Origin: a virus
Strand: one strand, 5' to 3'
Virus record (IMG/VR): IMGVR_UViG_3300043331_002800
Span: 1-53,746 of that record
DNA length: 53,746 nt
Shown here: piece after piece, positions 1 to 53,746 of the stretch
Layout: each line of letters begins with the position of its first letter
How positions within the stretch are numbered: the stretch's first letter is position 1
Position numbers and translations under genes: made by a program
The notes under the pieces: generated by a model
Told to the model about the DNA's origin: nothing
The model's input: the letters and a program-made list of their open reading frames with translations, nothing else
Databases searched by the model: none

Positions 1-1344
1 TCAGCGGAACACTCCACGGAGGACCAGGCCGTCGCCGTCCCAGTTCCAGCCGGATGGTGGACGGGACTTCAGCGTGAACCGCTCGCCGCGTTTCTTCTCG
101 TGCGTGTCGAGGACGGCCATCGTCCTGCCGTCGAGCACGTCGACGCGCATGTCTGCGCGCGCGCCCACTTCGATCTCTCCCTTTAACCGCAGGACTGATT
201 CGTAGAACTTGTCACCGCGCACCATCGCGCAGCAGCGATGCAGTCGCCCATCTTCGAAGGGGCCGTTGTGCGGTTGTCCGAGCACGAAGTCGAGCGGGTT
301 ACTGCCCCAGTGCCCGTTGTGGCGGTCCCAGCTCGCGATGTCACTAGGCAGCGCGGCTTCGACGGCTGACATGCCGGCAGTGATCGCGTCCCACTCAGGC
401 GTCTCGTCGAGATGCTCGGGTCCGCTGCGCGGCTGACCGCTGATGCTCGATTGGTCCCACGCGCCGCCTCCGCGGATGCCGGCGTACGGATGGAAGCAAT
501 AGAGCGCTCCGCCCGTGATGCCCGTATTCGCGTACGTCAGGACGAGACGGAGCGGGTCATATTCCTGATTGACCGACGCGCCAGGGCCGATCGGCTCGCC
601 GCTCGCGTGCGTGCGGACCTGCGGGATCCACTCGCGGCACTCAAACATCTTCCACACCGGCTCGAACCGGCCGCCGTCGCCGCCAGTGTCACGGTCGATA
701 TGGACATTGGCGATCGGCGTGTTCAGGCCACCATAGAGGGCGGCCGCATCCGCGATCGTGCCAGGGGCCGACGGACAGGCCAGGACACCCAGCCTATCGA
801 TGAAGATGCGCGTCAGCTCGCGCGCAAGCTGAACGGAGACCTTCTCACCATTCGACCGTTCATTGACCGGCTCGATCAGGATGAGCTTGTGCTGTTTGCC
901 GAGTAGAGCCTCGCAGTATTTATTCGCGATGCTTTTTAGGTCGAAGCCAGGGGCGCCATCGTGGCCGTCCGCGAACGGGACCAACCAGCACCGCAGACCG
1001 AACGTGTCATACCCACGGTCGATCATCTTGACCACGGTGTCGACGTCACGCACATCGATCCGACGGTCGGCCCAGCTCTGCCCGGCCAGTCCGCTCAAGG
1101 CGCGATACCCGTGAAAGCCGGCGGTTCGGAGACTGCCGAAATTGCGCTCGAGCCGCGGGACATCGTCGCGCTCCCCCCATGGTGCCCAAAAGAGCGAGCA
1201 GATTCGAGCGAGGAATGGTCCGTCATCGTCGGCCAGGTGTCTGTTGTCCACGCGGACGCGTCCAGTGCGGGTGACGCCGCCGCCGCCCCCGGCGCCAGAC
1301 TCGCCGTAGACCCGCGCGCGCGGGAGATCCTGCAGGGTCGTCAC
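1..1344 (-). CDS. putative glycoside hydrolase, GH-A clan-like TIM barrel
   Basis: A 447-residue protein, probably virion-associated or depolymerising. Around residue 150 it has a run ending EPVNE, matching the Asn-Glu acid/base signature of clan GH-A (GH5-like) barrels, preceded by hydrophobic strand segments and an early FWAPWGE segment. A later GEPIGPG segment could supply the second carboxylate, but this is uncertain. No signal peptide is seen. I chose the GTG at 1344, which overlaps the stop of the upstream gene as GTGA. The open frame runs further upstream, but that part is Arg/Gly-rich and looks non-coding. The fold assignment is by motif only; the substrate is unknown. Confidence 0.6.
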   Translation of the reverse strand: MTTLQDLPRARVYGESGAGGGGGVTRTGRVRVDNRHLADDDGPFLARICSLFWAPWGERDDVPRLERNFGSLRTAGFHGYRALSGLAGQSWADRRIDVRDVDTVVKMIDRGYDTFGLRCWLVPFADGHDGAPGFDLKSIANKYCEALLGKQHKLILIEPVNERSNGEKVSVQLARELTRIFIDRLGVLACPSAPGTIADAAALYGGLNTPIANVHIDRDTGGDGGRFEPVWKMFECREWIPQVRTHASGEPIGPGASVNQEYDPLRLVLTYANTGITGGALYCFHPYAGIRGGGAWDQSSISGQPRSGPEHLDETPEWDAITAGMSAVEAALPSDIASWDRHNGHWGSNPLDFVLGQPHNGPFEDGRLHRCCAMVRGDKFYESVLRLKGEIEVGARADMRVDVLDGRTMAVLDTHEKKRGERFTLKSRPPSGWNWDGDGLVLRGVFR

Positions 1345-1670
1345 TTGACCTCCACGAACTCCACGACGTCCACGAGCCGATCGCCTTCGCGCCGGTACAG
1401 GAAGTTCTTGCCCTCGGGTTGAATCGTCGCCTTGAAGGTTTCCCACCCCTGGCGCGTGCCTTTCTTCCGTGTCACCCACTGGCCGTCCTTGGTGAGCGAG
1501 AGCGCCCGCTGCGCCGCCTCCCACTCGGCGAAAAAGTCCTCGCCGACTTTCTCGAGCGTCAGGAGTTCATGCGGGCCGGCGCCGTCACGGTCGAAATGGA
1601 CCGGGTCGTCGACCTTGTCGTTCGGATCGACGCGTCCGACTTTGCCGTGTTTCTTGAGAGCGATCTTCAC
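1341..1670 (-). CDS. hypothetical protein, 109 aa
   Basis: I do not recognise this family. The protein is Lys-rich at its N-terminus and has a central W-x-A segment followed by K/R clusters and a hydrophobic C-terminal VDVVEFVEVK strand, suggesting a small beta-rich fold. The start is a GTG at 1670, 2 nt after the stop of the upstream gene, with AAGGAG overlapping that gene's last codons. The longer upstream-open frame is shadow. It lies between two large proteins of unknown role at the distal end of the late region. Confidence 0.6.
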   Translation of the reverse strand: MKIALKKHGKVGRVDPNDKVDDPVHFDRDGAGPHELLTLEKVGEDFFAEWEAAQRALSLTKDGQWVTRKKGTRQGWETFKATIQPEGKNFLYRREGDRLVDVVEFVEVK

Positions 1671-1672
1671 GG

Positions 1673-3166
1673 TCAGGCTCCTTGATAGACGCGGGCGCGT
1701 GGCAGAAACGAAGGTTGCGGAATGGGCGTCGGCTGGGGCCGCGGCTTGGCCGGCAGGCCGGTTGCCGTCTCGTACCAATCGGCCGCATACTCGACGGCCT
1801 CGGGCGCGTCGTCACGCTGCTCGGGCGGTAAGGTATCCGGCCAGATCCGGAATGACAGCGCCCCGAAGGCGCCAGAGGCCAGCTCGCTCACGATGATCGG
1901 CACGTCGCAGAGCGTCCGCACGGGAAGCCCAGCCGGGTGTGCGTCGTCATATCTGGCGTGGCAGCCGATGACAAACACGAAGCGCTTGCCTGACGCGCGC
2001 AGCATCTGAGCGACCGGATTCATGCGGAACTGAAAGCCTTCGTCCGTCTCGCCGTGCCGGAGGAACGCTTTCTGGAGATAGGCATCCTGCGGCCGGATCA
2101 AGGCCAGATCGTCCGGCGAGGGCACGTCAGATTCCGAGAATGCGAAGACCCCGACCTTTCTGGCATCAGCGACGGGACGCGCCAGGGCGACCGCTTGGGC
2201 AAATGACATCCCATGCCCGGCATCCTCCCCCGTGTAGATGCCGTACAGCAGTGCATCCGGGACCCAGGCGTGATCGTCGGCCGGCGCGAGGATCGGACTT
2301 TTCTGGGCGATGAGCCACGCCTTGTAGGTGCTCGAGGCCCGGATCGGAAGCACGACGTCTCCGGGCACGTCCTTCGCGTCCTTGAATGCAAACCCGCCGG
2401 TCAAAAACGGCCGATCGATCGGCACGAGATCGACCTTCGGCGGGAGGTCGTAGGACGCGAAATCGGCCAACGTCAGGAAGCGTCCTCCGCCATCATCCGA
2501 GACGGCGACCTGTGGCTCGCCCCAGGAGGCGATCTCGAGCCGCGGCTGGAGCTGAGTCGTGACGAGCGAGATCCACGCCTGGGTGCCGTCCCAGAGGCCG
2601 ACGCGGTTCTTCCGGCTCACGATGCCGGACAGCCAGCCCTGCCGCTGAAGATGCCGCGAGAAGGACACGCCGCCTCGGACGGCCGGCGTCAGCTCGTCGT
2701 CGTACCAGATCGGTTCGCCGCCGGGCTCGATATCCCTGAAGCCTTGCGAGGTGTGCGGCGGCGCGCCTGGTGGATAGGGCAAGGGTCCGGGATCGGCCAG
2801 CGATTCGAGCGTGTCCGCGTGCAGGGTGAACCGCCGGTACGTCGTCGCCGTCTCCACGACAAAGACGAAGAACACGCCCACGATCGGGTCGTACTCGATC
2901 TCGCACGCCTGGTTGCCGTGCGACCGGCAGAGGTTCCGCACGGTGCCCAGGTCGTTGACGATGTAGCAGCGATCTGGCTCTTGCGTTGGGTTCTGGCCGG
3001 TCCCGATCGCGGCGACCCGGACGTAGCTGGCGGCGGCCCGGACGTGGAGCAGTCCCTTCGGCACGTTCACGGCCGCGCCGTTGAAGCGCACCTGAGCGAA
3101 GGGTGGGGCCTCCACCTTGACCAGCTCGCCATTCGGGCGCCGACAGATCGTCGTGTACGTCGTCAT
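1673..3166 (-). CDS. hypothetical large protein, possibly virion-associated
   Basis: A 497-residue protein with no family I can name. The N-terminal 200 residues look beta-rich, with a Pro-rich segment around residue 150. The C-terminal half alternates hydrophobic strands (for example VGVFAFSES, RFVFVIGCHA, VPIIVSEL) with helices, an alternating alpha/beta pattern compatible with a barrel or Rossmann-like domain. The start is the ATG at 3166; the SD there is weak. It sits next to a GH-A-like enzyme, so a role in host-surface interaction is possible, but this is inference from position only. Confidence 0.55.
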   Translation of the reverse strand: MTTYTTICRRPNGELVKVEAPPFAQVRFNGAAVNVPKGLLHVRAAASYVRVAAIGTGQNPTQEPDRCYIVNDLGTVRNLCRSHGNQACEIEYDPIVGVFFVFVVETATTYRRFTLHADTLESLADPGPLPYPPGAPPHTSQGFRDIEPGGEPIWYDDELTPAVRGGVSFSRHLQRQGWLSGIVSRKNRVGLWDGTQAWISLVTTQLQPRLEIASWGEPQVAVSDDGGGRFLTLADFASYDLPPKVDLVPIDRPFLTGGFAFKDAKDVPGDVVLPIRASSTYKAWLIAQKSPILAPADDHAWVPDALLYGIYTGEDAGHGMSFAQAVALARPVADARKVGVFAFSESDVPSPDDLALIRPQDAYLQKAFLRHGETDEGFQFRMNPVAQMLRASGKRFVFVIGCHARYDDAHPAGLPVRTLCDVPIIVSELASGAFGALSFRIWPDTLPPEQRDDAPEAVEYAADWYETATGLPAKPRPQPTPIPQPSFLPRARVYQGA

Positions 3167-3183
3167 GCGGTAACATCGAGCCG

Positions 3184-3405
3184 ATGGATTTCCGACCGCC
3201 AAAGCGAAAGCGAATCATTCCGAAACGCTGCATTCCGCGATACGAAGGCCCAGAACACCGTCACAACTGCTACCGTTGCGGAGAAGAAACCTTCGTCAGC
3301 ACGGCATGGTGTCGAAAGTGTCTGGACGCCGCCTACAAAGAGCAGCTCCGATACCCTCGATTCGAACCGAATCCACTGCCAGATAGGCATCGCTCTCTGG
3401 CCTAA
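3184..3405 (+). CDS. small zinc-ribbon-like protein, opposite strand
   Basis: A 73-residue basic protein with two cysteine pairs (CYRCG and CRKCL, about 10 residues apart), the layout of a zinc ribbon. It is the only plausible gene on the plus strand left of 51.5 kb and its G+C is visibly lower than its neighbours', as expected of a phage accessory (moron) gene. No good SD precedes the ATG. The whole stretch 3167-3525 otherwise holds no gene I can support; a 120-residue frame on the minus strand there lacks protein-like composition. Confidence 0.45.
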   Translation: MDFRPPKRKRIIPKRCIPRYEGPEHRHNCYRCGEETFVSTAWCRKCLDAAYKEQLRYPRFEPNPLPDRHRSLA

Positions 3406-3525
3406 ATTGGCACCCCGCACGAAACGGCCGGGACGGACGAAGACACCATCGACGCACGGCAGAGAACGGCGCGTCCCCATGTGGCTCCTCATCGCGGCTC
3501 CCGATCCGTTTCGCACGAGATCCAC

Positions 3526-3771
3526 CTACACGCCGCCTGGATGACGGCCTTCGATGTTCTCGGCCGCGCTGTCACCGGTTTTCAGATCCTGCGCCTGCGC
3601 TTTCTCGACCGCGGCGACGACGTCTTCCTTCGCCAGCACCTTGCCAGCCGCGTCCTGAACCTGCAGCTTGCCGGCGGAAATGGCCGCATCGATCTGCTTG
3701 GCCGTGGTGACGCCGGCACTCACGTACTTGATCACTTGCTCGATTGCGAGCACGACTGCGAGAAATGGCAT
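3526..3771 (-). CDS. small hypothetical protein, 81 aa
   Basis: The sequence opens with a hydrophobic stretch (MPFLAVVLAIEQVIKYV), followed by an amphipathic helix rich in Ala, Lys and Gln. It could be membrane-associated through its N-terminus. It lies in the lysis region just downstream of a lipoprotein gene, with 27 nt between them. The function is unknown. Confidence 0.6.
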   Translation of the reverse strand: MPFLAVVLAIEQVIKYVSAGVTTAKQIDAAISAGKLQVQDAAGKVLAKEDVVAAVEKAQAQDLKTGDSAAENIEGRHPGGV

Positions 3772-3798
3772 GGCGAATCTCCTGTATGCGTCCGCGCC

Positions 3799-4323
3799 CT
3801 ACAGCGTGGACAGATAGCCGAGCGACGTCCGAATCGACATCGCGGCAAACTTGAGCGCCTGGTTGTCGCTCTGGTCGAGCTTTTCGAGCAGCGGACGCAC
3901 CGCGTCCATGATGGCGCGTGCCGTGTTGCGGAGCGCCGGCTCGGCCGTGACGGCTTTCAGTTCTCCGAGCGCTTTATGGAGCGGCCCCGGCCCTTGCGGC
4001 AGATCGCCGACAATCGGCTGACAGGTCTTCGTGACCGTCTCGGACGGCGCCTGACTGGTCCCGGTGACTTTGATGACGCTGCAGCCGATCGTGTCCTTCG
4101 TCGCCGTCGGCACGGGCAACGAGTTCACAAGGTCATCGACCTCTTCGATGATCTTGAGGCCCTGCTCCGTCGCGGCGGCCGCCTGCACGGCTTTCACGCG
4201 GACGGCCTGGACCTGATCGGTCGTCGGATCGGTGACCACCGTGCCCTTGCAGGACACGCCGGCCGTGGATAGCACGAAGGCCGCGACGAGCGCGGCGTAG
4301 TGAGACGTTCGCATCGGTCGCAT
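3799..4323 (-). CDS. putative exported lipoprotein of the lysis region
   Basis: A 174-residue protein with basic N-terminal residues, a hydrophobic core (about residues 9-22) and a cysteine at residue 25 in the context GVSC. The -1 and -2 residues suit lipidation, but Gly at -3 makes the lipobox imperfect. The mature part is Ala/Val-rich and helical, with two further cysteines. Phage lysis cassettes often contain a lipoprotein spanin subunit, but this protein is longer than most outer-membrane spanins and lacks a Pro-rich tail, so that role is only a possibility. Confidence 0.6.
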   Translation of the reverse strand: MRPMRTSHYAALVAAFVLSTAGVSCKGTVVTDPTTDQVQAVRVKAVQAAAATEQGLKIIEEVDDLVNSLPVPTATKDTIGCSVIKVTGTSQAPSETVTKTCQPIVGDLPQGPGPLHKALGELKAVTAEPALRNTARAIMDAVRPLLEKLDQSDNQALKFAAMSIRTSLGYLSTL

Positions 4324-4328
4324 TGGAC

Positions 4329-4805
4329 TTATCCTCCTGAGCCGACGGTCATGACCCCGCGGCGATACGTTTTGATGGAGGTCCGATAGAGCACCTCCTG
4401 GAACACGAATTGACGCAGCGTCTCGAACGCGGCCGAACTGATGGTGCCGAAAAGCAGACCGCTGATGGTCAGCACGCCTTGTGTCGCGTCAAACGACCAG
4501 TGAATGCCGAGCGCGGTCGCGGCGGCGGTGGCCAGACCGAGCATGCGCTGAAAGACCCATGCCGTCGTCTCCGAGACCGGCGTGAACCATTTCTGGCGCT
4601 TGAGAAATTCCAGCCCGGACGAGATCAACCAGGCGTAGACGACCGAGGCGCCCCATTCCTGCGTCTCGGTGACCGCCGGTGTTGCTTCGGGGGGTGCTCC
4701 TGCGGCCTGGGCGAGCAGGACCAGAACCGGCCGGAAGAGCAACGGCACCGCCAGACAGATCGCGAACCACGTCGTCAGATCGAACGCTTGATGCACTCGC
4801 TTCAC
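4329..4805 (-). CDS. membrane protein, holin-like candidate
   Basis: A 158-residue protein with a strong hydrophobic segment at about 10-35 and two weaker ones near 90-105 and 115-130. It ends with a charged, Gly-rich tail. The start is the GTG at 4805, preceded by GAGGAGGCGACC, a strong SD; the longer frame upstream is rejected. Position beside an endolysin and other small membrane proteins suggests a holin or related lysis function, unproven. Confidence 0.6.
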   Translation of the reverse strand: MKRVHQAFDLTTWFAICLAVPLLFRPVLVLLAQAAGAPPEATPAVTETQEWGASVVYAWLISSGLEFLKRQKWFTPVSETTAWVFQRMLGLATAAATALGIHWSFDATQGVLTISGLLFGTISSAAFETLRQFVFQEVLYRTSIKTYRRGVMTVGSGG

Positions 4806-4815
4806 GGTCGCCTCC

Positions 4816-4983
4816 TCAGAGCACCCGAATCCCGACAACTTCGAGCACACGCACAACCAGCACGACCGACGGCACGACGAAGGCCACGTGGAAGAACGTC
4901 TTGACCTTGCCTGGGAGCGTCGTGGTGTCGATCGCCCACGAGAGCAACCCGGTCACGAGCACGGCGAGAATGAGCAGGACCAT
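4816..4983 (-). CDS. small two-segment membrane protein
   Basis: A 55-residue protein with two hydrophobic stretches (residues 2-15 and about 28-48) separated by a short polar loop with one Lys pair. The start is the ATG at 4983, preceded by TGAGGAGAACACAAAC. Its size and topology suit a class II holin (two transmembrane segments), and it sits directly after the endolysin gene. This is one of several holin candidates in the cassette. Confidence 0.6.
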   Translation of the reverse strand: MVLLILAVLVTGLLSWAIDTTTLPGKVKTFFHVAFVVPSVVLVVRVLEVVGIRVL

Positions 4984-4996
4984 GTTTGTGTTCTCC

Positions 4997-5572
4997 TCAG
5001 TCGATGAACGACGCGGTACGACGGAGATGTCCGTGCAGGGCATGGAGACGGGTCGTCTTGTGCGTCTTCAGAAACGCGTCCACGGCCGCGTCCATGTCGC
5101 GGGTCACGTGGAACTCGATCCGCGCCCGAATCAGCGCCGCCTTGATCTCCCGGCAGGCGACGGGATCGCGTGCGACCTGGTCCCAGGCGGCGCGCGTCTT
5201 AGGCCCAGGCACGCCATCGATGGCGCCCGGGTCGTGGCCAAGTCGCTTCAGTTCCGTCTGGAGCGCCTTCGTCGGGTCATCGACGCCGGCGTTCACCGCC
5301 CAATCGCCGAGGAACGCAAAGATCGCCTCTTCGCCGATGAAGATGAACGGCCGGACAAATTCGTCGTAGAAGAAGTCGCGCGCCTCTTGCTCCGTGATGC
5401 GCACGAATTGCTCGCGCGTGAGCGCATGGAGCCGCTGCTTCGCGCGCCAGGCGTTGTAACTCGCAATGGTGACGCCGCCGCGCGTGAGCCCGCCCGGGTC
5501 CGACGGATACTCCGTCACCTTCGGCCAGCCCTCACGGGTCAACACGTCCGACAGCAGGTCATCGATCGTCAC
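4997..5572 (-). CDS. endolysin, GH108 N-acetylmuramidase
   Basis: A 191-residue peptidoglycan hydrolase. The N-terminal GH108 signature is clear: an EGW with the expected catalytic Glu at residue 14, then SDPGGLTRGGVT, the conserved substrate-side motif. After about residue 95 comes a PG_binding_3-like domain (FLGDWAVNAG, then IDGVPGPKTRAAW). There is no signal peptide, so release needs a holin. The GTG start at 5572 overlaps the upstream stop as GTGA. Family length is normal. Confidence 0.9.
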   Translation of the reverse strand: MTIDDLLSDVLTREGWPKVTEYPSDPGGLTRGGVTIASYNAWRAKQRLHALTREQFVRITEQEARDFFYDEFVRPFIFIGEEAIFAFLGDWAVNAGVDDPTKALQTELKRLGHDPGAIDGVPGPKTRAAWDQVARDPVACREIKAALIRARIEFHVTRDMDAAVDAFLKTHKTTRLHALHGHLRRTASFID

Positions 5573-5928
5573 GGCTCGTCCTCGCGATCGCGCCGGAGGC
5601 GTTCGGCCGCCATGACATCCGCGTTGAACCGATCCACAAAGAGCCGCGCCGATTTCCAATCCGCCACAATCGCCACGAGAAAGACGAAGAGCCGCGCCAG
5701 GCCGGACCCCGCGCTGAAGAAGGCGGAGGCCGAGAGGCATAGCAGAATCACCAGCAAGCCAATGGATTGCCGGCGCCGCGATCGCACCGCCAGGGCGCGT
5801 TCCTGATCGATCAGCGCCAGCTCGCGCGCGGCCGCGACATGCCGATTGAGCCGCACGAGCATGATGAGATTCAGCACGACGCCCACGCCGGCCACGATCA
5901 GGAGCGGCCAGCGGATATCAACGGCCAT
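5569..5928 (-). CDS. small multi-pass membrane protein
   Basis: A 119-residue protein with hydrophobic segments at about 7-26, 56-73 and 77-90, separated by an Arg-rich helix, ending in a charged tail (LRRDREDEP). The ATG at 5928 follows CAGGAGACCCC. It precedes and overlaps the endolysin gene, so it is a candidate holin or antiholin. Confidence 0.65.
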   Translation of the reverse strand: MAVDIRWPLLIVAGVGVVLNLIMLVRLNRHVAAARELALIDQERALAVRSRRRQSIGLLVILLCLSASAFFSAGSGLARLFVFLVAIVADWKSARLFVDRFNADVMAAERLRRDREDEP

Positions 5929-6154
5929 GGGGTCTCCTGATTAGGCGGGGGTCGGCCAGCGCCTCAAATTCCCGCTGGATGGCGTCAATGCGGGCTTCGA
6001 CCTCTCGGCGCTGATGCCGTTCACGCGCGAGCCCTGCACGTTGCTGTCGTTCGGTCTCGGTCCACTCCGCGTCACGCGGATGGGTGAAAGCGGCATGGGG
6101 CGGCCGCCGTGTGCCCCGCCGTGATCGGCGCCAGAAGCCGGCGAGCCAGCGCAT
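5918..6154 (-). CDS. small charged coiled-coil protein, possible spanin-like
   Basis: A 78-residue protein with an Arg/Trp-rich start and a long Glu/Arg/Gln-rich helix (about 30-65) that should form a coiled coil. The ATG at 6154 shares one base with the upstream stop (TGATG). A weak N-terminal hydrophobic patch (MRWLAGFW) leaves open a membrane-anchored inner spanin, but no convincing transmembrane segment is seen. Confidence 0.6.
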   Translation of the reverse strand: MRWLAGFWRRSRRGTRRPPHAAFTHPRDAEWTETERQQRAGLARERHQRREVEARIDAIQREFEALADPRLIRRPHGR

Positions 6155-6414
6155 CACGGCATGGCTCCCTTCTGTTTGGCCAGGTCGACCGTCGCCTCGG
6201 CGAGGCCAGTGACTTTCAACGCGAGCGCTTTCCATTCGTTCTTGTCCTTCCGCTCGAGTTCGATCTGCGCTTCGAGGCGCTGTTCGGTCTTGATCGCGAG
6301 CGCCGCCCAGATCCAATAGCCCTTGTAGCCCGTGATCAGGATCACGAACAGCAGCCCGGTCACGGTCAACCCGCTCAGCGCCTGGACGAGCCGGAGAATT
6401 TCGTCTGCGGTCAT
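6154..6414 (-). CDS. membrane-anchored coiled-coil protein
   Basis: An 86-residue protein with one strong transmembrane segment (about residues 16-41, LTVTGLLFVILITGYKGYWI and following) and a C-terminal Glu/Lys coiled coil. This is the layout of an inner-membrane spanin or a lysis accessory protein. The ATG at 6414 has only a weak SD. It is the first gene after the terminator at 6434-6483. Confidence 0.65.
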   Translation of the reverse strand: MTADEILRLVQALSGLTVTGLLFVILITGYKGYWIWAALAIKTEQRLEAQIELERKDKNEWKALALKVTGLAEATVDLAKQKGAMP

Positions 6415-6433
6415 CGGTCCCGATCTCTGCCGC

Positions 6434-6483
6434 AAAAGAAAAGGCCGCCCGATCCGCGCTTCTCGCGCGAACAGGGACGGCCT
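6434..6483 (-). terminator. intrinsic terminator between tail and lysis genes
   Basis: Arms at 6442-6450 and 6475-6483 pair over 8 of 9 positions, with a smaller GC-rich hairpin inside the loop. Read on the minus strand the hairpin is followed by TTTTCTTTT. It lies after the tail genes and before the lysis genes, so the lysis genes need read-through, antitermination or their own promoter. Confidence 0.75.
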
Positions 6484-6561
6484 AATCTCTGCGGCCTCTT
6501 TGTTTCGTCAGCAGCGCCCCGGCCGGGCAGCTTGTCGGGTGATCATCCCTAGCCGACGAGT

Positions 6562-6595
6562 AGGAGCTCGACCTTCTGCCTCAGCGGGAGCTCCT
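6562..6595. repeat. inverted repeat, 8-bp arms
   Basis: AGGAGCTC at 6562-6569 and GAGCTCCT at 6588-6595 are perfect complements around an 18-nt loop. There is no U-tract on either side, so this is not a standard intrinsic terminator. It lies in the 219-nt gap between 6415 and 6633, together with the terminator. Confidence 0.5.
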
Positions 6596-6633
6596 CGAAC
6601 GTTCCGCTGAGATTCTAACAGCTATCGCATTCC

Positions 6634-6837
6634 CTACCTCAGGAACTGACCGGCGTACGCATTCATCGCCGCCAGTGCCGCGGCACGAATCACGAAGTAG
6701 AGGGCGCCGAGAAAGGCCGCGCCCAGAAGCGCCAGCCCCGCGAAAAAGCCGAACAGGAACTTCGTGCCGAGCTCCTGCCAATACGTGCGGTACCACGCCA
6801 CCTGATCTGCCGGTGCGATGTCCTGCTCCTCCGTCAT
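6634..6837 (-). CDS. small single-pass membrane protein after the tail hub gene
   Basis: A 67-residue protein with a polar N-terminus and a long hydrophobic segment (about 27-60). The ATG at 6837 overlaps the stop of the tail hub gene as ATGA, so it is translationally coupled to tail synthesis. The role is unknown; it may act in lysis, in exclusion or as a tail accessory. Confidence 0.65.
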   Translation of the reverse strand: MTEEQDIAPADQVAWYRTYWQELGTKFLFGFFAGLALLGAAFLGALYFVIRAAALAAMNAYAGQFLR

Positions 6838-9800
6838 GGGGGGAACCCCTCGAGATCCAAGTGCTCGGTTCGCACGCTCTCGTTGTCGACGTCGAGCGTG
6901 TGCTTCTCGCAGCGCATGATGCGATCGACGTAGCCGACGTCCGAGGTGCCTTCGAAATGTGTGAGCTCGACGTTGTCGCCCAGGTCCTCATTCGTGCCGC
7001 AGAGATTTTCCTCGAAACTATTGACGATCGGGCCGGTGCCCCTGAGCTCGAGCTGCAGGTCGCGGAGATCCTCAGCCGTGGCCTGCTCGCGCGTCATGTC
7101 CAGTTCGAGGACCATGGGCCGCGTGCCGTACTTCCCGATGCTGCCGGCGTGCGTCACGGGTGTGAGCTGCGAGACCCAATCTTGCTGGCCAGGAAAGGGC
7201 GGCAGCTGCTCGGGTGGCTGCGGCGTGCCGAAATTGAGCGGGCGGGCGTAGCGGCGCGCATAGAACCCTCCCATGCTGTTTTTGATCTCGTCGCGTCGCC
7301 GGTCGGATTCAAAGCTCTGTTTGAGGACATCCGTGACGTCGAGGATGTCACGCACGACCGGAGCCGCCGGCGTCACCATTGACCCGATGAGTTGCCCGTC
7401 CTTGTTCTCGCCAAGATCGATCCCGTGCAGATGGAACCGACGCGTCAGCGCGTTGAGGATCATCGTCTGGCCGTCCTGGCCGAGCAGCCAGGCACCGATA
7501 TGGCCGCCCGCGACGCGGGCTTCGCTCCGCGTCTTGCAGGCCTCGAACGACGTCGAGCGAATCCGCGCATAGGGCGCGTCAGCATTGACCGTGAGGTGCG
7601 GCAGCCAGTCCCCGATCGTGTAGTTTTGCGTGACGAAGTTGATCAGGAAGTGCAGGATCTGTCGGGCCAGCGAGTCGATCATGCGGCCCGTGCCGTCCCC
7701 GGTTTCTTCAATCCCGCAAATATTGACGAGGATCGGGACCTGCCCGGTGCGGGCCAGCACCGACCGCGGCCCTTCGGCGTAGAACACGGTCAGGCGCTCG
7801 CCGTTGATGTCGCGATAGTTCTGGCTCCCGAAGGCGTCACTCCAGCCGCCTGTGCCGGGCCAATAGAACTCGCCGCTCTCCGGAAGCGCGATCCGCATGC
7901 GCGCCGGGTAATCGGTGCCGAGCGAGAGCCCGGGCCCCGTCGGCACGAACAGCGAATGAAACGCCGTCGGCGCGTGGCTGAACAACACGTACTCGTCGAG
8001 CGATTTGTTCAGCGCGGGAATACTGCGCTGGCCGGTGAAGATCGCCGGCACCACCCCTTGCGGTACCGGGTAGTGGTCGTCGGTCAGCGCCCCGTAGCCG
8101 ATGGGGATAGGTTTGCCCAGCATCCCAGGATTGCCTGGACTGATCGGATCGGTCGGGTCGTTCCCCATGTTCGGGAACGTCCCGAGCGTGAACCGGCGCT
8201 GTGGATATTCCGGCGGCGGTTGAAGATCCATCAGCGATTGCAGATAGCCGGAGGCTTGCAGTTGCATCTGCAGGCCCTTGAGCGGCTTGGCGCTCGTGAC
8301 CGATCCGCTGAAGACGCGCCGGGGCAGATTCGCGTCGAGGGGCGTCACCGCCCGCGCACGAATCGCGACTTCGGTCGAGACGTAGAGCTCGAGCAGGGCA
8401 TTGACGAGCGAATCGGTGGCTTCAAGGGCCCGGAGCGCGCGATCGGTATCGACGAGCACCGAGGTCAGCGTTGAGCCCCGGAGGTCCCCGGACCGGTTCA
8501 CGAGCGCGCGGGTGATGGTGCCGAATCGCTCGACGCGCGGATCGTCGGCCGTCGTGACGTTGATCGGCACCTTGCTGTAGCGCTTCAGCGTGCCGCCAGG
8601 GGGCGTGAGGTCCACGTAGGCGACCGGGACCTGCGCCCCACAGAGGTCGACGCCGACCGGCGGATTGACGCCGGCGACGACTTCGCCGCCCCCGACACAG
8701 GGCGAGCTGGCGGGCAACTGCGGCGGCGTGTCCACGGCCCCCAGCACAATGACCTGATCGATTTCCTCGTCGTCCTCGTCGTCCTCAGGCGGCAGGTCTT
8801 CCGGGGGACACGGACAGGGCGGCTGCGGCGCCGGGACCGGCTCGGGCGGGGGCACCGGCGGCAACGGCACCGCCGTCGGGGGTCGGAAGCCTCCGTGCAT
8901 CTGGATCCCGCCACTGCACAGCGACCCGGGCGATGAATCGAAGATGTTGCCATTGGCGACCGAGAGGATCACGGCCCCATCGGACAGCCGGAACTTCGTG
9001 ATTTGCGCCGGCGCGATCCCCGGGTTCGCCGTGGTCGCCGCCCAGAAGTGGATCTGATCCCGATCCACACACACCGTGCCCCAGTCGGTCGTCGCGTTGT
9101 CGTAGATTTGAATCAGCGCCCCGCCGGCGTCGTACCGTTTGATGTCGACGAAGTCCGCCACGAGCACGCCGCCATCCGGCAGGAGCGCGATCCCGCGCGC
9201 CTTTTCGGCCCCGACCGCCGGCGGCAGCGTCGCAAAGTCCGCCAGTTGAACATCCGAGACGACGTCGTATCGCTTGATCTTGCGGCCCAGCGACGTGTAG
9301 AACATCGTCGCGCCATCCGCGGCAAGCTCGATCGCCGGCGTACCGCCCAGGTCCGGGGCCGCCGCATACGCTTGCACGAACGCGCCGTCAGGCGCGTACT
9401 TATTGATCGGCCGTTCGGCGGCCAGCCCCGTCCCGACGGTTTCACCGCAGGGCGTGCCGCCGCCGCCGCCGTGACCGGCGTAAATAAATCCGTTCACATC
9501 TTGCGCGAGCGAGTGCGTGTTCGTGCCGGCGCCGCCGGTGTGGTGCGTCAGGAGGTTGAGGTTGTGATCGAACTCCACCAGCGCCGGCCCGTTACTGGCC
9601 CCGCCGATCGGAATGTTGCGTTCGGCGGCAAAGAAGATGTGGCCGTTGGCCGCGACGACCGAGCCTGCCGGTTCCTCTCCAGGCAGAAACACCCGTCGCT
9701 TGAGGGCACCCGTCGCGTCGTAGAGATAGACGTGCTTATTGCCGACGAGAACGTCCCCGACCGCCGGCGCGGGCTCATAAAAGAGCACCGGCTGACTGAA

Positions 9801-11081
9801 CAGGAAGTGTCCGGCCTCAGTCGTGACGTTCGTCGATCCGGGCGTGAGATCTGGTCGCCCGACGAATCCGCCGGTGACCACCGCGCCCCAATTCGATTCG
9901 ACCCCGCGCCCGGCCGTGAGCGCATTCCTCGAGATAAACCCGAGTTCAATGACCAGGCGGTCGCCACGCTGACAGGTGACGGCACTTAGGGCCTGCGGGG
10001 CATCCAACGACCAGCCCTGCGGCCCGGCCGACGGGATCTCATTGGACAACGGATCGGTGTAGGTGTCGAGGAGCGTGCCGCGGACGGCATCAGTCTCGCC
10101 CACCGTCACGAAGACGTGGAGCGCCCAGGAGCAGTCGGAGTCCGCCGCGAATGTCCTGGCACCGATGACAAGGTCGATCGTGCCGCCGAAGGTCTGCGCG
10201 TCGAGCGGCTCGGAGACCCACCGGTCTAACCCAACTTTGACGGTTCCGGCGGCGGTCTCTGTCCCCGAGGAAATCCCTGGGAGATTGCCGCCACCCTTGT
10301 ACCCGGAGAGCGTCAAGCCGGCGATGAACTCCGTCGTGATATCCCACGACCCGCGAACGGTCGTCGGGGAAAACAGGGCCGTCAGCGCGTTGATCAGGTA
10401 CAGCTTCGAATAGGCAATCGACTCGTTGAAAAAGGGGCCAGCCGCCTGGTGGAGCGTCCCGCTGAAGAGCGTCCAGTCGCGACCATTCCCAGAACTGTCC
10501 GTGAAGGCATCCGGATCATAGAACGTCGCGAAATTGTAGATGTTCGTCGCGTCGATCAGGGTGGGCGCATCACGCTCCGCGCGAATCTCCGTCGCGTTGA
10601 GCGCCCGCGTGTACAGTTTGACCGACTCCTGCTCCATCGACGCATCGACGTCCGTCCAGATCGACGCCAGCGTGACGTCGCCATCAGCACTGACGATTTG
10701 CGCGGCGAGCGTGAGGTCGTCCGTGCCATCCAGTGAGGAGAGATAGAGCGAGTGCGTGGCGCCGGCCTTGACATAGGCGACGTGGTACCACATCCCGACG
10801 GTGAGAACCGGGCCCGTCACGTAGTGATCCGTCGGGTCGTTCCAGACGTCCAGCGCGAGCGTCTGCCCATCGCTGTCAAGACCGATCCAGACGTAGTTCG
10901 TGTCGAACTCGGTCACCGCATTGGAGAAGGTCGCGATCGATTTGAACGCGGCGGGCGTGACCACGCGATCGAGTCTGATCCAGCGCAAGTAGGTGAAGTC
11001 ACCGGCACCGAACGCCGGCAGACCCGACGTCCGTCGGTACTGGACGATGGTGTTCGGTGGGTCGAGAGGCCGGATCGCCAT
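6834..11081 (-). CDS. giant tail hub/host-specificity protein with lectin-like and beta-propeller domains
   Basis: A 1415-residue modular protein. Residues about 25-215 resemble a LamG/concanavalin-A-like jelly roll (FTYLRWIRL, MWYHVAYVKAG, SLYLSS). Residues about 245-437 form a second beta-rich domain. Residues about 442-735 have repeated strand blocks typical of an NHL/YncE-type beta-propeller. A Pro-rich then acidic linker (about 736-776) leads to a C-terminal domain of about 610 residues with tail hub character. The ATG at 11081 directly abuts the upstream stop. Position after the tape measure and distal tail genes supports a tail-tip adhesin and hub. The fusion of propeller and hub is unusual. 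Confidence 0.7.
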   Translation of the reverse strand: MAIRPLDPPNTIVQYRRTSGLPAFGAGDFTYLRWIRLDRVVTPAAFKSIATFSNAVTEFDTNYVWIGLDSDGQTLALDVWNDPTDHYVTGPVLTVGMWYHVAYVKAGATHSLYLSSLDGTDDLTLAAQIVSADGDVTLASIWTDVDASMEQESVKLYTRALNATEIRAERDAPTLIDATNIYNFATFYDPDAFTDSSGNGRDWTLFSGTLHQAAGPFFNESIAYSKLYLINALTALFSPTTVRGSWDITTEFIAGLTLSGYKGGGNLPGISSGTETAAGTVKVGLDRWVSEPLDAQTFGGTIDLVIGARTFAADSDCSWALHVFVTVGETDAVRGTLLDTYTDPLSNEIPSAGPQGWSLDAPQALSAVTCQRGDRLVIELGFISRNALTAGRGVESNWGAVVTGGFVGRPDLTPGSTNVTTEAGHFLFSQPVLFYEPAPAVGDVLVGNKHVYLYDATGALKRRVFLPGEEPAGSVVAANGHIFFAAERNIPIGGASNGPALVEFDHNLNLLTHHTGGAGTNTHSLAQDVNGFIYAGHGGGGGTPCGETVGTGLAAERPINKYAPDGAFVQAYAAAPDLGGTPAIELAADGATMFYTSLGRKIKRYDVVSDVQLADFATLPPAVGAEKARGIALLPDGGVLVADFVDIKRYDAGGALIQIYDNATTDWGTVCVDRDQIHFWAATTANPGIAPAQITKFRLSDGAVILSVANGNIFDSSPGSLCSGGIQMHGGFRPPTAVPLPPVPPPEPVPAPQPPCPCPPEDLPPEDDEDDEEIDQVIVLGAVDTPPQLPASSPCVGGGEVVAGVNPPVGVDLCGAQVPVAYVDLTPPGGTLKRYSKVPINVTTADDPRVERFGTITRALVNRSGDLRGSTLTSVLVDTDRALRALEATDSLVNALLELYVSTEVAIRARAVTPLDANLPRRVFSGSVTSAKPLKGLQMQLQASGYLQSLMDLQPPPEYPQRRFTLGTFPNMGNDPTDPISPGNPGMLGKPIPIGYGALTDDHYPVPQGVVPAIFTGQRSIPALNKSLDEYVLFSHAPTAFHSLFVPTGPGLSLGTDYPARMRIALPESGEFYWPGTGGWSDAFGSQNYRDINGERLTVFYAEGPRSVLARTGQVPILVNICGIEETGDGTGRMIDSLARQILHFLINFVTQNYTIGDWLPHLTVNADAPYARIRSTSFEACKTRSEARVAGGHIGAWLLGQDGQTMILNALTRRFHLHGIDLGENKDGQLIGSMVTPAAPVVRDILDVTDVLKQSFESDRRRDEIKNSMGGFYARRYARPLNFGTPQPPEQLPPFPGQQDWVSQLTPVTHAGSIGKYGTRPMVLELDMTREQATAEDLRDLQLELRGTGPIVNSFEENLCGTNEDLGDNVELTHFEGTSDVGYVDRIMRCEKHTLDVDNESVRTEHLDLEGFPP

Positions 11082-12218
11082 CTACGGCACCAGCGACGAC
11101 GTGAAGACTGACCGCTGCGGCGCCGTTGGCTTCTTCCTCGGCGGGGCCTGGGTCCCGCCCGTAAGGAACGTCACCGGAGCGGGCACATCGGCATAGCCGA
11201 ACTCGATCGCGTTCCAGCGGTCGATCGTCCAGCCGAACCCGTCCGGCAGCGTCTCATAGACCGTCGCATACGGCTTGAACTCATTCGTGAGGGCGACGGC
11301 GGGGCCCAGGACGTCCACCCCGGCCTGACGGATGACCGGCGCGAGCATCTTGTTCGATGGCGCGCTCTTGCGCGCCACGACAATCAGGGTCGCCGCGTAC
11401 AGCCGCCCATCAGGATTGTGGATGTCCTGAAACCCGAATGTGTCGATGGCGCCTGGCGTGCTCGTCGCATTCTTCGTCACGCCGCCGTCAGCCTTGATTT
11501 TGGCGACGTTTTTGTAGCGGTCGACAAACGCGGTGCGGTTCGTAAATTCGTTGTGCCCGCCAACGCTGTCGGGCAAGAACGTCTGCACCCGGATGTTCGG
11601 CCCGAGCATCATCGCCGTCGCGCCGCCGCCCGAGCTGTCTTGCATGATCGAGTTGCCCAGGCGGGCATTGGCGACGACGGCGTGGTGCGTGAACTCGTTC
11701 CAGGCGCTGCTGCCGTTCTGCGTGTCCAGCCCCGTCGCGTTAACAAAGACGGAGGTCGTGCCATTGGACGTCACGAGCACGACGACGGACCCCCCGCTGT
11801 GATCGACCTCCACCTGGACGTTGAGGTGGAACGGGCGTGCCACATCGAGCGCCATCGTCGAGGCGGCGATCTCGACGTCGTCGCCTCGACGAATCGAGAG
11901 CGTGCCGTCAGGGTTGACATCGATCTTCACGTGGACCGTGCCGGAGAGCCCGAACGAGAGCAGCGTCTCACGCGCGGCCGGCAGCGCCGCCAGGTACCGT
12001 TGGGCGCCCATGATGAATGCGCCCGCGGGCGCGCCGCCCGGGAATGGCGCCGTCTTCGTGATGGACGCCGTGGCGTCCAGAAAGACGAGGCCCGTCCCCC
12101 CGAACGGCCCGTAGAGGCCGACGTCATACGTCCCGGTGGCGGAGGTGTAGCCGGCGGGTTGGTCGAGGAGATGCGCGGTCGTGTACCAGCCGAAATTATC
12201 CTGGTGCAGGATCGCCAT
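11082..12218 (-). CDS. distal tail structural protein, jelly-roll-like
   Basis: A 378-residue beta-rich protein with no cysteine-rich or catalytic motif. The pattern of DVEIAAS, FHLNVQVEVDHSGGSVVVLVTSN and similar strands resembles the sugar-binding or baseplate upper-protein folds found at phage tail tips. I start it at the ATG at 12218, 2 nt after the upstream stop codon; the 155-residue frame extension upstream is Arg-rich shadow. It lies between a distal tail protein and the tail hub, so it is probably part of the tip complex. Confidence 0.65.
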   Translation of the reverse strand: MAILHQDNFGWYTTAHLLDQPAGYTSATGTYDVGLYGPFGGTGLVFLDATASITKTAPFPGGAPAGAFIMGAQRYLAALPAARETLLSFGLSGTVHVKIDVNPDGTLSIRRGDDVEIAASTMALDVARPFHLNVQVEVDHSGGSVVVLVTSNGTTSVFVNATGLDTQNGSSAWNEFTHHAVVANARLGNSIMQDSSGGGATAMMLGPNIRVQTFLPDSVGGHNEFTNRTAFVDRYKNVAKIKADGGVTKNATSTPGAIDTFGFQDIHNPDGRLYAATLIVVARKSAPSNKMLAPVIRQAGVDVLGPAVALTNEFKPYATVYETLPDGFGWTIDRWNAIEFGYADVPAPVTFLTGGTQAPPRKKPTAPQRSVFTSSLVP

Positions 12219-12220
12219 CG

Positions 12221-12988
12221 CTACAACGCCAACCCCTTGCCGCATTCGGCAAACTCGAGATCGATCTCCGAGAGCCCCGGGTTCTCGCGCAGGATCTTCG
12301 TCACAGGCGTCATGAGATTCACGAGCCACGCATCGTTCAGCGTGCCATCCGGGATGAGCAGAAAGGGCCGCGACCGCCCGCGGGCGTCGCGCTCGAGTGA
12401 GATCAAGAGATTGCGCAGCGTCTGATCGAGGAAGACATGGCCAGACTTGTCGCGCAGCCGTACGCCCATCTCGTACGGCAGCCGCACGCCGTAATCCGTG
12501 CGATGGATGTTCTCCGGCACGGTGGGGTGCTGCTCGTTCTCGGACGCCCGGCGGGAGAAGTCGATCGGTCGCAGGGTCTGAATGAGCAGCAGCTCGGCGA
12601 TCGCGACGACCGTGGCCGCGCCGGTAATGGCGACGTCCCAGGTCGTGCTGGTTGTATTGGCCAAGCCACGGTAGTCTTTCCACGGGTCCAGGGGGTGACC
12701 GTCTTCCGGCAGCGCGGCGACCGCGAGGCCATTGCTGAATCCGGAGGTGTTCGTGACGGTGATCGTCGCGCCGACCAGCTTGTGATGAATGAGGGCGATC
12801 GCTTGGAGCGTCTTCGCGGCCCCGAAGGTGGCGCGAATCGTGGCGGCACTGCCCGTCGATTTGAAGACGGTATGGGCAATACCGTCTTGGAGATTCGTGA
12901 GCGGAAATTCTGGATCTTCCGCGCCGGTGAGACTCAGCGTCGCCTGGGCGGTCAGGATGTCCGACGGCAGGCAGAAGTAACTGCTCAT
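12221..12988 (-). CDS. distal tail protein
   Basis: A 255-residue protein. The N-terminal half (LTNLQDG, AATIRATFG, ALIHHKLVGATITVTN) resembles a discoidin/galactose-binding-like beta sandwich. The C-terminal half is more helical and ends ENPGLSEIDLEFAECGKG. Tail-tip proteins of this size directly follow the tape measure gene in siphophages, which fits. The start overlaps the tape measure stop as ATGA. Confidence 0.7.
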   Translation of the reverse strand: MSSYFCLPSDILTAQATLSLTGAEDPEFPLTNLQDGIAHTVFKSTGSAATIRATFGAAKTLQAIALIHHKLVGATITVTNTSGFSNGLAVAALPEDGHPLDPWKDYRGLANTTSTTWDVAITGAATVVAIAELLLIQTLRPIDFSRRASENEQHPTVPENIHRTDYGVRLPYEMGVRLRDKSGHVFLDQTLRNLLISLERDARGRSRPFLLIPDGTLNDAWLVNLMTPVTKILRENPGLSEIDLEFAECGKGLAL

Positions 12989-15900
12989 GAGGTGGCCGCC
13001 CGACGGATGGCGCTGCCGAATCCGTGGGTGTTCAGCACCGCTTGGTCCGAGATCCGTTCAATGAACACGCGGCGATCGACAATTCTGGCCGAGAGGGTGT
13101 CGTAGGTATCGCCGCCGATGCTCACCGGCAGAGTGAGATAAATCGGCGGGTGCGTCGGGAGGCTCGCGGCGCTGACGGTGCCGGCCGCGGCGGCGTTCTC
13201 GCCCGCCGACCGAGCGCTGTGCACCAGGCCGAGCGCCACGCTCGGCATGGCCCAGCGGTCGGCGAGGGCCTGCGCGTCGCGGAGCCGCGACATGAAGTCG
13301 GCCTGCCACGCCGCGCCGGCCGCGCGCGCGCGCTCGAGCTGGAGCGGGATTTCTTTCAGGCCGCCCGGCGAGGCGCCGAAGTTCAGCCTATTGACGGCGC
13401 CGGCGGCCTCATCGGCGGCGCTCACCGCCAGGTCGCGCCAACGTTTCCAGGGGCCGTCATCGCGCAGCTGGCTTTCCACCGTGCCCAGCTCGACTTTGAT
13501 TTTCTCCGTCGCATCGCGCTTGATGCGATCGGCTTCCGCGACCGCGGCGTCGGCCGCCGTTTTCCAGGCCGACGGCACATCGCCTTTGAGGGCCTTGATG
13601 ATCGCGCCGAGGCCCTCCTTGAGGATGTCGTTCGTGGTCTGCTGCTCGGTCCGGAGCTGCCCATCGGCGCGCATCTGATCGACGATCGCCTGCGTCTCGT
13701 CATCGAGAGCCAGGCCGCGTTCCTTGCTCAGCCGGATCAACGTTTCGATGAGGGGCCGGATGGCTTCCTTCGCATCGGCCTCGGTGAAGCCGGCCGCCGT
13801 CAGTTGCCGGTAGGCACTGAGCCCCTGCTGTTCGAGCCGGGCAAAGGAGTCCTGCGTCAAGCCATTCAGATTGGCCTGCGCAATAGTCAGCTGATTGAGC
13901 GTGCCGATCTGATCGAGGAGCGGCTTGTTCTCGACCGTGAGCTCACGCCAGCGCTTGAGCCGGTCGAAGGCCTCCGTCCCGGCGAAGCCGAAGCGTTCGG
14001 CGCTGGCGATCAGATCGTCGATCGCGGGGCCCACGGCCGACACCGATTCCGGGATGCTCTTGCCCTGCGCGCGCCAGGTGTTGAAGCTGTCCAGGACGAT
14101 CAGGCTCGCGCGGTCAAACTCGGTTTGGAAATTCGCGACGATGGTGGCGTTGGCGGCCGCGATCGCCTCGGCCGACGCCTCGGCCTGTGCGCCACTGGTC
14201 TCCGTCAGACGCCGGAACTCGGCCTCGACATTCGCACGAATCCCCGCGAGCAGGCCCTGCGTGGCCCCGCCGATGATGTCCAGCTGGCCCTGCACGGCCT
14301 GATTGATACTGTCGAGCTCGAGGCCCAGCGCGCGCGCGCGGTCGATCAGGGCGCGGAAGTTCGCATCCCACGCGACGCCGGCCTTGTCGGCGTAGGCGAC
14401 AAACTCGCTGACGAGCCCATTTAATTGGTCGAGGGCCAGGGCGCCGCTCGCACCGCCCTGGGCGATCAGATCGAGCAGGGGTCGCGCTTTCTCGGCCATC
14501 AGGCCAATGTTCTGCGCCGTCAGACCGCCGAGCTCCTTGATGATCGACTGCAGGTTGAGAGCGACGGCTTGCTGACGTCGCAGTTCAATCTCCGCCGCGC
14601 GTTCCGGCGTGCCGATCCCCGCCAAGGTCGTGGTCGGGTCGAACAGCTGCGACCGCGTCGCTTCGATCTGTTCCATCAAGTCACGGGAGAACGCCAGATG
14701 GGTGTTGGCGTCGCCGAGCGCGGTCGCGAACTCCCGCGCCAGCGCCTCGGTCTCGCGCATCCGGTCTTCGAAGGCGCGGAGTTCCGTGGCCGACTGATTG
14801 ATCGAATCCGAGAGGCCGCTAAAGAACGAGTAGGTCGCGGTGAACGAAGCAATGCCGGCGGTGATCTTCTCGGCGGTGGTCGCGCTAAGCTTGTTGGCCT
14901 TGTCCAAGCTGGTAATCAGCTGGTCCACGGTCGCGATCGCCGTGCCGACCGTACGCGAGATCGCACTCATGCTGCCATCGGCGATCTGGGCGATCTGCTG
15001 AAATCCGCTCGCAAGACTGCTGAGGGCCGTGTGCCATTGGCCGACGATATCGCCGCGGACGGCGCGCTCGGCCGCCTGCCAACGCTCCCACGCGGCACGG
15101 AGGGCGTCGGCGGTGAAAACGCCAGCCTCGCGCATCTGCTCGTAATCGCGCCGGGCCTCAGCGGCCGTGCGTTCGAGCTCCGCGCGCGTCTCGACGCCGC
15201 GGGCCTTCATGCGCTCCACGATGGTGTCGGCGGTCCCGAGCGCCAGGTCGCGTTCGTGCTGGTAGTACTCCTTGATGCGCTGCTCAGCGACCTGGTAGTA
15301 CTCCGTGTTGGCGAAGCCTTGTTTCTTGAGCGCTTCGAGCTCGCGCGTTTCGGCCTGCCCAATCTCCAGGAGGCGCTTGGCCGTGCCGGTGGTGCGCGCC
15401 AGTTGCAGGCGGTTCTCGGCGTCGATCTCGATCTGGATGACCTTGAGCAGGTTCTCGGCGAGGTGCTGCGCGCCCTTCTGTTGTTCCTCGTAGTACTTCT
15501 TCGTCCGCTCAGCGGCGTCCTTTTCGTTCTCCTTCTGCAGCTTGAAGAGGGTGCCCTGAATGTCGGCCTGCGCCTTCAGCGCGACCGTGCGGGCCTGTTC
15601 GGCCTCGGAGACGGCATGCACTTCGCCGGCGGTAAAGCGGTACGCCTTGGCGATATCCGATTCAGACTTGCCGGCCTTGAGCAACGCCGCGATCTGGTCG
15701 TATTGCGCCTGGGTCAGCGTCGAGAGACCCGTCTGAATGTTCTGCAGCGCCTCGGCGCGCTCCTCCTCCTTGCGCGCGGCCTGTTCATTGGCCGTCGTCG
15801 CGTCCTGAAGCTGCTCTTTGTAGAGGTGGACCGTCGCCGTCGTGAGCTTCAGCGTCTTGTCGCGGGCATTGAGCTTTTCGGCGACATGTTCTTCCGAGTC

Positions 15901-16992
15901 GCCCATCTTCAGTCCGGCGGCGATTTCGTCCTTCGTCGCCTGCGACAGATTCTTCAACTGGAGCTCGGAGTCTTTCAGCCGGCTGACGTACGTGACCTGC
16001 GCCTGCGTGGCGCGCGTCACCGAGGCCGTGAGCTGATTGGTGAGCCCTTGCGCCTCGGCGATGGCCTTGTTCGACTCGTCGATCAGTTCCTTGCGTCGCG
16101 CCGCGGCGGCGGCATCGCCCTCGCCGAAGCCGACCTTCGCCGTCCCGAATCCCTGCGCGATCTCGCTGGCTGTTTGTTTGGTGCTGATCGCCTGACGCGC
16201 GATGAGGACGAGCGATCCGAGGATGTCGGTGGTCGTCGCCTGCACGTCGGCCTTGAAGCCGCGCCAGGCCGCCGTCGCCTCACTGATGGCCTTGAGCTGC
16301 TCCTCGGTCGAGACGCGCGCGCTCTTGCCGAGCGATTCAATGTCGGCACGGACTGCCGGCGCGACTTCCTTCCACGTGCGCCCGAGCAGCACGGTCGCGG
16401 CATCATTGCGTGTGCCGGCGCCCGTCGTCTCATTGATCGCTTTGGTGACGATGAAGAACTGCTCCTCGACGGATTTGCCGTCGAGCCGCTCCATTGAGAG
16501 GCCCACCGATTCCAGCGCGGCCTTGACGCTGTCGGACGGACTGGCGAGCGCCTTGCTCAGATTGAAGGCCGAGAGCGCGAGCGCGCCCTGGGTGGTGTTC
16601 GTGCGCTGCTCGACATAGTCAAACCGCTGGAGCGTGTCGGTCGTGAGCCCGGTCACGTCCTTGAGGTCGAGCATCCGGCTGGCGCTATTGACGGCCTCCA
16701 CCGCCATCTGCCCCAGCCCGCTCGCGACGCGGTCAATGATGTTGGCGATCGAGAAGGCGCCAGCGAGTTTGGCGACCGACCCGGCCAGCGCACTCGTCGC
16801 GCCCGTCGCCTTGGTGCCGCCGGTCTCGACCTTCGCCGTGGCCGTCGAGACGACGTTCCCGAACTGGTCGTAGATGGTGCCGGCGCCTTTGACTTGCGCG
16901 ACGATGCCGCCAAGCTGCCGCTCCACGCGTTGCAGCGTGTCGATCGCTTGTTGGGCGTCGGCGCCCAGGCGCAGGGTCAGATCGTCGGCCAT
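12985..16992 (-). CDS. tape measure protein
   Basis: A 1335-residue protein, the longest of the tail genes apart from the hub. It is mostly helical with heavy Ala, Glu, Gln and Lys content. Hydrophobic segments lie near residues 75-95 and 690-760. The N-terminus (LTLRLGADAQQAIDTLQRVERQLGG) is typical of tape measure proteins. Using the rule of about 0.15 nm per residue, the tail would be near 200 nm, an estimate only. It follows the frameshifted chaperone genes, the canonical order. Confidence 0.95.
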   Translation of the reverse strand: MADDLTLRLGADAQQAIDTLQRVERQLGGIVAQVKGAGTIYDQFGNVVSTATAKVETGGTKATGATSALAGSVAKLAGAFSIANIIDRVASGLGQMAVEAVNSASRMLDLKDVTGLTTDTLQRFDYVEQRTNTTQGALALSAFNLSKALASPSDSVKAALESVGLSMERLDGKSVEEQFFIVTKAINETTGAGTRNDAATVLLGRTWKEVAPAVRADIESLGKSARVSTEEQLKAISEATAAWRGFKADVQATTTDILGSLVLIARQAISTKQTASEIAQGFGTAKVGFGEGDAAAAARRKELIDESNKAIAEAQGLTNQLTASVTRATQAQVTYVSRLKDSELQLKNLSQATKDEIAAGLKMGDSEEHVAEKLNARDKTLKLTTATVHLYKEQLQDATTANEQAARKEEERAEALQNIQTGLSTLTQAQYDQIAALLKAGKSESDIAKAYRFTAGEVHAVSEAEQARTVALKAQADIQGTLFKLQKENEKDAAERTKKYYEEQQKGAQHLAENLLKVIQIEIDAENRLQLARTTGTAKRLLEIGQAETRELEALKKQGFANTEYYQVAEQRIKEYYQHERDLALGTADTIVERMKARGVETRAELERTAAEARRDYEQMREAGVFTADALRAAWERWQAAERAVRGDIVGQWHTALSSLASGFQQIAQIADGSMSAISRTVGTAIATVDQLITSLDKANKLSATTAEKITAGIASFTATYSFFSGLSDSINQSATELRAFEDRMRETEALAREFATALGDANTHLAFSRDLMEQIEATRSQLFDPTTTLAGIGTPERAAEIELRRQQAVALNLQSIIKELGGLTAQNIGLMAEKARPLLDLIAQGGASGALALDQLNGLVSEFVAYADKAGVAWDANFRALIDRARALGLELDSINQAVQGQLDIIGGATQGLLAGIRANVEAEFRRLTETSGAQAEASAEAIAAANATIVANFQTEFDRASLIVLDSFNTWRAQGKSIPESVSAVGPAIDDLIASAERFGFAGTEAFDRLKRWRELTVENKPLLDQIGTLNQLTIAQANLNGLTQDSFARLEQQGLSAYRQLTAAGFTEADAKEAIRPLIETLIRLSKERGLALDDETQAIVDQMRADGQLRTEQQTTNDILKEGLGAIIKALKGDVPSAWKTAADAAVAEADRIKRDATEKIKVELGTVESQLRDDGPWKRWRDLAVSAADEAAGAVNRLNFGASPGGLKEIPLQLERARAAGAAWQADFMSRLRDAQALADRWAMPSVALGLVHSARSAGENAAAAGTVSAASLPTHPPIYLTLPVSIGGDTYDTLSARIVDRRVFIERISDQAVLNTHGFGSAIRRAATS

Positions 16993-16996
16993 CGCG

Positions 16997-17278
16997 TCAG
17001 AATCCGTGTTTGAGCTTCAGCTCGTGCATCAGGCGCCGGCGGTCGTCCTCCTGGATCCCGGCCAGAAAGATGCCGAGGTCGAGGTTGAGGCGCCAGAGCG
17101 CGCGTTCGGTCGGGTCATCGAGTCTCGTCGGCAGATCCGGCGGGCACAGCCAATGACTCGGCGGGGTCCGGTACCGCTGAGCCATCTGATCGATCAGGTG
17201 CAGGAACGGATCGTTCCTGGCTGCGAAAAAGCCCCACCTTCCCGAGATTGATCGCCAGTCGCCGCGCGAGCCCGGCAT
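16997..17278 (-). CDS. tail assembly chaperone, C-terminal (T) frame, probably made by frameshift
   Basis: This frame is open from 17278, but the part upstream of about 17227 overlaps the G frame and looks non-native. The useful part, about 75 residues beginning AARNDPFLHLIDQMAQRYR, has the helical, Trp/Leu-containing character of gpT-like tail chaperone tails. Relative to the G frame it is +1. It most likely exists only as a G-T fusion of about 222 residues. It ends 4 nt before the tape measure start. Confidence 0.75.
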   Translation of the reverse strand: MPGSRGDWRSISGRWGFFAARNDPFLHLIDQMAQRYRTPPSHWLCPPDLPTRLDDPTERALWRLNLDLGIFLAGIQEDDRRRLMHELKLKHGF

Positions 17279-17666
17279 CCATGAGCCCCAGCCAGATCCC
17301 GTCGGGGACGTCGGTCACGACGAGCGCGGCCGGATCGGGCGGCGGCCCATCCGGCGTCGACGGCGCGACCACCTTCGGCTCGAGCACCACGGCCATCGCA
17401 TAGGCGCGGGCGACTTCCAGGATCTCGGCACGGCGGTGCGGGCTCTCGAGAATGGTGCCGACCGTACTCCCCGGATAGTGCGAGGCGAAGGATTCGATGA
17501 CGGGCGTCGGAATCGACCCGAGGAAGATCAGATCTTGGAAGCCGAGGTGTCGGCACTTGAAGACGAGGCCGGGCCCGACCTCGTAGTACCAGATCAAGGC
17601 ATTGCGAAACGCGTCGGCCGAGACCGGGATCGGCTCATGCCCGTTCACTGTCGCCGTGCTGTCCAT
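17115..17666 (-). CDS. tail assembly chaperone, G frame
   Basis: A 183-residue protein positioned between the major tail protein and the tape measure gene. Residues 1-100 contain an alpha-helical domain (ALIWYYEVGPGLVFKCRHLGF). The last 36 residues, after the shift site at codons 146-148, are Pro/Ser/Asp-rich and look like unselected sequence, as usual for the short form. The ATG at 17666 has only an AGGGG-like SD. It would bind the tape measure protein during tail assembly. Confidence 0.8.
   Translation of the reverse strand: MDSTATVNGHEPIPVSADAFRNALIWYYEVGPGLVFKCRHLGFQDLIFLGSIPTPVIESFASHYPGSTVGTILESPHRRAEILEVARAYAMAVVLEPKVVAPSTPDGPPPDPAALVVTDVPDGIWLGLMDAGLARRLAINLGKVGLFRSQERSVPAPDRSDGSAVPDPAESLAVPAGSADETR
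17225..17231 (-). other. candidate +1 programmed frameshift site, CTTTTTC
   Basis: In the G frame the codons are CTT (146), TTT (147) and CGC (148). A +1 slip of the Phe tRNA from TTT to TTC keeps full pairing with a GAA anticodon and moves into the T frame at GCA. The usual -1 heptamer does not fit the frames here. A -2 shift would reach the same frame but has poorer re-pairing. Confidence 0.6.
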
Positions 17667-17697
17667 GACGTCACGCCCCTGTCGCCCGCCGGTCGTG

Positions 17698-17750
17698 AGA
17701 AGAAAAGCGGGGTCGAGTCGCCGGCGGGCGTGTGCCTCGTGCTCGACCCC
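17698..17750 (-). terminator. intrinsic terminator after the major tail protein gene
   Basis: GGGGTCGAG at 17709-17717 and CTCGACCCC at 17742-17750 form a perfect 9-bp stem with additional pairing possible inside. On the minus strand it is followed by GCTTTTCTTCTC. It would reduce transcription of the chaperone and tape measure genes relative to the abundant tail tube protein. The gap 17667-17781 holds no gene. Confidence 0.75.
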
Positions 17751-17781
17751 TACGAACCGGAGATCCCCCGGCCCGATCTCG

Positions 17782-18360
17782 TTATTTCTCGAAGCGGTAG
17801 TAGCCCGCGCGATCGCCCGCGTTCCTGGACGTGTCTTCCATCGCCTCGAAGCGCACGCGGAACATCGACTCCTTCGTCCGACTGAGCGGAATCTGGTAGC
17901 CGGCCACCGTCGCCACCTTGTAGAGCTGCACGATGATGAACTTCGTCGGCGCGTACGGCTGGCGCGCGGTCGCCATGACGCAGGTCGTGTTCGGGACCAG
18001 GGCAGCGTTGCCGCCCCCCCAGTAGAAGGCGTCCCCGGCGCTGATCGTCTCGGTGCCCGCGCTGTTGAACGCCTGTTGCAGCGCGAAGTACGTCTGCTCG
18101 AGACAGGTGAACTCGAGCGAGGCGCGCTGATTGATCGTGAACGTGTTGATGTAGCCGAGCGCCTGCTCGGCCTCAATCAGCTTCTGTTCCGGGTTGTAGA
18201 CGAACGTGGTGTCGCCCTGCGTGAGGCCCATCTCGGTGCCCGACGCGGGAATGCCGTCCGTGTGGGTCGTGTAGGTCGGCGGCGTGCCGGTCACGGCCGG
18301 GGTGACGCCCGCGAAGATCCTGCACGCGCCGAGATGAATCTTGCCTGCGTTGAGTGCCAT
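17782..18360 (-). CDS. major tail (tube) protein
   Basis: A 192-residue beta-rich protein with the features of tail tube subunits: a short N-terminal strand (KIHLGACRIFAGV), a central DTTFVYNPEQKLIEAEQALG, and a long C-terminal beta region. Its SD (TAAGGAGG, with a 10-nt spacer to the ATG at 18360) is among the strongest in the window, and it is followed by a terminator. Both are expected for an abundant structural protein. It lies directly before the chaperone genes. Confidence 0.85.
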   Translation of the reverse strand: MALNAGKIHLGACRIFAGVTPAVTGTPPTYTTHTDGIPASGTEMGLTQGDTTFVYNPEQKLIEAEQALGYINTFTINQRASLEFTCLEQTYFALQQAFNSAGTETISAGDAFYWGGGNAALVPNTTCVMATARQPYAPTKFIIVQLYKVATVAGYQIPLSRTKESMFRVRFEAMEDTSRNAGDRAGYYRFEK

Positions 18361-18375
18361 GACTCTCTAGCCTCC

Positions 18376-19116
18376 TTAGAGCACGAGCGTCCGCTCGATC
18401 TCCGTCCGAACCTCAAACCCCTCGCCCGCCGTGCCACCCGCGATGCTGATGGCAGCGACCCCGACAAACATGTCCGTCCCGTGCACCCCGACGTCGATCT
18501 CGACGCCCGCGAGCGTCCCGTTCGGAATCGTCACGATGACCGGCACAGTGGTCCGGTCGATCGTCTTCATCGTCAGCGTCGCCGTGATCGTCGCGCCGCC
18601 GATCGCGGTCGTCGTTTTCACGACGGTGTTCGCCTTGCCATAGAGCGACTGATCGATGTCGCTTGCCGGCGTGAATGTCCCCGCGCCGGCGCCGCTGACG
18701 GCAAACGATCCGAGCGTCACCACCGCCGGCGGAAACGCGTTCACGGCGTCGACCTGAATCCCGAGCTTCCGGAGATCGGGATGCGCCCGCGCGTCTTCAG
18801 CCGTGAGCAGCCGGTTCAGCCCGCCCGTGCCGCCATAATGCGCGTCGAGCGCGACCTGGAGCGGCTCGCCGAGCAGCGTCCGAAACAGCGCCGCGGCGTG
18901 GACCAGATCGCGCCGCGCCTCGAAAGCCAGGAGCAGCGCCGTCGCGTCCACGCCGGTCCCGAGCGCATCGACGAGCGTCACGCGATTATTCTCGGCCCCC
19001 TCGGCGATGCTGTCTGGCGTCGTCGCGTCGACCCCGACCGCCTCTTCGAAGAGCTGGGCGCCCTTGGCCAGGGAGTCCAGGATCGTGAGGAGGTCGGGGA
19101 TCCCGAGGAGCGCCAT
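18376..19116 (-). CDS. structural protein upstream of the tail tube gene
   Basis: A 246-residue protein. The N-terminal 130 residues are helical (LLTILDSLAKGAQLFEEAVG), and residues about 140-246 are a Thr/Gly/Val-rich beta domain ending FEVRTEIERTLVL. I do not recognise the family. The gene lies 15 nt before the major tail gene, so it is probably a head-tail or tail protein. It shows no sign of being a contractile sheath. Confidence 0.7.
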   Translation of the reverse strand: MALLGIPDLLTILDSLAKGAQLFEEAVGVDATTPDSIAEGAENNRVTLVDALGTGVDATALLLAFEARRDLVHAAALFRTLLGEPLQVALDAHYGGTGGLNRLLTAEDARAHPDLRKLGIQVDAVNAFPPAVVTLGSFAVSGAGAGTFTPASDIDQSLYGKANTVVKTTTAIGGATITATLTMKTIDRTTVPVIVTIPNGTLAGVEIDVGVHGTDMFVGVAAISIAGGTAGEGFEVRTEIERTLVL

Positions 19117-19122
19117 CGGTCG

Positions 19123-19494
19123 TCAGGCGCTCTCGCCCGTCGCCTTCGCCTGGCGCGCCGCTCGGCCCTCCGGCTTGCCGCCCTCGCCTTCGAGCCGCTT
19201 GCGTTCGGCGGCGATCTCGGCGTCGATCGCCTTCACGTCGCCGCTGACTCGGGCGCGCGCGGCCTCCAGAATCGAGATGCGCTCGTGCGGCCGCGCCGTC
19301 TCGAGCTGCGCCTGCAGGTCGGCCGTCGCCTGGTCGCCGGTGCCGATCGGGACGAGCTCGCCGGTCGGCAGGACTTCGTCCACGAGGTGCTTGACCTCGT
19401 GGGCGATCTCCGTCCGCAGGTCGACGTCAGTGCCCTCGCCGAGCACCTGGCCGTCGTGCGGGAGCTTCGCCCCCTTCTTCACCCGACACCGCAT
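19123..19494 (-). CDS. small phage structural-region protein, 123 aa
   Basis: Starts MRCRVKKGAKLPHDGQVLGEG, then a helical Glu/Ala-rich middle and a basic C-terminus. Preceded by AAAGGAGTGAGCC, a strong SD, so this start is well supported even though the upstream gene overlaps it by 68 nt in another frame. The residue pattern suggests a short beta hairpin plus a coiled coil. No function can be assigned. Confidence 0.65.
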   Translation of the reverse strand: MRCRVKKGAKLPHDGQVLGEGTDVDLRTEIAHEVKHLVDEVLPTGELVPIGTGDQATADLQAQLETARPHERISILEAARARVSGDVKAIDAEIAAERKRLEGEGGKPEGRAARQAKATGESA

Positions 19495-19768
19495 GGCTCA
19501 CTCCTTTGGTCTCCGCGGCCGCGCCTTCGGACTCGGCCGGCTCGCCCGGCTGGGCGACCCAGAGCGGATGGTCTTTGTTCATCTGCATGTCGCGGATCAG
19601 GCTGACGAGCGTGTGGGCGGCGAAGGCCGTGCCGTCCGGTCGCTTCGGCCAGGCGCCCTCGCCTTGCGCGGCGATCGCGGCGCGGAGGTGCTCATCGGTG
19701 GGCGTGCCCGTGCCGCTCGCTGTGGTCGCCTCCTCGATCACCTGTTTTGCGAAATGTCTGATTGCCAT
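19427..19768 (-). CDS. small hypothetical protein, 113 aa
   Basis: An Ala/Thr-rich N-terminal helix, then EHLRAAIAAQGEGAWPKRPDGTAFAAHTLVSLIRDMQ, and a Glu-rich, then Arg-rich C-terminal tail. The last 22 codons overlap the next gene in a different frame. The overlapping tail has weak protein character, so this gene may once have ended earlier. Unrecognised family. Confidence 0.55.
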   Translation of the reverse strand: MAIRHFAKQVIEEATTASGTGTPTDEHLRAAIAAQGEGAWPKRPDGTAFAAHTLVSLIRDMQMNKDHPLWVAQPGEPAESEGAAAETKGVSHAVSGEEGGEAPARRPGARRGH

Positions 19769-19806
19769 AACGTCTGTACCTCCGCCGTGCAGGGAAGAAC
19801 GGCCCC

Positions 19807-20145
19807 TCAGTTCTTGAAGACGCCGACCGTGACGCTCGTGACCGCCGAGTACGTGAGCTGCACGCGCCCGTTGGTGTCGAGGTAGGCGGCCAAGGGCGAC
19901 GGCGTGCGGATCTTCCGGCGCTCGCCATTCGTCACGGCCACCACGACGTCATGCGCCGCATTCGCGACGCCGAAATTGCAGGCCACCTGGGCGACAAAGG
20001 TCACGTTGATCGGGCTGCCGCCGCCATTGATGACCTCGAGATACTCGTTGCCATCGGCGGCGTAGCTGTCACCCCCGCCCGCGGCGGCGGCGAATGTCGG
20101 ATTCAGACCGGTCTTGGAAATCGTCTGGACGCTCAGAATCGCCAT
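19807..20145 (-). CDS. small beta-rich structural protein
   Basis: A 112-residue protein that starts MAILSVQTISKTGLNPTFAA, then has GGGDSYAADGNEYLEVINGGGSPINVTF and ends LTYSAVTSVTVGVFKN. The motif order (TGL-P, then N-L-V-NGGGSP, then TYSAVTSVTV) recurs in small proteins of siphophage head regions, possibly head fibre or decoration-like. I can say only that it is a conserved type of virion-region protein. Confidence 0.7.
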   Translation of the reverse strand: MAILSVQTISKTGLNPTFAAAAGGGDSYAADGNEYLEVINGGGSPINVTFVAQVACNFGVANAAHDVVVAVTNGERRKIRTPSPLAAYLDTNGRVQLTYSAVTSVTVGVFKN

Positions 20146-20158
20146 CGCGTGTCGCTCC

Positions 20159-20668
20159 TCAGGTCTGGCTGTAGACGACCAGCTCGATCGTGCCCATCTT
20201 CACGAGCGTCGCCTCGGCCCCCGCCCACTTGGCAATGGGGTCGTAGTCCTCGTCTTCCGGCTGTGCCGATCCGCCGAGGTACGGGAAGAGGCGCATCTCA
20301 TCGCCGGGATCGGTCGAGAAGAGCCGTCGGGCGGCGAGCACATACCGTTCGACGTGATCGGTGATCGTCTCCTCGTCATCGCCGGCCACCGCGAAGCGAA
20401 TGGCGAGCAGATGCGTCCGCGCCGGCGACCAGGCGCTATCGCTCGTGCGGATACTTCGCACGGCCAGGATTTCCGCGTAGGGCATCTCGGCCGGCAGGAT
20501 CTTCCGCTCGGCGCGCGAGACGCGACGTAAGGGCTGCACATCCAGACCGTCGCCCGCCTCGGCGGCGAGCTCGGTCAAGACATCGCGAAAGTCCTGGCCC
20601 TCGAGCAACGTCTTGACGCCGCGCTTGATGGCGGTGACTGAGGCGAGGCCGGCCGCGGTGACCGTCAC
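20159..20668 (-). CDS. tail terminator/completion-like protein
   Basis: A 169-residue alpha/beta protein. It lies directly downstream of the virion-morphogenesis protein and upstream of the tail genes, where tail terminators are found. The pattern of helix, a middle strand block (THLLAIRFAVAGDDEETITDHV), and a C-terminal strand pair resembles that fold. Its ATG at 20668 overlaps the upstream stop as ATGA. The assignment rests mainly on position. Confidence 0.5.
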   Translation of the reverse strand: MTVTAAGLASVTAIKRGVKTLLEGQDFRDVLTELAAEAGDGLDVQPLRRVSRAERKILPAEMPYAEILAVRSIRTSDSAWSPARTHLLAIRFAVAGDDEETITDHVERYVLAARRLFSTDPGDEMRLFPYLGGSAQPEDEDYDPIAKWAGAEATLVKMGTIELVVYSQT

Positions 20669-21267
20669 AGCGTCGAGCCTCCGGCGCCGCCGACGACCGG
20701 CAGATCGCCCGACGCGACGCGCAGCGCGAGCGTCGTCCGGAGGCCGGCGGCCTTGGCGCGATCGATGGCGTACCGATGCAGCAGCCGGCCGAGCGTCTCG
20801 GAGGCGCCCCGCATGAGGAAGAGCACGCGGCGCCGCGGCGGGCGCGATCCTTTCGGCCGCTGATGATGCCGGGCATACGGGATCCGTGTGCCGATGACGA
20901 GCGCCTGCTGCGTCGCTTCGAAGAGGCCCTCGGGGCCTGGGCGGTCGCCACTGTAGGTCAAGGACCGTTTCAGCGCGCCCGAACGCACGAGGATCGGTCG
21001 CCCCGGATACTTCTTCGCTTTCCAGGCGGCATACGCCGGCGAGAGCGGCGCCCAGCCGCCGACCGAGCCGCCCTCGCTCTCGAAATTGTCCTGGATATCC
21101 CGGTAGAGCTTCGGCGCGACATAGCGCGTCCAGAACTCGCGGAGATCGGAGAGGTCCTTACGCACGGCCGGCAAGGCGACCTGCACGAGGTCCTCGCCAT
21201 CGATCGAGAACTGCAGCTTGAAGACCGGCAGCGTCGAGGGCGCGGCGGCGCCAATGATCGTCGCCAT
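20665..21267 (-). CDS. virion morphogenesis protein, Mu gpG/HK97 gp10-like
   Basis: A 200-residue protein with FWTRYVAPKLYRDIQDNFESEGG, then GWAPLSPAYAAWK and RPILVRSGALKRSL. This order (helical front, W-x-PLSP-x-YxxWK, R-S-G-L-x-S) is the signature of the phage virion morphogenesis family (PF05069-like) involved in head-tail joining. Its start shares one base with the upstream stop. Confidence 0.85.
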   Translation of the reverse strand: MATIIGAAAPSTLPVFKLQFSIDGEDLVQVALPAVRKDLSDLREFWTRYVAPKLYRDIQDNFESEGGSVGGWAPLSPAYAAWKAKKYPGRPILVRSGALKRSLTYSGDRPGPEGLFEATQQALVIGTRIPYARHHQRPKGSRPPRRRVLFLMRGASETLGRLLHRYAIDRAKAAGLRTTLALRVASGDLPVVGGAGGSTL

Positions 21268-21743
21268 CAGAAGACCTGCGCCCGCGTAATCCGCGGCGCG
21301 TCGACCTCGAAGTCGCTGTAGCCCTCGTCGGCGAACGACCCGCTTCGATCGATTGGCGATTTCAGGATGCCGTTCGACTGGGTGGCATCGGGCAGCGTGA
21401 AGGGATCGTCCGGGTCCTTCAGCGCCTTGATGCGACTGTCGTAGTACCGCTGGGCGGCCGTGGCCGCGTCGAGGAGCGACGAGTCGGTGCCGAAGGCGCG
21501 CGCCCGTAAGAGATGCGCCAGCGCGCCATGCGCCGTGAGGTCCTTGAGCAGGATGCGCGACTCGGTAGCCTCGGCCGCGATCGGGACCGGGTCAAACCCG
21601 ATCGTGCCGAAGATCGCGTTGAGCTCGGCCTCGACCTTGTCGAGAAAGGCCTGGACCTGCCCCTCGTTCGGCGTCGTGTTCGCGTTGATCGCGATGTTCG
21701 GCGCGAGCGCTTTGACGTCGGACACCTGGGCGTAGGTCGACAT
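21267..21743 (-). CDS. head-tail connector, Mu gp36-like (DUF1320-like)
   Basis: A 158-residue protein starting MSTYAQVSDVKALAPN, with a helical bundle (QVQAFLDKVEAELNAIFG, DLTAHGALAHLLRAR, AAQRYYDSRIKAL), followed by a flexible C-terminus. This is the pattern of adaptor proteins that sit on the portal. It is adjacent to the virion morphogenesis gene. Confidence 0.7.
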   Translation of the reverse strand: MSTYAQVSDVKALAPNIAINANTTPNEGQVQAFLDKVEAELNAIFGTIGFDPVPIAAEATESRILLKDLTAHGALAHLLRARAFGTDSSLLDAATAAQRYYDSRIKALKDPDDPFTLPDATQSNGILKSPIDRSGSFADEGYSDFEVDAPRITRAQVF

Positions 21744-21746
21744 CGG

Positions 21747-22151
21747 CTACGTCCCGATCTGGGCCGAGAGGGTCAGCGAGGTGGCGCCGGCGTACGTGCC
21801 GGTGGTGGTGTACTTCACGCGGAACTCGCTGCCGAGGAAGCCGTTCAGGATGGTGTCGTCGGCGAGCGCGCCATCCGAGACGGCGATGGCCGCCGCCAGC
21901 GCGATCGCGCCGTTGACGGCGGAAAACTTCTTCGCCGCAGCCGTGGTGAAGGCAAACGCCATAATGTCGCGCCAGGTCCCGCCGGACACGCGCGTTTGCA
22001 CCCACGCCTTGGCCGTCGTCCCGCCCGATCCGTAGGCGAAGGCGGCTTCCACCAGGAGATAGCGCGGAGCCGATCGCGCCTTGATCACCTGACCGACCTG
22101 CCCCGTGACCGCGCCGGCAATGGTCGTGGAAGGAAGGAGCGTCGTCGCCAT
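21747..22151 (-). CDS. small structural protein, 134 aa
   Basis: A Thr/Ala/Gly-rich beta protein (MATTLLPSTTIAGAVTGQVGQ, YLLVEAAFAYGSGG, FRVKYTTTGTYAGATSLTLSAQIGT). I start it at the ATG at 22151, 4 nt after the upstream stop. The longer upstream frame is Arg/Ser-rich shadow. Probably a head or head-tail junction protein by position. No family recognised. Confidence 0.6.
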   Translation of the reverse strand: MATTLLPSTTIAGAVTGQVGQVIKARSAPRYLLVEAAFAYGSGGTTAKAWVQTRVSGGTWRDIMAFAFTTAAAKKFSAVNGAIALAAAIAVSDGALADDTILNGFLGSEFRVKYTTTGTYAGATSLTLSAQIGT

Positions 22152-22155
22152 GGCC

Positions 22156-22632
22156 TCAGAGCCCGGCCTCGTGGCGGGAGGCCGCCGTGTTCTCCCAGTT
22201 GATCGGCGCGTCCCGATCGAGCGCGCGCTGCTCACGACTCTCACGCTGCGCTTCCGAATCGAGCCAGGCCTGCTTGAAGGCGGCCTCGCGTTGGTCGTAG
22301 TCGAATTGACTCTCGCCGGGTTGCCGCGGCTCCATGGCCGGCGGGCCGTCCTGGACCGGCCGATGTCGCTTCCGCCCATGGCTCTCGAGCGCGCCGGCCG
22401 TGAGGAACCTGGCACCGCACTCGCCGCACGGCACGGGCGTGAGCTCCGGAGTGATGGCCTCGATGTAGCCCAGTCTCACCAGGCGCTCGTCGTTGGGTTG
22501 ACCGGTCAGCTCGAGGACCTGATCGCGGTCGTAGGTCTGGCCACCGTAGCGGCCGGGCCGACGCATCCGGTAGCGCGGTCGTTCAGGTTTCGGCGGCGGC
22601 GCCTTGTCCGCCGTTTGGGTTTTGCTGGCCAC
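22156..22632 (-). CDS. protein with a C2H2 zinc finger, between capsid and connector genes
   Basis: A 158-residue charged protein. Residues about 68-90 hold C-x2-C-x12-H-x4-H (PCGECGARF, then H and RKRH), a classic C2H2 spacing with the aromatic residue in place. The rest is Arg/Glu-rich, ending NTAASRHEAGL. I start at the GTG at 22632. Small zinc-finger proteins occur in the structural regions of some phages; the role here is unknown. Confidence 0.65.
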   Translation of the reverse strand: MASKTQTADKAPPPKPERPRYRMRRPGRYGGQTYDRDQVLELTGQPNDERLVRLGYIEAITPELTPVPCGECGARFLTAGALESHGRKRHRPVQDGPPAMEPRQPGESQFDYDQREAAFKQAWLDSEAQRESREQRALDRDAPINWENTAASRHEAGL

Positions 22633-22660
22633 GGGTCACGCCCCTTCTCCGTCAGGTTGA

Positions 22661-22708
22661 AGAGGGGCGGCCGCGCCTCCGAGGGTCGGCGGCGGCCCGA
22701 GCCCCTCT
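22661..22708 (-). terminator. hairpin after the major capsid gene
   Basis: AGAGGGGC at 22661-22668 pairs perfectly with GCCCCTCT at 22701-22708 around a GC-rich 32-nt loop. On the minus strand it is followed by TTCAACC, which is a poor U-tract, so termination would be weak. It could instead protect the capsid mRNA end. Confidence 0.4.
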
Positions 22709-22724
22709 CAGGTGGTCTCGCGCG

Positions 22725-23684
22725 CTACACCACGACCGCATCGAGGAAGGTCGCCGAGCGCGCGCTCGTCACCTTCTGGTCGAAGTAGCTGTTGCTCTCG
22801 ATGATGTCGACTTCGCTCTCTTCGTTGCGCATCCGCTTGATGTACGTCGGCTGTGCCGGCGCGCCTTCCCGGGCCCACCAGAGCGTGTAGCAGGCGCTCG
22901 GCTCCATGACGGAGGGCGAGCGCGAGACATACGCCAGGAGCGCCTTCTTGCCCCAGATGCGCTGGTAGACCACGGACGCTTCGGCCGTGCCGAGGAGCGA
23001 GGTCGTGTGAATCGCGCGGCCGATCAGGAGGCGATCGATCTCGAGGAGCGAGGCGACGAGCTCCGGACCGAGCAGGCTGCGCTGCGTGTACTTCACCATG
23101 TCGACGAGGACCGGATTGAACTTCAGCCCCAGCGACCAGACGTCGGGCCCCAGCACGAGCGTGTTCGGCGTGAAGCCGACCCGCATCTCGATCTCGTTGC
23201 GGTAGGTCTCGATGTCGACGAGCGGATTCGATCCGCCGACATCGTCCCATTGCGTGAAATCGACGGCGCCGGTCTCGTCGTCGCCCCAGATCGTGGTGGC
23301 GAAGAAGGAGGAGGCGGCATTGATTTCCCGCTTCATCAGGATCTTGTCGGTGACAAAGCGTGCGCTGAGCTGCTCGAGGTTCCAGGGCGCGGCGGCGTTG
23401 GCCTTTGTGTCGTCATCGATCTCGTGCCGGAAGGAATACCGGTGCGCGTAGTAGGCCGAGCTCGTGACCCCGAAGCCGATGCCGCGCGAGGGCGTCCCGG
23501 GCGCCCGCTTCTGCGCCGCGTCGCGGAACCAGTCGGACTGGAGCGTCGCCGGGACGAGGCCGCTCTGCACGTCGACGCGCACGAGCGGGCAGAGCTCATC
23601 GGCGATATAGACGGGATTGCGGTAGCCGATCACAATGTTCGTGAGCAGCTGATCAACGTAGAGGTCCCGCGAGAGCGGATTCAT
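22725..23684 (-). CDS. major capsid protein
   Basis: A 319-residue protein in the standard place between the decoration protein and the connectors. The N-terminus (MNPLSRDLYVDQLLTNIVIGY) and a central VDFTQWDDVGGSNPLVDIETYRNEIE followed by NTLVLGPDVWSLGLKFNPVLVDMVKY are typical of E/HK97-fold major capsids in Mu-like and related siphophages. A CAGGAG SD precedes the ATG at 23684. No internal cleavage site can be read with confidence. Confidence 0.9.
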   Translation of the reverse strand: MNPLSRDLYVDQLLTNIVIGYRNPVYIADELCPLVRVDVQSGLVPATLQSDWFRDAAQKRAPGTPSRGIGFGVTSSAYYAHRYSFRHEIDDDTKANAAAPWNLEQLSARFVTDKILMKREINAASSFFATTIWGDDETGAVDFTQWDDVGGSNPLVDIETYRNEIEMRVGFTPNTLVLGPDVWSLGLKFNPVLVDMVKYTQRSLLGPELVASLLEIDRLLIGRAIHTTSLLGTAEASVVYQRIWGKKALLAYVSRSPSVMEPSACYTLWWAREGAPAQPTYIKRMRNEESEVDIIESNSYFDQKVTSARSATFLDAVVV

Positions 23685-23726
23685 GCGCGTATCTCCTGTG
23701 GCTGTCCCTGTCCCGTACCCGTCCCT

Positions 23727-23745
23727 CGGCGGCGTGCGGCCGCCG
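23727..23745. repeat. GC-rich hairpin between decoration and capsid genes
   Basis: CGGCGGC at 23727-23733 and GCCGCCG at 23739-23745 are perfect complements around a 5-nt loop. There is no U-tract. It lies in the 69-nt gap before the capsid gene SD. Confidence 0.45.
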
Positions 23746-23753
23746 CGCCGTCA

Positions 23754-24149
23754 TCAGGCGGCGAAGTAGGCCAACTCGAGCTTGACGGCAATGATCTGGC
23801 CGTCTTCGGTCGCTGGTTCCTGCGCGCGCGCGACGACGAAATCCTTGTCGGTCGTCGTCTTCACGAGCTTGCCGTTGGCGTCGGCCTTGAGCGCGTCACC
23901 GTAGGCGATGTCGGTCGTCGCGTCGACCACGGCCTGGCTGATGTCGCCGGGCCGCAGGCGGACCGCGGCCGCTTCTCCGGCCTTCGGCTTGTTCTGGAGA
24001 ATGCCGACGACGACGTTGCCGGCCCCCGCCAAGGCGACCTGCGGTGAGGTCGTTCCCGGCTTCACGCAGTAGAACTGCTTCGCGCTGAGATCGGTCTCGG
24101 CGACGTACGACTCGTCATGCGACAGTGCGGCTTGTCCGAAGAACCCCAT
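23754..24149 (-). CDS. capsid decoration protein (DUF2190-like)
   Basis: A 131-residue beta-barrel protein with the sequence order seen in DUF2190/decoration proteins: YVAETDLSAKQFYCVKPGT, then VVVGILQNKPKAGEAAAVRLRPG, then DIAYGDALKADANGKLVKTT. It lies between the protease/scaffold and major capsid genes, the usual place. ATG at 24149. Confidence 0.85.
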   Translation of the reverse strand: MGFFGQAALSHDESYVAETDLSAKQFYCVKPGTTSPQVALAGAGNVVVGILQNKPKAGEAAAVRLRPGDISQAVVDATTDIAYGDALKADANGKLVKTTTDKDFVVARAQEPATEDGQIIAVKLELAYFAA

Positions 24150-24211
24150 GATGCGTCACCCTTCTGGGCCGCCCGGAGGGCGGCGAATGCACGACCTCGT
24201 GGCGCGTGCCG

Positions 24212-24775
24212 CTAGTTGACCGCGCCCTTGCCGACTTTGACCTCGGTCTCCTTGACGTACCGCGCGTAGAGCGTCGTGTTGGCCGAGAAGACCTGGGCCT
24301 GCGCCTCGGCCTCGGTGAGCTTCGGGTCGGCCGCGCGCAGTTTGGCGATCTCCGCCATCACCGTCGAGACCGCCGATCCCGCCTCCGGGCCCTTCTTGCC
24401 GTGCCCGATCTCGCCTTCGGCGATGCGCTGCGGGAAGCCGGCCGTGACCGCCTCGAAGAGCTCGCGGTTCGACAGGTACAGCTTCTCGAGCGGCTCGCGC
24501 TGCCCATCGGTGGCGCGCCCGCCGGCGACGAGCTTCTCGACGGCTTCCTTGGCATCTCGCGTGGCGATCGCCGCCTGCGCCGTCTTGTTGTCCGTCTCGA
24601 GCTTGTCGACGCGGCCGGTCAGAGCGACGTTGTCGGCCAGCAGCTTTTCGTGCGCCGCCTTGTCGGGGCGCGCGGCCAGATCGGCGCGGAGCTGCTTGAC
24701 GACCTCCAGCCCCTCGATCGCGGTCTCCGGGACCTCGATGTCCTTGTCGCCCACGCGCAGCTTGATCGTCTTCAT
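24212..24775 (-). CDS. scaffold protein from an internal in-frame start
   Basis: The ATG at 24775 (codon 277 of the protease gene) is preceded by CAGGGAGACGGAGAC, a plausible SD, and opens a 187-residue product that covers exactly the helical scaffold part. Mu makes its scaffold Z from gene I in this way, so expression of a separate scaffold is likely. It would share the C-terminus with the protease. Confidence 0.6.
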   Translation of the reverse strand: MKTIKLRVGDKDIEVPETAIEGLEVVKQLRADLAARPDKAAHEKLLADNVALTGRVDKLETDNKTAQAAIATRDAKEAVEKLVAGGRATDGQREPLEKLYLSNRELFEAVTAGFPQRIAEGEIGHGKKGPEAGSAVSTVMAEIAKLRAADPKLTEAEAQAQVFSANTTLYARYVKETEVKVGKGAVN

Positions 24776-25603
24776 GTCTCCGTCTCCCTGGGTGCGCAGC
24801 GCCTCGGCGCCGAGCGGCTGATAATCCACCACGACTTCAACCGGATCGCCGCCGAGCGTGACCTCGCCGTCGGCGCCGATCGCGTAGCTCTCCTCGAAGT
24901 ACTGCAGGCCCGCCGACGCGCTGGACTCATAGACCACGCGGTCCTCTTTGGTGGCCAGGACGTAGCAGTAGGCTCCGGTATTGGCGCTGCGCTTCCTGAG
25001 CGCGCGCTCGATGAACATGCGGCGCTGCTCATAGGAGAGGTCGGCCACGAGCGCGAGGTCGCCGATCGCCGCCGTGCGCAACATGATCGGTTCCATGCCC
25101 TGCAGGAATGGGCGATTGGTGATCGCCGCCGCGAGCAGCGTGCAGCCGATCGTCTCGCCCGTCGGCGTCGTGAAGTTGAACGCAAACTCCGGCGAGATGA
25201 ACTTGAACTCGTGGTCCCGCAGCCGTTCGGCCGCCGGCGGCGTCCACTCGACGCGTCCATAGAGCGCCGCGCCATCGTCGCGGGTCTCGAGCTCCTTGAA
25301 CCAGCCGGCCGCCTTCCCGGCCTCGGGATCCGGCGGATCGGCCGACAGATGTTCGTAGTCGACGCAGAGCTCCGTCGGCGGGACCGGATGCTTGCCGGTG
25401 GAAAAGTTCTCGACCATCTCGCGCAGCATCGCCGGCGTGATGGAGAACTTGCGGTCGCCGCGTGTGAAGGCGCCGATGACCGCGACTTGAATCCAGCTCG
25501 AGGTCGTCCCCTGGGCGAGCGCGATCGACGCGGTCGTCCGCAGATGGATCGTCCCGCCTCGCTCGAAGACGACGATCTGCCCGTTGGAGGGGAGTCTCGA
25601 CAT
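24212..25603 (-). CDS. head maturation protease with fused scaffold, Mu I-like
   Basis: A 463-residue protein. Residues 1-180 match the Mu-like prophage I protease (PF10123 type): FTRGDRKFSITPAMLREMVENF, then LCVDYEHLS and AAGWFKELE, and EFKFISPEFAFNF. Residues about 190-265 are an extra segment of unclear role. Residues from about 277 form a helical, Lys/Glu-rich scaffold (MKTIKLRVGDKDIEV, VVKQLRADLAARPDKAAHEKL). Start at 25603 overlaps the upstream stop as TGATG. It processes head proteins and guides capsid assembly. Confidence 0.85.
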   Translation of the reverse strand: MSRLPSNGQIVVFERGGTIHLRTTASIALAQGTTSSWIQVAVIGAFTRGDRKFSITPAMLREMVENFSTGKHPVPPTELCVDYEHLSADPPDPEAGKAAGWFKELETRDDGAALYGRVEWTPPAAERLRDHEFKFISPEFAFNFTTPTGETIGCTLLAAAITNRPFLQGMEPIMLRTAAIGDLALVADLSYEQRRMFIERALRKRSANTGAYCYVLATKEDRVVYESSASAGLQYFEESYAIGADGEVTLGGDPVEVVVDYQPLGAEALRTQGDGDMKTIKLRVGDKDIEVPETAIEGLEVVKQLRADLAARPDKAAHEKLLADNVALTGRVDKLETDNKTAQAAIATRDAKEAVEKLVAGGRATDGQREPLEKLYLSNRELFEAVTAGFPQRIAEGEIGHGKKGPEAGSAVSTVMAEIAKLRAADPKLTEAEAQAQVFSANTTLYARYVKETEVKVGKGAVN

Positions 25604-26085
25604 CAGAGCGTGACGATTTCCCGGACGAGGAGCGTGACGCGGCCGGTGTTGGCGGCGTTGCCACCGCCGAACTCGCCGTCGCCGGAATTATGAAGCACGA
25701 GCGCCTTGTTCACGGCCTGCGCCTCGGTCGCGATCGCGTCGATCTTCGGGAGGATATTCGTGTGGATCTTGCCGGTCTGATCAATGAAGCCGGTCGTTTC
25801 GATCGTCTGCGAGACGATGACGCCCGACCCGTCGACATACCGCACGACCAGGTTGTCGGCCGTCTCCGTGTAGGCGCCCGTCAGGTTGAGATTGATCGAT
25901 CCGTCGATCAGCACCCAGCGCCGGCCCGCGCCTGGCGCGGCGACGAGCGTGATGGGCGTGGCCCGACACGCGAGGATCTGCGCGTTGGTGAGCGGGATGG
26001 TGATCTGGCGGATCCAGGTGGAGCCGAGCCGGAGACTGCCGACCGACCCGATGCCACGCGTGAGGATACTGACCGAGTACGGCAT
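25603..26085 (-). CDS. beta-rich protein upstream of the protease gene
   Basis: A 160-residue protein rich in Thr, Val, Gly and Asn (WVLIDGSINLNLTGAYTETADNLVVRY, then TIETTGFIDQTGKIHTNILPK), likely a beta sandwich. The last residues (TGRVTLLVREIVTL) form strands too. Unrecognised; by position a minor capsid component. The stop overlaps the protease start as TGATG. Confidence 0.65.
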   Translation of the reverse strand: MPYSVSILTRGIGSVGSLRLGSTWIRQITIPLTNAQILACRATPITLVAAPGAGRRWVLIDGSINLNLTGAYTETADNLVVRYVDGSGVIVSQTIETTGFIDQTGKIHTNILPKIDAIATEAQAVNKALVLHNSGDGEFGGGNAANTGRVTLLVREIVTL

Positions 26086-26180
26086 TCGCGACCGCCTTTA
26101 AGCCTCCGGACGGGGAGACTCTGGAAAATCAGTCGCCGCTGAATGTCGCAGGTTTGCGGGCCAATGCAGCCCGGCTGATC

Positions 26181-26204
26181 ACGTGAGCGTCAATAAACTC
26201 ACGT
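26181..26204. repeat. hairpin overlapping the end of a helix-turn-helix gene
   Basis: ACGTGAG at 26181-26187 and CTCACGT at 26198-26204 pair perfectly around a 10-nt AT-rich loop. There is no U-tract. It overlaps the last base of the stop codon of the HTH gene and may stabilise that message end. The gap 26086-26203 holds no gene. Confidence 0.5.
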
Positions 26205-26425
26205 CAGCGCACGTGGTTTCGGTAGTACTCGAGCACCGAGCCGCGACGGACTTTGACGAGGCGCCCCACTTCGATGGCGGTCAATTTCTTGCGATCGATG
26301 AGCCGGCGCACGGTCTGCTCATGGACGCCGAGGATGCTCGCGACCTCTTTGACGCTCAGGAGATCTGGGCGAGTCGGTGCCCCCGCGGCCTCACGATCCA
26401 TCGCCATGTCAGTGGCGGGCGCCAT
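26204..26425 (-). CDS. MerR/excisionase-type helix-turn-helix protein
   Basis: A 73-residue protein with LLSVKEVASILGVHEQTVRRLIDRKKLTAIEVGRLVKVRRGSVLEYY, the winged HTH_17 pattern used by excisionases and small regulators. The ATG at 26425 has AGGAGGGCCGATC upstream, a strong SD, and overlaps the upstream gene by 17 nt. Its location inside the late head module is odd; it could be a late regulator or a DNA-packaging accessory. Confidence 0.75.
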   Translation of the reverse strand: MAPATDMAMDREAAGAPTRPDLLSVKEVASILGVHEQTVRRLIDRKKLTAIEVGRLVKVRRGSVLEYYRNHVR

Positions 26426-26723
26426 GGATCGGCCCTCCTGGCGCGACGATCGGGGACGGCTGCTGCGGGCCGACCGTGAGACTGATCTCGACCGGCCGGC
26501 CCGCCTCGGCTTTGACATGCAGCAGTTTGATGACGTAGATCGTCCGGCAGGCCGGGCAGACGCCGGCAACATGGCCGCCGACGATGAAGGGGACCGCGTC
26601 GCTCGGCGGCTGGCATTTGCAGCGCACAACGACGGAGGCATCGACATTGACGCCGAAGGTCTCGACCTTGGCGTCGGGTTGGAGAATCGGGAGACGGTCG
26701 TGAATCGGGATCGGTCCTGGCAT
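26409..26723 (-). CDS. zinc-ribbon-like protein after the portal gene
   Basis: A 104-residue protein with two cysteine pairs (RCKCQPP and VCPACRTIYVI) about 28 residues apart, the spacing of a small treble-clef or ribbon. The C-terminal part is beta-rich and ends Pro/Gly-rich. I start at the ATG at 26723, 10 nt after GAGGG, rather than the GTG at 26732. The role is unknown. Confidence 0.65.
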   Translation of the reverse strand: MPGPIPIHDRLPILQPDAKVETFGVNVDASVVVRCKCQPPSDAVPFIVGGHVAGVCPACRTIYVIKLLHVKAEAGRPVEISLTVGPQQPSPIVAPGGPIHGARH

Positions 26724-26747
26724 TTCGCGCACGCCCTCGCTTTCGCG

Positions 26748-29066
26748 CTACACCGTTCGGCCCTTGAGTAAAAAGAGCCATTCGCAGCGACAACTGTCGC
26801 CGACGCCCTTGTTGCCCTCGCAGCCGTGCCAGGGCACCGGATTGTTCACGTACTCCTCGGACCCGTAGGCCGTTTCGATGCCATCCCGTGCCGTGCAGGG
26901 GACGCAGGAATCCACATCAAGGAGGCACGACCAGACGCACTTCTCGATCTCGCCCCGGTGAATCTCGGCCTCGACCTTGCGGCCCAGCCCGAAGGCCTCA
27001 TTGACCTCGGCCTTGGCCGTGCCCCGCAGGCCTGCGGCGATCTCGGCCTCGAGCGTCTTCATGAGCTCGGTGCCAAGGGCCTGGCCGGTCAGCCCGCCGC
27101 GGCGCAGCCGCGTCGCCGTCTCGAGCACGCGGTTGAACCAGAGGTCATTCAACCGTTCGGCCGTGACCTTCGCCGACGTCACGAGGGCGGACGCAGCCTG
27201 GGTCGCCGTGGACGGGGTCTTCGGCTGGGGCTTGTCTTTTTTGAGGTGGAGGATGTCGCACTCGCGCGCCGACGTTGTGAGCTGGAGATCGACACCGGCG
27301 CCCTGGCGGGCGAGCTCCTGGCGCACGCGCCGGCGGCCATCCGCGAACGCGTCCTGCTGAATGGTTCGGATAGCTCGAGCGGTGAGGCCACGCTGCGGAA
27401 TCGCGATCGCGTCGGGACGCAGGTCCGTGAACGCCGAGGTGGATCGCCGGCTATCGAGCTTCACGATCTTGGCGGCGAGCTCCTCGAGCTGGACACGACG
27501 AATGGCCGTGAGGCGATGCTCGAGCTGGGTGGACGCGTAGTTGAGCGTCCGCGCGATCTGCTCCGGCTGCCGCAGGAGAAAGGTCTCGAGCGGCGTCGGT
27601 TCGCGCGCGAGCAGGCGACTGTCACCCGTCGCGCGCAATCGCTCGTCGCGTGCCTTGCCGTCCTTCGGATCGGGGTCGCGGTCCTCGACGTCACGGAGAT
27701 CGTCCGTGGCGTCGTCCTGAATGCTGGCGCGCCTGGCGCGTTCCTCGTCGGTCAGCGTCGGGAGCTTGTACTGATCGCGGAAGAAGTCCTCATCGTCGTC
27801 GGTCATCCGCAGCCCGCCGACCGCCACGAGCCGCGTCACTTGATTGACCATCGCATCGAGATCGGTATCGGCGATATTCGTGAAGATGAGCTTCGGATAG
27901 GGCCGGCCGGCCATCACGAAATTCTGATCGCAGAGTTCCCGAATCACCTGATTGGTCAGGTCCTCAGCGACGTCGTTGGCGACGAGCTCTAGCATCGAGG
28001 AGAAGACATCGGCGAGCGTCCGCGTGCGCGTCGCGCTCAGACCGTCGGCCTGGCCGGATAGGAACGTCGCGAGCACGTTCTGAATGATCATCGTCGAGTG
28101 GTAGTCGACGTCGTCCTTGAGCTTGACCCCGCCCTCGGATCCGATCATCGACATCAGGCTGAAATCGACATTCGGATGCTCGATGACATAGGCGCGTTCG
28201 TGGGAGCGCAACGCCCGCAAGGCTTTCCGGACTTGCTTCATCAGTGGTTCGTTCAGCCAGGCGTCGGTGGTGCCGATTTTGGCCTTCGGAATCCCAACGC
28301 CCCAGCGGTCGGCGCGGACGAGGCCGATCCGAAGGAGTTCCATGATCGCGAACCAATGGAAATAAGCGGAGCGCAGAATCGACCGTCCCCAGTAGTTATC
28401 ACCCTCGCGCTGATACGTGCCAACCACGCACTTGGCGGCGGGAATTTTGACCTGCTCCCAATTCCCGTCGGGCCGCGTCGCCTGCTGAACGATCGTCTCC
28501 AGTTCGAGCGTCTCCGGATCCTGATGCCATTCCCAGATCGTGTCGGCCAACCGCGGCGCGAGTTTCGCGATCCGCCAGGTGCCGCTCTCGAGGTCGTACC
28601 GCCAGACCTTTTCACAGACGGCGACGCCGAACTCGAGCCGGGACAGCAGATGCTGGAAGGTGAGGCGCCACGGGAAGCGCAGTTGCCCCTGCCCGAAGAT
28701 CGCTTCATGGCAGAACGCGGCGATACCTTCATCGGCCGGTTCGCTATCCTTCGGGACCTGCACGACTGGCGTCGAGGACAGGATCGGCGTCTTGACGATA
28801 CCGAGCGAGGCGTTGACCTGGGCGAAATTCCGCATCTGTTCGTAAATCTTGATGCCCTGAGGCGGCACGAGCTGCGCCAGGTACTCGGTGCCGGTAATCA
28901 CGCCGAGCCAGTTCTCCGTGCCGGACACCCCGATCTCTTTGGTGGCCTCGGGCGTGAGCGGCGGGCCGCCTTGCCCGTTCGGTTGCGCCCCCTTCGGCGG
29001 CGGCGACTTGCGGCGCGGCGCGGGCAGCTCGGCGGCGATGCGTCCGGGATCAGGCATGGGCGTCAA
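26748..29066 (-). CDS. portal protein (DUF935) fused to a MuF head-morphogenesis domain
   Basis: A 772-residue protein. Residues about 50-480 match the Mu gp29-like portal: ITGTEYLAQLVPPQGIKIYEQM, then LLSRLEFGVAVCEKVW, and DNYWGRSILRSAYFHWFAIMEL. Residues about 560-772 match a MuF-like domain, with a C-terminal cysteine/histidine set (DVDSCVPCTARDG, then PWHGCEG and CRCEW) that is typical of phage head morphogenesis proteins. Usually these are two genes (29 and 30 in Mu); here they are one. The start at 29066 overlaps the terminase stop as ATGA. Confidence 0.85.
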   Translation of the reverse strand: MTPMPDPGRIAAELPAPRRKSPPPKGAQPNGQGGPPLTPEATKEIGVSGTENWLGVITGTEYLAQLVPPQGIKIYEQMRNFAQVNASLGIVKTPILSSTPVVQVPKDSEPADEGIAAFCHEAIFGQGQLRFPWRLTFQHLLSRLEFGVAVCEKVWRYDLESGTWRIAKLAPRLADTIWEWHQDPETLELETIVQQATRPDGNWEQVKIPAAKCVVGTYQREGDNYWGRSILRSAYFHWFAIMELLRIGLVRADRWGVGIPKAKIGTTDAWLNEPLMKQVRKALRALRSHERAYVIEHPNVDFSLMSMIGSEGGVKLKDDVDYHSTMIIQNVLATFLSGQADGLSATRTRTLADVFSSMLELVANDVAEDLTNQVIRELCDQNFVMAGRPYPKLIFTNIADTDLDAMVNQVTRLVAVGGLRMTDDDEDFFRDQYKLPTLTDEERARRASIQDDATDDLRDVEDRDPDPKDGKARDERLRATGDSRLLAREPTPLETFLLRQPEQIARTLNYASTQLEHRLTAIRRVQLEELAAKIVKLDSRRSTSAFTDLRPDAIAIPQRGLTARAIRTIQQDAFADGRRRVRQELARQGAGVDLQLTTSARECDILHLKKDKPQPKTPSTATQAASALVTSAKVTAERLNDLWFNRVLETATRLRRGGLTGQALGTELMKTLEAEIAAGLRGTAKAEVNEAFGLGRKVEAEIHRGEIEKCVWSCLLDVDSCVPCTARDGIETAYGSEEYVNNPVPWHGCEGNKGVGDSCRCEWLFLLKGRTV

Positions 29067-31069
29067 TCCTCATCGTCGTCATCCTCCTCGCGTCCGATCA
29101 ACGAGATCGCTTCCGGCAGACGTCGTCGACGGCCGCGCCGATCCTCGGTCCACAGTTCGGGTTCGCGCCGACGCGTGCGATCGTCTCGTTCGGTGACCAC
29201 CATCGCCGAGGATGGCCGATCGACGCGCATATCGGCCGTGAGGAGCCGCCCCTGCCAGCGGGTGCGGTAGCCGTACACGAGGGCGGTGCCGGGATGACTG
29301 TGCTTGTCGTGGACCGGCTGCTGCCGGCCGGGGAGGACTTGGCCGTTTCGGTCCGTCGGCCAGCGCCAATCCGCCATCGCGTCGGCGAGGCGCAAACAGA
29401 AATTCGTTAGCGTGATGCGATCGTGGCGAACGAGCTGGCGGACGTGATCAATCCAGTCAAGCGCGGATCCGTCCTCAGGGCGCCCGGCGAACGGGACGGT
29501 GTGCAGCAGCATGGGCGGATCCGCGTGCTCCAAATATGTCTTTGGAGACGACAAGCTGAAGTCCCGCGCACGCCCTGCCGGGTCGCCAGCATGATACACC
29601 GGCAAACACCCGCGCGGGACTTCATTCTGCAGATCCGGCACGACCATCGCGCGCTTCGACCAATCGAACTCGCGGTCGATCGCCCACTTCTTCATCTCGT
29701 CTGGCGTCCACCCGCACGCTTCGAGGTACGCCGGGTACCAGACACTGGCGATGAGACGATGGTAGTACGTCCATGCCTTGTTTTTGTCGACAATCTCATC
29801 GAGCCAGCGCGTCGCCTGCAGCCCATCGGATTCCACCTGACCCAGACAGATGTAGGTTTCGTCAGAGACGCCGAAGTCCCAGAAGATCACGATCTGGTGT
29901 CGGGGATCCAGCAGCCCGGCGAGGGCGCGGCGGCGATACGCCAGATCCGCTTCGCCGGTGACGGGATCGCCGATCGGGCGCTTTGTCCGTCGATCGATCA
30001 GCTCGGCCACGTTCGTGAAGTGCCGGGCTGCGTCGTAGCCATCAAAGACACGCGCCTCGGTGGATCGCTCGTAATCGATGTCGAGCTCGCTGGCGATCTG
30101 CTCCGGGGTGTACTTCGCCTGCTCGTGCCGGTACCAGGCGCTCGTCGGCCGCGCGCCTTCCGTGCGGGGACACTTCGGCCGGTGTGCCGCGAATTGGGCG
30201 TCGGCCAGGCCCTTACCCGGTGTGGTCGTCCAGCCACAGAGACACGCGAGGTCTGCTGACTTTTCCGGGTGCCGGATCCAGTGATACGTGCGTTTCAGAA
30301 AGACGGATGGCTTCGCGTGGGCGATGCGATAGAAGACGTTGCCGTGCCCGTTGGCCGTCGAGTTCAACGCCAACCCGGTCTTGCAGGATTGCCCAAGGCC
30401 GGAAAACATCGCCTCACTGTGCTCGGCATGCGCCGCTTCATCGAAGAGCGCGCGGCGATAGCTGGGGCCGCGGGCGACTTGGCCGCCGGCGCCGGTTTCG
30501 CCCTTGACGAAACTGGCGGTGCGCGTGCTGCGGATTTCGAATTGCCGGCTCGAAAACGGATGCCAGAGAAACGGCGGCAGGCGATCATGCATGAACCGCA
30601 GTTTCCCGAGGAGCGTGATCGGGGTGGAGTGGGGCGCGTCGTCGACCTCGCGCGCGCGCATGCTGACGACCAGCATCGGTGTGTTGTGGCTGAAGAGCAG
30701 GTCGTACAGGAACGCCGCCATGTAGACCCAGGACGTGAGCATCTGCCGCGATTTCTCGGTCAGGAGATTCTGGGGCGTCTGGAGATCGGCCAGGAGCTCG
30801 CGGACGAACGGATAGGCCGGGAGCCGCCGCATGCGTGGGCCAGACGGATCGTCGGTGTGCAGCGTGAAACAGTAGTTCAACGCGAAGTAGGGCAGGCTCG
30901 AGGCGCAGCGGAGATATTCGCGAATGGCGTCCGTGGGCGTCGCGACCGCGGGGGGCGTCAATTCCCAGGGCGACGCCTCATACCTGGCCGGTTCCCAGAT
31001 GCCAGGCCGCACTTCGTACCAACCGGCTGGCGGCACCCAGACGGAGGGATCGACCGCGACCGGACTCAT
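29063..31069 (-). CDS. large terminase subunit
   Basis: A 668-residue DNA-packaging ATPase/nuclease. The Walker A-like motif is EKSRQMLTSW at 105-114, Walker B with catalytic Glu is RALFDEAAH at 206-214, and the nuclease begins with a conserved Asp at about 398 in IVIFWDFGVSDE. Between them, at about 276-300, is an inserted cysteine/histidine cluster (ACLCGW, then HRPKC). I start at the ATG at 31069 (ATGA with the upstream stop); the upstream 167-codon extension is Arg-rich shadow. Confidence 0.9.
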   Translation of the reverse strand: MSPVAVDPSVWVPPAGWYEVRPGIWEPARYEASPWELTPPAVATPTDAIREYLRCASSLPYFALNYCFTLHTDDPSGPRMRRLPAYPFVRELLADLQTPQNLLTEKSRQMLTSWVYMAAFLYDLLFSHNTPMLVVSMRAREVDDAPHSTPITLLGKLRFMHDRLPPFLWHPFSSRQFEIRSTRTASFVKGETGAGGQVARGPSYRRALFDEAAHAEHSEAMFSGLGQSCKTGLALNSTANGHGNVFYRIAHAKPSVFLKRTYHWIRHPEKSADLACLCGWTTTPGKGLADAQFAAHRPKCPRTEGARPTSAWYRHEQAKYTPEQIASELDIDYERSTEARVFDGYDAARHFTNVAELIDRRTKRPIGDPVTGEADLAYRRRALAGLLDPRHQIVIFWDFGVSDETYICLGQVESDGLQATRWLDEIVDKNKAWTYYHRLIASVWYPAYLEACGWTPDEMKKWAIDREFDWSKRAMVVPDLQNEVPRGCLPVYHAGDPAGRARDFSLSSPKTYLEHADPPMLLHTVPFAGRPEDGSALDWIDHVRQLVRHDRITLTNFCLRLADAMADWRWPTDRNGQVLPGRQQPVHDKHSHPGTALVYGYRTRWQGRLLTADMRVDRPSSAMVVTERDDRTRRREPELWTEDRRGRRRRLPEAISLIGREEDDDDED

Positions 31070-31305
31070 CGGTTGAGACGGACTAACCGACTGAACTGCC
31101 CCTCGAACGAGCGCGACGCCACGATCCGTTGAACGCCGGAGGAGACCGTCCGGTGATCGGCAGGCGACAACATACCATCCAGCGTGCGGGCGATGCGCCG
31201 GAGCACCGCGTGCACGTCCTCGATCGGCACGGACGACGGCGTCGGCCGGACGACGAGCCCCACCGTGACCGCAAGGAGGAAGTGTCGGCGACCAGAGATA
31301 GCCAT
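31066..31305 (-). CDS. small protein with Tat-like leader
   Basis: A 79-residue protein beginning MAISGRRHFLLAVTVGLVV, which resembles a twin-arginine leader (RRxFL followed by a hydrophobic core). The rest is a helical, soluble domain with no recognised family. An AGGAG SD precedes the ATG, and the stop overlaps the terminase start. The leader is nearly the same as that of the next upstream gene. Confidence 0.6.
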   Translation of the reverse strand: MAISGRRHFLLAVTVGLVVRPTPSSVPIEDVHAVLRRIARTLDGMLSPADHRTVSSGVQRIVASRSFEGQFSRLVRLNR

Positions 31306-31320
31306 TCGTCGGTCTCCTGT

Positions 31321-31509
31321 TTAGGGGCCGAATCCAGGCTCGACGTACCCGCAGGTGGTGCAGCGCAACAGAATCGTCGTCTCCAGTCGGCAGTAGACTT
31401 CCCAGTCGTGCCGATGCGTGAAGCGCCGATAGACCTCGGTCAGCCAGCGCCGAACGACGAGCGCGGCGGTCACGGCGAGGAGGAAGTGACGGCGGTGAAT
31501 GTGGCTCAC
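31321..31509 (-). CDS. small protein with Tat-like leader and a CxxC motif
   Basis: A 62-residue protein beginning MSHIHRRHFLLAVTAALVV, sharing the leader of the gene at 31066-31305 at both protein and DNA level. It then has a basic helix and a CTTCGYVEPGFGP tail with an additional Cys in the middle. The GTG start at 31509 overlaps the upstream stop as GTGA. Function unknown. Confidence 0.6.
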   Translation of the reverse strand: MSHIHRRHFLLAVTAALVVRRWLTEVYRRFTHRHDWEVYCRLETTILLRCTTCGYVEPGFGP

Positions 31510-32537
31510 GGCTGGTCTCGATAAGGGTTCTGTCGATGAAGTTCGGCGGCGTGCCGGACTTTGAGGGCATTCAAGGCCGGCCCAAACCTTGGATCACTTA
31601 GTTTTCGGTCCAAGACTTCCTTGTACATTTGCCGTTGGTCATTCGATAGACGAATCCGAAGATGAGTGCCGGCCTCGGCTGAGGCTACAAGAGGCTCCAG
31701 CACCTGTTCGATTGATAGTCTCCCACCAGCGGACAAGCACTTCACGCAGTGCGGAACCGACCAGAAGCCATCCGGATGAATCGTTGGAGAAGTTCGCTGG
31801 CGAGCGATGCGCCAGATCGAATGAACGTGTCGTTCGTCGAGAAGGGCCGTGCCGTGCACCCGCAATTCACCCGCAAGCCACAACATAGATTGGCCCGTTG
31901 TGCTCACATAGGACCTGCTGACGGCATCCAGTAGATGCTGACGGCAGAGTTCGTCGTCCTCCCACTGAACAGCGCACAATGCCGCGACGGTGACGGCCAA
32001 ACGGGCGTCATCCGTTGTTCCTCCACAGCGAAGGATTGAGTCGACTGCGGACCTGTAGATCGGATTCGACTCACGCCCCCTTAACAGGTTGATCGCAATG
32101 GCGGTTGGGCCGAGCGATGCGCAGCCATTGAAGGCTTCGATTGTTTCGGTAATCCCCTCAGAGATGTTGCCGCAGAAATCTAGGTGAATCGCATCAAACT
32201 TGCGGCCCTGCTCGGCATAACGCGCATAAATATCAGCGACATCACCACTCGTCGCTTTGACTCCTTCAATTCCAACGGCGTGCAGTGACCCGCTGATTCG
32301 TGCGGCGACCGCAACGCGACGGGTTGCCGCAACGATGTTCTCCGGCGAGTAACCACGCCGGACGAGGAACCTGGTCTCCCAAGCCATCCACTCATCCAGC
32401 AAGAGCACTCGTCGGTCTCTCATCGGAACCGACGACAGGCACCGTAACTCCTCGAGCGCGTTCCAGACCTGACGACGATAGAGGTCTTTGTCCTTGTTCT
32501 CATAGGAATCGGCCGGGACTCCTTGTCTCCTTTTCAT
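31506..32537 (-). CDS. Rossmann/methyltransferase-like accessory protein, lower G+C
   Basis: A 343-residue protein. Residues about 35-125 show a Rossmann-like series: VLLLDEWMAWETRFLVRRGYSPENIVAATRR, then GDVADIYARYAEQGRKFDAIHLDFCGN, which resembles the SAM-binding part of some phage-encoded methyltransferase-like proteins. The second half is helical. One 60-bp line checked is about 52 per cent G+C, clearly below the surrounding genes, which suggests transfer. Its start and stop both overlap neighbours by ATGA/GTGA, so it is well integrated in the operon. The substrate is unknown. Confidence 0.6.
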   Translation of the reverse strand: MKRRQGVPADSYENKDKDLYRRQVWNALEELRCLSSVPMRDRRVLLLDEWMAWETRFLVRRGYSPENIVAATRRVAVAARISGSLHAVGIEGVKATSGDVADIYARYAEQGRKFDAIHLDFCGNISEGITETIEAFNGCASLGPTAIAINLLRGRESNPIYRSAVDSILRCGGTTDDARLAVTVAALCAVQWEDDELCRQHLLDAVSRSYVSTTGQSMLWLAGELRVHGTALLDERHVHSIWRIARQRTSPTIHPDGFWSVPHCVKCLSAGGRLSIEQVLEPLVASAEAGTHLRIRLSNDQRQMYKEVLDRKLSDPRFGPALNALKVRHAAELHRQNPYRDQP

Positions 32538-32899
32538 GGCGTTTCCTGTTCCACGAAGAGCAGCTCGCCCTCGCTGATAACGAGAATGGAGTGGCCGTCG
32601 ATCTCGATCACGGCGCCGGCGAACGTGGAGCAATAGACCTTCGTGCCGATCGTAATGGTGGCCTCAGGCCCGACCGCCACGACCCGCGCCAGGCGCCCAC
32701 GCCGCTCGACCTTCTCGCCCAAGGGACTTTTCTGCCCTGGCGTCACGATGCTGCCGACGCGCTTCTCGGTCACGGCGATTGTCGCCAGCGCGATCTTGTC
32801 ACCGGTTGGCATCCAGCCAGCGATCGCGGCATCGATCGCCTTGTGTCGCTCGAGCTCGGCCTGCTCCTCGAGCGCAATTGTCTGTTCGATGGTCGTCAC
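32534..32899 (-). CDS. GroES-like co-chaperonin
   Basis: A 121-residue protein. Residues about 30-118 align with Cpn10: a mobile-loop-like VGSIVTPG, then RGRLARVVAVGPEATITIGTKVYCSTFAGAVIEIDGHSILVISEGELLFVEQ in two pieces, matching the GEVLAVG, VGD-V, EID and ILIMSE-DILA positions of GroES. The first 28 residues are an extra helical segment. It would work with the host GroEL in capsid folding, as T4 gp31 does. No GroEL gene is in the window. Overlaps both neighbours by 4 nt. Confidence 0.8.
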   Translation of the reverse strand: MTTIEQTIALEEQAELERHKAIDAAIAGWMPTGDKIALATIAVTEKRVGSIVTPGQKSPLGEKVERRGRLARVVAVGPEATITIGTKVYCSTFAGAVIEIDGHSILVISEGELLFVEQETP

Positions 32900-33126
32900 G
32901 TCTGTCCTTTCGTAACTCGATAGATGGTGGCGGCGCTCGACTCTTGCCGGAAACGTTGAATCGACCAGCCGCGATCCGCCGAGATGGCGAGCGTCGCATC
33001 ATCGACGGCGATCGTCTGCTCGTGAGAGGCGAGAAGAAACGCCACAAGCATGCTGCGCAACGCTGAGATCTCGGCCTGCTGGTTGCGAACGCGGTCGGCT
33101 AATTGGCGTTCGACACCGTCCGTCAT
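32896..33126 (-). CDS. small hypothetical protein, 76 aa
   Basis: An N-terminal coiled coil (RQLADRVRNQQAEISALRSMLVAF), then a short alpha/beta region (WSIQRFRQESSAATIYRVTKG). Its start overlaps the upstream stop and its stop overlaps the GroES start (ATGA at both). Unrecognised. Confidence 0.65.
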   Translation of the reverse strand: MTDGVERQLADRVRNQQAEISALRSMLVAFLLASHEQTIAVDDATLAISADRGWSIQRFRQESSAATIYRVTKGQT

Positions 33127-33380
33127 CGTCCCCTCCTTCGTTCCGCTGGCGGCGTCAACATCTCGGGCGTCACGATCGCCAGCGCCCGCAGCTCCTTCAC
33201 CGAGAGCTCCACGCCGAAGCGGTGCCGCAGGTGCGCGTGAAGCGCGTCCGGTTCCCGCGGCGCGCCGGCCAGGCTGAGCGCGTCGATCTCGGCCTCGACG
33301 ATGCTGCCCTCGATGTTCAGGGCGAGCTCCTCGAGGAGGGCCGCCATCGTCACGGGTTCACGAGGAGCGAGATTCAGCAT
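33123..33380 (-). CDS. small hypothetical protein, 85 aa
   Basis: Acidic helical protein (MAALLEELALNIEGSIVEAEIDAL) with a HAHLRHRFGVELSVKELRAL segment that could be a small three-helix bundle, and a basic tail. It overlaps the upstream gene by 23 nt and the downstream one by 4 nt. No family recognised. Confidence 0.6.
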   Translation of the reverse strand: MLNLAPREPVTMAALLEELALNIEGSIVEAEIDALSLAGAPREPDALHAHLRHRFGVELSVKELRALAIVTPEMLTPPAERRRGR

Positions 33381-33774
33381 CGAGCACTTTCCCGGATCCC
33401 ACGTAGATCAGACCACGAATGCGATCGGCGAATTGCCGCCGGAGTTTCTCGTCGTCGACGAGATCGAGGAACAGGGCCCCGATGGCTCGTACCAGACGCC
33501 GGACCTCGTCGATCGGCACGGCCTCCATCGGCTTCCCGTCGATGTAGGCGGTCACGAGTTGGAGATACGGAAACGATTTCGGCGCCGGGGCCTTGAGTCC
33601 TTTCTCGACGGCCTGATAGATCAGCTCGGGCTGTTCGCTCGCAATCTCCTCGAAAATCTTCTTGATCGACCCCTTGAACGAGCGCGGGACGCGGTCCTTC
33701 GACCCCTTTTTCCGTCCGCCTTTGGGTCGCGTTTTCTTGGTCCATGTCGTCCTCTTACGACCGCCGCGTGGCAT
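33358..33774 (-). CDS. basic DNA-binding-like protein, candidate small terminase
   Basis: A 138-residue protein with a very basic N-terminus (RKRTTWTKKTRPKGGRKKG), like those of DUF5681-type phage proteins. A helical core follows (SIKKIFEEIASEQPELIYQAVEKGL), then a segment with DEVRRLVRAIGALFLDLVDDEKL. It lies upstream of the large terminase gene, but separated from it by six genes. The terminase role is a guess from charge and position. Confidence 0.5.
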   Translation of the reverse strand: MPRGGRKRTTWTKKTRPKGGRKKGSKDRVPRSFKGSIKKIFEEIASEQPELIYQAVEKGLKAPAPKSFPYLQLVTAYIDGKPMEAVPIDEVRRLVRAIGALFLDLVDDEKLRRQFADRIRGLIYVGSGKVLDAESRSS

Positions 33775-33801
33775 GGCTGTCCGCCGATTCTTCGCCGATT
33801 G

Positions 33802-35676
33802 TCATGACAGGAACAGCTTCGACGATGCGACCGCAGCGCCGCGCGGCGTGTCTACCAGCTTGAGGGTCGCCAGCCGGCCCAACGGTTCCGAGAATCCGCC
33901 GCTCCGGAAGTTCGTGTAGCCCAGCGCGCGGGCGAGATCTTCGCGGCTCATGATGGTCGGGTACAGCTCGATGAGCTTCGCCAGGATGCGCTGCTCTGGA
34001 CCCGGAAGCACGCCCATGATGCGCGCCTGCAGCGCGTCGGAGGTGGTCGGGGTCGCCGCGGCATCGGCGTGCGCGCGGCCGTCGTCGGTCAGGTCAATGA
34101 CGCCAGCGATCGGCGACGCGGCGTAGCCGCCGGCAATCAGTCGGCCGAGGGGTTCCGAAAAGCCACCCGACCGGTAATTGGTGTACCCGGCCATCAGGGC
34201 GAGCTGCTGGCGATCGACAGGCGTGAGGCCCAGGGCCTCGAGCTCGGCCAGGCCGTTCAGAATCTTCTGCTCCGGCCCGGCCAAGTGGCCGTTCGAGGAC
34301 GGCGCCGGACCCGTCACCACCCGCCTTATAACATAAGGCGCCTGGCGAACCGGGCGTTGAACGCCGGTGTCCGGTCGTGGTGTCGGCCTGACGGTCGATG
34401 GAACAACTGCATCGACCTTGTCGAGAATCCGCTGCACGCGCGTGCCGGACAGCCGCTCAATGAACAGCGCCCGTCGCTTCTCGACATCGGCGGACCACCG
34501 CTCGCCGGCCGCATCAATCTCAGCCTTGGCCCGGTCCGCGATCGACTGCAGCGTCGCATCGGCGCGGTCGGCGATGTAGGTCTTGAATCCGGCGAGTTCC
34601 TCGCGTACAGACTTCAGCAGCTCGCGGTCGGCGCCTGTCAGAACCGGGACGTCCTTCGGCTTGCCCGCCGGCGCCGGCGTCGCGGCCGCGCGGGCCAGCT
34701 CCTGCTCGGCCTTGGCTTTCTCGGCCTTCAGCTGCGCGATCTGTTTCTTGAGTTCCTTCGGGTCATCGGCCTTGGCCCGCTCGATCGCGTCCTGCATCTT
34801 CGTCTTCAGCGTGTCCAGATCGGGCTGAGCCAGCCGCTTCGGTTCGGTCTTGCGCTGGCCGATCTTGGGAGTCGCGCTCGAGTCGAACGTTTCGCGCCGG
34901 CGGATGCGGTGAACGCCGAAGAGTTTCAGATCCGGATGGCCGCTCGCGACGATGGCCGTGCCCGTCTGGAGGCCGGCGAGCTGGCCCATGACCTCGTCCC
35001 GCTGCGCTTTCGTGGCATTCGCCTCGAGCCAGTCCTTGATCCGGTCCTGGTCGAGAGGGCCCGGCGTGCGAAACGCCACGAGGACGTCACAGAGCTCGGA
35101 GACTTCCTTGTTCAGCCCGGAGCCGCGCTGCGTGAAGAGCACGGGACCGATCCCATGCTTTCGGCCGAGCTTCACGAGATCCTCGACGGCCCCGAGACAC
35201 TTCGCGGCGTCCGGGTCGATCGGGCGCTGTGGCGCATACCGCTGCGCCTCATCGAGGAGCAGAAGCAACGGGTCGCGGTTCTTGTCGTACAGCCGTTCGA
35301 AGAACGCCGCCAGGAAGCGCACCTGTTTCCCTTTCGAGAAGTACTCGAGATCGAGGATGGCCGGCTGCTCGAGCGCGGCGATCGTCTCGCCGATGAATGC
35401 GCCAGCGCCGTCCTCCAGCGGCAGGTCGGCGTGGTCGCCGCCGAAGATCACGACCGGCAGACCGGCGCCTGTGCCGGCGGCCGTGCTCTTCAGCCCGTAC
35501 CAGTCCCCTTTCAGGTCGATGGCGCAAAACCGCTGTTTGGCCTTGGCGGCTTCCTCGGCCGCGACGGACCCGAACGTGGTCTTGCCGGACCCGCGCGCAC
35601 CGTACACCACCGTCGCGAGCGTCAGCCACTCGAGCGGCAGCGTGAGGTCGTCGGAAATCCTGAGCGTTTTCAACAT
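33802..35676 (-). CDS. HerA/FtsK-like ATPase with duplicated C-terminal winged helices
   Basis: A 624-residue protein. Walker A is GARGSGKTT (26-34), Walker B is LLLLLDEAQRYAPQ (DE at 142-143), and a conserved FTQRGS follows near 181, typical of HerA-like ATPases. Residues about 290-335 are a coiled coil. Then come two homologous repeats, at 467-530 and 559-620, each with GPEQ-IL, GYTN-RSGGFSEPLGRL, likely winged helices. It probably acts on DNA; which process is not shown. Confidence 0.75.
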   Translation of the reverse strand: MLKTLRISDDLTLPLEWLTLATVVYGARGSGKTTFGSVAAEEAAKAKQRFCAIDLKGDWYGLKSTAAGTGAGLPVVIFGGDHADLPLEDGAGAFIGETIAALEQPAILDLEYFSKGKQVRFLAAFFERLYDKNRDPLLLLLDEAQRYAPQRPIDPDAAKCLGAVEDLVKLGRKHGIGPVLFTQRGSGLNKEVSELCDVLVAFRTPGPLDQDRIKDWLEANATKAQRDEVMGQLAGLQTGTAIVASGHPDLKLFGVHRIRRRETFDSSATPKIGQRKTEPKRLAQPDLDTLKTKMQDAIERAKADDPKELKKQIAQLKAEKAKAEQELARAAATPAPAGKPKDVPVLTGADRELLKSVREELAGFKTYIADRADATLQSIADRAKAEIDAAGERWSADVEKRRALFIERLSGTRVQRILDKVDAVVPSTVRPTPRPDTGVQRPVRQAPYVIRRVVTGPAPSSNGHLAGPEQKILNGLAELEALGLTPVDRQQLALMAGYTNYRSGGFSEPLGRLIAGGYAASPIAGVIDLTDDGRAHADAAATPTTSDALQARIMGVLPGPEQRILAKLIELYPTIMSREDLARALGYTNFRSGGFSEPLGRLATLKLVDTPRGAAVASSKLFLS

Positions 35677-35679
35677 CGG

Positions 35680-35698
35680 GAATAATTTCAGAATAATT
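35680..35698. promoter_or_regulatory. AT-rich direct repeats before the ATPase gene
   Basis: GAATAATT occurs at 35680-35687 and 35691-35698, an 11-bp period, in an otherwise GC-rich region directly upstream of the ATPase start. It might hold a promoter -10 region or a regulator site, but I see no matching -35 box. Confidence 0.35.
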
Positions 35699-35710
35699 CA
35701 GTCGCCCTAT

Positions 35711-36607
35711 TTACTCCTGTGTGGCGGGGGCGTCGGACGGCTGGGCGGCCTCAAAGTCCAACAGGTCTTGCGTGGCTAGCGACAGCGCCTCTTGCACGTC
35801 CTCATGCGTCTCAAATACGTTCGTGTCGTCAGCCTCGTTGATTTGGCTCACACGTAGGAGCGCGACGGCGTGCTTCGCGATCTCCTCCAGCAACCATAAC
35901 CGCTTGCGCTCCTGCGTCTTCGCGGCGAGGGCCGCTTCCGCCTTCTGCGCACGTTCCAATATTGCCCGTTCAAACTCACTCAACTCTCGACCGGTGCCGA
36001 GGCACGATCCACACGGAGCCCCACCGCGAATCCCTTTGTCGCAATCAGGACAGAGCGTCTGCGCGGCCAGGGCGTCGGCTTCCTTCAGCGCAGCGCGGAG
36101 TTCGTCAATGGCTGGCTGATCAAGAAACTCATCTGCATCGGTGTGAAGCTGAGCGTCAATGGCCTTCGCCGCAGCCATGACACGCTGCGTTGCTGGCGGC
36201 GCGGCGAGGGCGTCGATCGCTCTGGTATAAACCCCGATGTCCACGGCCGCCTCTGCCGCCTCCACGCCTGCCGTGCCGTGGGCAGTAGACCCAGGCTCGG
36301 CCGCCTCGGCCCTCGCACGGGCCTGTTCACAGTCACGTTCTCGGCGCGCACGCAATCCGACGAGCGACGCGATCAGCCCTTCGTGCGAGGTCCGGTCACC
36401 CACGCGCCTCGGGATTACGAGGGCGTCGGCGAGGGCGTCGGCGGCAGCGCGCAAAAGATCATGTGCCCGCTTCAGCACGTCTGCGTTCTTGGTTTTATGC
36501 GCTTCATCCAATCGCTCAATCTCACGGTGGCAGATTGCACCGATTGCTACTTGTGCCGCGCACTCGCGCAACTGCCTGACGAGCGCGGCCGTCTCAGGAT
36601 TGGTCAT
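35711..36607 (-). CDS. coiled-coil protein with DnaJ-type zinc motif
   Basis: A 298-residue protein, mostly helical and Ala/Glu-rich. About residues 190-215 contain CPDCDKGIRGG-C-SCLGTGREL, i.e. CPDC and CGSCLGTG, the CxxCxGxG pair used in DnaJ-like zinc centres. The start is the ATG at 36607, overlapping the upstream stop as ATGA. The long N-terminal frame extension is Arg/Gly-rich shadow. Role unknown. Confidence 0.65.
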   Translation of the reverse strand: MTNPETAALVRQLRECAAQVAIGAICHREIERLDEAHKTKNADVLKRAHDLLRAAADALADALVIPRRVGDRTSHEGLIASLVGLRARRERDCEQARARAEAAEPGSTAHGTAGVEAAEAAVDIGVYTRAIDALAAPPATQRVMAAAKAIDAQLHTDADEFLDQPAIDELRAALKEADALAAQTLCPDCDKGIRGGAPCGSCLGTGRELSEFERAILERAQKAEAALAAKTQERKRLWLLEEIAKHAVALLRVSQINEADDTNVFETHEDVQEALSLATQDLLDFEAAQPSDAPATQE

Positions 36608-37116
36608 CGCTTGGTCTCCGTCACTTTCGCGGTCTGGGGCGTGGCCCAGAGCGCCCCACGCGCCCACCCGAGCCGGGTGACCAGCTTGTCCCGGAGCAGC
36701 ACGCCGAGCTGCTTTTTCACGTCCCAGTGCGGGGCCTTCACCTGCTCGACCAGGTCCCCGATCTTCATGGGCGCGCCGACCTCGGTGAGGACGTTGACAA
36801 TCCGGTCGGGCAACGATCCGGGCGCGATCGGCGACCGTCTCGTCGATCGGGCGTTTCGGTTCACGGCGGAGCCGAGCCGTTTCATCGGTCGCCCGGATCG
36901 TGTCGCCGGGAGCGCCAGTCGTTCCTCCGGCAGGGCGATCTCCCCGTCCACATGAACCTCCAGGTCCTGACACCGTTGGAGCGACGCCATCAGATCACGC
37001 GCCGCCCGGGCCCGCGCTTCAAATGACTCGGCACGCTGTTCCAGCACCTTGAGCATCTCCAGGAGCGCCAGACGGCTCTGACCGCTCACGCCTGCCTGCC
37101 TGCCTGCCTGCCTCAT
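36604..37116 (-). CDS. winged-helix-like protein with a tetranucleotide repeat at its start
   Basis: A 170-residue protein: an N-terminal helix (LALLEMLKVLEQRAESFEARARAARD), a basic linker, and a C-terminal winged-helix-like domain (LPDRIVNVLTEVGAPMKIGDLVEQVKAP, VKKQLGVLLRDKLVTRLGW). The ATG at 37116 is preceded by GGAG with 9-nt spacing. Codons 2-9 lie in CAGG repeats. A GTG just after them (37089) is a possible alternative start. Confidence 0.65.
   Translation of the reverse strand: MRQAGRQAGVSGQSRLALLEMLKVLEQRAESFEARARAARDLMASLQRCQDLEVHVDGEIALPEERLALPATRSGRPMKRLGSAVNRNARSTRRSPIAPGSLPDRIVNVLTEVGAPMKIGDLVEQVKAPHWDVKKQLGVLLRDKLVTRLGWARGALWATPQTAKVTETKR
37091..37113. repeat. CAGG/CCTG tetranucleotide repeat, 5.75 units
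   Basis: Five complete CCTG units plus CCT, on the plus strand, directly inside the start of the winged-helix gene. As units are 4 nt, gain or loss of one unit would change the reading frame from the upstream ATG. Confidence 0.8.
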
Positions 37117-37132
37117 TTGCGTGGACTCCGGC

Positions 37133-37570
37133 TCACGTCGGGTACACCGTCGATCGGCTGCCCTGGCGCATCTCGCGGAAGTCGAGCAGCGCGGCTGAGG
37201 CTTTCTCAGGGTCGAGGCCGACCTTCTCGGTGAGGAACTTGAACATCAGCTCGTCGGAGATCGCGGCTTCGATGGCCCCCTGCAGCATCGCGACCACCTC
37301 ACGAGCTTTGTCGAGATCCATTTGGGTCAACTCGCCATTCATTGTGAAATCAATCCGCCCCTGTTTGGTGCGCGAACTGAGCAGCGTACTGACCGTGATG
37401 TCGGTTCCGGTCGATCCGGGTTTCGCCCGCAAGGCGAGGCCGTGCATGTCAATCACCTCGGCGCCGGCGTCAGTCTGAAACGCGTGGTGATAGTCGGCGG
37501 CCTTCAGCAGCGCCCGGACGGCCGCATAGACGGCGCCGGGCACGTCAAGAATCGCGTAGGTGTACGTCAT
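37133..37570 (-). CDS. small phage protein, 145 aa
   Basis: An alpha/beta protein (TYAILDVPGAVYAAVRALLKAAD, then EVIDMHGLALRAKP) whose C-terminal half is helical (LDKAREVVAMLQGAIEAAISDELMFKF). The last part ends RQGSRSTVYPT. No family recognised. Start overlaps the upstream stop as ATGA. Confidence 0.65.
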   Translation of the reverse strand: MTYTYAILDVPGAVYAAVRALLKAADYHHAFQTDAGAEVIDMHGLALRAKPGSTGTDITVSTLLSSRTKQGRIDFTMNGELTQMDLDKAREVVAMLQGAIEAAISDELMFKFLTEKVGLDPEKASAALLDFREMRQGSRSTVYPT

Positions 37571-37773
37571 CGCCTGCCGTCCACGCGCGTCATCTGACCG
37601 AGATCGTTCCGCTGGTACGTGCGGCCCTTGAACGGCCCCTTCGTGACCGTCACGCGCGGCGGACCGTCAGGCTGGTGCGCGTCCGGTGTCAGCAGGGCGA
37701 GATCCGATTCCGGGACGCCCGCCGCCAGGGCATCCTCGCGTGTGTCGTAGGTCCGGCCTGTTCTGAGATCCAT
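37567..37773 (-). CDS. small protein, 68 aa
   Basis: Starts MDLRTGRTYDTREDALAAGVPESDLALL, then KGPFKGRTYQRNDLGQMTRVDGRR. Small proteins opening with MDLRTG-Y-S--EA--AGVP occur in many phage genomes, without a known function. The ATG at 37773 has GGAG upstream; the ATG 8 codons earlier is less likely. Confidence 0.7.
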   Translation of the reverse strand: MDLRTGRTYDTREDALAAGVPESDLALLTPDAHQPDGPPRVTVTKGPFKGRTYQRNDLGQMTRVDGRR

Positions 37774-37829
37774 GTAGGTGCTCCCTCCGTCAAGCATTCG
37801 GATCAGATTAGCGACTGGCGTTCAGTCAA

Positions 37830-38078
37830 TTACCTCTTCCCGGCAGCGGCCTTCTTCTTCGGCCGCTGGATCTGCTCGGCGCCCATCCGCGTCTGCAGGC
37901 TCTTCATGTAGTCCCGGTTGTGGATCTGGTGCTTCCATTCCAGCGTGACCTTCGCGTGCTCCGGCCCTTCCGGATCGTCCTCGAAGAACGTCTGGAGCAC
38001 CTCCACGAGCTTCTCCTTCAGCTCCACCGGCAAGGTCTCGTCGTCGGTGATGACGTTCACTTTCACGAGCGTGATCAT
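37830..38078 (-). CDS. small protein, 82 aa
   Basis: A short alpha/beta protein (MITLVKVNVITDDETLPVELKEKLVEVLQTFFEDDPEG), ending in a Lys-rich tail PKKKAAAGKR. The ATG at 38078 overlaps the upstream stop as ATGA. Unrecognised. Confidence 0.65.
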   Translation of the reverse strand: MITLVKVNVITDDETLPVELKEKLVEVLQTFFEDDPEGPEHAKVTLEWKHQIHNRDYMKSLQTRMGAEQIQRPKKKAAAGKR

Positions 38079-38470
38079 TGCGCCTCCGCGGTGGCCTTCG
38101 CGTAGCGATACCCGCGCAGCCACCAGAGTCCGGCCAGCGACGATTCCTCGTAGGGACACGGCGTCGGTGACCAGCCGTCCGCTTGCTCTCGCTGATCGTG
38201 CTTCGCTTCCGCGAGGCCTTTGCGCCAATGTCGTTCGATGAACTCGCGATCGCTCTTCTCTTGGGCCGTCACGTGCGGATACGTCTCCGGATCATCGAGC
38301 AACGTCAGCACCCATTCCAGGGTCCCGACGACGGCCGCGTGCAGATCGGACTTCTTCTGCCGACCCGCGATCGCCTCGCGGTCCCGCTTGGCGAGGTTCT
38401 CGTGCAGCATCGCGTGTACTTCAGCGCGCAGCTTTGACTGCGTCACGGTCTTGACCAAGGCGATGGGCAT
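38075..38470 (-). CDS. small protein with an Rmf-like C-terminus
   Basis: A 131-residue helical protein. Its C-terminus CPYEESSLAGLWWLRGYRYA resembles the P-x--W--G---G pattern shared by ribosome modulation factor and many short phage proteins. The rest includes a charged helix (RDREAIAGRQKKSDLHAAVVGTLEWVLTLL). No defined role. Confidence 0.6.
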   Translation of the reverse strand: MPIALVKTVTQSKLRAEVHAMLHENLAKRDREAIAGRQKKSDLHAAVVGTLEWVLTLLDDPETYPHVTAQEKSDREFIERHWRKGLAEAKHDQREQADGWSPTPCPYEESSLAGLWWLRGYRYAKATAEAQ

Positions 38471-39078
38471 CAGGCCTCCGCGCTGGCGGCGCCGTTTGGC
38501 TTCGCGCCCTTCTTCAGCCGCGGCGCCTTCTTGCCGCCCCTGTTCTGCTCATCGAGCACGTCGCCGGCGGCGGGATCGGGCGTGGGGGCGATTTCGTCGC
38601 TGCTGAACTCGAACGAGAGATCTTCCGGTTCGAAGCTGTAGTAGAGCTGCGCGCCGAATTGCGCGGCCAGGAAGTCCCGCTGGAGCCGCGGCGCCAGATC
38701 GAACTTGGCCTTGAGGGTCGCTTTCAGCCAGCTCGTGCCGGCGTCCTCGTCGGTTTTCTTGACGACGACAAACGAGCCGATCTCGACGTTGCGCAGCTGG
38801 ATCAGCTCGACGCTGCCGTCGACGCCGGCACAGACCCGGACGGCCTGCTTCCCCACACGCAGATCGAGCGTCGCTTTCTCCAGCTCCGGCCGGACCTCCC
38901 CCTTCGCAAAGAGGTGATCGTGGACCTCAGGCCCTAGCTCCTTGGCCAGCGGTTCCATGAGCGGGTCGAGCACGAGGCTAATCTCGGCTTCGCGGTGCTG
39001 CACGCCATCGTCGTCCGTGCCGACCGTGAGCTTGGCAATCGCCATATGGAGCAGGATGTTCTTGCGTCGGAAAATCAT
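38470..39078 (-). CDS. hypothetical protein, 202 aa
   Basis: A beta-rich protein (IGSFVVVKKTDEDAGTSWLKATLKAKFDL), with a C-terminal disordered Lys-rich tail (RGGKKAPRLKKGAKPNG). The start is the ATG at 39078, 6 nt after AAAGGGAG. The middle, LQRDFLAAQFGAQLYYSFEPEDLSFEF in two halves, might contact nucleic acid, but no motif proves it. Unrecognised. Confidence 0.65.
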   Translation of the reverse strand: MIFRRKNILLHMAIAKLTVGTDDDGVQHREAEISLVLDPLMEPLAKELGPEVHDHLFAKGEVRPELEKATLDLRVGKQAVRVCAGVDGSVELIQLRNVEIGSFVVVKKTDEDAGTSWLKATLKAKFDLAPRLQRDFLAAQFGAQLYYSFEPEDLSFEFSSDEIAPTPDPAAGDVLDEQNRGGKKAPRLKKGAKPNGAASAEA

Positions 39079-39089
39079 CGGTCTCCCTT

Positions 39090-39419
39090 TCAAGCGGCTC
39101 GGGCGAGCCACCGCTGAACCCACTGAATCGCTTGGCCGTTCTTGACCTGCCGCGGCGTCACGCGCAGCACGGTCCAGCCGAGAATCGCGGCCTCGGCGTA
39201 CTTCTCCGCGTCGGCTTCGAGCCCGATGCCACGCGAGTGCCGCCCCTGAATGAACACGCCGCCTTCGACCTCAACGGCCAGGCGCTGCTCGACGAACGCC
39301 ACGTCGAACCGCCACTTCCGAACCGGATGAAACCGATGCTCGGTCGTCGGCGCAGGCAGGTTCAGCAGCCGGCACTGCTGGACGAGCTGCGGCACGAGCG
39401 TCACGGCGATGCGGCTCAC
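39090..39419 (-). CDS. small PD-(D/E)xK-type endonuclease (DUF559/Vsr-like)
   Basis: A 109-residue protein. HPVRKWRFDVAFVEQRLAVEVEGG supplies the D and the E-x-E of a PD-(D/E)xK core, followed by GRHSRGIG, a Lys in the helix (DAEKYAEAA), and GWTVLRVTPRQV. This is a common phage endonuclease type. The GTG at 39419 overlaps the upstream gene as GTGA. It may cut or resolve DNA during replication or recombination. Confidence 0.75.
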   Translation of the reverse strand: MSRIAVTLVPQLVQQCRLLNLPAPTTEHRFHPVRKWRFDVAFVEQRLAVEVEGGVFIQGRHSRGIGLEADAEKYAEAAILGWTVLRVTPRQVKNGQAIQWVQRWLARAA

Positions 39420-40432
39420 AGCGCCGCCTTCCCGGTTTCCCAATACGGGATGCGACCGCGCGCCCACCGATCGAGGTCGCGATACATGTCCTCGCTGATG
39501 AGCATCAGCGTCGCCCACTCTGGGTAGTACTGCTCTAGGAGTTCAAGCTGGCGGTCGAAGCGGTCGGTCCATTTCCCCTTGACCTCGTGGATGCGTTCCC
39601 ATCCGGTCTCGGCTTCGACGACGACGAAATCCGGCGTCCATGACATGACGTCGCGCTTCTGATTCGGAAAGACGAACGTGCGCGGTTCGTACTGCCAGGA
39701 CGTCAGCACGCCCTTCTCAATGCAGTGATTCAGATACCTGGCGTAATTCGCTTCCCAGGCCGACCGGAAGAACATGTCGCCGAGATCGGCGCGCCGGCCT
39801 CGACGGGCAAAGCTGTAGATGGCCTCGTCGGGCGCCGCGGTGCCGCGGCCGTGACGTGCAACGCGGGTCGCGAGCATCCGGTCGATGCGGTCCTGATGGG
39901 CCTCTGGGTTGATCGCTTCCCACCATCGGCGCCAGCCCGCTTGGCACTTCGCGATGTTTTCTGGCGTGTGTTTCTTGCCGAGCATCCCGCGCGGATGGCC
40001 GTTGCGCTGCAGCGCGGCGCGCGTGTTCGCCGAGATCAGGGCGCGGTGCGCCTGGCTGCCACGCTCGAGCCCGGCCAGCGGCAGGCGCGGCTGCGTCGTC
40101 TTCGGGCGGGAGAGGTCGGTCAGGCCGAGTTGGCGCGCCTTGCGAGATAGGTTGTGCCAGTTCCGGCCGAGCGTCTTCCCCAGCGCCTCCAGACCAATTG
40201 GGCCGCCCGCGGTCGCTGACGCGTACGCGGCGCGCAGTTGACGGATCTCCTCCTCGGTCCACGCCCGGTGCTTCTCGGCCAGGCCGAGGACCAGGCACCG
40301 GTTGCGGATGCTGCCGACGGTTCGGCCCAGCGTGCCGCCAATCTCCGCAGCGCCCTGGCCCCGGAGGTAGAGCGCGCGCAACCGAGCATCGTCGGCCGAC
40401 GTCCACCGCGGCATCCGCAAGGGATTGCTCAT
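39416..40432 (-). CDS. nuclease with Myb-like HTHs, NUMOD3-like linker and PD-(D/E)xK core
   Basis: A 338-residue protein. Residues about 8-55 and 57-110 are two tryptophan-containing Myb/SANT-like helix-turn-helix units (WTSADDARLRALYLRG, WTEEEIRQLRAAY). Residues about 145-165 (GMLGKKHTPENIAKCQ) look like a NUMOD3 element of homing endonucleases. Then FRSAWEANYARYLNHC, WTPDFVVVE and IHEVKGKWTDR give the E, D and E-x-K of a PD-(D/E)xK nuclease. Architecture suggests a sequence-specific nuclease. Confidence 0.75.
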   Translation of the reverse strand: MSNPLRMPRWTSADDARLRALYLRGQGAAEIGGTLGRTVGSIRNRCLVLGLAEKHRAWTEEEIRQLRAAYASATAGGPIGLEALGKTLGRNWHNLSRKARQLGLTDLSRPKTTQPRLPLAGLERGSQAHRALISANTRAALQRNGHPRGMLGKKHTPENIAKCQAGWRRWWEAINPEAHQDRIDRMLATRVARHGRGTAAPDEAIYSFARRGRRADLGDMFFRSAWEANYARYLNHCIEKGVLTSWQYEPRTFVFPNQKRDVMSWTPDFVVVEAETGWERIHEVKGKWTDRFDRQLELLEQYYPEWATLMLISEDMYRDLDRWARGRIPYWETGKAAL

Positions 40433-40716
40433 GACGTCGGCTTCGCCTCGCTGTGCTCGGCCGGGCAGGTGCAGGTCGCGCAGTGCCGGCCGGGCGTCAA
40501 GAGTTCAATCGCGCGTTCTCGGTTCGGCCGCCGGCGGACATAGCCCTTTCGGATGAGGGTGTCGATGTGCTTCCAGGCCGTGGAGATCGCGTGCACCGGT
40601 GGCACGAGACCGTCGCAGATCTCCTGAATCGTCGGCGAGACGCCGTTCGTGCGAACGGTGGCCTGGATGAAGTCCAACACCTCACGCTGGCGCGGGGTGA
40701 GCGGCTGCAGCGTCAT
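40429..40716 (-). CDS. LexA-type DNA-binding domain without peptidase
   Basis: A 95-residue protein. Residues 1-70 match the LexA winged helix: LTPRQREVLDFIQATVRTNG, SPTIQEICDGL, HIDTLIRKGYVRRRP. The S24 cleavage and peptidase domain is absent; instead there is CATCTCPAEHSE. It could bind SOS-type boxes without self-cleavage, acting as a modulator of the host or phage SOS response. ATGA overlaps at both ends. Confidence 0.8.
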   Translation of the reverse strand: MTLQPLTPRQREVLDFIQATVRTNGVSPTIQEICDGLVPPVHAISTAWKHIDTLIRKGYVRRRPNRERAIELLTPGRHCATCTCPAEHSEAKPTS

Positions 40717-41978
40717 GCGGAGGCCTCGACCGCCGCGAGGCGCCTGGTCGTGCCGATCGCGACGTATTCCTCGCTCAGTTCAATCCCGATGAAGGCGCGA
40801 CCGTGCTTGTCGGCGACGAGCCCGGTCGTACCGGCGCCGGCGAACGGATCCAGCACCGTGCACGGTTCAATCTCGCGGAGCGTGTGCCGACAGGTGGGTT
40901 TCCAGCCGACTGTGATGCGCTCGCGCATCCCTTCAAGGATTCGCTTCTTGACCTCACTCGGGTCTTGCGCGCCGGCGGCGTCGTACGCCTTCCTGGCCTT
41001 GCCGTGGTACTGACCGTCGCGGTCGGCGCCGCCGACTTTCTTCTGCTCGACGAGCTCAGCACCCTTCTGGATGATCCGAAGGAATGGCGCGCCGCAGATC
41101 GAACAGCAACCATACTCGGACGTGCCTGCGAGAATGCAGGGCTCCACCAGCCGTGGCGGGAAGGTCGCGAAGTGCGCGCCGGGAAACCGCGCTGTCGACA
41201 ACGTCCATACTGATCGGCGATTCCGGCCTCCACCGGCTTTCCACGGCACCGAGAATCCCTGATGGGCGTTCTTGAGGCGTGGATTGCCGCCGTGATCGAC
41301 GCGGTGCTTGCGCGTCTTGTTTCCCGCCGACTGACCTGAATCACCCTCGCGGATCGCGTCGGCGTCGTAAAAGTAGTTCTCGCTCTTCGCGAAGAGGAAC
41401 AGGTATTCGTGGGATTTTGTCGGCCGGTCCTTGATGGACTCCGGCATCGGGTTGGTTTTCGCCCAGATGACATCGCAGCGCAGATACCAGCCCGCTTCGC
41501 GGAGCGCGAATGCGACCGTCCAGGGGATCCCGACGAGATCCTTCGGCTTGATGCCAGGCGCGACTTTATGGGCGACGTCGCCGCGAGGCAGTCGATCGCG
41601 ACGGAACGAGGACCGGCAACCGATGCGCTGGCCGGCGAGCTTGCTCTGCTCCTGACCTTGCTTCGACCCTTCAAGGCCTGACTTCCCACCGACATCCCCG
41701 CCGCGGCTGCCGGCCGCATAGCAGTCGCCGAGGTTTAACCAGAGCGTGCCATCGTCACGCAGCACGCGGTGGACTTCCGTAAAGACCTCGACCAGGTGTG
41801 CGACATAGCGATCAGGCGTTGGCTCCAGGCCGAGACAGCCGCGCCACCCATCGCCCCATTCAGTCTCTGGGACCGAATAATCGCGGAGCGACCAGTACGG
41901 CGGCGAGGTCACGACGCAGTGGACGGAGGCCTCCGGCAGCCGCGGCAGCACGTCGAGGACGTGGCCCTGCAGAATCAC
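40713..41978 (-). CDS. beta-class site-specific DNA methyltransferase (TSPPYW)
   Basis: A 421-residue enzyme with TSPPYWSLRDY at about 24-34 and DPFAGAGTTG at about 377-386, so the catalytic motif comes before the SAM motif (beta order). TSPPYW is typical of N4-cytosine enzymes, though N6-adenine cannot be excluded. I start at the GTG at 41978, preceded by AAGAGGAAACG and overlapping the upstream stop as GTGA; a TTG 11 codons earlier is less likely. No restriction partner is seen. Confidence 0.85.
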   Translation of the reverse strand: MILQGHVLDVLPRLPEASVHCVVTSPPYWSLRDYSVPETEWGDGWRGCLGLEPTPDRYVAHLVEVFTEVHRVLRDDGTLWLNLGDCYAAGSRGGDVGGKSGLEGSKQGQEQSKLAGQRIGCRSSFRRDRLPRGDVAHKVAPGIKPKDLVGIPWTVAFALREAGWYLRCDVIWAKTNPMPESIKDRPTKSHEYLFLFAKSENYFYDADAIREGDSGQSAGNKTRKHRVDHGGNPRLKNAHQGFSVPWKAGGGRNRRSVWTLSTARFPGAHFATFPPRLVEPCILAGTSEYGCCSICGAPFLRIIQKGAELVEQKKVGGADRDGQYHGKARKAYDAAGAQDPSEVKKRILEGMRERITVGWKPTCRHTLREIEPCTVLDPFAGAGTTGLVADKHGRAFIGIELSEEYVAIGTTRRLAAVEASA

Positions 41979-42238
41979 CGTTTCCTCTTGAACTGCTGAC
42001 GGCCTGGACAAGTCGACCAGTGCACGGTCGATGCGTCGACGGTGAGCAGCGTCCGATCGGTGAAGACTTCAGTCTCGGTGACGATGGGCTCTGGCTTCGC
42101 GTCGAAGCACATGAACTTCGAACTCTTCACGAGCTGCGCCCACCAGATGCGCTTCCGGCAGAGCTTCGATCGGCAGATGTCGGCCCGCACCGTATCGGCC
42201 CAGATCTTCAGCGTCCGCTGGGCGGCGACGGTCGTCAC
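41975..42238 (-). CDS. small zinc-binding-type protein
   Basis: An 87-residue protein containing ICRSKLCRKRIWWAQLVKSSKF and CFDAKPEP. This matches, with variation, the short phage protein family that reads C--C---I-W-----GK-MP-D--P; here the usual MP is MC. The start is the GTG at 42238, overlapping the ParB stop. Function unknown. Confidence 0.7.
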   Translation of the reverse strand: MTTVAAQRTLKIWADTVRADICRSKLCRKRIWWAQLVKSSKFMCFDAKPEPIVTETEVFTDRTLLTVDASTVHWSTCPGRQQFKRKR

Positions 42239-43773
42239 GGTTCGGCGTCCTCTGGATCGCCGCCGTAGTCGCCGATCCATTCGCCCAGCGGGATCTCGTC
42301 CGTTGACACCATCACATAGGTGCCGGGTAGCTGGGCCAACCATTCGCGCGCCTTCGCGCCGATCTGATCGCCGTCCCGGTGCGCGTAGTAGGCGACGTCG
42401 AGTTGGACGGGCTCGGAGTGGTCGTTCTCCGGGTCATCGTCGCGGAGCCAATCGAGCCGATAGACCGGGACCATCCGATCGTCGATCTCGGGCGCCTGAG
42501 ATTCGTCAGTGGCTGTCGGCGGGTGATGCGCGCCCATGACGAGCGCGGCGCTGAACTTGATCCCCGCGACGTGCTTCCCGAAGGCCGGCAGCGCGACCTT
42601 GAGCAGGTGTTCCCATGCCTCCTGTTCGATGTTGGCCTTGCGGTTCTCTTCCTCCTGGCGCTTCCAGTAAGCGTCACGTGTGAATGTCTCGGTCTTGCCC
42701 GCCCTGGCTTGCTTCTTCGCGACGGGCCAATGCTTCGGGCAGCTCTTCTTCGTGCAGACGTCCAGCACGCGGGCGGGCCCGCCGTGCGTGATGACGCCGC
42801 GGACCGTGTACTCGCACCGGGCGGCCGGGTTTTTGACCTCGCGCCACTTCGAGGGGGTGAGCGGAATGTGATCGGTCTTGCCGGCGCCGAGACGCATCCG
42901 CGCCATCGGATCGTCGGAGAGCAGCACCATCGTCGACGTCGCCTCGTCGATGGCGCGCTGGACGTCCGCCTCGGTGTCGTCCCCGACCACCGGCGCGACC
43001 GGTTCCTCGATCGCCGCCGCGAGCTCGGGCTGGAAGTGCCGCGTGTCCTCCGAGGTCGGATCGAAGGCCGACTTCGTCCGGATGAACTTCTCCAGCTCGT
43101 TCAACGGCCGCAGATCTTCCCGCTGCGGGATCCATTCGTCGCCGTACTCGAGGAGCGGCGACCGCCGCCAGACGACGCCATTCTCGGGATGGGCGGCTTG
43201 CTGACGGAGCTTCAGCGGCAAGCGCAGCAATCGTTCCGCGTGGCCGATCGACAGCCGATCCTCGGCCAGGGCCGTCCGGAGGGTGTCGTCCAGCTCGAGG
43301 AGCTTCAGCCGGCGGTAGACATGCGATTCGGTCTGTCCGGTGCGCCGGGCGATCGCCGCATTCGTGTAGATCCGTTTGTCGGTCCGCTGCAGTGTCGCGT
43401 ACGCCTCGGCTTCGTCGAGCGGGTGCATGTCCTGGCGCTGCAGGTTTTCCGAGAGGGCCACCTCGAGGGCCTCGGCGTCGGTCAGGGCCTTGACCACGCA
43501 CGAGGCGGACGTCAGCCCCGCGCCGCGTGCCGCGCGGAGGCGCCGGCTGCCGGCGACAATCTCGAAGAGGCCGTCATCGATCGGCCGCACGATCATCGGC
43601 TCGAGGAGGCCTTTCTCGCGGATGGAGGCTGTGAGCTCCTCGAGTGTGCCCGCGTCGTAGTGCTTGCGCGGATTCCACGTGTTCTCCTGGATGAAGTCGA
43701 GACTGATCGATCGGTACTCGTCAGGCGTCCGCGCACGCGGGGCCTCAGCAACAGCAGCGGCAGATCGGGCCAT
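42235..43773 (-). CDS. ParB-like protein
   Basis: A 512-residue protein. The ParB N-terminal region is complete: WNPRKHYDAGTLEELTASI, IVRPIDDGLFEIVAGSRRLRAARGAG, and ALSENLQRQDMHPLDEAEAY. A KorB-like helix-turn-helix follows (AIARRTGQTESHVYRRLKLL). The C-terminal 250 residues are phage-specific, with a C-x4-C and then acidic segments. No ParA is seen, so it is more likely a regulator or DNA-modifying partner than a partition protein. ATG at 43773 has AAGGAG upstream, with seven C residues between. Confidence 0.85.
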   Translation of the reverse strand: MARSAAAVAEAPRARTPDEYRSISLDFIQENTWNPRKHYDAGTLEELTASIREKGLLEPMIVRPIDDGLFEIVAGSRRLRAARGAGLTSASCVVKALTDAEALEVALSENLQRQDMHPLDEAEAYATLQRTDKRIYTNAAIARRTGQTESHVYRRLKLLELDDTLRTALAEDRLSIGHAERLLRLPLKLRQQAAHPENGVVWRRSPLLEYGDEWIPQREDLRPLNELEKFIRTKSAFDPTSEDTRHFQPELAAAIEEPVAPVVGDDTEADVQRAIDEATSTMVLLSDDPMARMRLGAGKTDHIPLTPSKWREVKNPAARCEYTVRGVITHGGPARVLDVCTKKSCPKHWPVAKKQARAGKTETFTRDAYWKRQEEENRKANIEQEAWEHLLKVALPAFGKHVAGIKFSAALVMGAHHPPTATDESQAPEIDDRMVPVYRLDWLRDDDPENDHSEPVQLDVAYYAHRDGDQIGAKAREWLAQLPGTYVMVSTDEIPLGEWIGDYGGDPEDAEP

Positions 43774-43780
43774 GGGGGGG

Positions 43781-44074
43781 TTACTCCTTCAGCAGAGGGT
43801 GGTCGTCGAACACCGAGCCGAGCCCGGCGTCGGAGACTTTCGTGAAACCTTGGGCATCCCGTTCCGCGAACGGATCGCCCTGCGCGCGTGCCGCCTGGAT
43901 CGCGTCCCAGTCCACCGGGCCGCTGGCACACCGCTGGCACCGCAGGCGGCGTTTCAGCGGGCTCAGACTGGACAGGCCCTCCAATTCGATGATCTGCATC
44001 GGCTGGTCCGGCGCGATCTCCCGCCAGCAGCCGCCGCACCGCTCGTGCTTCTGCGCGACCGTCCAGGTCCTCAT
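43781..44074 (-). CDS. small zinc-ribbon protein, 97 aa
   Basis: Residues about 10-55 hold two cysteine pairs (RCGGCWREI and RCQRCASG) 33 residues apart in a treble-clef-like layout. The remaining C-terminal half is acidic. The ATG at 44074 overlaps the upstream stop as ATGA. Common type of phage small protein; no role known. Confidence 0.7.
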   Translation of the reverse strand: MRTWTVAQKHERCGGCWREIAPDQPMQIIELEGLSSLSPLKRRLRCQRCASGPVDWDAIQAARAQGDPFAERDAQGFTKVSDAGLGSVFDDHPLLKE

Positions 44075-44604
44075 TCGACCCTCCGGAACGGGACGCGCGG
44101 TAGATCGGCCTTGAGGTACAGCGGATGCTTCGGCGATCCATTGAAGGTCTGCCCGAGGCACTCGAGCGTGAGGCCTGCCTGAACGACGGCGCGTTCGACG
44201 ACGGCGACGCGCGCAAGGAACCGCGGCCCGATGAGCTGCCCCCACGCAGCGACGACCGTCGAGGCGTGGGCGACCGCGCCGGCGATCGTCGCGTCATTCC
44301 TCGGGCCGACCGGGTCGGGATGGTCGAAGACGACGTACGCCTGCGGCGACTGAATCGCGTAGAGGTTCACGACATCGAACCCGCCGAACCCCCAGGACAC
44401 GGAAAAGTCCAGGCACCGGGCGAGCGTCCGATCGTCCTGGCGGTGGTCGCCGGTGCTCGGATTGAACATGGCCCAGAGCACCCGGGCCTTCGCCGGCGCC
44501 CAGGTTCGCCACAGCAGATAGCGGTACGGCCCTTCGATCACGGCGCCGCGCTCGATGCCGTCGCCGAAGAGCGCGGGCTGATACGCCGTCCTGGCCGGCC
44601 TCAT
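44071..44604 (-). CDS. DUF1643 family protein
   Basis: A 177-residue protein with the full DUF1643 signature: YRYLLWRTWAPAKARVLWAM, FNPSTGDHRQDDRTLARC, FSVSWGFGGFDVVNLYA, and HPDPVGPRND. Length is normal. It is widespread in phages and bacteria; the biochemical activity is not established. Overlaps both neighbours by 4 nt. Confidence 0.85.
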   Translation of the reverse strand: MRPARTAYQPALFGDGIERGAVIEGPYRYLLWRTWAPAKARVLWAMFNPSTGDHRQDDRTLARCLDFSVSWGFGGFDVVNLYAIQSPQAYVVFDHPDPVGPRNDATIAGAVAHASTVVAAWGQLIGPRFLARVAVVERAVVQAGLTLECLGQTFNGSPKHPLYLKADLPRVPFRRVE

Positions 44605-45428
44605 CGGTACCGCCCGCCCATGGCCATCCGATCGACGCGCGCCAACCGCGCCCGTCCGTGCTCGGTCTGGAGTTGCCTGGCGCGCTGGGCAATCGCCCCG
44701 TCGACGATCACGGAGAGTTCGCGCGTGTGTTGCCAGGTCGCGCCGAGTTTCGTCGCAATGCCCTTGAGGTGGTTGAGCAGCTCGGCCGGATTGACGCCGT
44801 GCGCGTCGATGAAGGGCGCCCCCTGTGCCATTGCCAGGTGCGCCGCCTTGTAGAGATGGCCCTTGACATTCCAGACCGAGAACGCCATCCGCGCGGGTCG
44901 GGCGCGCGCTGGCAGCGCGCCCTGATCTTTCTGCTTTTGATCTTGATCTTCAGAAGCAAAAGCAAGAGCAAAAGCAAGGCATTGCAAAAGGGTCCGGTTT
45001 GCATATGCAAACCGCCGATTGAGCTCATGCAAACGCGCACGCTCGGCCGCCCACCGAGCGTCAGCCGCCTCCCGTCTGACCCGACTGTTCTTCTGCTGTT
45101 TGGCTCGCTCCCGCTCTTGGCGCGGGTTCCGGCGCTTGCCGTCCGGCCCCTGCGGAAAGAGCGGGTCGAGCTTCATCCAGATCTGCTGAAACTTCTTTTT
45201 CGACGTGACCTTACAGAGCGGCTGGACCTCATCGAGGTCTTCCGGCAGGCCGTCCTCGAGCCACGAATGGTCGAGTAGCCGCCGATAGATGCCCTCGACC
45301 TCATTGGTCATCCGCTGCATTCGGACATCGCTCAGGGCGTCCTTCGGATACCACTGGTAGGCCGGCGACTTCTCCGGCTCACGCGAGATGTGTGTCTTGA
45401 CTGGGGGAAGCCCAGGTTGTTCGTGCAC
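44601..45428 (-). CDS. replication protein, DUF1376, phage O-like
   Basis: A 275-residue protein. The N-terminal DUF1376 region is clear: SPAYQWYPKDALSDVRMQRM, GIYRRLLDHSWLEDGLPEDLDEV, then KFQQIWMKLDPLFP. A basic helix (RERAKQQKNSRVRREAADARW) follows, then a low-complexity stretch encoded by an origin-like DNA segment, and a helical C-terminal region. DUF1376 proteins occupy the place of the replication initiator in many phages. The GTG at 45428 has AAGGA upstream. Confidence 0.75.
   Translation of the reverse strand: MHEQPGLPPVKTHISREPEKSPAYQWYPKDALSDVRMQRMTNEVEGIYRRLLDHSWLEDGLPEDLDEVQPLCKVTSKKKFQQIWMKLDPLFPQGPDGKRRNPRQERERAKQQKNSRVRREAADARWAAERARLHELNRRFAYANRTLLQCLAFALAFASEDQDQKQKDQGALPARARPARMAFSVWNVKGHLYKAAHLAMAQGAPFIDAHGVNPAELLNHLKGIATKLGATWQHTRELSVIVDGAIAQRARQLQTEHGRARLARVDRMAMGGRYR
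44955..45033. other. candidate replication origin within the DUF1376 gene
   Basis: Two perfect 12-bp direct repeats, AGCAAAAGCAAG, lie at 44955-44978. TGCAAA occurs at 44983, 45006 and 45028, spaced 23 and 22 bp, and as its complement at 44998. A perfect 20-bp palindrome, CGGTTTGCATATGCAAACCG, spans 44995-45014. The segment is much less GC-rich than its surroundings. Lambda carries its origin within gene O in a similar way. Confidence 0.6.
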
Positions 45429-45448
45429 GCCCGTTCCTTTCCCGCTCC

Positions 45449-45474
45449 GAACTTCGAACTACGAACTTCGAACT
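45449..45474. repeat. GAACTTCGAACT direct repeat
   Basis: The 12-mer GAACTTCGAACT occurs at 45449-45460 and again at 45463-45474. Each copy includes a TTCGAA palindrome. It lies at the end of the 64-residue gene and just before the replication gene. Confidence 0.65.
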
Positions 45475-45653
45475 GGTGTCACCGTCACGTCGACCTGCAC
45501 CGCTCGCTCGTCATCGCTGTCTGGCACCTGCCGTTTGTGCTTCCAGAGCAGCACGCCGGAGCTATCTGCGACGAACTGGCCATCGGCGTCGGCGAGGGCC
45601 CACAACCGGCGTGTGTCCACCTTGACGGATGCCCTTTTCGTCGACGCCATCAA
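45459..45653 (-). CDS. small protein, 64 aa
   Basis: Starts MMASTKRASVKVDTRRLWALADADGQF, then VLLWKHKRQVPDSDDERAVQVDVTV. The pattern is of a short beta protein. Start overlaps the upstream stop as ATGA. No family recognised. Confidence 0.65.
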   Translation of the reverse strand: MMASTKRASVKVDTRRLWALADADGQFVADSSGVLLWKHKRQVPDSDDERAVQVDVTVTPVRSS

Positions 45654-46363
45654 TTCACTCCGCCGTACTCAAACCGTTGTTGAAGGCCGCCCCTCTCGCG
45701 TACCCGCCACGGGTGCGCACTCTTCCCGGTCACCCGACACGTCCGGAGCGGTAAGGCTTCGATGAGGCCCCCGCCGCGCATCGTCCCGTCGCGCAGCCGT
45801 TCGCCCGGCCCGAGAAACGTGAGCCGCGGCGCGACCAGCCGGGCATCGTCCCGCGGGATCTCGCCGTGTTGATACATCCAGCGGGCGAGCTCGGCCGCGG
45901 TCGACCACTGTCCCGTCGCGTTCCGCCGCCAGGACAGACACCGCAAGACCTGGGCGACACGTCGCGGCAGATGGCCGGCGTCGCGTAGCACGGCGTACTG
46001 GACGCGCGAAACCTTCCGGACGATTTTGCGTACCGCCTTCGGCGGCCGGGTGATGTCCTCGAAGCACAGTTGCTCCTCGCTCACGTCGCCCGTAGTAACA
46101 ATGTCCGCGCGCAGCGCCTCGAGCACGCGTGCCCGTTCAGCCGCAGACGGCACATCCGGCGTCCGCTCAGGTTTGGCCTTCGGCGCCTGGAGTTGCCGCG
46201 CGGCAATCGCGCGATACTCCTCATCTGTCCTCTTCACCGCTAGCACCGCATGCCCGCAGTCGCAGACCAGGTGGACGACCTGGACGCCAGCGAGCGTTCG
46301 GCGCTCGAGGTAAGTGAACTTGTGTCGGTACGGCGCGAAGAGACGAAAGAGGGCTCGGATCAT
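45650..46363 (-). CDS. hypothetical protein, 237 aa, CxC motif
   Basis: The first 45 residues include TYLERRTLAGVQVVHLVCDCGHAVLAV, a half zinc ribbon or a small Cys pair. The middle is helical and acidic; the second half (VQYAVLRDAGHLPRRVAQVLRCLSW, STAAELARWMYQHG) may be winged-helix-like and ends WRVRERGGLQQRFEYGG. Overlaps neighbours at both ends by 4 nt. Function unknown. Confidence 0.65.
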   Translation of the reverse strand: MIRALFRLFAPYRHKFTYLERRTLAGVQVVHLVCDCGHAVLAVKRTDEEYRAIAARQLQAPKAKPERTPDVPSAAERARVLEALRADIVTTGDVSEEQLCFEDITRPPKAVRKIVRKVSRVQYAVLRDAGHLPRRVAQVLRCLSWRRNATGQWSTAAELARWMYQHGEIPRDDARLVAPRLTFLGPGERLRDGTMRGGGLIEALPLRTCRVTGKSAHPWRVRERGGLQQRFEYGGVN

Positions 46364-46554
46364 GAGAGCCGCTCCAACACACCCACGGCGCGCTCACGAT
46401 AGACCGCTCGACGCATCTCTCGCAGCACCTTCCACATGGCGTGATCGAGCAAGGCTTCCAGGACGGCCTTCCGGCTCTGACCAGATGCCTGATAGCCGCA
46501 GTCCTCGCAACGTTGATAGGTCCAGCCGGTCGCCGGAATGGTGGCGATGTCCAT
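46360..46554 (-). CDS. small protein with CxxC pair, 64 aa
   Basis: MDIATIPATGWTYQRCEDCGYQASG begins with a Cys pair resembling a half zinc ribbon, followed by a helix (RKAVLEALLDHAMWKVLREMRRAVY). The start shares a base with the upstream stop (TGATG is the start-stop junction). Unknown function. Confidence 0.65.
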   Translation of the reverse strand: MDIATIPATGWTYQRCEDCGYQASGQSRKAVLEALLDHAMWKVLREMRRAVYRERAVGVLERLS

Positions 46555-46814
46555 CAGCGCGATGCTCCTAATAACCTGAGCAGGTCTTTTGCTTGCCGCA
46601 CGGTGATCGTGCCGACGAAGTGATCGGTCATGCCCTTGGCCCCAGCGTCTTCGACAATCTGGTGGAGCCGTTCAATCCCGCTGGCATACGTCTCGCGCTG
46701 CCACTGCTGATGTTTCTGGTCAGCATCACGCGCGACGGCGTTCGCCTGCTGTTCGGCGACTTCCTCGCGGTTTGGCTCCCACCTGGGGCCGGTTGGTTGG
46801 GCCCAGTCAAACAT
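46554..46814 (-). CDS. small helical protein, 86 aa
   Basis: The sequence is a charged coiled coil (REEVAEQQANAVARDADQKHQQWQRET), followed by IERLHQIVEDAGAKGMTDHFVGTITVRQAKDLLRLLG in shorter segments. The start is the ATG at 46814, with a TGATG junction. Unrecognised. Confidence 0.65.
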   Translation of the reverse strand: MFDWAQPTGPRWEPNREEVAEQQANAVARDADQKHQQWQRETYASGIERLHQIVEDAGAKGMTDHFVGTITVRQAKDLLRLLGASR

Positions 46815-47044
46815 CACCGGCCTCCGTGGTTCTCGAGCGCTTGTGCATGGCCCATCTGGAACGCCGCCCACTTCCAACTGTCCGTCTCGATCGCGTACGG
46901 GTTCACGCAGGGCTGATCGAACTGCCAACTCCTGAATCCGGCTTGAAACTCAGGATTGAGCAGCGCCTGCACCCTCCCTGGGAGGAGGTACCAGATCGCT
47001 CGGGCACGATCACGATCGGTGACAGACGACATGACGCTGGTCAT
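46814..47044 (-). CDS. small protein, 76 aa
   Basis: Includes RARAIWYLLPGRVQALLNPEFQAGFRSWQFDQPCVNPYAIETDSWKWAAFQMGH in parts; NPY then W-xx-G-xxA resembles the Rmf-like phage pattern. The ATG at 47044 overlaps the upstream stop as ATGA. Function not known. Confidence 0.65.
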   Translation of the reverse strand: MTSVMSSVTDRDRARAIWYLLPGRVQALLNPEFQAGFRSWQFDQPCVNPYAIETDSWKWAAFQMGHAQALENHGGR

Positions 47045-47763
47045 CGGCCACCTGCCGCGACATCCTTCGTCTCGATCGCGCGCACGCCGGGAATCTTGTT
47101 CAGTCCGTCGCGCATCGCCCGGGCCATGGACGTGAGCGCCGATTGATTGACCTGGAGCAGATGCGCGTGCTCGGGATGGGCCGCGCAATGTTTGATGAGC
47201 GCTGGCATGTTCACGCACTGGCCCGTCCAGCGGGTGACGTACGTGATGCCGGCAACGCGGGGCGTCGCTTTCGGGACGAGCGGCACGGGGGGGGCCGGCG
47301 CCTGGATAGCCTCCTCGACGAGCTGATGGGCTTCGGTGACGAGCCCGTGGTCACCGTACTCGCGCCCTTCCTGCTCGAGGGCGGCGGCGCGCTCGAGCGC
47401 CTCGGTCTCGGCCTGGCGGCGAGCCTCATCTTCGATGCGGCGCTGTTCCTGACGCCGGCGTTCTTCCTGCGCCTCGTCGAACGCGACCAGCCGGTTCTTG
47501 ATCGTCCGCTCGGCCTCGGTGAGCGGGAGCTCGATCTTGCGTTTCTGCGCGCACGCGGTCTGGTGCGCCCGATGCGCGTCGGCAATGATCGGGTTGAACG
47601 TGTCGTCGGCTTCCTTGCGGAGCGCCTTGATGGCCAGGAGCAACTCGCTCGCGGCCACATAAGACGGCGCGTCCGTGACGAGGACGGCGTTGGCCTTCTC
47701 CGGCCACGTGAGCGCCTGCTGCAGGACCTCGAGCCCGGGCACAGGTTGATCAGCGACGGCCAT
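47041..47763 (-). CDS. coiled-coil protein of the recombination cassette
   Basis: A 240-residue protein. The first third (YVAASELLLAIKALRKEADDTFNPIIADAHRAHQ) and a long Arg/Glu coiled coil at about 70-150 are typical of proteins encoded beside phage recombinases; the C-terminus (VTRWTGQCVNMPALIKHCAAHPEHAHLLQ) is also typical of that family. Its exact role is unknown. The first 14 nt overlap the nuclease gene. Confidence 0.7.
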   Translation of the reverse strand: MAVADQPVPGLEVLQQALTWPEKANAVLVTDAPSYVAASELLLAIKALRKEADDTFNPIIADAHRAHQTACAQKRKIELPLTEAERTIKNRLVAFDEAQEERRRQEQRRIEDEARRQAETEALERAAALEQEGREYGDHGLVTEAHQLVEEAIQAPAPPVPLVPKATPRVAGITYVTRWTGQCVNMPALIKHCAAHPEHAHLLQVNQSALTSMARAMRDGLNKIPGVRAIETKDVAAGGR

Positions 47764-48364
47764 GGGCCACCTGCCAGTGCGCCACCCGAAGCGCCGCCAG
47801 AAAAGTCTGTTCGTCGTGCGGATCGTCGTACGGGATTACGCGGTAAGTGCCGTCCCCGGGGATCACGAGTGCGGCCCGCGAGAAGGCCACGGGCCGGTCA
47901 TAGAGCGACTTCGCCATGCGGGCGTACGCGGCCAACTGGATCGAGGTCGCTGGATAGTCGGCGGGCTTGATGTCGAAGAGTCGCCGCCGCAGCGCATGGT
48001 CGGCCGAGTGCTGCACGATCAGATCGAGCGTGCCGGCGGCGCCGATCGTCAGATCAGAGACCAGCGTCTCGGAGCGCTCGACCTCGCCCCCGACCTCAGC
48101 CCGGAAGAGCCGGTAGCCGGTGAGATACCCGACCAGCCGTTCATCGAGCGTGCCCTCGTCGAGCGCCCCCTCATTCTCGAGCGCGACCATCTGATGGACC
48201 ATGGCACCGCGGTCACGATGCCAATCGCTGAACCAGGGGGCGCTGAAATCGGTGATGCCGACGAGGTCCAACACGCGCGTCACGCCGAGGAGCTCGCGAT
48301 CGCCGAAGAAATACTGGTGACTCGCCGTGCGCACCAGCGTGGGGGCGGTGGCGCTAGAAGTCAT
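47750..48364 (-). CDS. PD-(D/E)xK exonuclease, RecB/Cas4-like
   Basis: A 204-residue protein. GTLDLIVQH supplies the G-x-D motif, RRLFDIKPADYPATSIQLAAYA supplies D-I-K and the QxxxY motif, the classical RecB nuclease order. With the annealing protein next door it forms a two-component recombination pair, as exo and beta do in lambda. The start is the ATG at 48364; a GTG 5 codons upstream is possible. Confidence 0.8.
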   Translation of the reverse strand: MTSSATAPTLVRTASHQYFFGDRELLGVTRVLDLVGITDFSAPWFSDWHRDRGAMVHQMVALENEGALDEGTLDERLVGYLTGYRLFRAEVGGEVERSETLVSDLTIGAAGTLDLIVQHSADHALRRRLFDIKPADYPATSIQLAAYARMAKSLYDRPVAFSRAALVIPGDGTYRVIPYDDPHDEQTFLAALRVAHWQVAHGRR

Positions 48365-49319
48365 CGCTGCCCGGCTCACGTTCGGTGGCCGCCCCCGTGT
48401 GCTCGACCGCCTTGCAGATTGCCTCGTAGTCCTTCTGGAGGATGTCGCGACTGTGTTCGACGTGGTAGTGCTGCTTCAGCCAGGCGCGGAGCGCCTCCTT
48501 CTCCCAGCCGGCCTTCATCGCGATCGCGAAGAAGCGCTTGCCCTGCTGCTCGGAGATCTTTGCGCCGCCGTTGGCGACCGGCTCGGCCTTACGCTGCGGC
48601 GGCTGGATCGGGGCGCTCGGCGCCGGCGCCCCAGGGTCGTCCGGATCCTCGCCGCGCACCACTTCCTCGGCCGACACTTCGCCAAATCCGACGAGATTCG
48701 AGACGGCGCGATTGAACGCCCGCGTGTGCGCATGGCCGCGCACGTTGTGCTCGGTTGCCTCGGCCGGCAGGATGCGCCAGTGAAAGTTCGGATCGAAGTC
48801 CGGACAGGTATGGTGCGGGAAGTGCAGCGTGCGCTTGGCGCCAGGACGCTCCGGATGCGGACACTTGAACCGTCGCGCCTTCTCGACGGCAAAGCAGGTC
48901 CCGTCGCTCACGACGGTGCGTCCATTCGGCGCCGTCGCTCGATAATCGACGATGTAACCGAAGTTCTCGCGCCCGTCCTCGAAGGTGCCGCTGACTTCGC
49001 GGCGCTCAGCCATTGGCTCGACCCGGAGGCCGAAGGCGACGGCGATCGCGCGCCAGTACCCCTTCTTCCGGAACGGGCGCCCGTCGAGATTCATGATCTG
49101 CTCGGGCATGGAGCGATCGAGCGCCGTCTGCAGATCGCGGTAGGCCGTCAGCGCCTTCGCCATTTGCGCGCCCGTGAAAATCGGCAGGGGCGAATCCACC
49201 ATGGGCGACAGGGCCTCCGTCGCCGACGGTGCATGGGCGATCTCATCGTCGCTCAGATGGTCTCCGCCTGGTTTCATCATCGTGGTCGTCATGTCGCGTG
49301 CTACACTGGGCGTTGACAT
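48354..49319 (-). CDS. candidate single-strand annealing protein (Erf/Rad52-like)
   Basis: A 321-residue protein. Residues about 75-225 contain NLDGRPFRKKGYWRAIAVAFGL, GYIVDYRATAPNGRTVVSDGTCFAVEK, and a later TRAFNRAVSNLVGFGEVSAEEV, where the order and the NRAVSNLVG-GE pattern resemble Sak/Erf-type annealing proteins. The C-terminal part after a Pro-rich linker is helical (ISEQQGKRFFAIAMKAGWEKEALRAWL). Assignment is partly by the neighbouring nuclease. A strong GAGGAG SD precedes the ATG. Confidence 0.6.
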   Translation of the reverse strand: MSTPSVARDMTTTMMKPGGDHLSDDEIAHAPSATEALSPMVDSPLPIFTGAQMAKALTAYRDLQTALDRSMPEQIMNLDGRPFRKKGYWRAIAVAFGLRVEPMAERREVSGTFEDGRENFGYIVDYRATAPNGRTVVSDGTCFAVEKARRFKCPHPERPGAKRTLHFPHHTCPDFDPNFHWRILPAEATEHNVRGHAHTRAFNRAVSNLVGFGEVSAEEVVRGEDPDDPGAPAPSAPIQPPQRKAEPVANGGAKISEQQGKRFFAIAMKAGWEKEALRAWLKQHYHVEHSRDILQKDYEAICKAVEHTGAATEREPGSDDF

Positions 49320-49331
49320 TTCGTTCTCCTC

Positions 49332-49361
49332 GAGGCCGCCCTGTTCCAGCAGTGCGGCCTC
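49332..49361. promoter_or_regulatory. hairpin touching the SD of the annealing protein gene
   Basis: GAGGCCGC at 49332-49339 pairs perfectly with GCGGCCTC at 49354-49361. On the minus strand the last stem bases lie directly against the GAGGAG SD of the gene that starts at 49319. It could modulate translation or be an mRNA 5' element. Confidence 0.45.
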
Positions 49362-49374
49362 AACTGTTCCTGGG

Positions 49375-49629
49375 TCACCGTGTTCGATTGGGCACCTGCG
49401 TCAACGCACTCCCCGCCACGGATCGCACCGCTTCGATCACCGTCAAGATCACGGCGGCCTGAGCGTGGTCGGTCGCGGAGTAGTTCGCCGACATCGACAC
49501 CTCCTCCAGCCATGTCACCGCGACGGAGAACTTGTTGCCGTTGAGCAGTTCGCCCGCGATCGAGGCGACCGCCGCAGAGGTCTGCTCGCGGTTCGGCCGT
49601 GGCGGGGTCGGACGATTCGGTTTGGGCAT
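49375..49629 (-). CDS. small protein, 84 aa
   Basis: The basic Pro-rich N-terminus (MPKPNRPTPPRPNREQTSA) precedes a helical domain (VAVTWLEEVSMSANYSATDHAQAAVILTVIEAVRS). It may bind DNA through the N-terminal tail, but no motif is diagnostic. GGAG lies 9 nt upstream of the ATG. Confidence 0.6.
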   Translation of the reverse strand: MPKPNRPTPPRPNREQTSAAVASIAGELLNGNKFSVAVTWLEEVSMSANYSATDHAQAAVILTVIEAVRSVAGSALTQVPNRTR

Positions 49630-49632
49630 GGT

Positions 49633-49833
49633 TCAGAACTCCAGTGCCGGTCTCTCCCGGCTGTCCCCCGTTTCATAGGCGCGTGGTTGCAAGGGCACGC
49701 ACCGCCCCGCGTTCATCTCGCCCGATGAAGGGCACGCGGTTTGAACTCACTTCCGCAAACGCGGGCTATCGATCTGACTCGAGAGCGCGAGCGGTTCAAG
49801 GAGGTCCAGGACAGAGCGACTGGCCGCTCGCAT
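49633..49833 (-). other. two possible micro-ORFs in a 227-nt gap
   Basis: The gap 49630-49856 holds two short frames: 49633-49716 (27 codons, stop 3 nt before the next start, in keeping with the tight gene packing here) and 49747-49833 (28 codons). Neither has a strong SD or recognised motif. I cannot tell whether either is translated; a promoter in this gap is also possible. Confidence 0.25.
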
Positions 49834-49856
49834 GGACCGCGTTCGCGAAACTGCAT

Positions 49857-50012
49857 CTACCAACTCCCCCACTTGGCGACCTCGGCGATCGCCACGGCTG
49901 CAATCACCGACGCCCCAACCAGCGCCCAGACGTAGATCCCGATCCAGTCGATCGACGGACGCGGGCGTTTCTCCACCCGATCCGAGAGGTCATCCGTCCA
50001 GTACTCGGGCAT
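49857..50012 (-). CDS. small single-pass membrane protein, 51 aa
   Basis: A polar, charged N-terminus (MPEYWTDDLSDRVEKRPRPS), then a strong transmembrane segment (WIGIYVWALVGASVIAAVAIA). The ATG at 50012 follows a purine-rich GGGAGGGTAAGGG. It is one of three adjacent small membrane proteins of the early region. Confidence 0.6.
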   Translation of the reverse strand: MPEYWTDDLSDRVEKRPRPSIDWIGIYVWALVGASVIAAVAIAEVAKWGSW

Positions 50013-50017
50013 GGCCC

Positions 50018-50104
50018 TTACCCTCCCGACCTGAGCACCACCACCAGCACGGTGATCGCAAACACGACGACGATCCACAACGCCAACCAGAGACTGGTGC
50101 GCAT
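50018..50104 (-). CDS. membrane micro-protein, 28 aa
   Basis: Reads MRTSLWLALWIVVVFAITVL and continues VVVLRSGG: a single hydrophobic segment with short polar ends. It fits exactly between the genes at 49857-50012 and 50109-50351 (5 and 4 nt away). The uniformly hydrophobic sequence and the close fit make it a plausible gene although very short. Confidence 0.5.
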   Translation of the reverse strand: MRTSLWLALWIVVVFAITVLVVVLRSGG

Positions 50105-50108
50105 CGGC

Positions 50109-50351
50109 TCAGGCCACCTGTGCGAGTGACGGCGATGCCGGCGCCTGCGCCTCGGGCTCACAGCTCCGGCAGAGCGGCACCTGGTGCCCGTTGAACTTCG
50201 TCGCGCTCCAGTGAATCTCGGAGACGTCCGTGTAGGTCCGGCAGTGCCAGCACTGGACGTGCGTCTCGCGCGTCAGCCGCAACTCATGCGCGAGCGCCGT
50301 GGTCACGGCCGAGAGAATGAACACGACGACGATGGCTTCGAAGAGGGTCAT
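50109..50351 (-). CDS. membrane protein with zinc-ribbon tail
   Basis: An 80-residue protein with an N-terminal transmembrane helix (LFEAIVVVFILSAVTTALAHEL) and a C-terminal pair of CxxC motifs (CWHCRTY, then CRSCEPE) about 25 residues apart. I start at the ATG at 50351 with AGGAG at the proper distance; a GTG two codons earlier has too short a spacer. Possibly cytoplasmic-membrane localised and active in early infection. Confidence 0.6.
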   Translation of the reverse strand: MTLFEAIVVVFILSAVTTALAHELRLTRETHVQCWHCRTYTDVSEIHWSATKFNGHQVPLCRSCEPEAQAPASPSLAQVA

Positions 50352-50363
50352 GGACACAAGCTC

Positions 50364-50621
50364 CTAACTGAACACGTGGTCGGGTTCGATCCCGATCGCG
50401 GCGCACTCGTCGGCGTGCGTGCTCGACGTCGATCGGTCTGGCACGACGAGACTCGCGTTCACGTAGCGGTCGAGATCTTCGGGACGGATCCGCAGGCGCG
50501 GTTTCGGGCCATCGCCAAGGCGGACGGCGCGCAGGGTGCCGGCCTTCACGAGCTCATAGACCGTCCCGCGGGTGACCCCGAGCTGCTCGGCCGCTTGCTG
50601 GGGCGTCAAGAGCGGCTTCAT
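50364..50621 (-). CDS. excisionase-type helix-turn-helix protein
   Basis: An 85-residue protein with LLTPQQAAEQLGVTRGTVYELVKAGTLRAVRLG and RLRIRPEDLDRYV, the HTH_17 signature of excisionases and related small DNA-binding proteins. Its early-region place, downstream of the regulator genes, fits an Xis role in directing integrase. The start overlaps the upstream stop as ATGA. Confidence 0.8.
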   Translation of the reverse strand: MKPLLTPQQAAEQLGVTRGTVYELVKAGTLRAVRLGDGPKPRLRIRPEDLDRYVNASLVVPDRSTSSTHADECAAIGIEPDHVFS

Positions 50622-50980
50622 GACGCCGCCTCTTTTCCCGGATGCCCGATCGTCACGACGGTTTCCACCGTGACGTCATCACCGCGCAGCTCGGCCAGGG
50701 CAATCACAAATCCGCGACGGAGTTCGGGGACAGACAGAAAACGGGAGAGAAAACTGGACACGTCCGCGCCGGAGACCCACCGCGCGACCTTGCTCGCATC
50801 GGCGTAGCCCATCCGAAAACTGGCTTCTTGCTGAGTGAGCCCGGCGTGCCGCAGCGCTTCGGCAATCAATAGGCCGATCACCTTCGCCTGCCCGTCAAGT
50901 TCGTTGACGGTCACCTTCGCCTTCATGGCAATAGGCCGGACTGGAATCCCGTTCAGGCGCGGGTCAGAGTGTCGAGCCAT
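50618..50980 (-). CDS. small XRE-like regulator candidate
   Basis: A 120-residue protein. About residues 40-75 read AEALRHAGLTQQEASFRMGYADASKVARWVSG, a helix-turn-helix of the XRE/Cro type. The rest is helical, with a C-terminal LRGDDVTVETVVTIG. I start at the ATG at 50980; the upstream frame extension is Arg/Thr-rich shadow. It may regulate early phage genes. Confidence 0.65.
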   Translation of the reverse strand: MARHSDPRLNGIPVRPIAMKAKVTVNELDGQAKVIGLLIAEALRHAGLTQQEASFRMGYADASKVARWVSGADVSSFLSRFLSVPELRRGFVIALAELRGDDVTVETVVTIGHPGKEAAS

Positions 50981-50981
50981 G

Positions 50982-51254
50982 TCAGCTCCCCGACCCGTTC
51001 GCGTGATCGTGCAACTGCGTGACGCCGCCCGGGGCGTCCTGAACGTCGTCACGACGGCCGTGCCGGCGCACGGCCAGGATGCATCCGAGAAACGCGTTGT
51101 CCTTCCCGTAGTGGATCTCCAGCGGCACGCCGCAGGCGCTGCAGGCCCCCTCGCGTCCGAGGTGGCCGCAGGGATCCGCGACGTCGCGGTAGCCGTCCGC
51201 CTGTTGCGTTGGCGACGCCGCCGCCTCGAGCGCGCGCTGGAGGGTCGGTGACAT
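50982..51254 (-). CDS. small zinc-binding-type protein, 90 aa
   Basis: DPCGHLGREGACSACGVPLEI gives a C-x-H and CxxC arrangement that could bind zinc. The remainder is charged with a basic segment (AVRRHGRRDDV). Its start shares a base with the stop of the XRE gene (TGATG). Unknown function. Confidence 0.65.
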   Translation of the reverse strand: MSPTLQRALEAAASPTQQADGYRDVADPCGHLGREGACSACGVPLEIHYGKDNAFLGCILAVRRHGRRDDVQDAPGGVTQLHDHANGSGS

Positions 51255-51466
51255 CAGGACGCCGCCTGCCGATCAGTGAGTTCGGTGAACAGGTCCTCTT
51301 CTGTGACCTTGAGTTCCTTCGCGAACTTCGCGCGGATTTCGGCCGGAGGAATCCAGCCGGTCTTCTCGATCTTGCTGATGTCGCTCTGCGGCACGCCGAC
51401 GCGCTTGGCCAGCTCGACCTGCGTCAACTCCGCCTTCTGGCGGGCGGCCCAGAACTGAGGGTTCAT
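51254..51466 (-). CDS. XRE-family regulator, Cro-like
   Basis: A 70-residue protein with FWAARQKAELTQVELAKRVGVPQSDISKIEKTG, a clear helix-turn-helix, then a short C-terminal helix. It is the first gene of the minus-strand operon and divergent from the other XRE gene. No SD precedes its ATG, and a promoter lies so close that the message would be almost leaderless. Probably the Cro-like half of the switch, though a short CI is not excluded. Confidence 0.8.
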   Translation of the reverse strand: MNPQFWAARQKAELTQVELAKRVGVPQSDISKIEKTGWIPPAEIRAKFAKELKVTEEDLFTELTDRQAAS

Positions 51467-51475
51467 GGGTTAGAG

Positions 51476-51494
51476 AGTATAGATAATCTAGACT
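51476..51494. promoter_or_regulatory. near-palindromic operator candidate
   Basis: The 19 bp read AGT-N-TAGAT-N-ATCTA-N-ACT, perfect except for the three N positions. It covers the -10 box and much of the spacer of the candidate early promoter, the place expected for a repressor binding site. Confidence 0.6.
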
Positions 51495-51502
51495 ATTGTC
51501 AA
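51476..51502 (-). promoter_or_regulatory. candidate early promoter for the minus-strand operon
   Basis: TTGACA (plus-strand positions 51502-51497) and TATACT (51481-51476) match sigma-70 boxes at 6/6 and 5/6 positions, with a 15-bp spacer, which is short. The likely start point would be only 2-4 nt before the ATG at 51466. Confidence 0.6.
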
Positions 51503-51551
51503 CATTTAATCTGTTCGAATGTTATGGACTGTCTAAATAATTGCGTTATTT
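51501..51551. promoter_or_regulatory. two further inverted repeats in the switch region
   Basis: AACATT at 51501-51506 pairs with AATGTT at 51518-51523, and AAATAA at 51535-51540 pairs with TTATTT at 51546-51551. Both lie in the AT-rich gap between the divergent XRE genes, so they may be operators or part of the promoter for the plus-strand regulator. They differ in sequence from the 19-bp site. Confidence 0.45.
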
Positions 51552-51563
51552 GAGGTTATCGGG

Positions 51564-51905
51564 ATGATCCGGAGCGTGACCTACGGCGAACGATTCGCAC
51601 AACTCCGGCTACGGCTCGGTCTGACCCCTGCGCAATTAGCCCATCGGCTCTTTGGCGATGCCGAACGGCGGGCTAATGTCTCGGCGATCGAACAGACCGC
51701 AGGCCGGATTCCGACACCGAAGATCGTGCGGAAACACGCCGAGGTCTTGAGTTGCGACGTGAGCGAGCTCGTGGTGCCCGTGGACGATACCTGGCTCGAT
51801 CGCGCCCGCCGCGGCGAGTTCGATACTTCACCGAGGGAGGCGCATATGCGAGGATCGCCCCTGGAACCTCGGACCGCCAGGAGACGGCGCGCAAACTCGA
51901 GCTAG
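51564..51905 (+). CDS. XRE-family regulator, divergent (CI-side candidate)
   Basis: A 113-residue protein with RFAQLRLRLGLTPAQLAHRLFGDAERRANVSAIEQT, a helix-turn-helix of the XRE type, then a short helical domain (IVRKHAEVLSCDVSELVV). It lacks a peptidase or dimerisation domain of usual CI size, and the final 25 residues look unselected. The ATG at 51564 has a TGAGGTTATCGGG lead. Divergent arrangement suggests it maintains lysogeny. After it, 51906-52094 holds no gene I can support. Confidence 0.7.
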   Translation: MIRSVTYGERFAQLRLRLGLTPAQLAHRLFGDAERRANVSAIEQTAGRIPTPKIVRKHAEVLSCDVSELVVPVDDTWLDRARRGEFDTSPREAHMRGSPLEPRTARRRRANSS

Positions 51906-52094
51906 TTCATTCGGCCGAGTGCTCCCCGGCGGATACCAGAGGCGCGCACTCTGACGTCCCCTCACGAAAGTTGAAAGCAAGGAGGATGCTCAAGGTGCGC
52001 CTGATCAGCGAACGGAACAACGTGACACGAACGGACTCGAGCGGACAGAAGTGATCAAGTCCGCCGCCGCGGAGCCTTTGATTCAAGGTGTGCG

Positions 52095-52571
52095 ATGAAG
52101 CGATGCCCCTATTGTGCAGAGGAGATTCAAGACGCGGCGATCGTTTGCAAACACTGCGGGCGCGATCTGCCGAAGCTTGGCGTGGCCGAACCGCCTACGC
52201 GCAAGAAATCGAACGCCACCTTATGGCTCGCGCTCATCGGGTTGGGTATTTTGATCGTGGTCGGCCTTTCCCGCATGGGGCGAACCGTACGAACCCAGAT
52301 CGACCTCAGCGACGCGCAAGCGTTCGTCAGCAACGCAGAAGCGAAGGGACAAATCACGCGCTTGGAGTGTCGAACGCAAGACAGCGGCGTCCATGTCGAC
52401 CGCGTGTTCTGGGACTCCATTCCTGGCGACGGCAATAAGGAAGGCTTTATGCTGCTCGTGGCGCGCGTCTGCGTGGAACGGACTCAGAACGACCGGATTG
52501 TCGTCTATCAGGACGATACGGGCGCGCGCCTCGCCGACTTCGATGGGCAAGCAAGCCACTTCAATCGATGA
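52095..52571 (+). CDS. zinc-ribbon, single-pass membrane protein
   Basis: A 158-residue protein. [24 protein letters not shown] is a canonical zinc ribbon (CPYC and CKHC), followed by a transmembrane segment at about 43-59 ([18 protein letters not shown]) and a polar domain of 95 residues with one pair of Cys. It lies on the plus strand with integrase and shares 4 nt with it. Expression from the prophage and membrane location suggest superinfection exclusion, which is only an inference. Confidence 0.65.
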
Positions 52572-53746
52572 GCGTCTACAAACGCGGCGCGCATTTCGCC
52601 TACGACTTCGAGCTCTTCAAACAGCGGTACACGAGCCACGGCTTTGCGACGCGTGATGACGCGGAGGAAGCCGAAGCGCAGAAGAAACGCACGCTCCGTC
52701 GTCGCGCTGCCGGCCTGGAGGCGCTTGACGCCAAGGACACGCCGCGCTTCAACGAGTGGGCCGCTGTCACGTTGAAGTTCCAGACGAAGCGCAAGAAACT
52801 GAAGAGGCCGGACGAGGCGAAGAACACGCTGCGGATGGTGCTGGCCTTCTGGGGCTACGCGCCCAAGGAGAAGCCTGTCCAGGGCGGCCTCTATAAGGAC
52901 CTACGGCTCGGCGATCCGATCCAGCGCCCCGAGCTGATCGGCGAGTTCGAAGACTGGATGGGCGTGCGGGGGCTCTCGGGCGCACGGAAGAACCACTATC
53001 GCAGCGCCCTGTCGATGATGTACCGCGTCGCGCTCTACCCTGAGAACCGGACGCGATCAGGCGTGCGCGAGAATCCGTTTCGTGACGTCCTCCGCGATCG
53101 CGTTGAGCGACGCACGGCCGTGCCGGAGTTCGACGATCTGCAGCGCTGGATCGCGTCCGCACCGGTGCCCGTGGCGCTCGCCGTGTCGATCGGACTCCTC
53201 ACGCCAGCGCTGCGGTTCGGCAACGTCGTGATGCTGACACGAAAACAGATCAGCCGGGATCTCATGACGCTGACGGTACCGCACAAGACGGACCGCGACA
53301 CGGGCCTGCCGCTCGTCGTGCCGATCTCGCCCGGGTTGCGCCGGATCCTGAAACAGGTCTATGACGCCTCTCCAGGCGATCCGTATGTCGTGCCCCTCGA
53401 GACCAAAAAGCGGTACTGGGAGCTGCACCGGTTGGTGCGCCTGTCAATCACAGCGGCGGGGCTCCCCTACGGCCGCAAGAATCCCGACGGCATCACGTTC
53501 CATACCTTGCGGCATGCGGTCGCGACCTGGCTCGCGCGCTGGAAGGTGAGCCCGGATCTGCGGCGCCGGGCGTTGGCGCATCGCACCGTCCAGATGACCG
53601 ACTGGTATACGCACCTGGCCGGGCTCGACACGCGCCCGACGATGGCGCTCATCGACCGCCGGTTGCCGATCGCGGCGACCCTGGAGAAACGGCTGCAGGA
53701 GCCGCGTCCGGCGGTCAAAACTCCCGCAAAAAAATCTGTTGGCTGA
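52568..53746 (+). CDS. int: tyrosine integrase
   Basis: A 392-residue site-specific recombinase. The catalytic set is visible: Arg216 ([11 protein letters not shown]), Lys240 (VPHKTDRD), His312 and Arg315 ([12 protein letters not shown]), His338 (LAHRTVQM) and Tyr347 (DWYTHL). The N-terminal 180 residues include the SAM-like core-binding region. The protein is complete; its stop is the last codon of the window, so the attachment site is probably just beyond the window. The ATG overlaps the upstream stop. Confidence 0.9.

Follow-up and report, generated by a model that had tools for sequence, protein, structure and literature searches.

A candidate phage replication origin embedded in the linker-coding DNA of a DUF1376 initiator gene

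A short segment of low G+C content, carrying repeats and a palindrome inside the coding sequence of a GC-rich virus, raises the question of whether the DNA there serves only the protein that it encodes or also has a function of its own. We addressed this question in IMG/VR virus record IMGVR_UViG_3300043331_002800, analysed over its whole length of 53,746 bases (hereafter the window), in which the segment at 44930-45040 lies inside a DUF1376 gene on the minus strand. The earlier note had interpreted this segment as a replication origin, and the sequence comparisons presented here support that interpretation. It is, in our judgement, highly likely that the segment is a phage replication origin embedded in the linker-coding DNA of its own DUF1376 initiator gene, with the mechanism proposed below.

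The encoded protein was compared with profile and structure collections. It matched Pfam PF07120 with an E-value of 1.5e-4 and 22.5 bits, under the gathering cut-off of 30.1, matched a PHROG primosomal protein (E 6e-8), and resembled viral DUF1376 models in structure (E 3e-6). A score of 22.5 bits does not make the protein a formal member of the family, yet its kinship to clear members by tblastn and by fold identifies it as a divergent DUF1376 relative. An AlphaFold model of the protein (mean pLDDT 85.7, pTM 0.50) revealed an N-terminal winged-helix-like domain, a long helix reaching residue 164, a disordered linker and a C-terminal helical domain, and the DNA at 44930-45040 encodes the end of the long helix and the linker, between the N and C domains. 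The best fold matches in the PDB were weak (E 0.09) and comprised RepA_N-type initiator domains, followed by ORC winged helices. The entries 4pql and 4pt7, which we take to be RepA_N structures, carry the database descriptions DNA-binding protein N domain and initiator. The RepA_N domain gave no Pfam match in the window protein, and this likeness is one of analogy and not of membership. A weak match to DnaT (E 0.042) was obtained with the family profile in its C-terminal portion. Searches with the six-member family profile returned no match among PDB sequences and no relatives in the GTDB genomes.

The anatomy of the segment was then compared with its earlier description (Table 1). It is low in G+C, as had been claimed, with 46.8% against about 65% for the whole window, and a 111-bp stretch starting at 44923 (43% G+C) is the second lowest of the 53.7 kb, after the region at 51449. 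That lowest stretch, 51449-51559 (34%), lies just 5' of an HTH gene (51564-51905) and is probably a regulatory switch region. Three TGCAAA motifs are spaced 23 and 22 bp apart, in agreement with the earlier description, and a fourth lies on the opposite strand (TTTGCA at 44998), so that the segment holds four of the nine TGCAAA copies of the entire window. The reported 20-bp palindrome is perfect, and is made of two inverted TGCAAA copies; all other perfect palindromes of the window are 14 bp or shorter. The 12-bp repeat AGCAAAAGCAAG is likewise present twice in tandem, but its description as an iteron did not hold, since it belongs to a (GCAARA)n hexamer array and not to the TGCAAA kind; these repeats are better read as a hexamer array of the unwinding type. 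The A+T-rich hexamer tract adjoins the TGCAAA repeats.

Table 1. Coordinates of the features of the DUF1376 gene and of the candidate origin within the window
Feature	Position	Strand	Basis or remark
DUF1376 initiator-like gene (275 aa, GTG start)	44601..45428	-	Pfam, PHROG and structure matches
N-terminal winged-helix-like domain (residues 28-100), presumed iteron-binding	45129..45347	-	AlphaFold, pLDDT mostly >90
Disordered linker (residues 160-182)	44883..44951	-	pLDDT about 51-53
C-terminal helical domain (residues 185-271), presumed helicase or loader recruitment	44616..44876	-	AlphaFold model
TGCAAA iteron-like unit 1 (ATGCAAACG)	45028..45033	+	
TGCAAA iteron-like unit 2, right arm of palindrome	45006..45011	+	
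TGCAAA iteron-like unit 3, inverted, left arm of palindrome	44998..45003	-	
TGCAAA iteron-like unit 4 (TTGCAAAAG)	44983..44988	+	
Perfect 20-bp palindrome CGGTTTGCATATGCAAACCG	44995..45014	no strand	
A+T-rich hexamer tract including tandem AGCAAAAGCAAG (44955-44978), presumed unwinding element	44931..44980		On the 3' side of the iterons in the coding direction

We compared the gene with shuffled versions of itself in which synonymous codons were permuted within the gene, keeping both the protein and the codon usage. TGCAAA was observed four times against 0.34 expected, and none of the 5000 shuffles contained four sites. The 20-bp palindrome (p = 0.02), the 12-bp repeat (p = 0.02), the low G+C content of the segment (p < 2e-4) and the general repeat score of the gene (p = 0.01) also exceeded the shuffles. 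The in-gene repeats thus go beyond what the protein requires, and the suggestion that the low-complexity peptide reflects a constraint at the DNA level is supported by the TGCAAA sites, the palindrome and the low G+C content. These results bear directly on the possibility that the repeats are a by-product of a low-complexity linker grown by slippage, with no origin function. Such an explanation would be compatible with the low complexity of the peptide, with the disorder of the linker in the model, and with the hexamer periodicity of the window gene, which taken alone stayed within the codon shuffles (p = 0.32), but it leaves the TGCAAA sites, the palindrome and the low G+C content beyond the same-protein shuffles.

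Following a proposal of the earlier note, we looked for the motif in homologues. The nearest relative is L002 (52% identity), which carries a pair of TGCAAA sites at a spacing of 23 bp, a near-palindrome GCAATGCA-CA-TGCATTGC (p = 0.01) that is related to the palindrome of the window, and TTTGCTTTTGCTATTGCT at the corresponding place. In L010 (45% identity) we found two TGCAAA-type sites, a short palindrome only, and a T-rich tract. In the linker of both relatives, TGCA-type repeats are thus retained with T-rich hexamers after them, and the position of the repeats is conserved; in distant relatives the repeat sequence differs. L002 is also informative about a centromere-like role of the palindrome. 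A ParB-like gene (42235-43773) lies 0.8 kb downstream, and ParB sites are palindromes, but L002 does not support this idea, for it keeps the near-palindrome although its 10.7 kb hold no match to the ParB-like protein of the window. As the feature is moreover found in DUF1376 genes generally, a ParB site is exceedingly improbable.

We next considered the family as a whole, for which 144 DUF1376 genes were gathered by peptide patterns, giving a panel skewed to proteobacterial phages, and 88 non-redundant genes were analysed. The densest direct-repeat window was centred in the linker in 73 of the 88 genes, and repeated 8-mers covered 22% of the linker compared with 5% of the remaining gene DNA. 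The repeat score exceeded 200 codon shuffles at p <= 0.05 in 57/88 genes and was reached by no shuffle in 33, in a test that is somewhat liberal, since 17 of 120 control genes (other genes from the same loci) also gave p <= 0.05. A repeat score of 45 was reached by 52/88 DUF1376 genes versus 6/120 control genes, and strong hexamer periodicity was seen in 33 DUF1376 genes versus none of the 120 controls. Lambda gene O, included as a positive control, scored 91 over its annotated iterons, a value that no shuffle reached. The homologue search thus also holds at the family level, with DNA-level repeats in the linker of DUF1376 genes; L018, L021 and L062 are among the genes without repeats by the repeat score. 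GATC (the Dam site) was not enriched in the linkers (64 observed against 79 expected).

The order of the elements was largely maintained in the family: of the 43 genes showing both, 37 have the repeats on the 5' side of the hexamer tract. Distant DUF1376 genes carry other repeats at the same place, such as GTCTAACCAATC, TCAACGACCGT and AGCAAATGC, followed by TCTTCA, CCAGAA, CCAAAA, GAAGAG or GATACA arrays. This order matters for the proposal that the repeats are operators, without origin function, for the DUF1376 protein or another regulator of its operon. An operator could well consist of inverted and direct repeats recognised by a winged-helix protein, but the repeats here are located about 400 bp into the gene and not at a promoter, and the A+T-rich hexamer tract that follows in most relatives is something an operator does not need; we regard this proposal as very unlikely. 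Repeat type covaried with the similarity of the N domain (partial rho 0.26, reached in 0 of 500 permutations) and showed no correlation with that of the C domain (0.04, p = 0.098). An N domain that recognises the repeats would be expected to give such a pattern, although joint inheritance of adjoining DNA could contribute to the correlation.

Two further features were observed in these linkers. In L018, L019 and L145 (K-12 ydaU), the hexamer array is succeeded by a C-rich tract, for example CCCCCCTACCCCCC, and runs of six C occur in or just past the linker in six genes and elsewhere in one gene. In L036 (3001-4089), L143, L226 and L255, the linker contains an extra GIY-YIG / T5orf172 / MUG113-like domain, which separates the DNA-binding domain from the hexamer array and looks like the insertion of a homing-type nuclease next to the origin.

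In many DUF1376 relatives the hexamer is GATACA. Within the Asp-Thr runs of 26 genes, Asp was encoded by GAT in 109/112 cases and Thr by ACA in 100/100, compared with 45% and 22%, respectively, outside these runs. In the viral collection, a GATACA array was found in at least 120 stretches and the synonymous GATACT array in 8; within DUF1376 genes, the array was read in the Asp-Thr frame in 72 of 72 cases. Nearly uniform codons, a rare synonymous array and a repeat type that tracks the N domain speak against slippage of a low-complexity linker, and we consider that explanation unlikely.

GATACA arrays also occur beyond DUF1376. Among the matches listed, 117 of 119 loci lay under a frame of at least 90 codons, and 18 were DUF1376. 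When 80 non-DUF1376 loci were examined, 49 matched the PHROG category 'DnaD-like helicase loader' and 48 'replication initiation protein' (the two sets overlap), and nine matched Phage_rep_org_N; a minority of GATACA loci were unrelated low-complexity proteins. Judged by these profile matches, the arrays among the matches listed sit mostly in phage initiators, the majority of them not DUF1376. In the non-DUF1376 phage initiators of L163-L281, an (AGATAC)n array lies directly past the predicted DNA-binding domain, mostly in the Asp-Thr frame. The hexamer type of the window itself is not diagnostic alone, since only one of the 99 stretches with its pattern lay in a DUF1376 gene, in frames that were mostly unrelated. 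No description of a hexamer array common to phage initiators was found in the open-licence literature. We tentatively suggest, at somewhat less than even chances, that the short hexamer array, as GATACA in many phages and as other hexamers elsewhere, serves generally as a cassette for unwinding or helicase loading, placed in the linker past the DNA-binding domain and in one reading frame; phage initiators of different families would have obtained it either through spread or through repeated emergence. A layout of the kind seen in the window recurs across the DUF1376 family and in other phage initiator genes. A packaging or recombination site would also have repeats and a palindrome, but the recurrence of the in-initiator position in many phages, together with an integrase gene some 7.5 kb away at the window end, leaves such a site hardly any probability.

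The surroundings of the gene were also inspected. In several named phages, the DUF1376 gene adjoins a DnaB-like helicase or loader gene, and in the Rac prophage ydaU (DUF1376) precedes ydaV. The neighbours in the window are a DUF1643 gene and the ParB-like gene, and among the window proteins scanned we recognised neither a replicative helicase nor a loader. Several other DUF1376 phages have a helicase or loader downstream of the initiator gene, and the window has there the ParB-like gene and a gene for an N6/N4 DNA methyltransferase (40713-42011); 33802-35676 encodes an ATPase with weak similarity to HerA-like helicases. GC skew, suggested earlier as a check, gave no support in the window: the nearest detrended extremum lay 13 kb from the site, although skew here tracks gene orientation and is hardly informative. 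In five named phages the nearest detrended extremum was 0.2-4.5 kb away, which is suggestive but confounded by gene orientation.

The comparison with the lambda origin made earlier stands as an analogy, with SPP1 oriL (gene 38) and the rep-internal origin of pSK41 equally close. In lambda, iterons followed by an A+T-rich stretch lie inside gene O, between the DNA-binding and C-terminal parts (PMC3349717). Gene O thus resembles the DUF1376 genes in its in-gene iterons and A+T-rich stretch, and scores similarly in the repeat test, but its iterons number four, of 18 bp each, and its A+T-rich stretch of 38 bp lacks a hexamer array; it belongs to another initiator family and is followed by gene P. 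SPP1 oriL consists of direct repeats and an A+T-rich unwinding element within the gene of the origin-binding protein (PMC6316719), a likeness to the window in layout; SPP1 differs in having a second origin, oriR. In pSK41, the RepA_N prototype, the origin lies inside rep, the encoded linker is dispensable and the C domain is DnaD-like (PMC5703833). It shares with the window an origin within the initiator gene, and RepA_N domains give the window protein its best, if weak, fold matches in the PDB; pSK41 differs in being a plasmid and not a phage, with no sequence relationship detected and a fold E-value of 0.09. E. coli K-12 Rac ydaU is itself a DUF1376 gene, and its linker contains repeats, AGATACAGATAAAGATC and a C-rich tract, although its repeat sequences are unlike those of the window. 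Rac has an active origin, oriJ (PMC3945230), and a link between ydaU and oriJ would rest on the presence of both in Rac and not on a mapped position of oriJ. In the open-licence literature, we found lambda and SPP1 but not DUF1376 among in-gene phage origins, and no paper joining DUF1376 and 'origin of replication'. By analogy with these systems, the best reading of the segment is an in-gene iteron origin that would work like ori-lambda, SPP1 oriL and the pSK41 rep origin.

In the proposed mechanism, the N-terminal winged-helix domain of the DUF1376 protein would bind the TGCAAA iterons, of which the palindrome joins two head to head. The protein-iteron complex would then open the adjoining A+T-rich hexamer tract, and the C-terminal domain may help to bring the replicative helicase or its loader to the site.

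The DUF1376 domain still has no assigned function, though it is widespread in phages and prophages, and the present reading offers a prediction of where DUF1376 phages start replication. The odd dipeptide repeats of DUF1376 proteins would then be a by-product of DNA function, and GATACA-type arrays past a winged-helix domain may provide a sequence handle for origins in uncultured phages.
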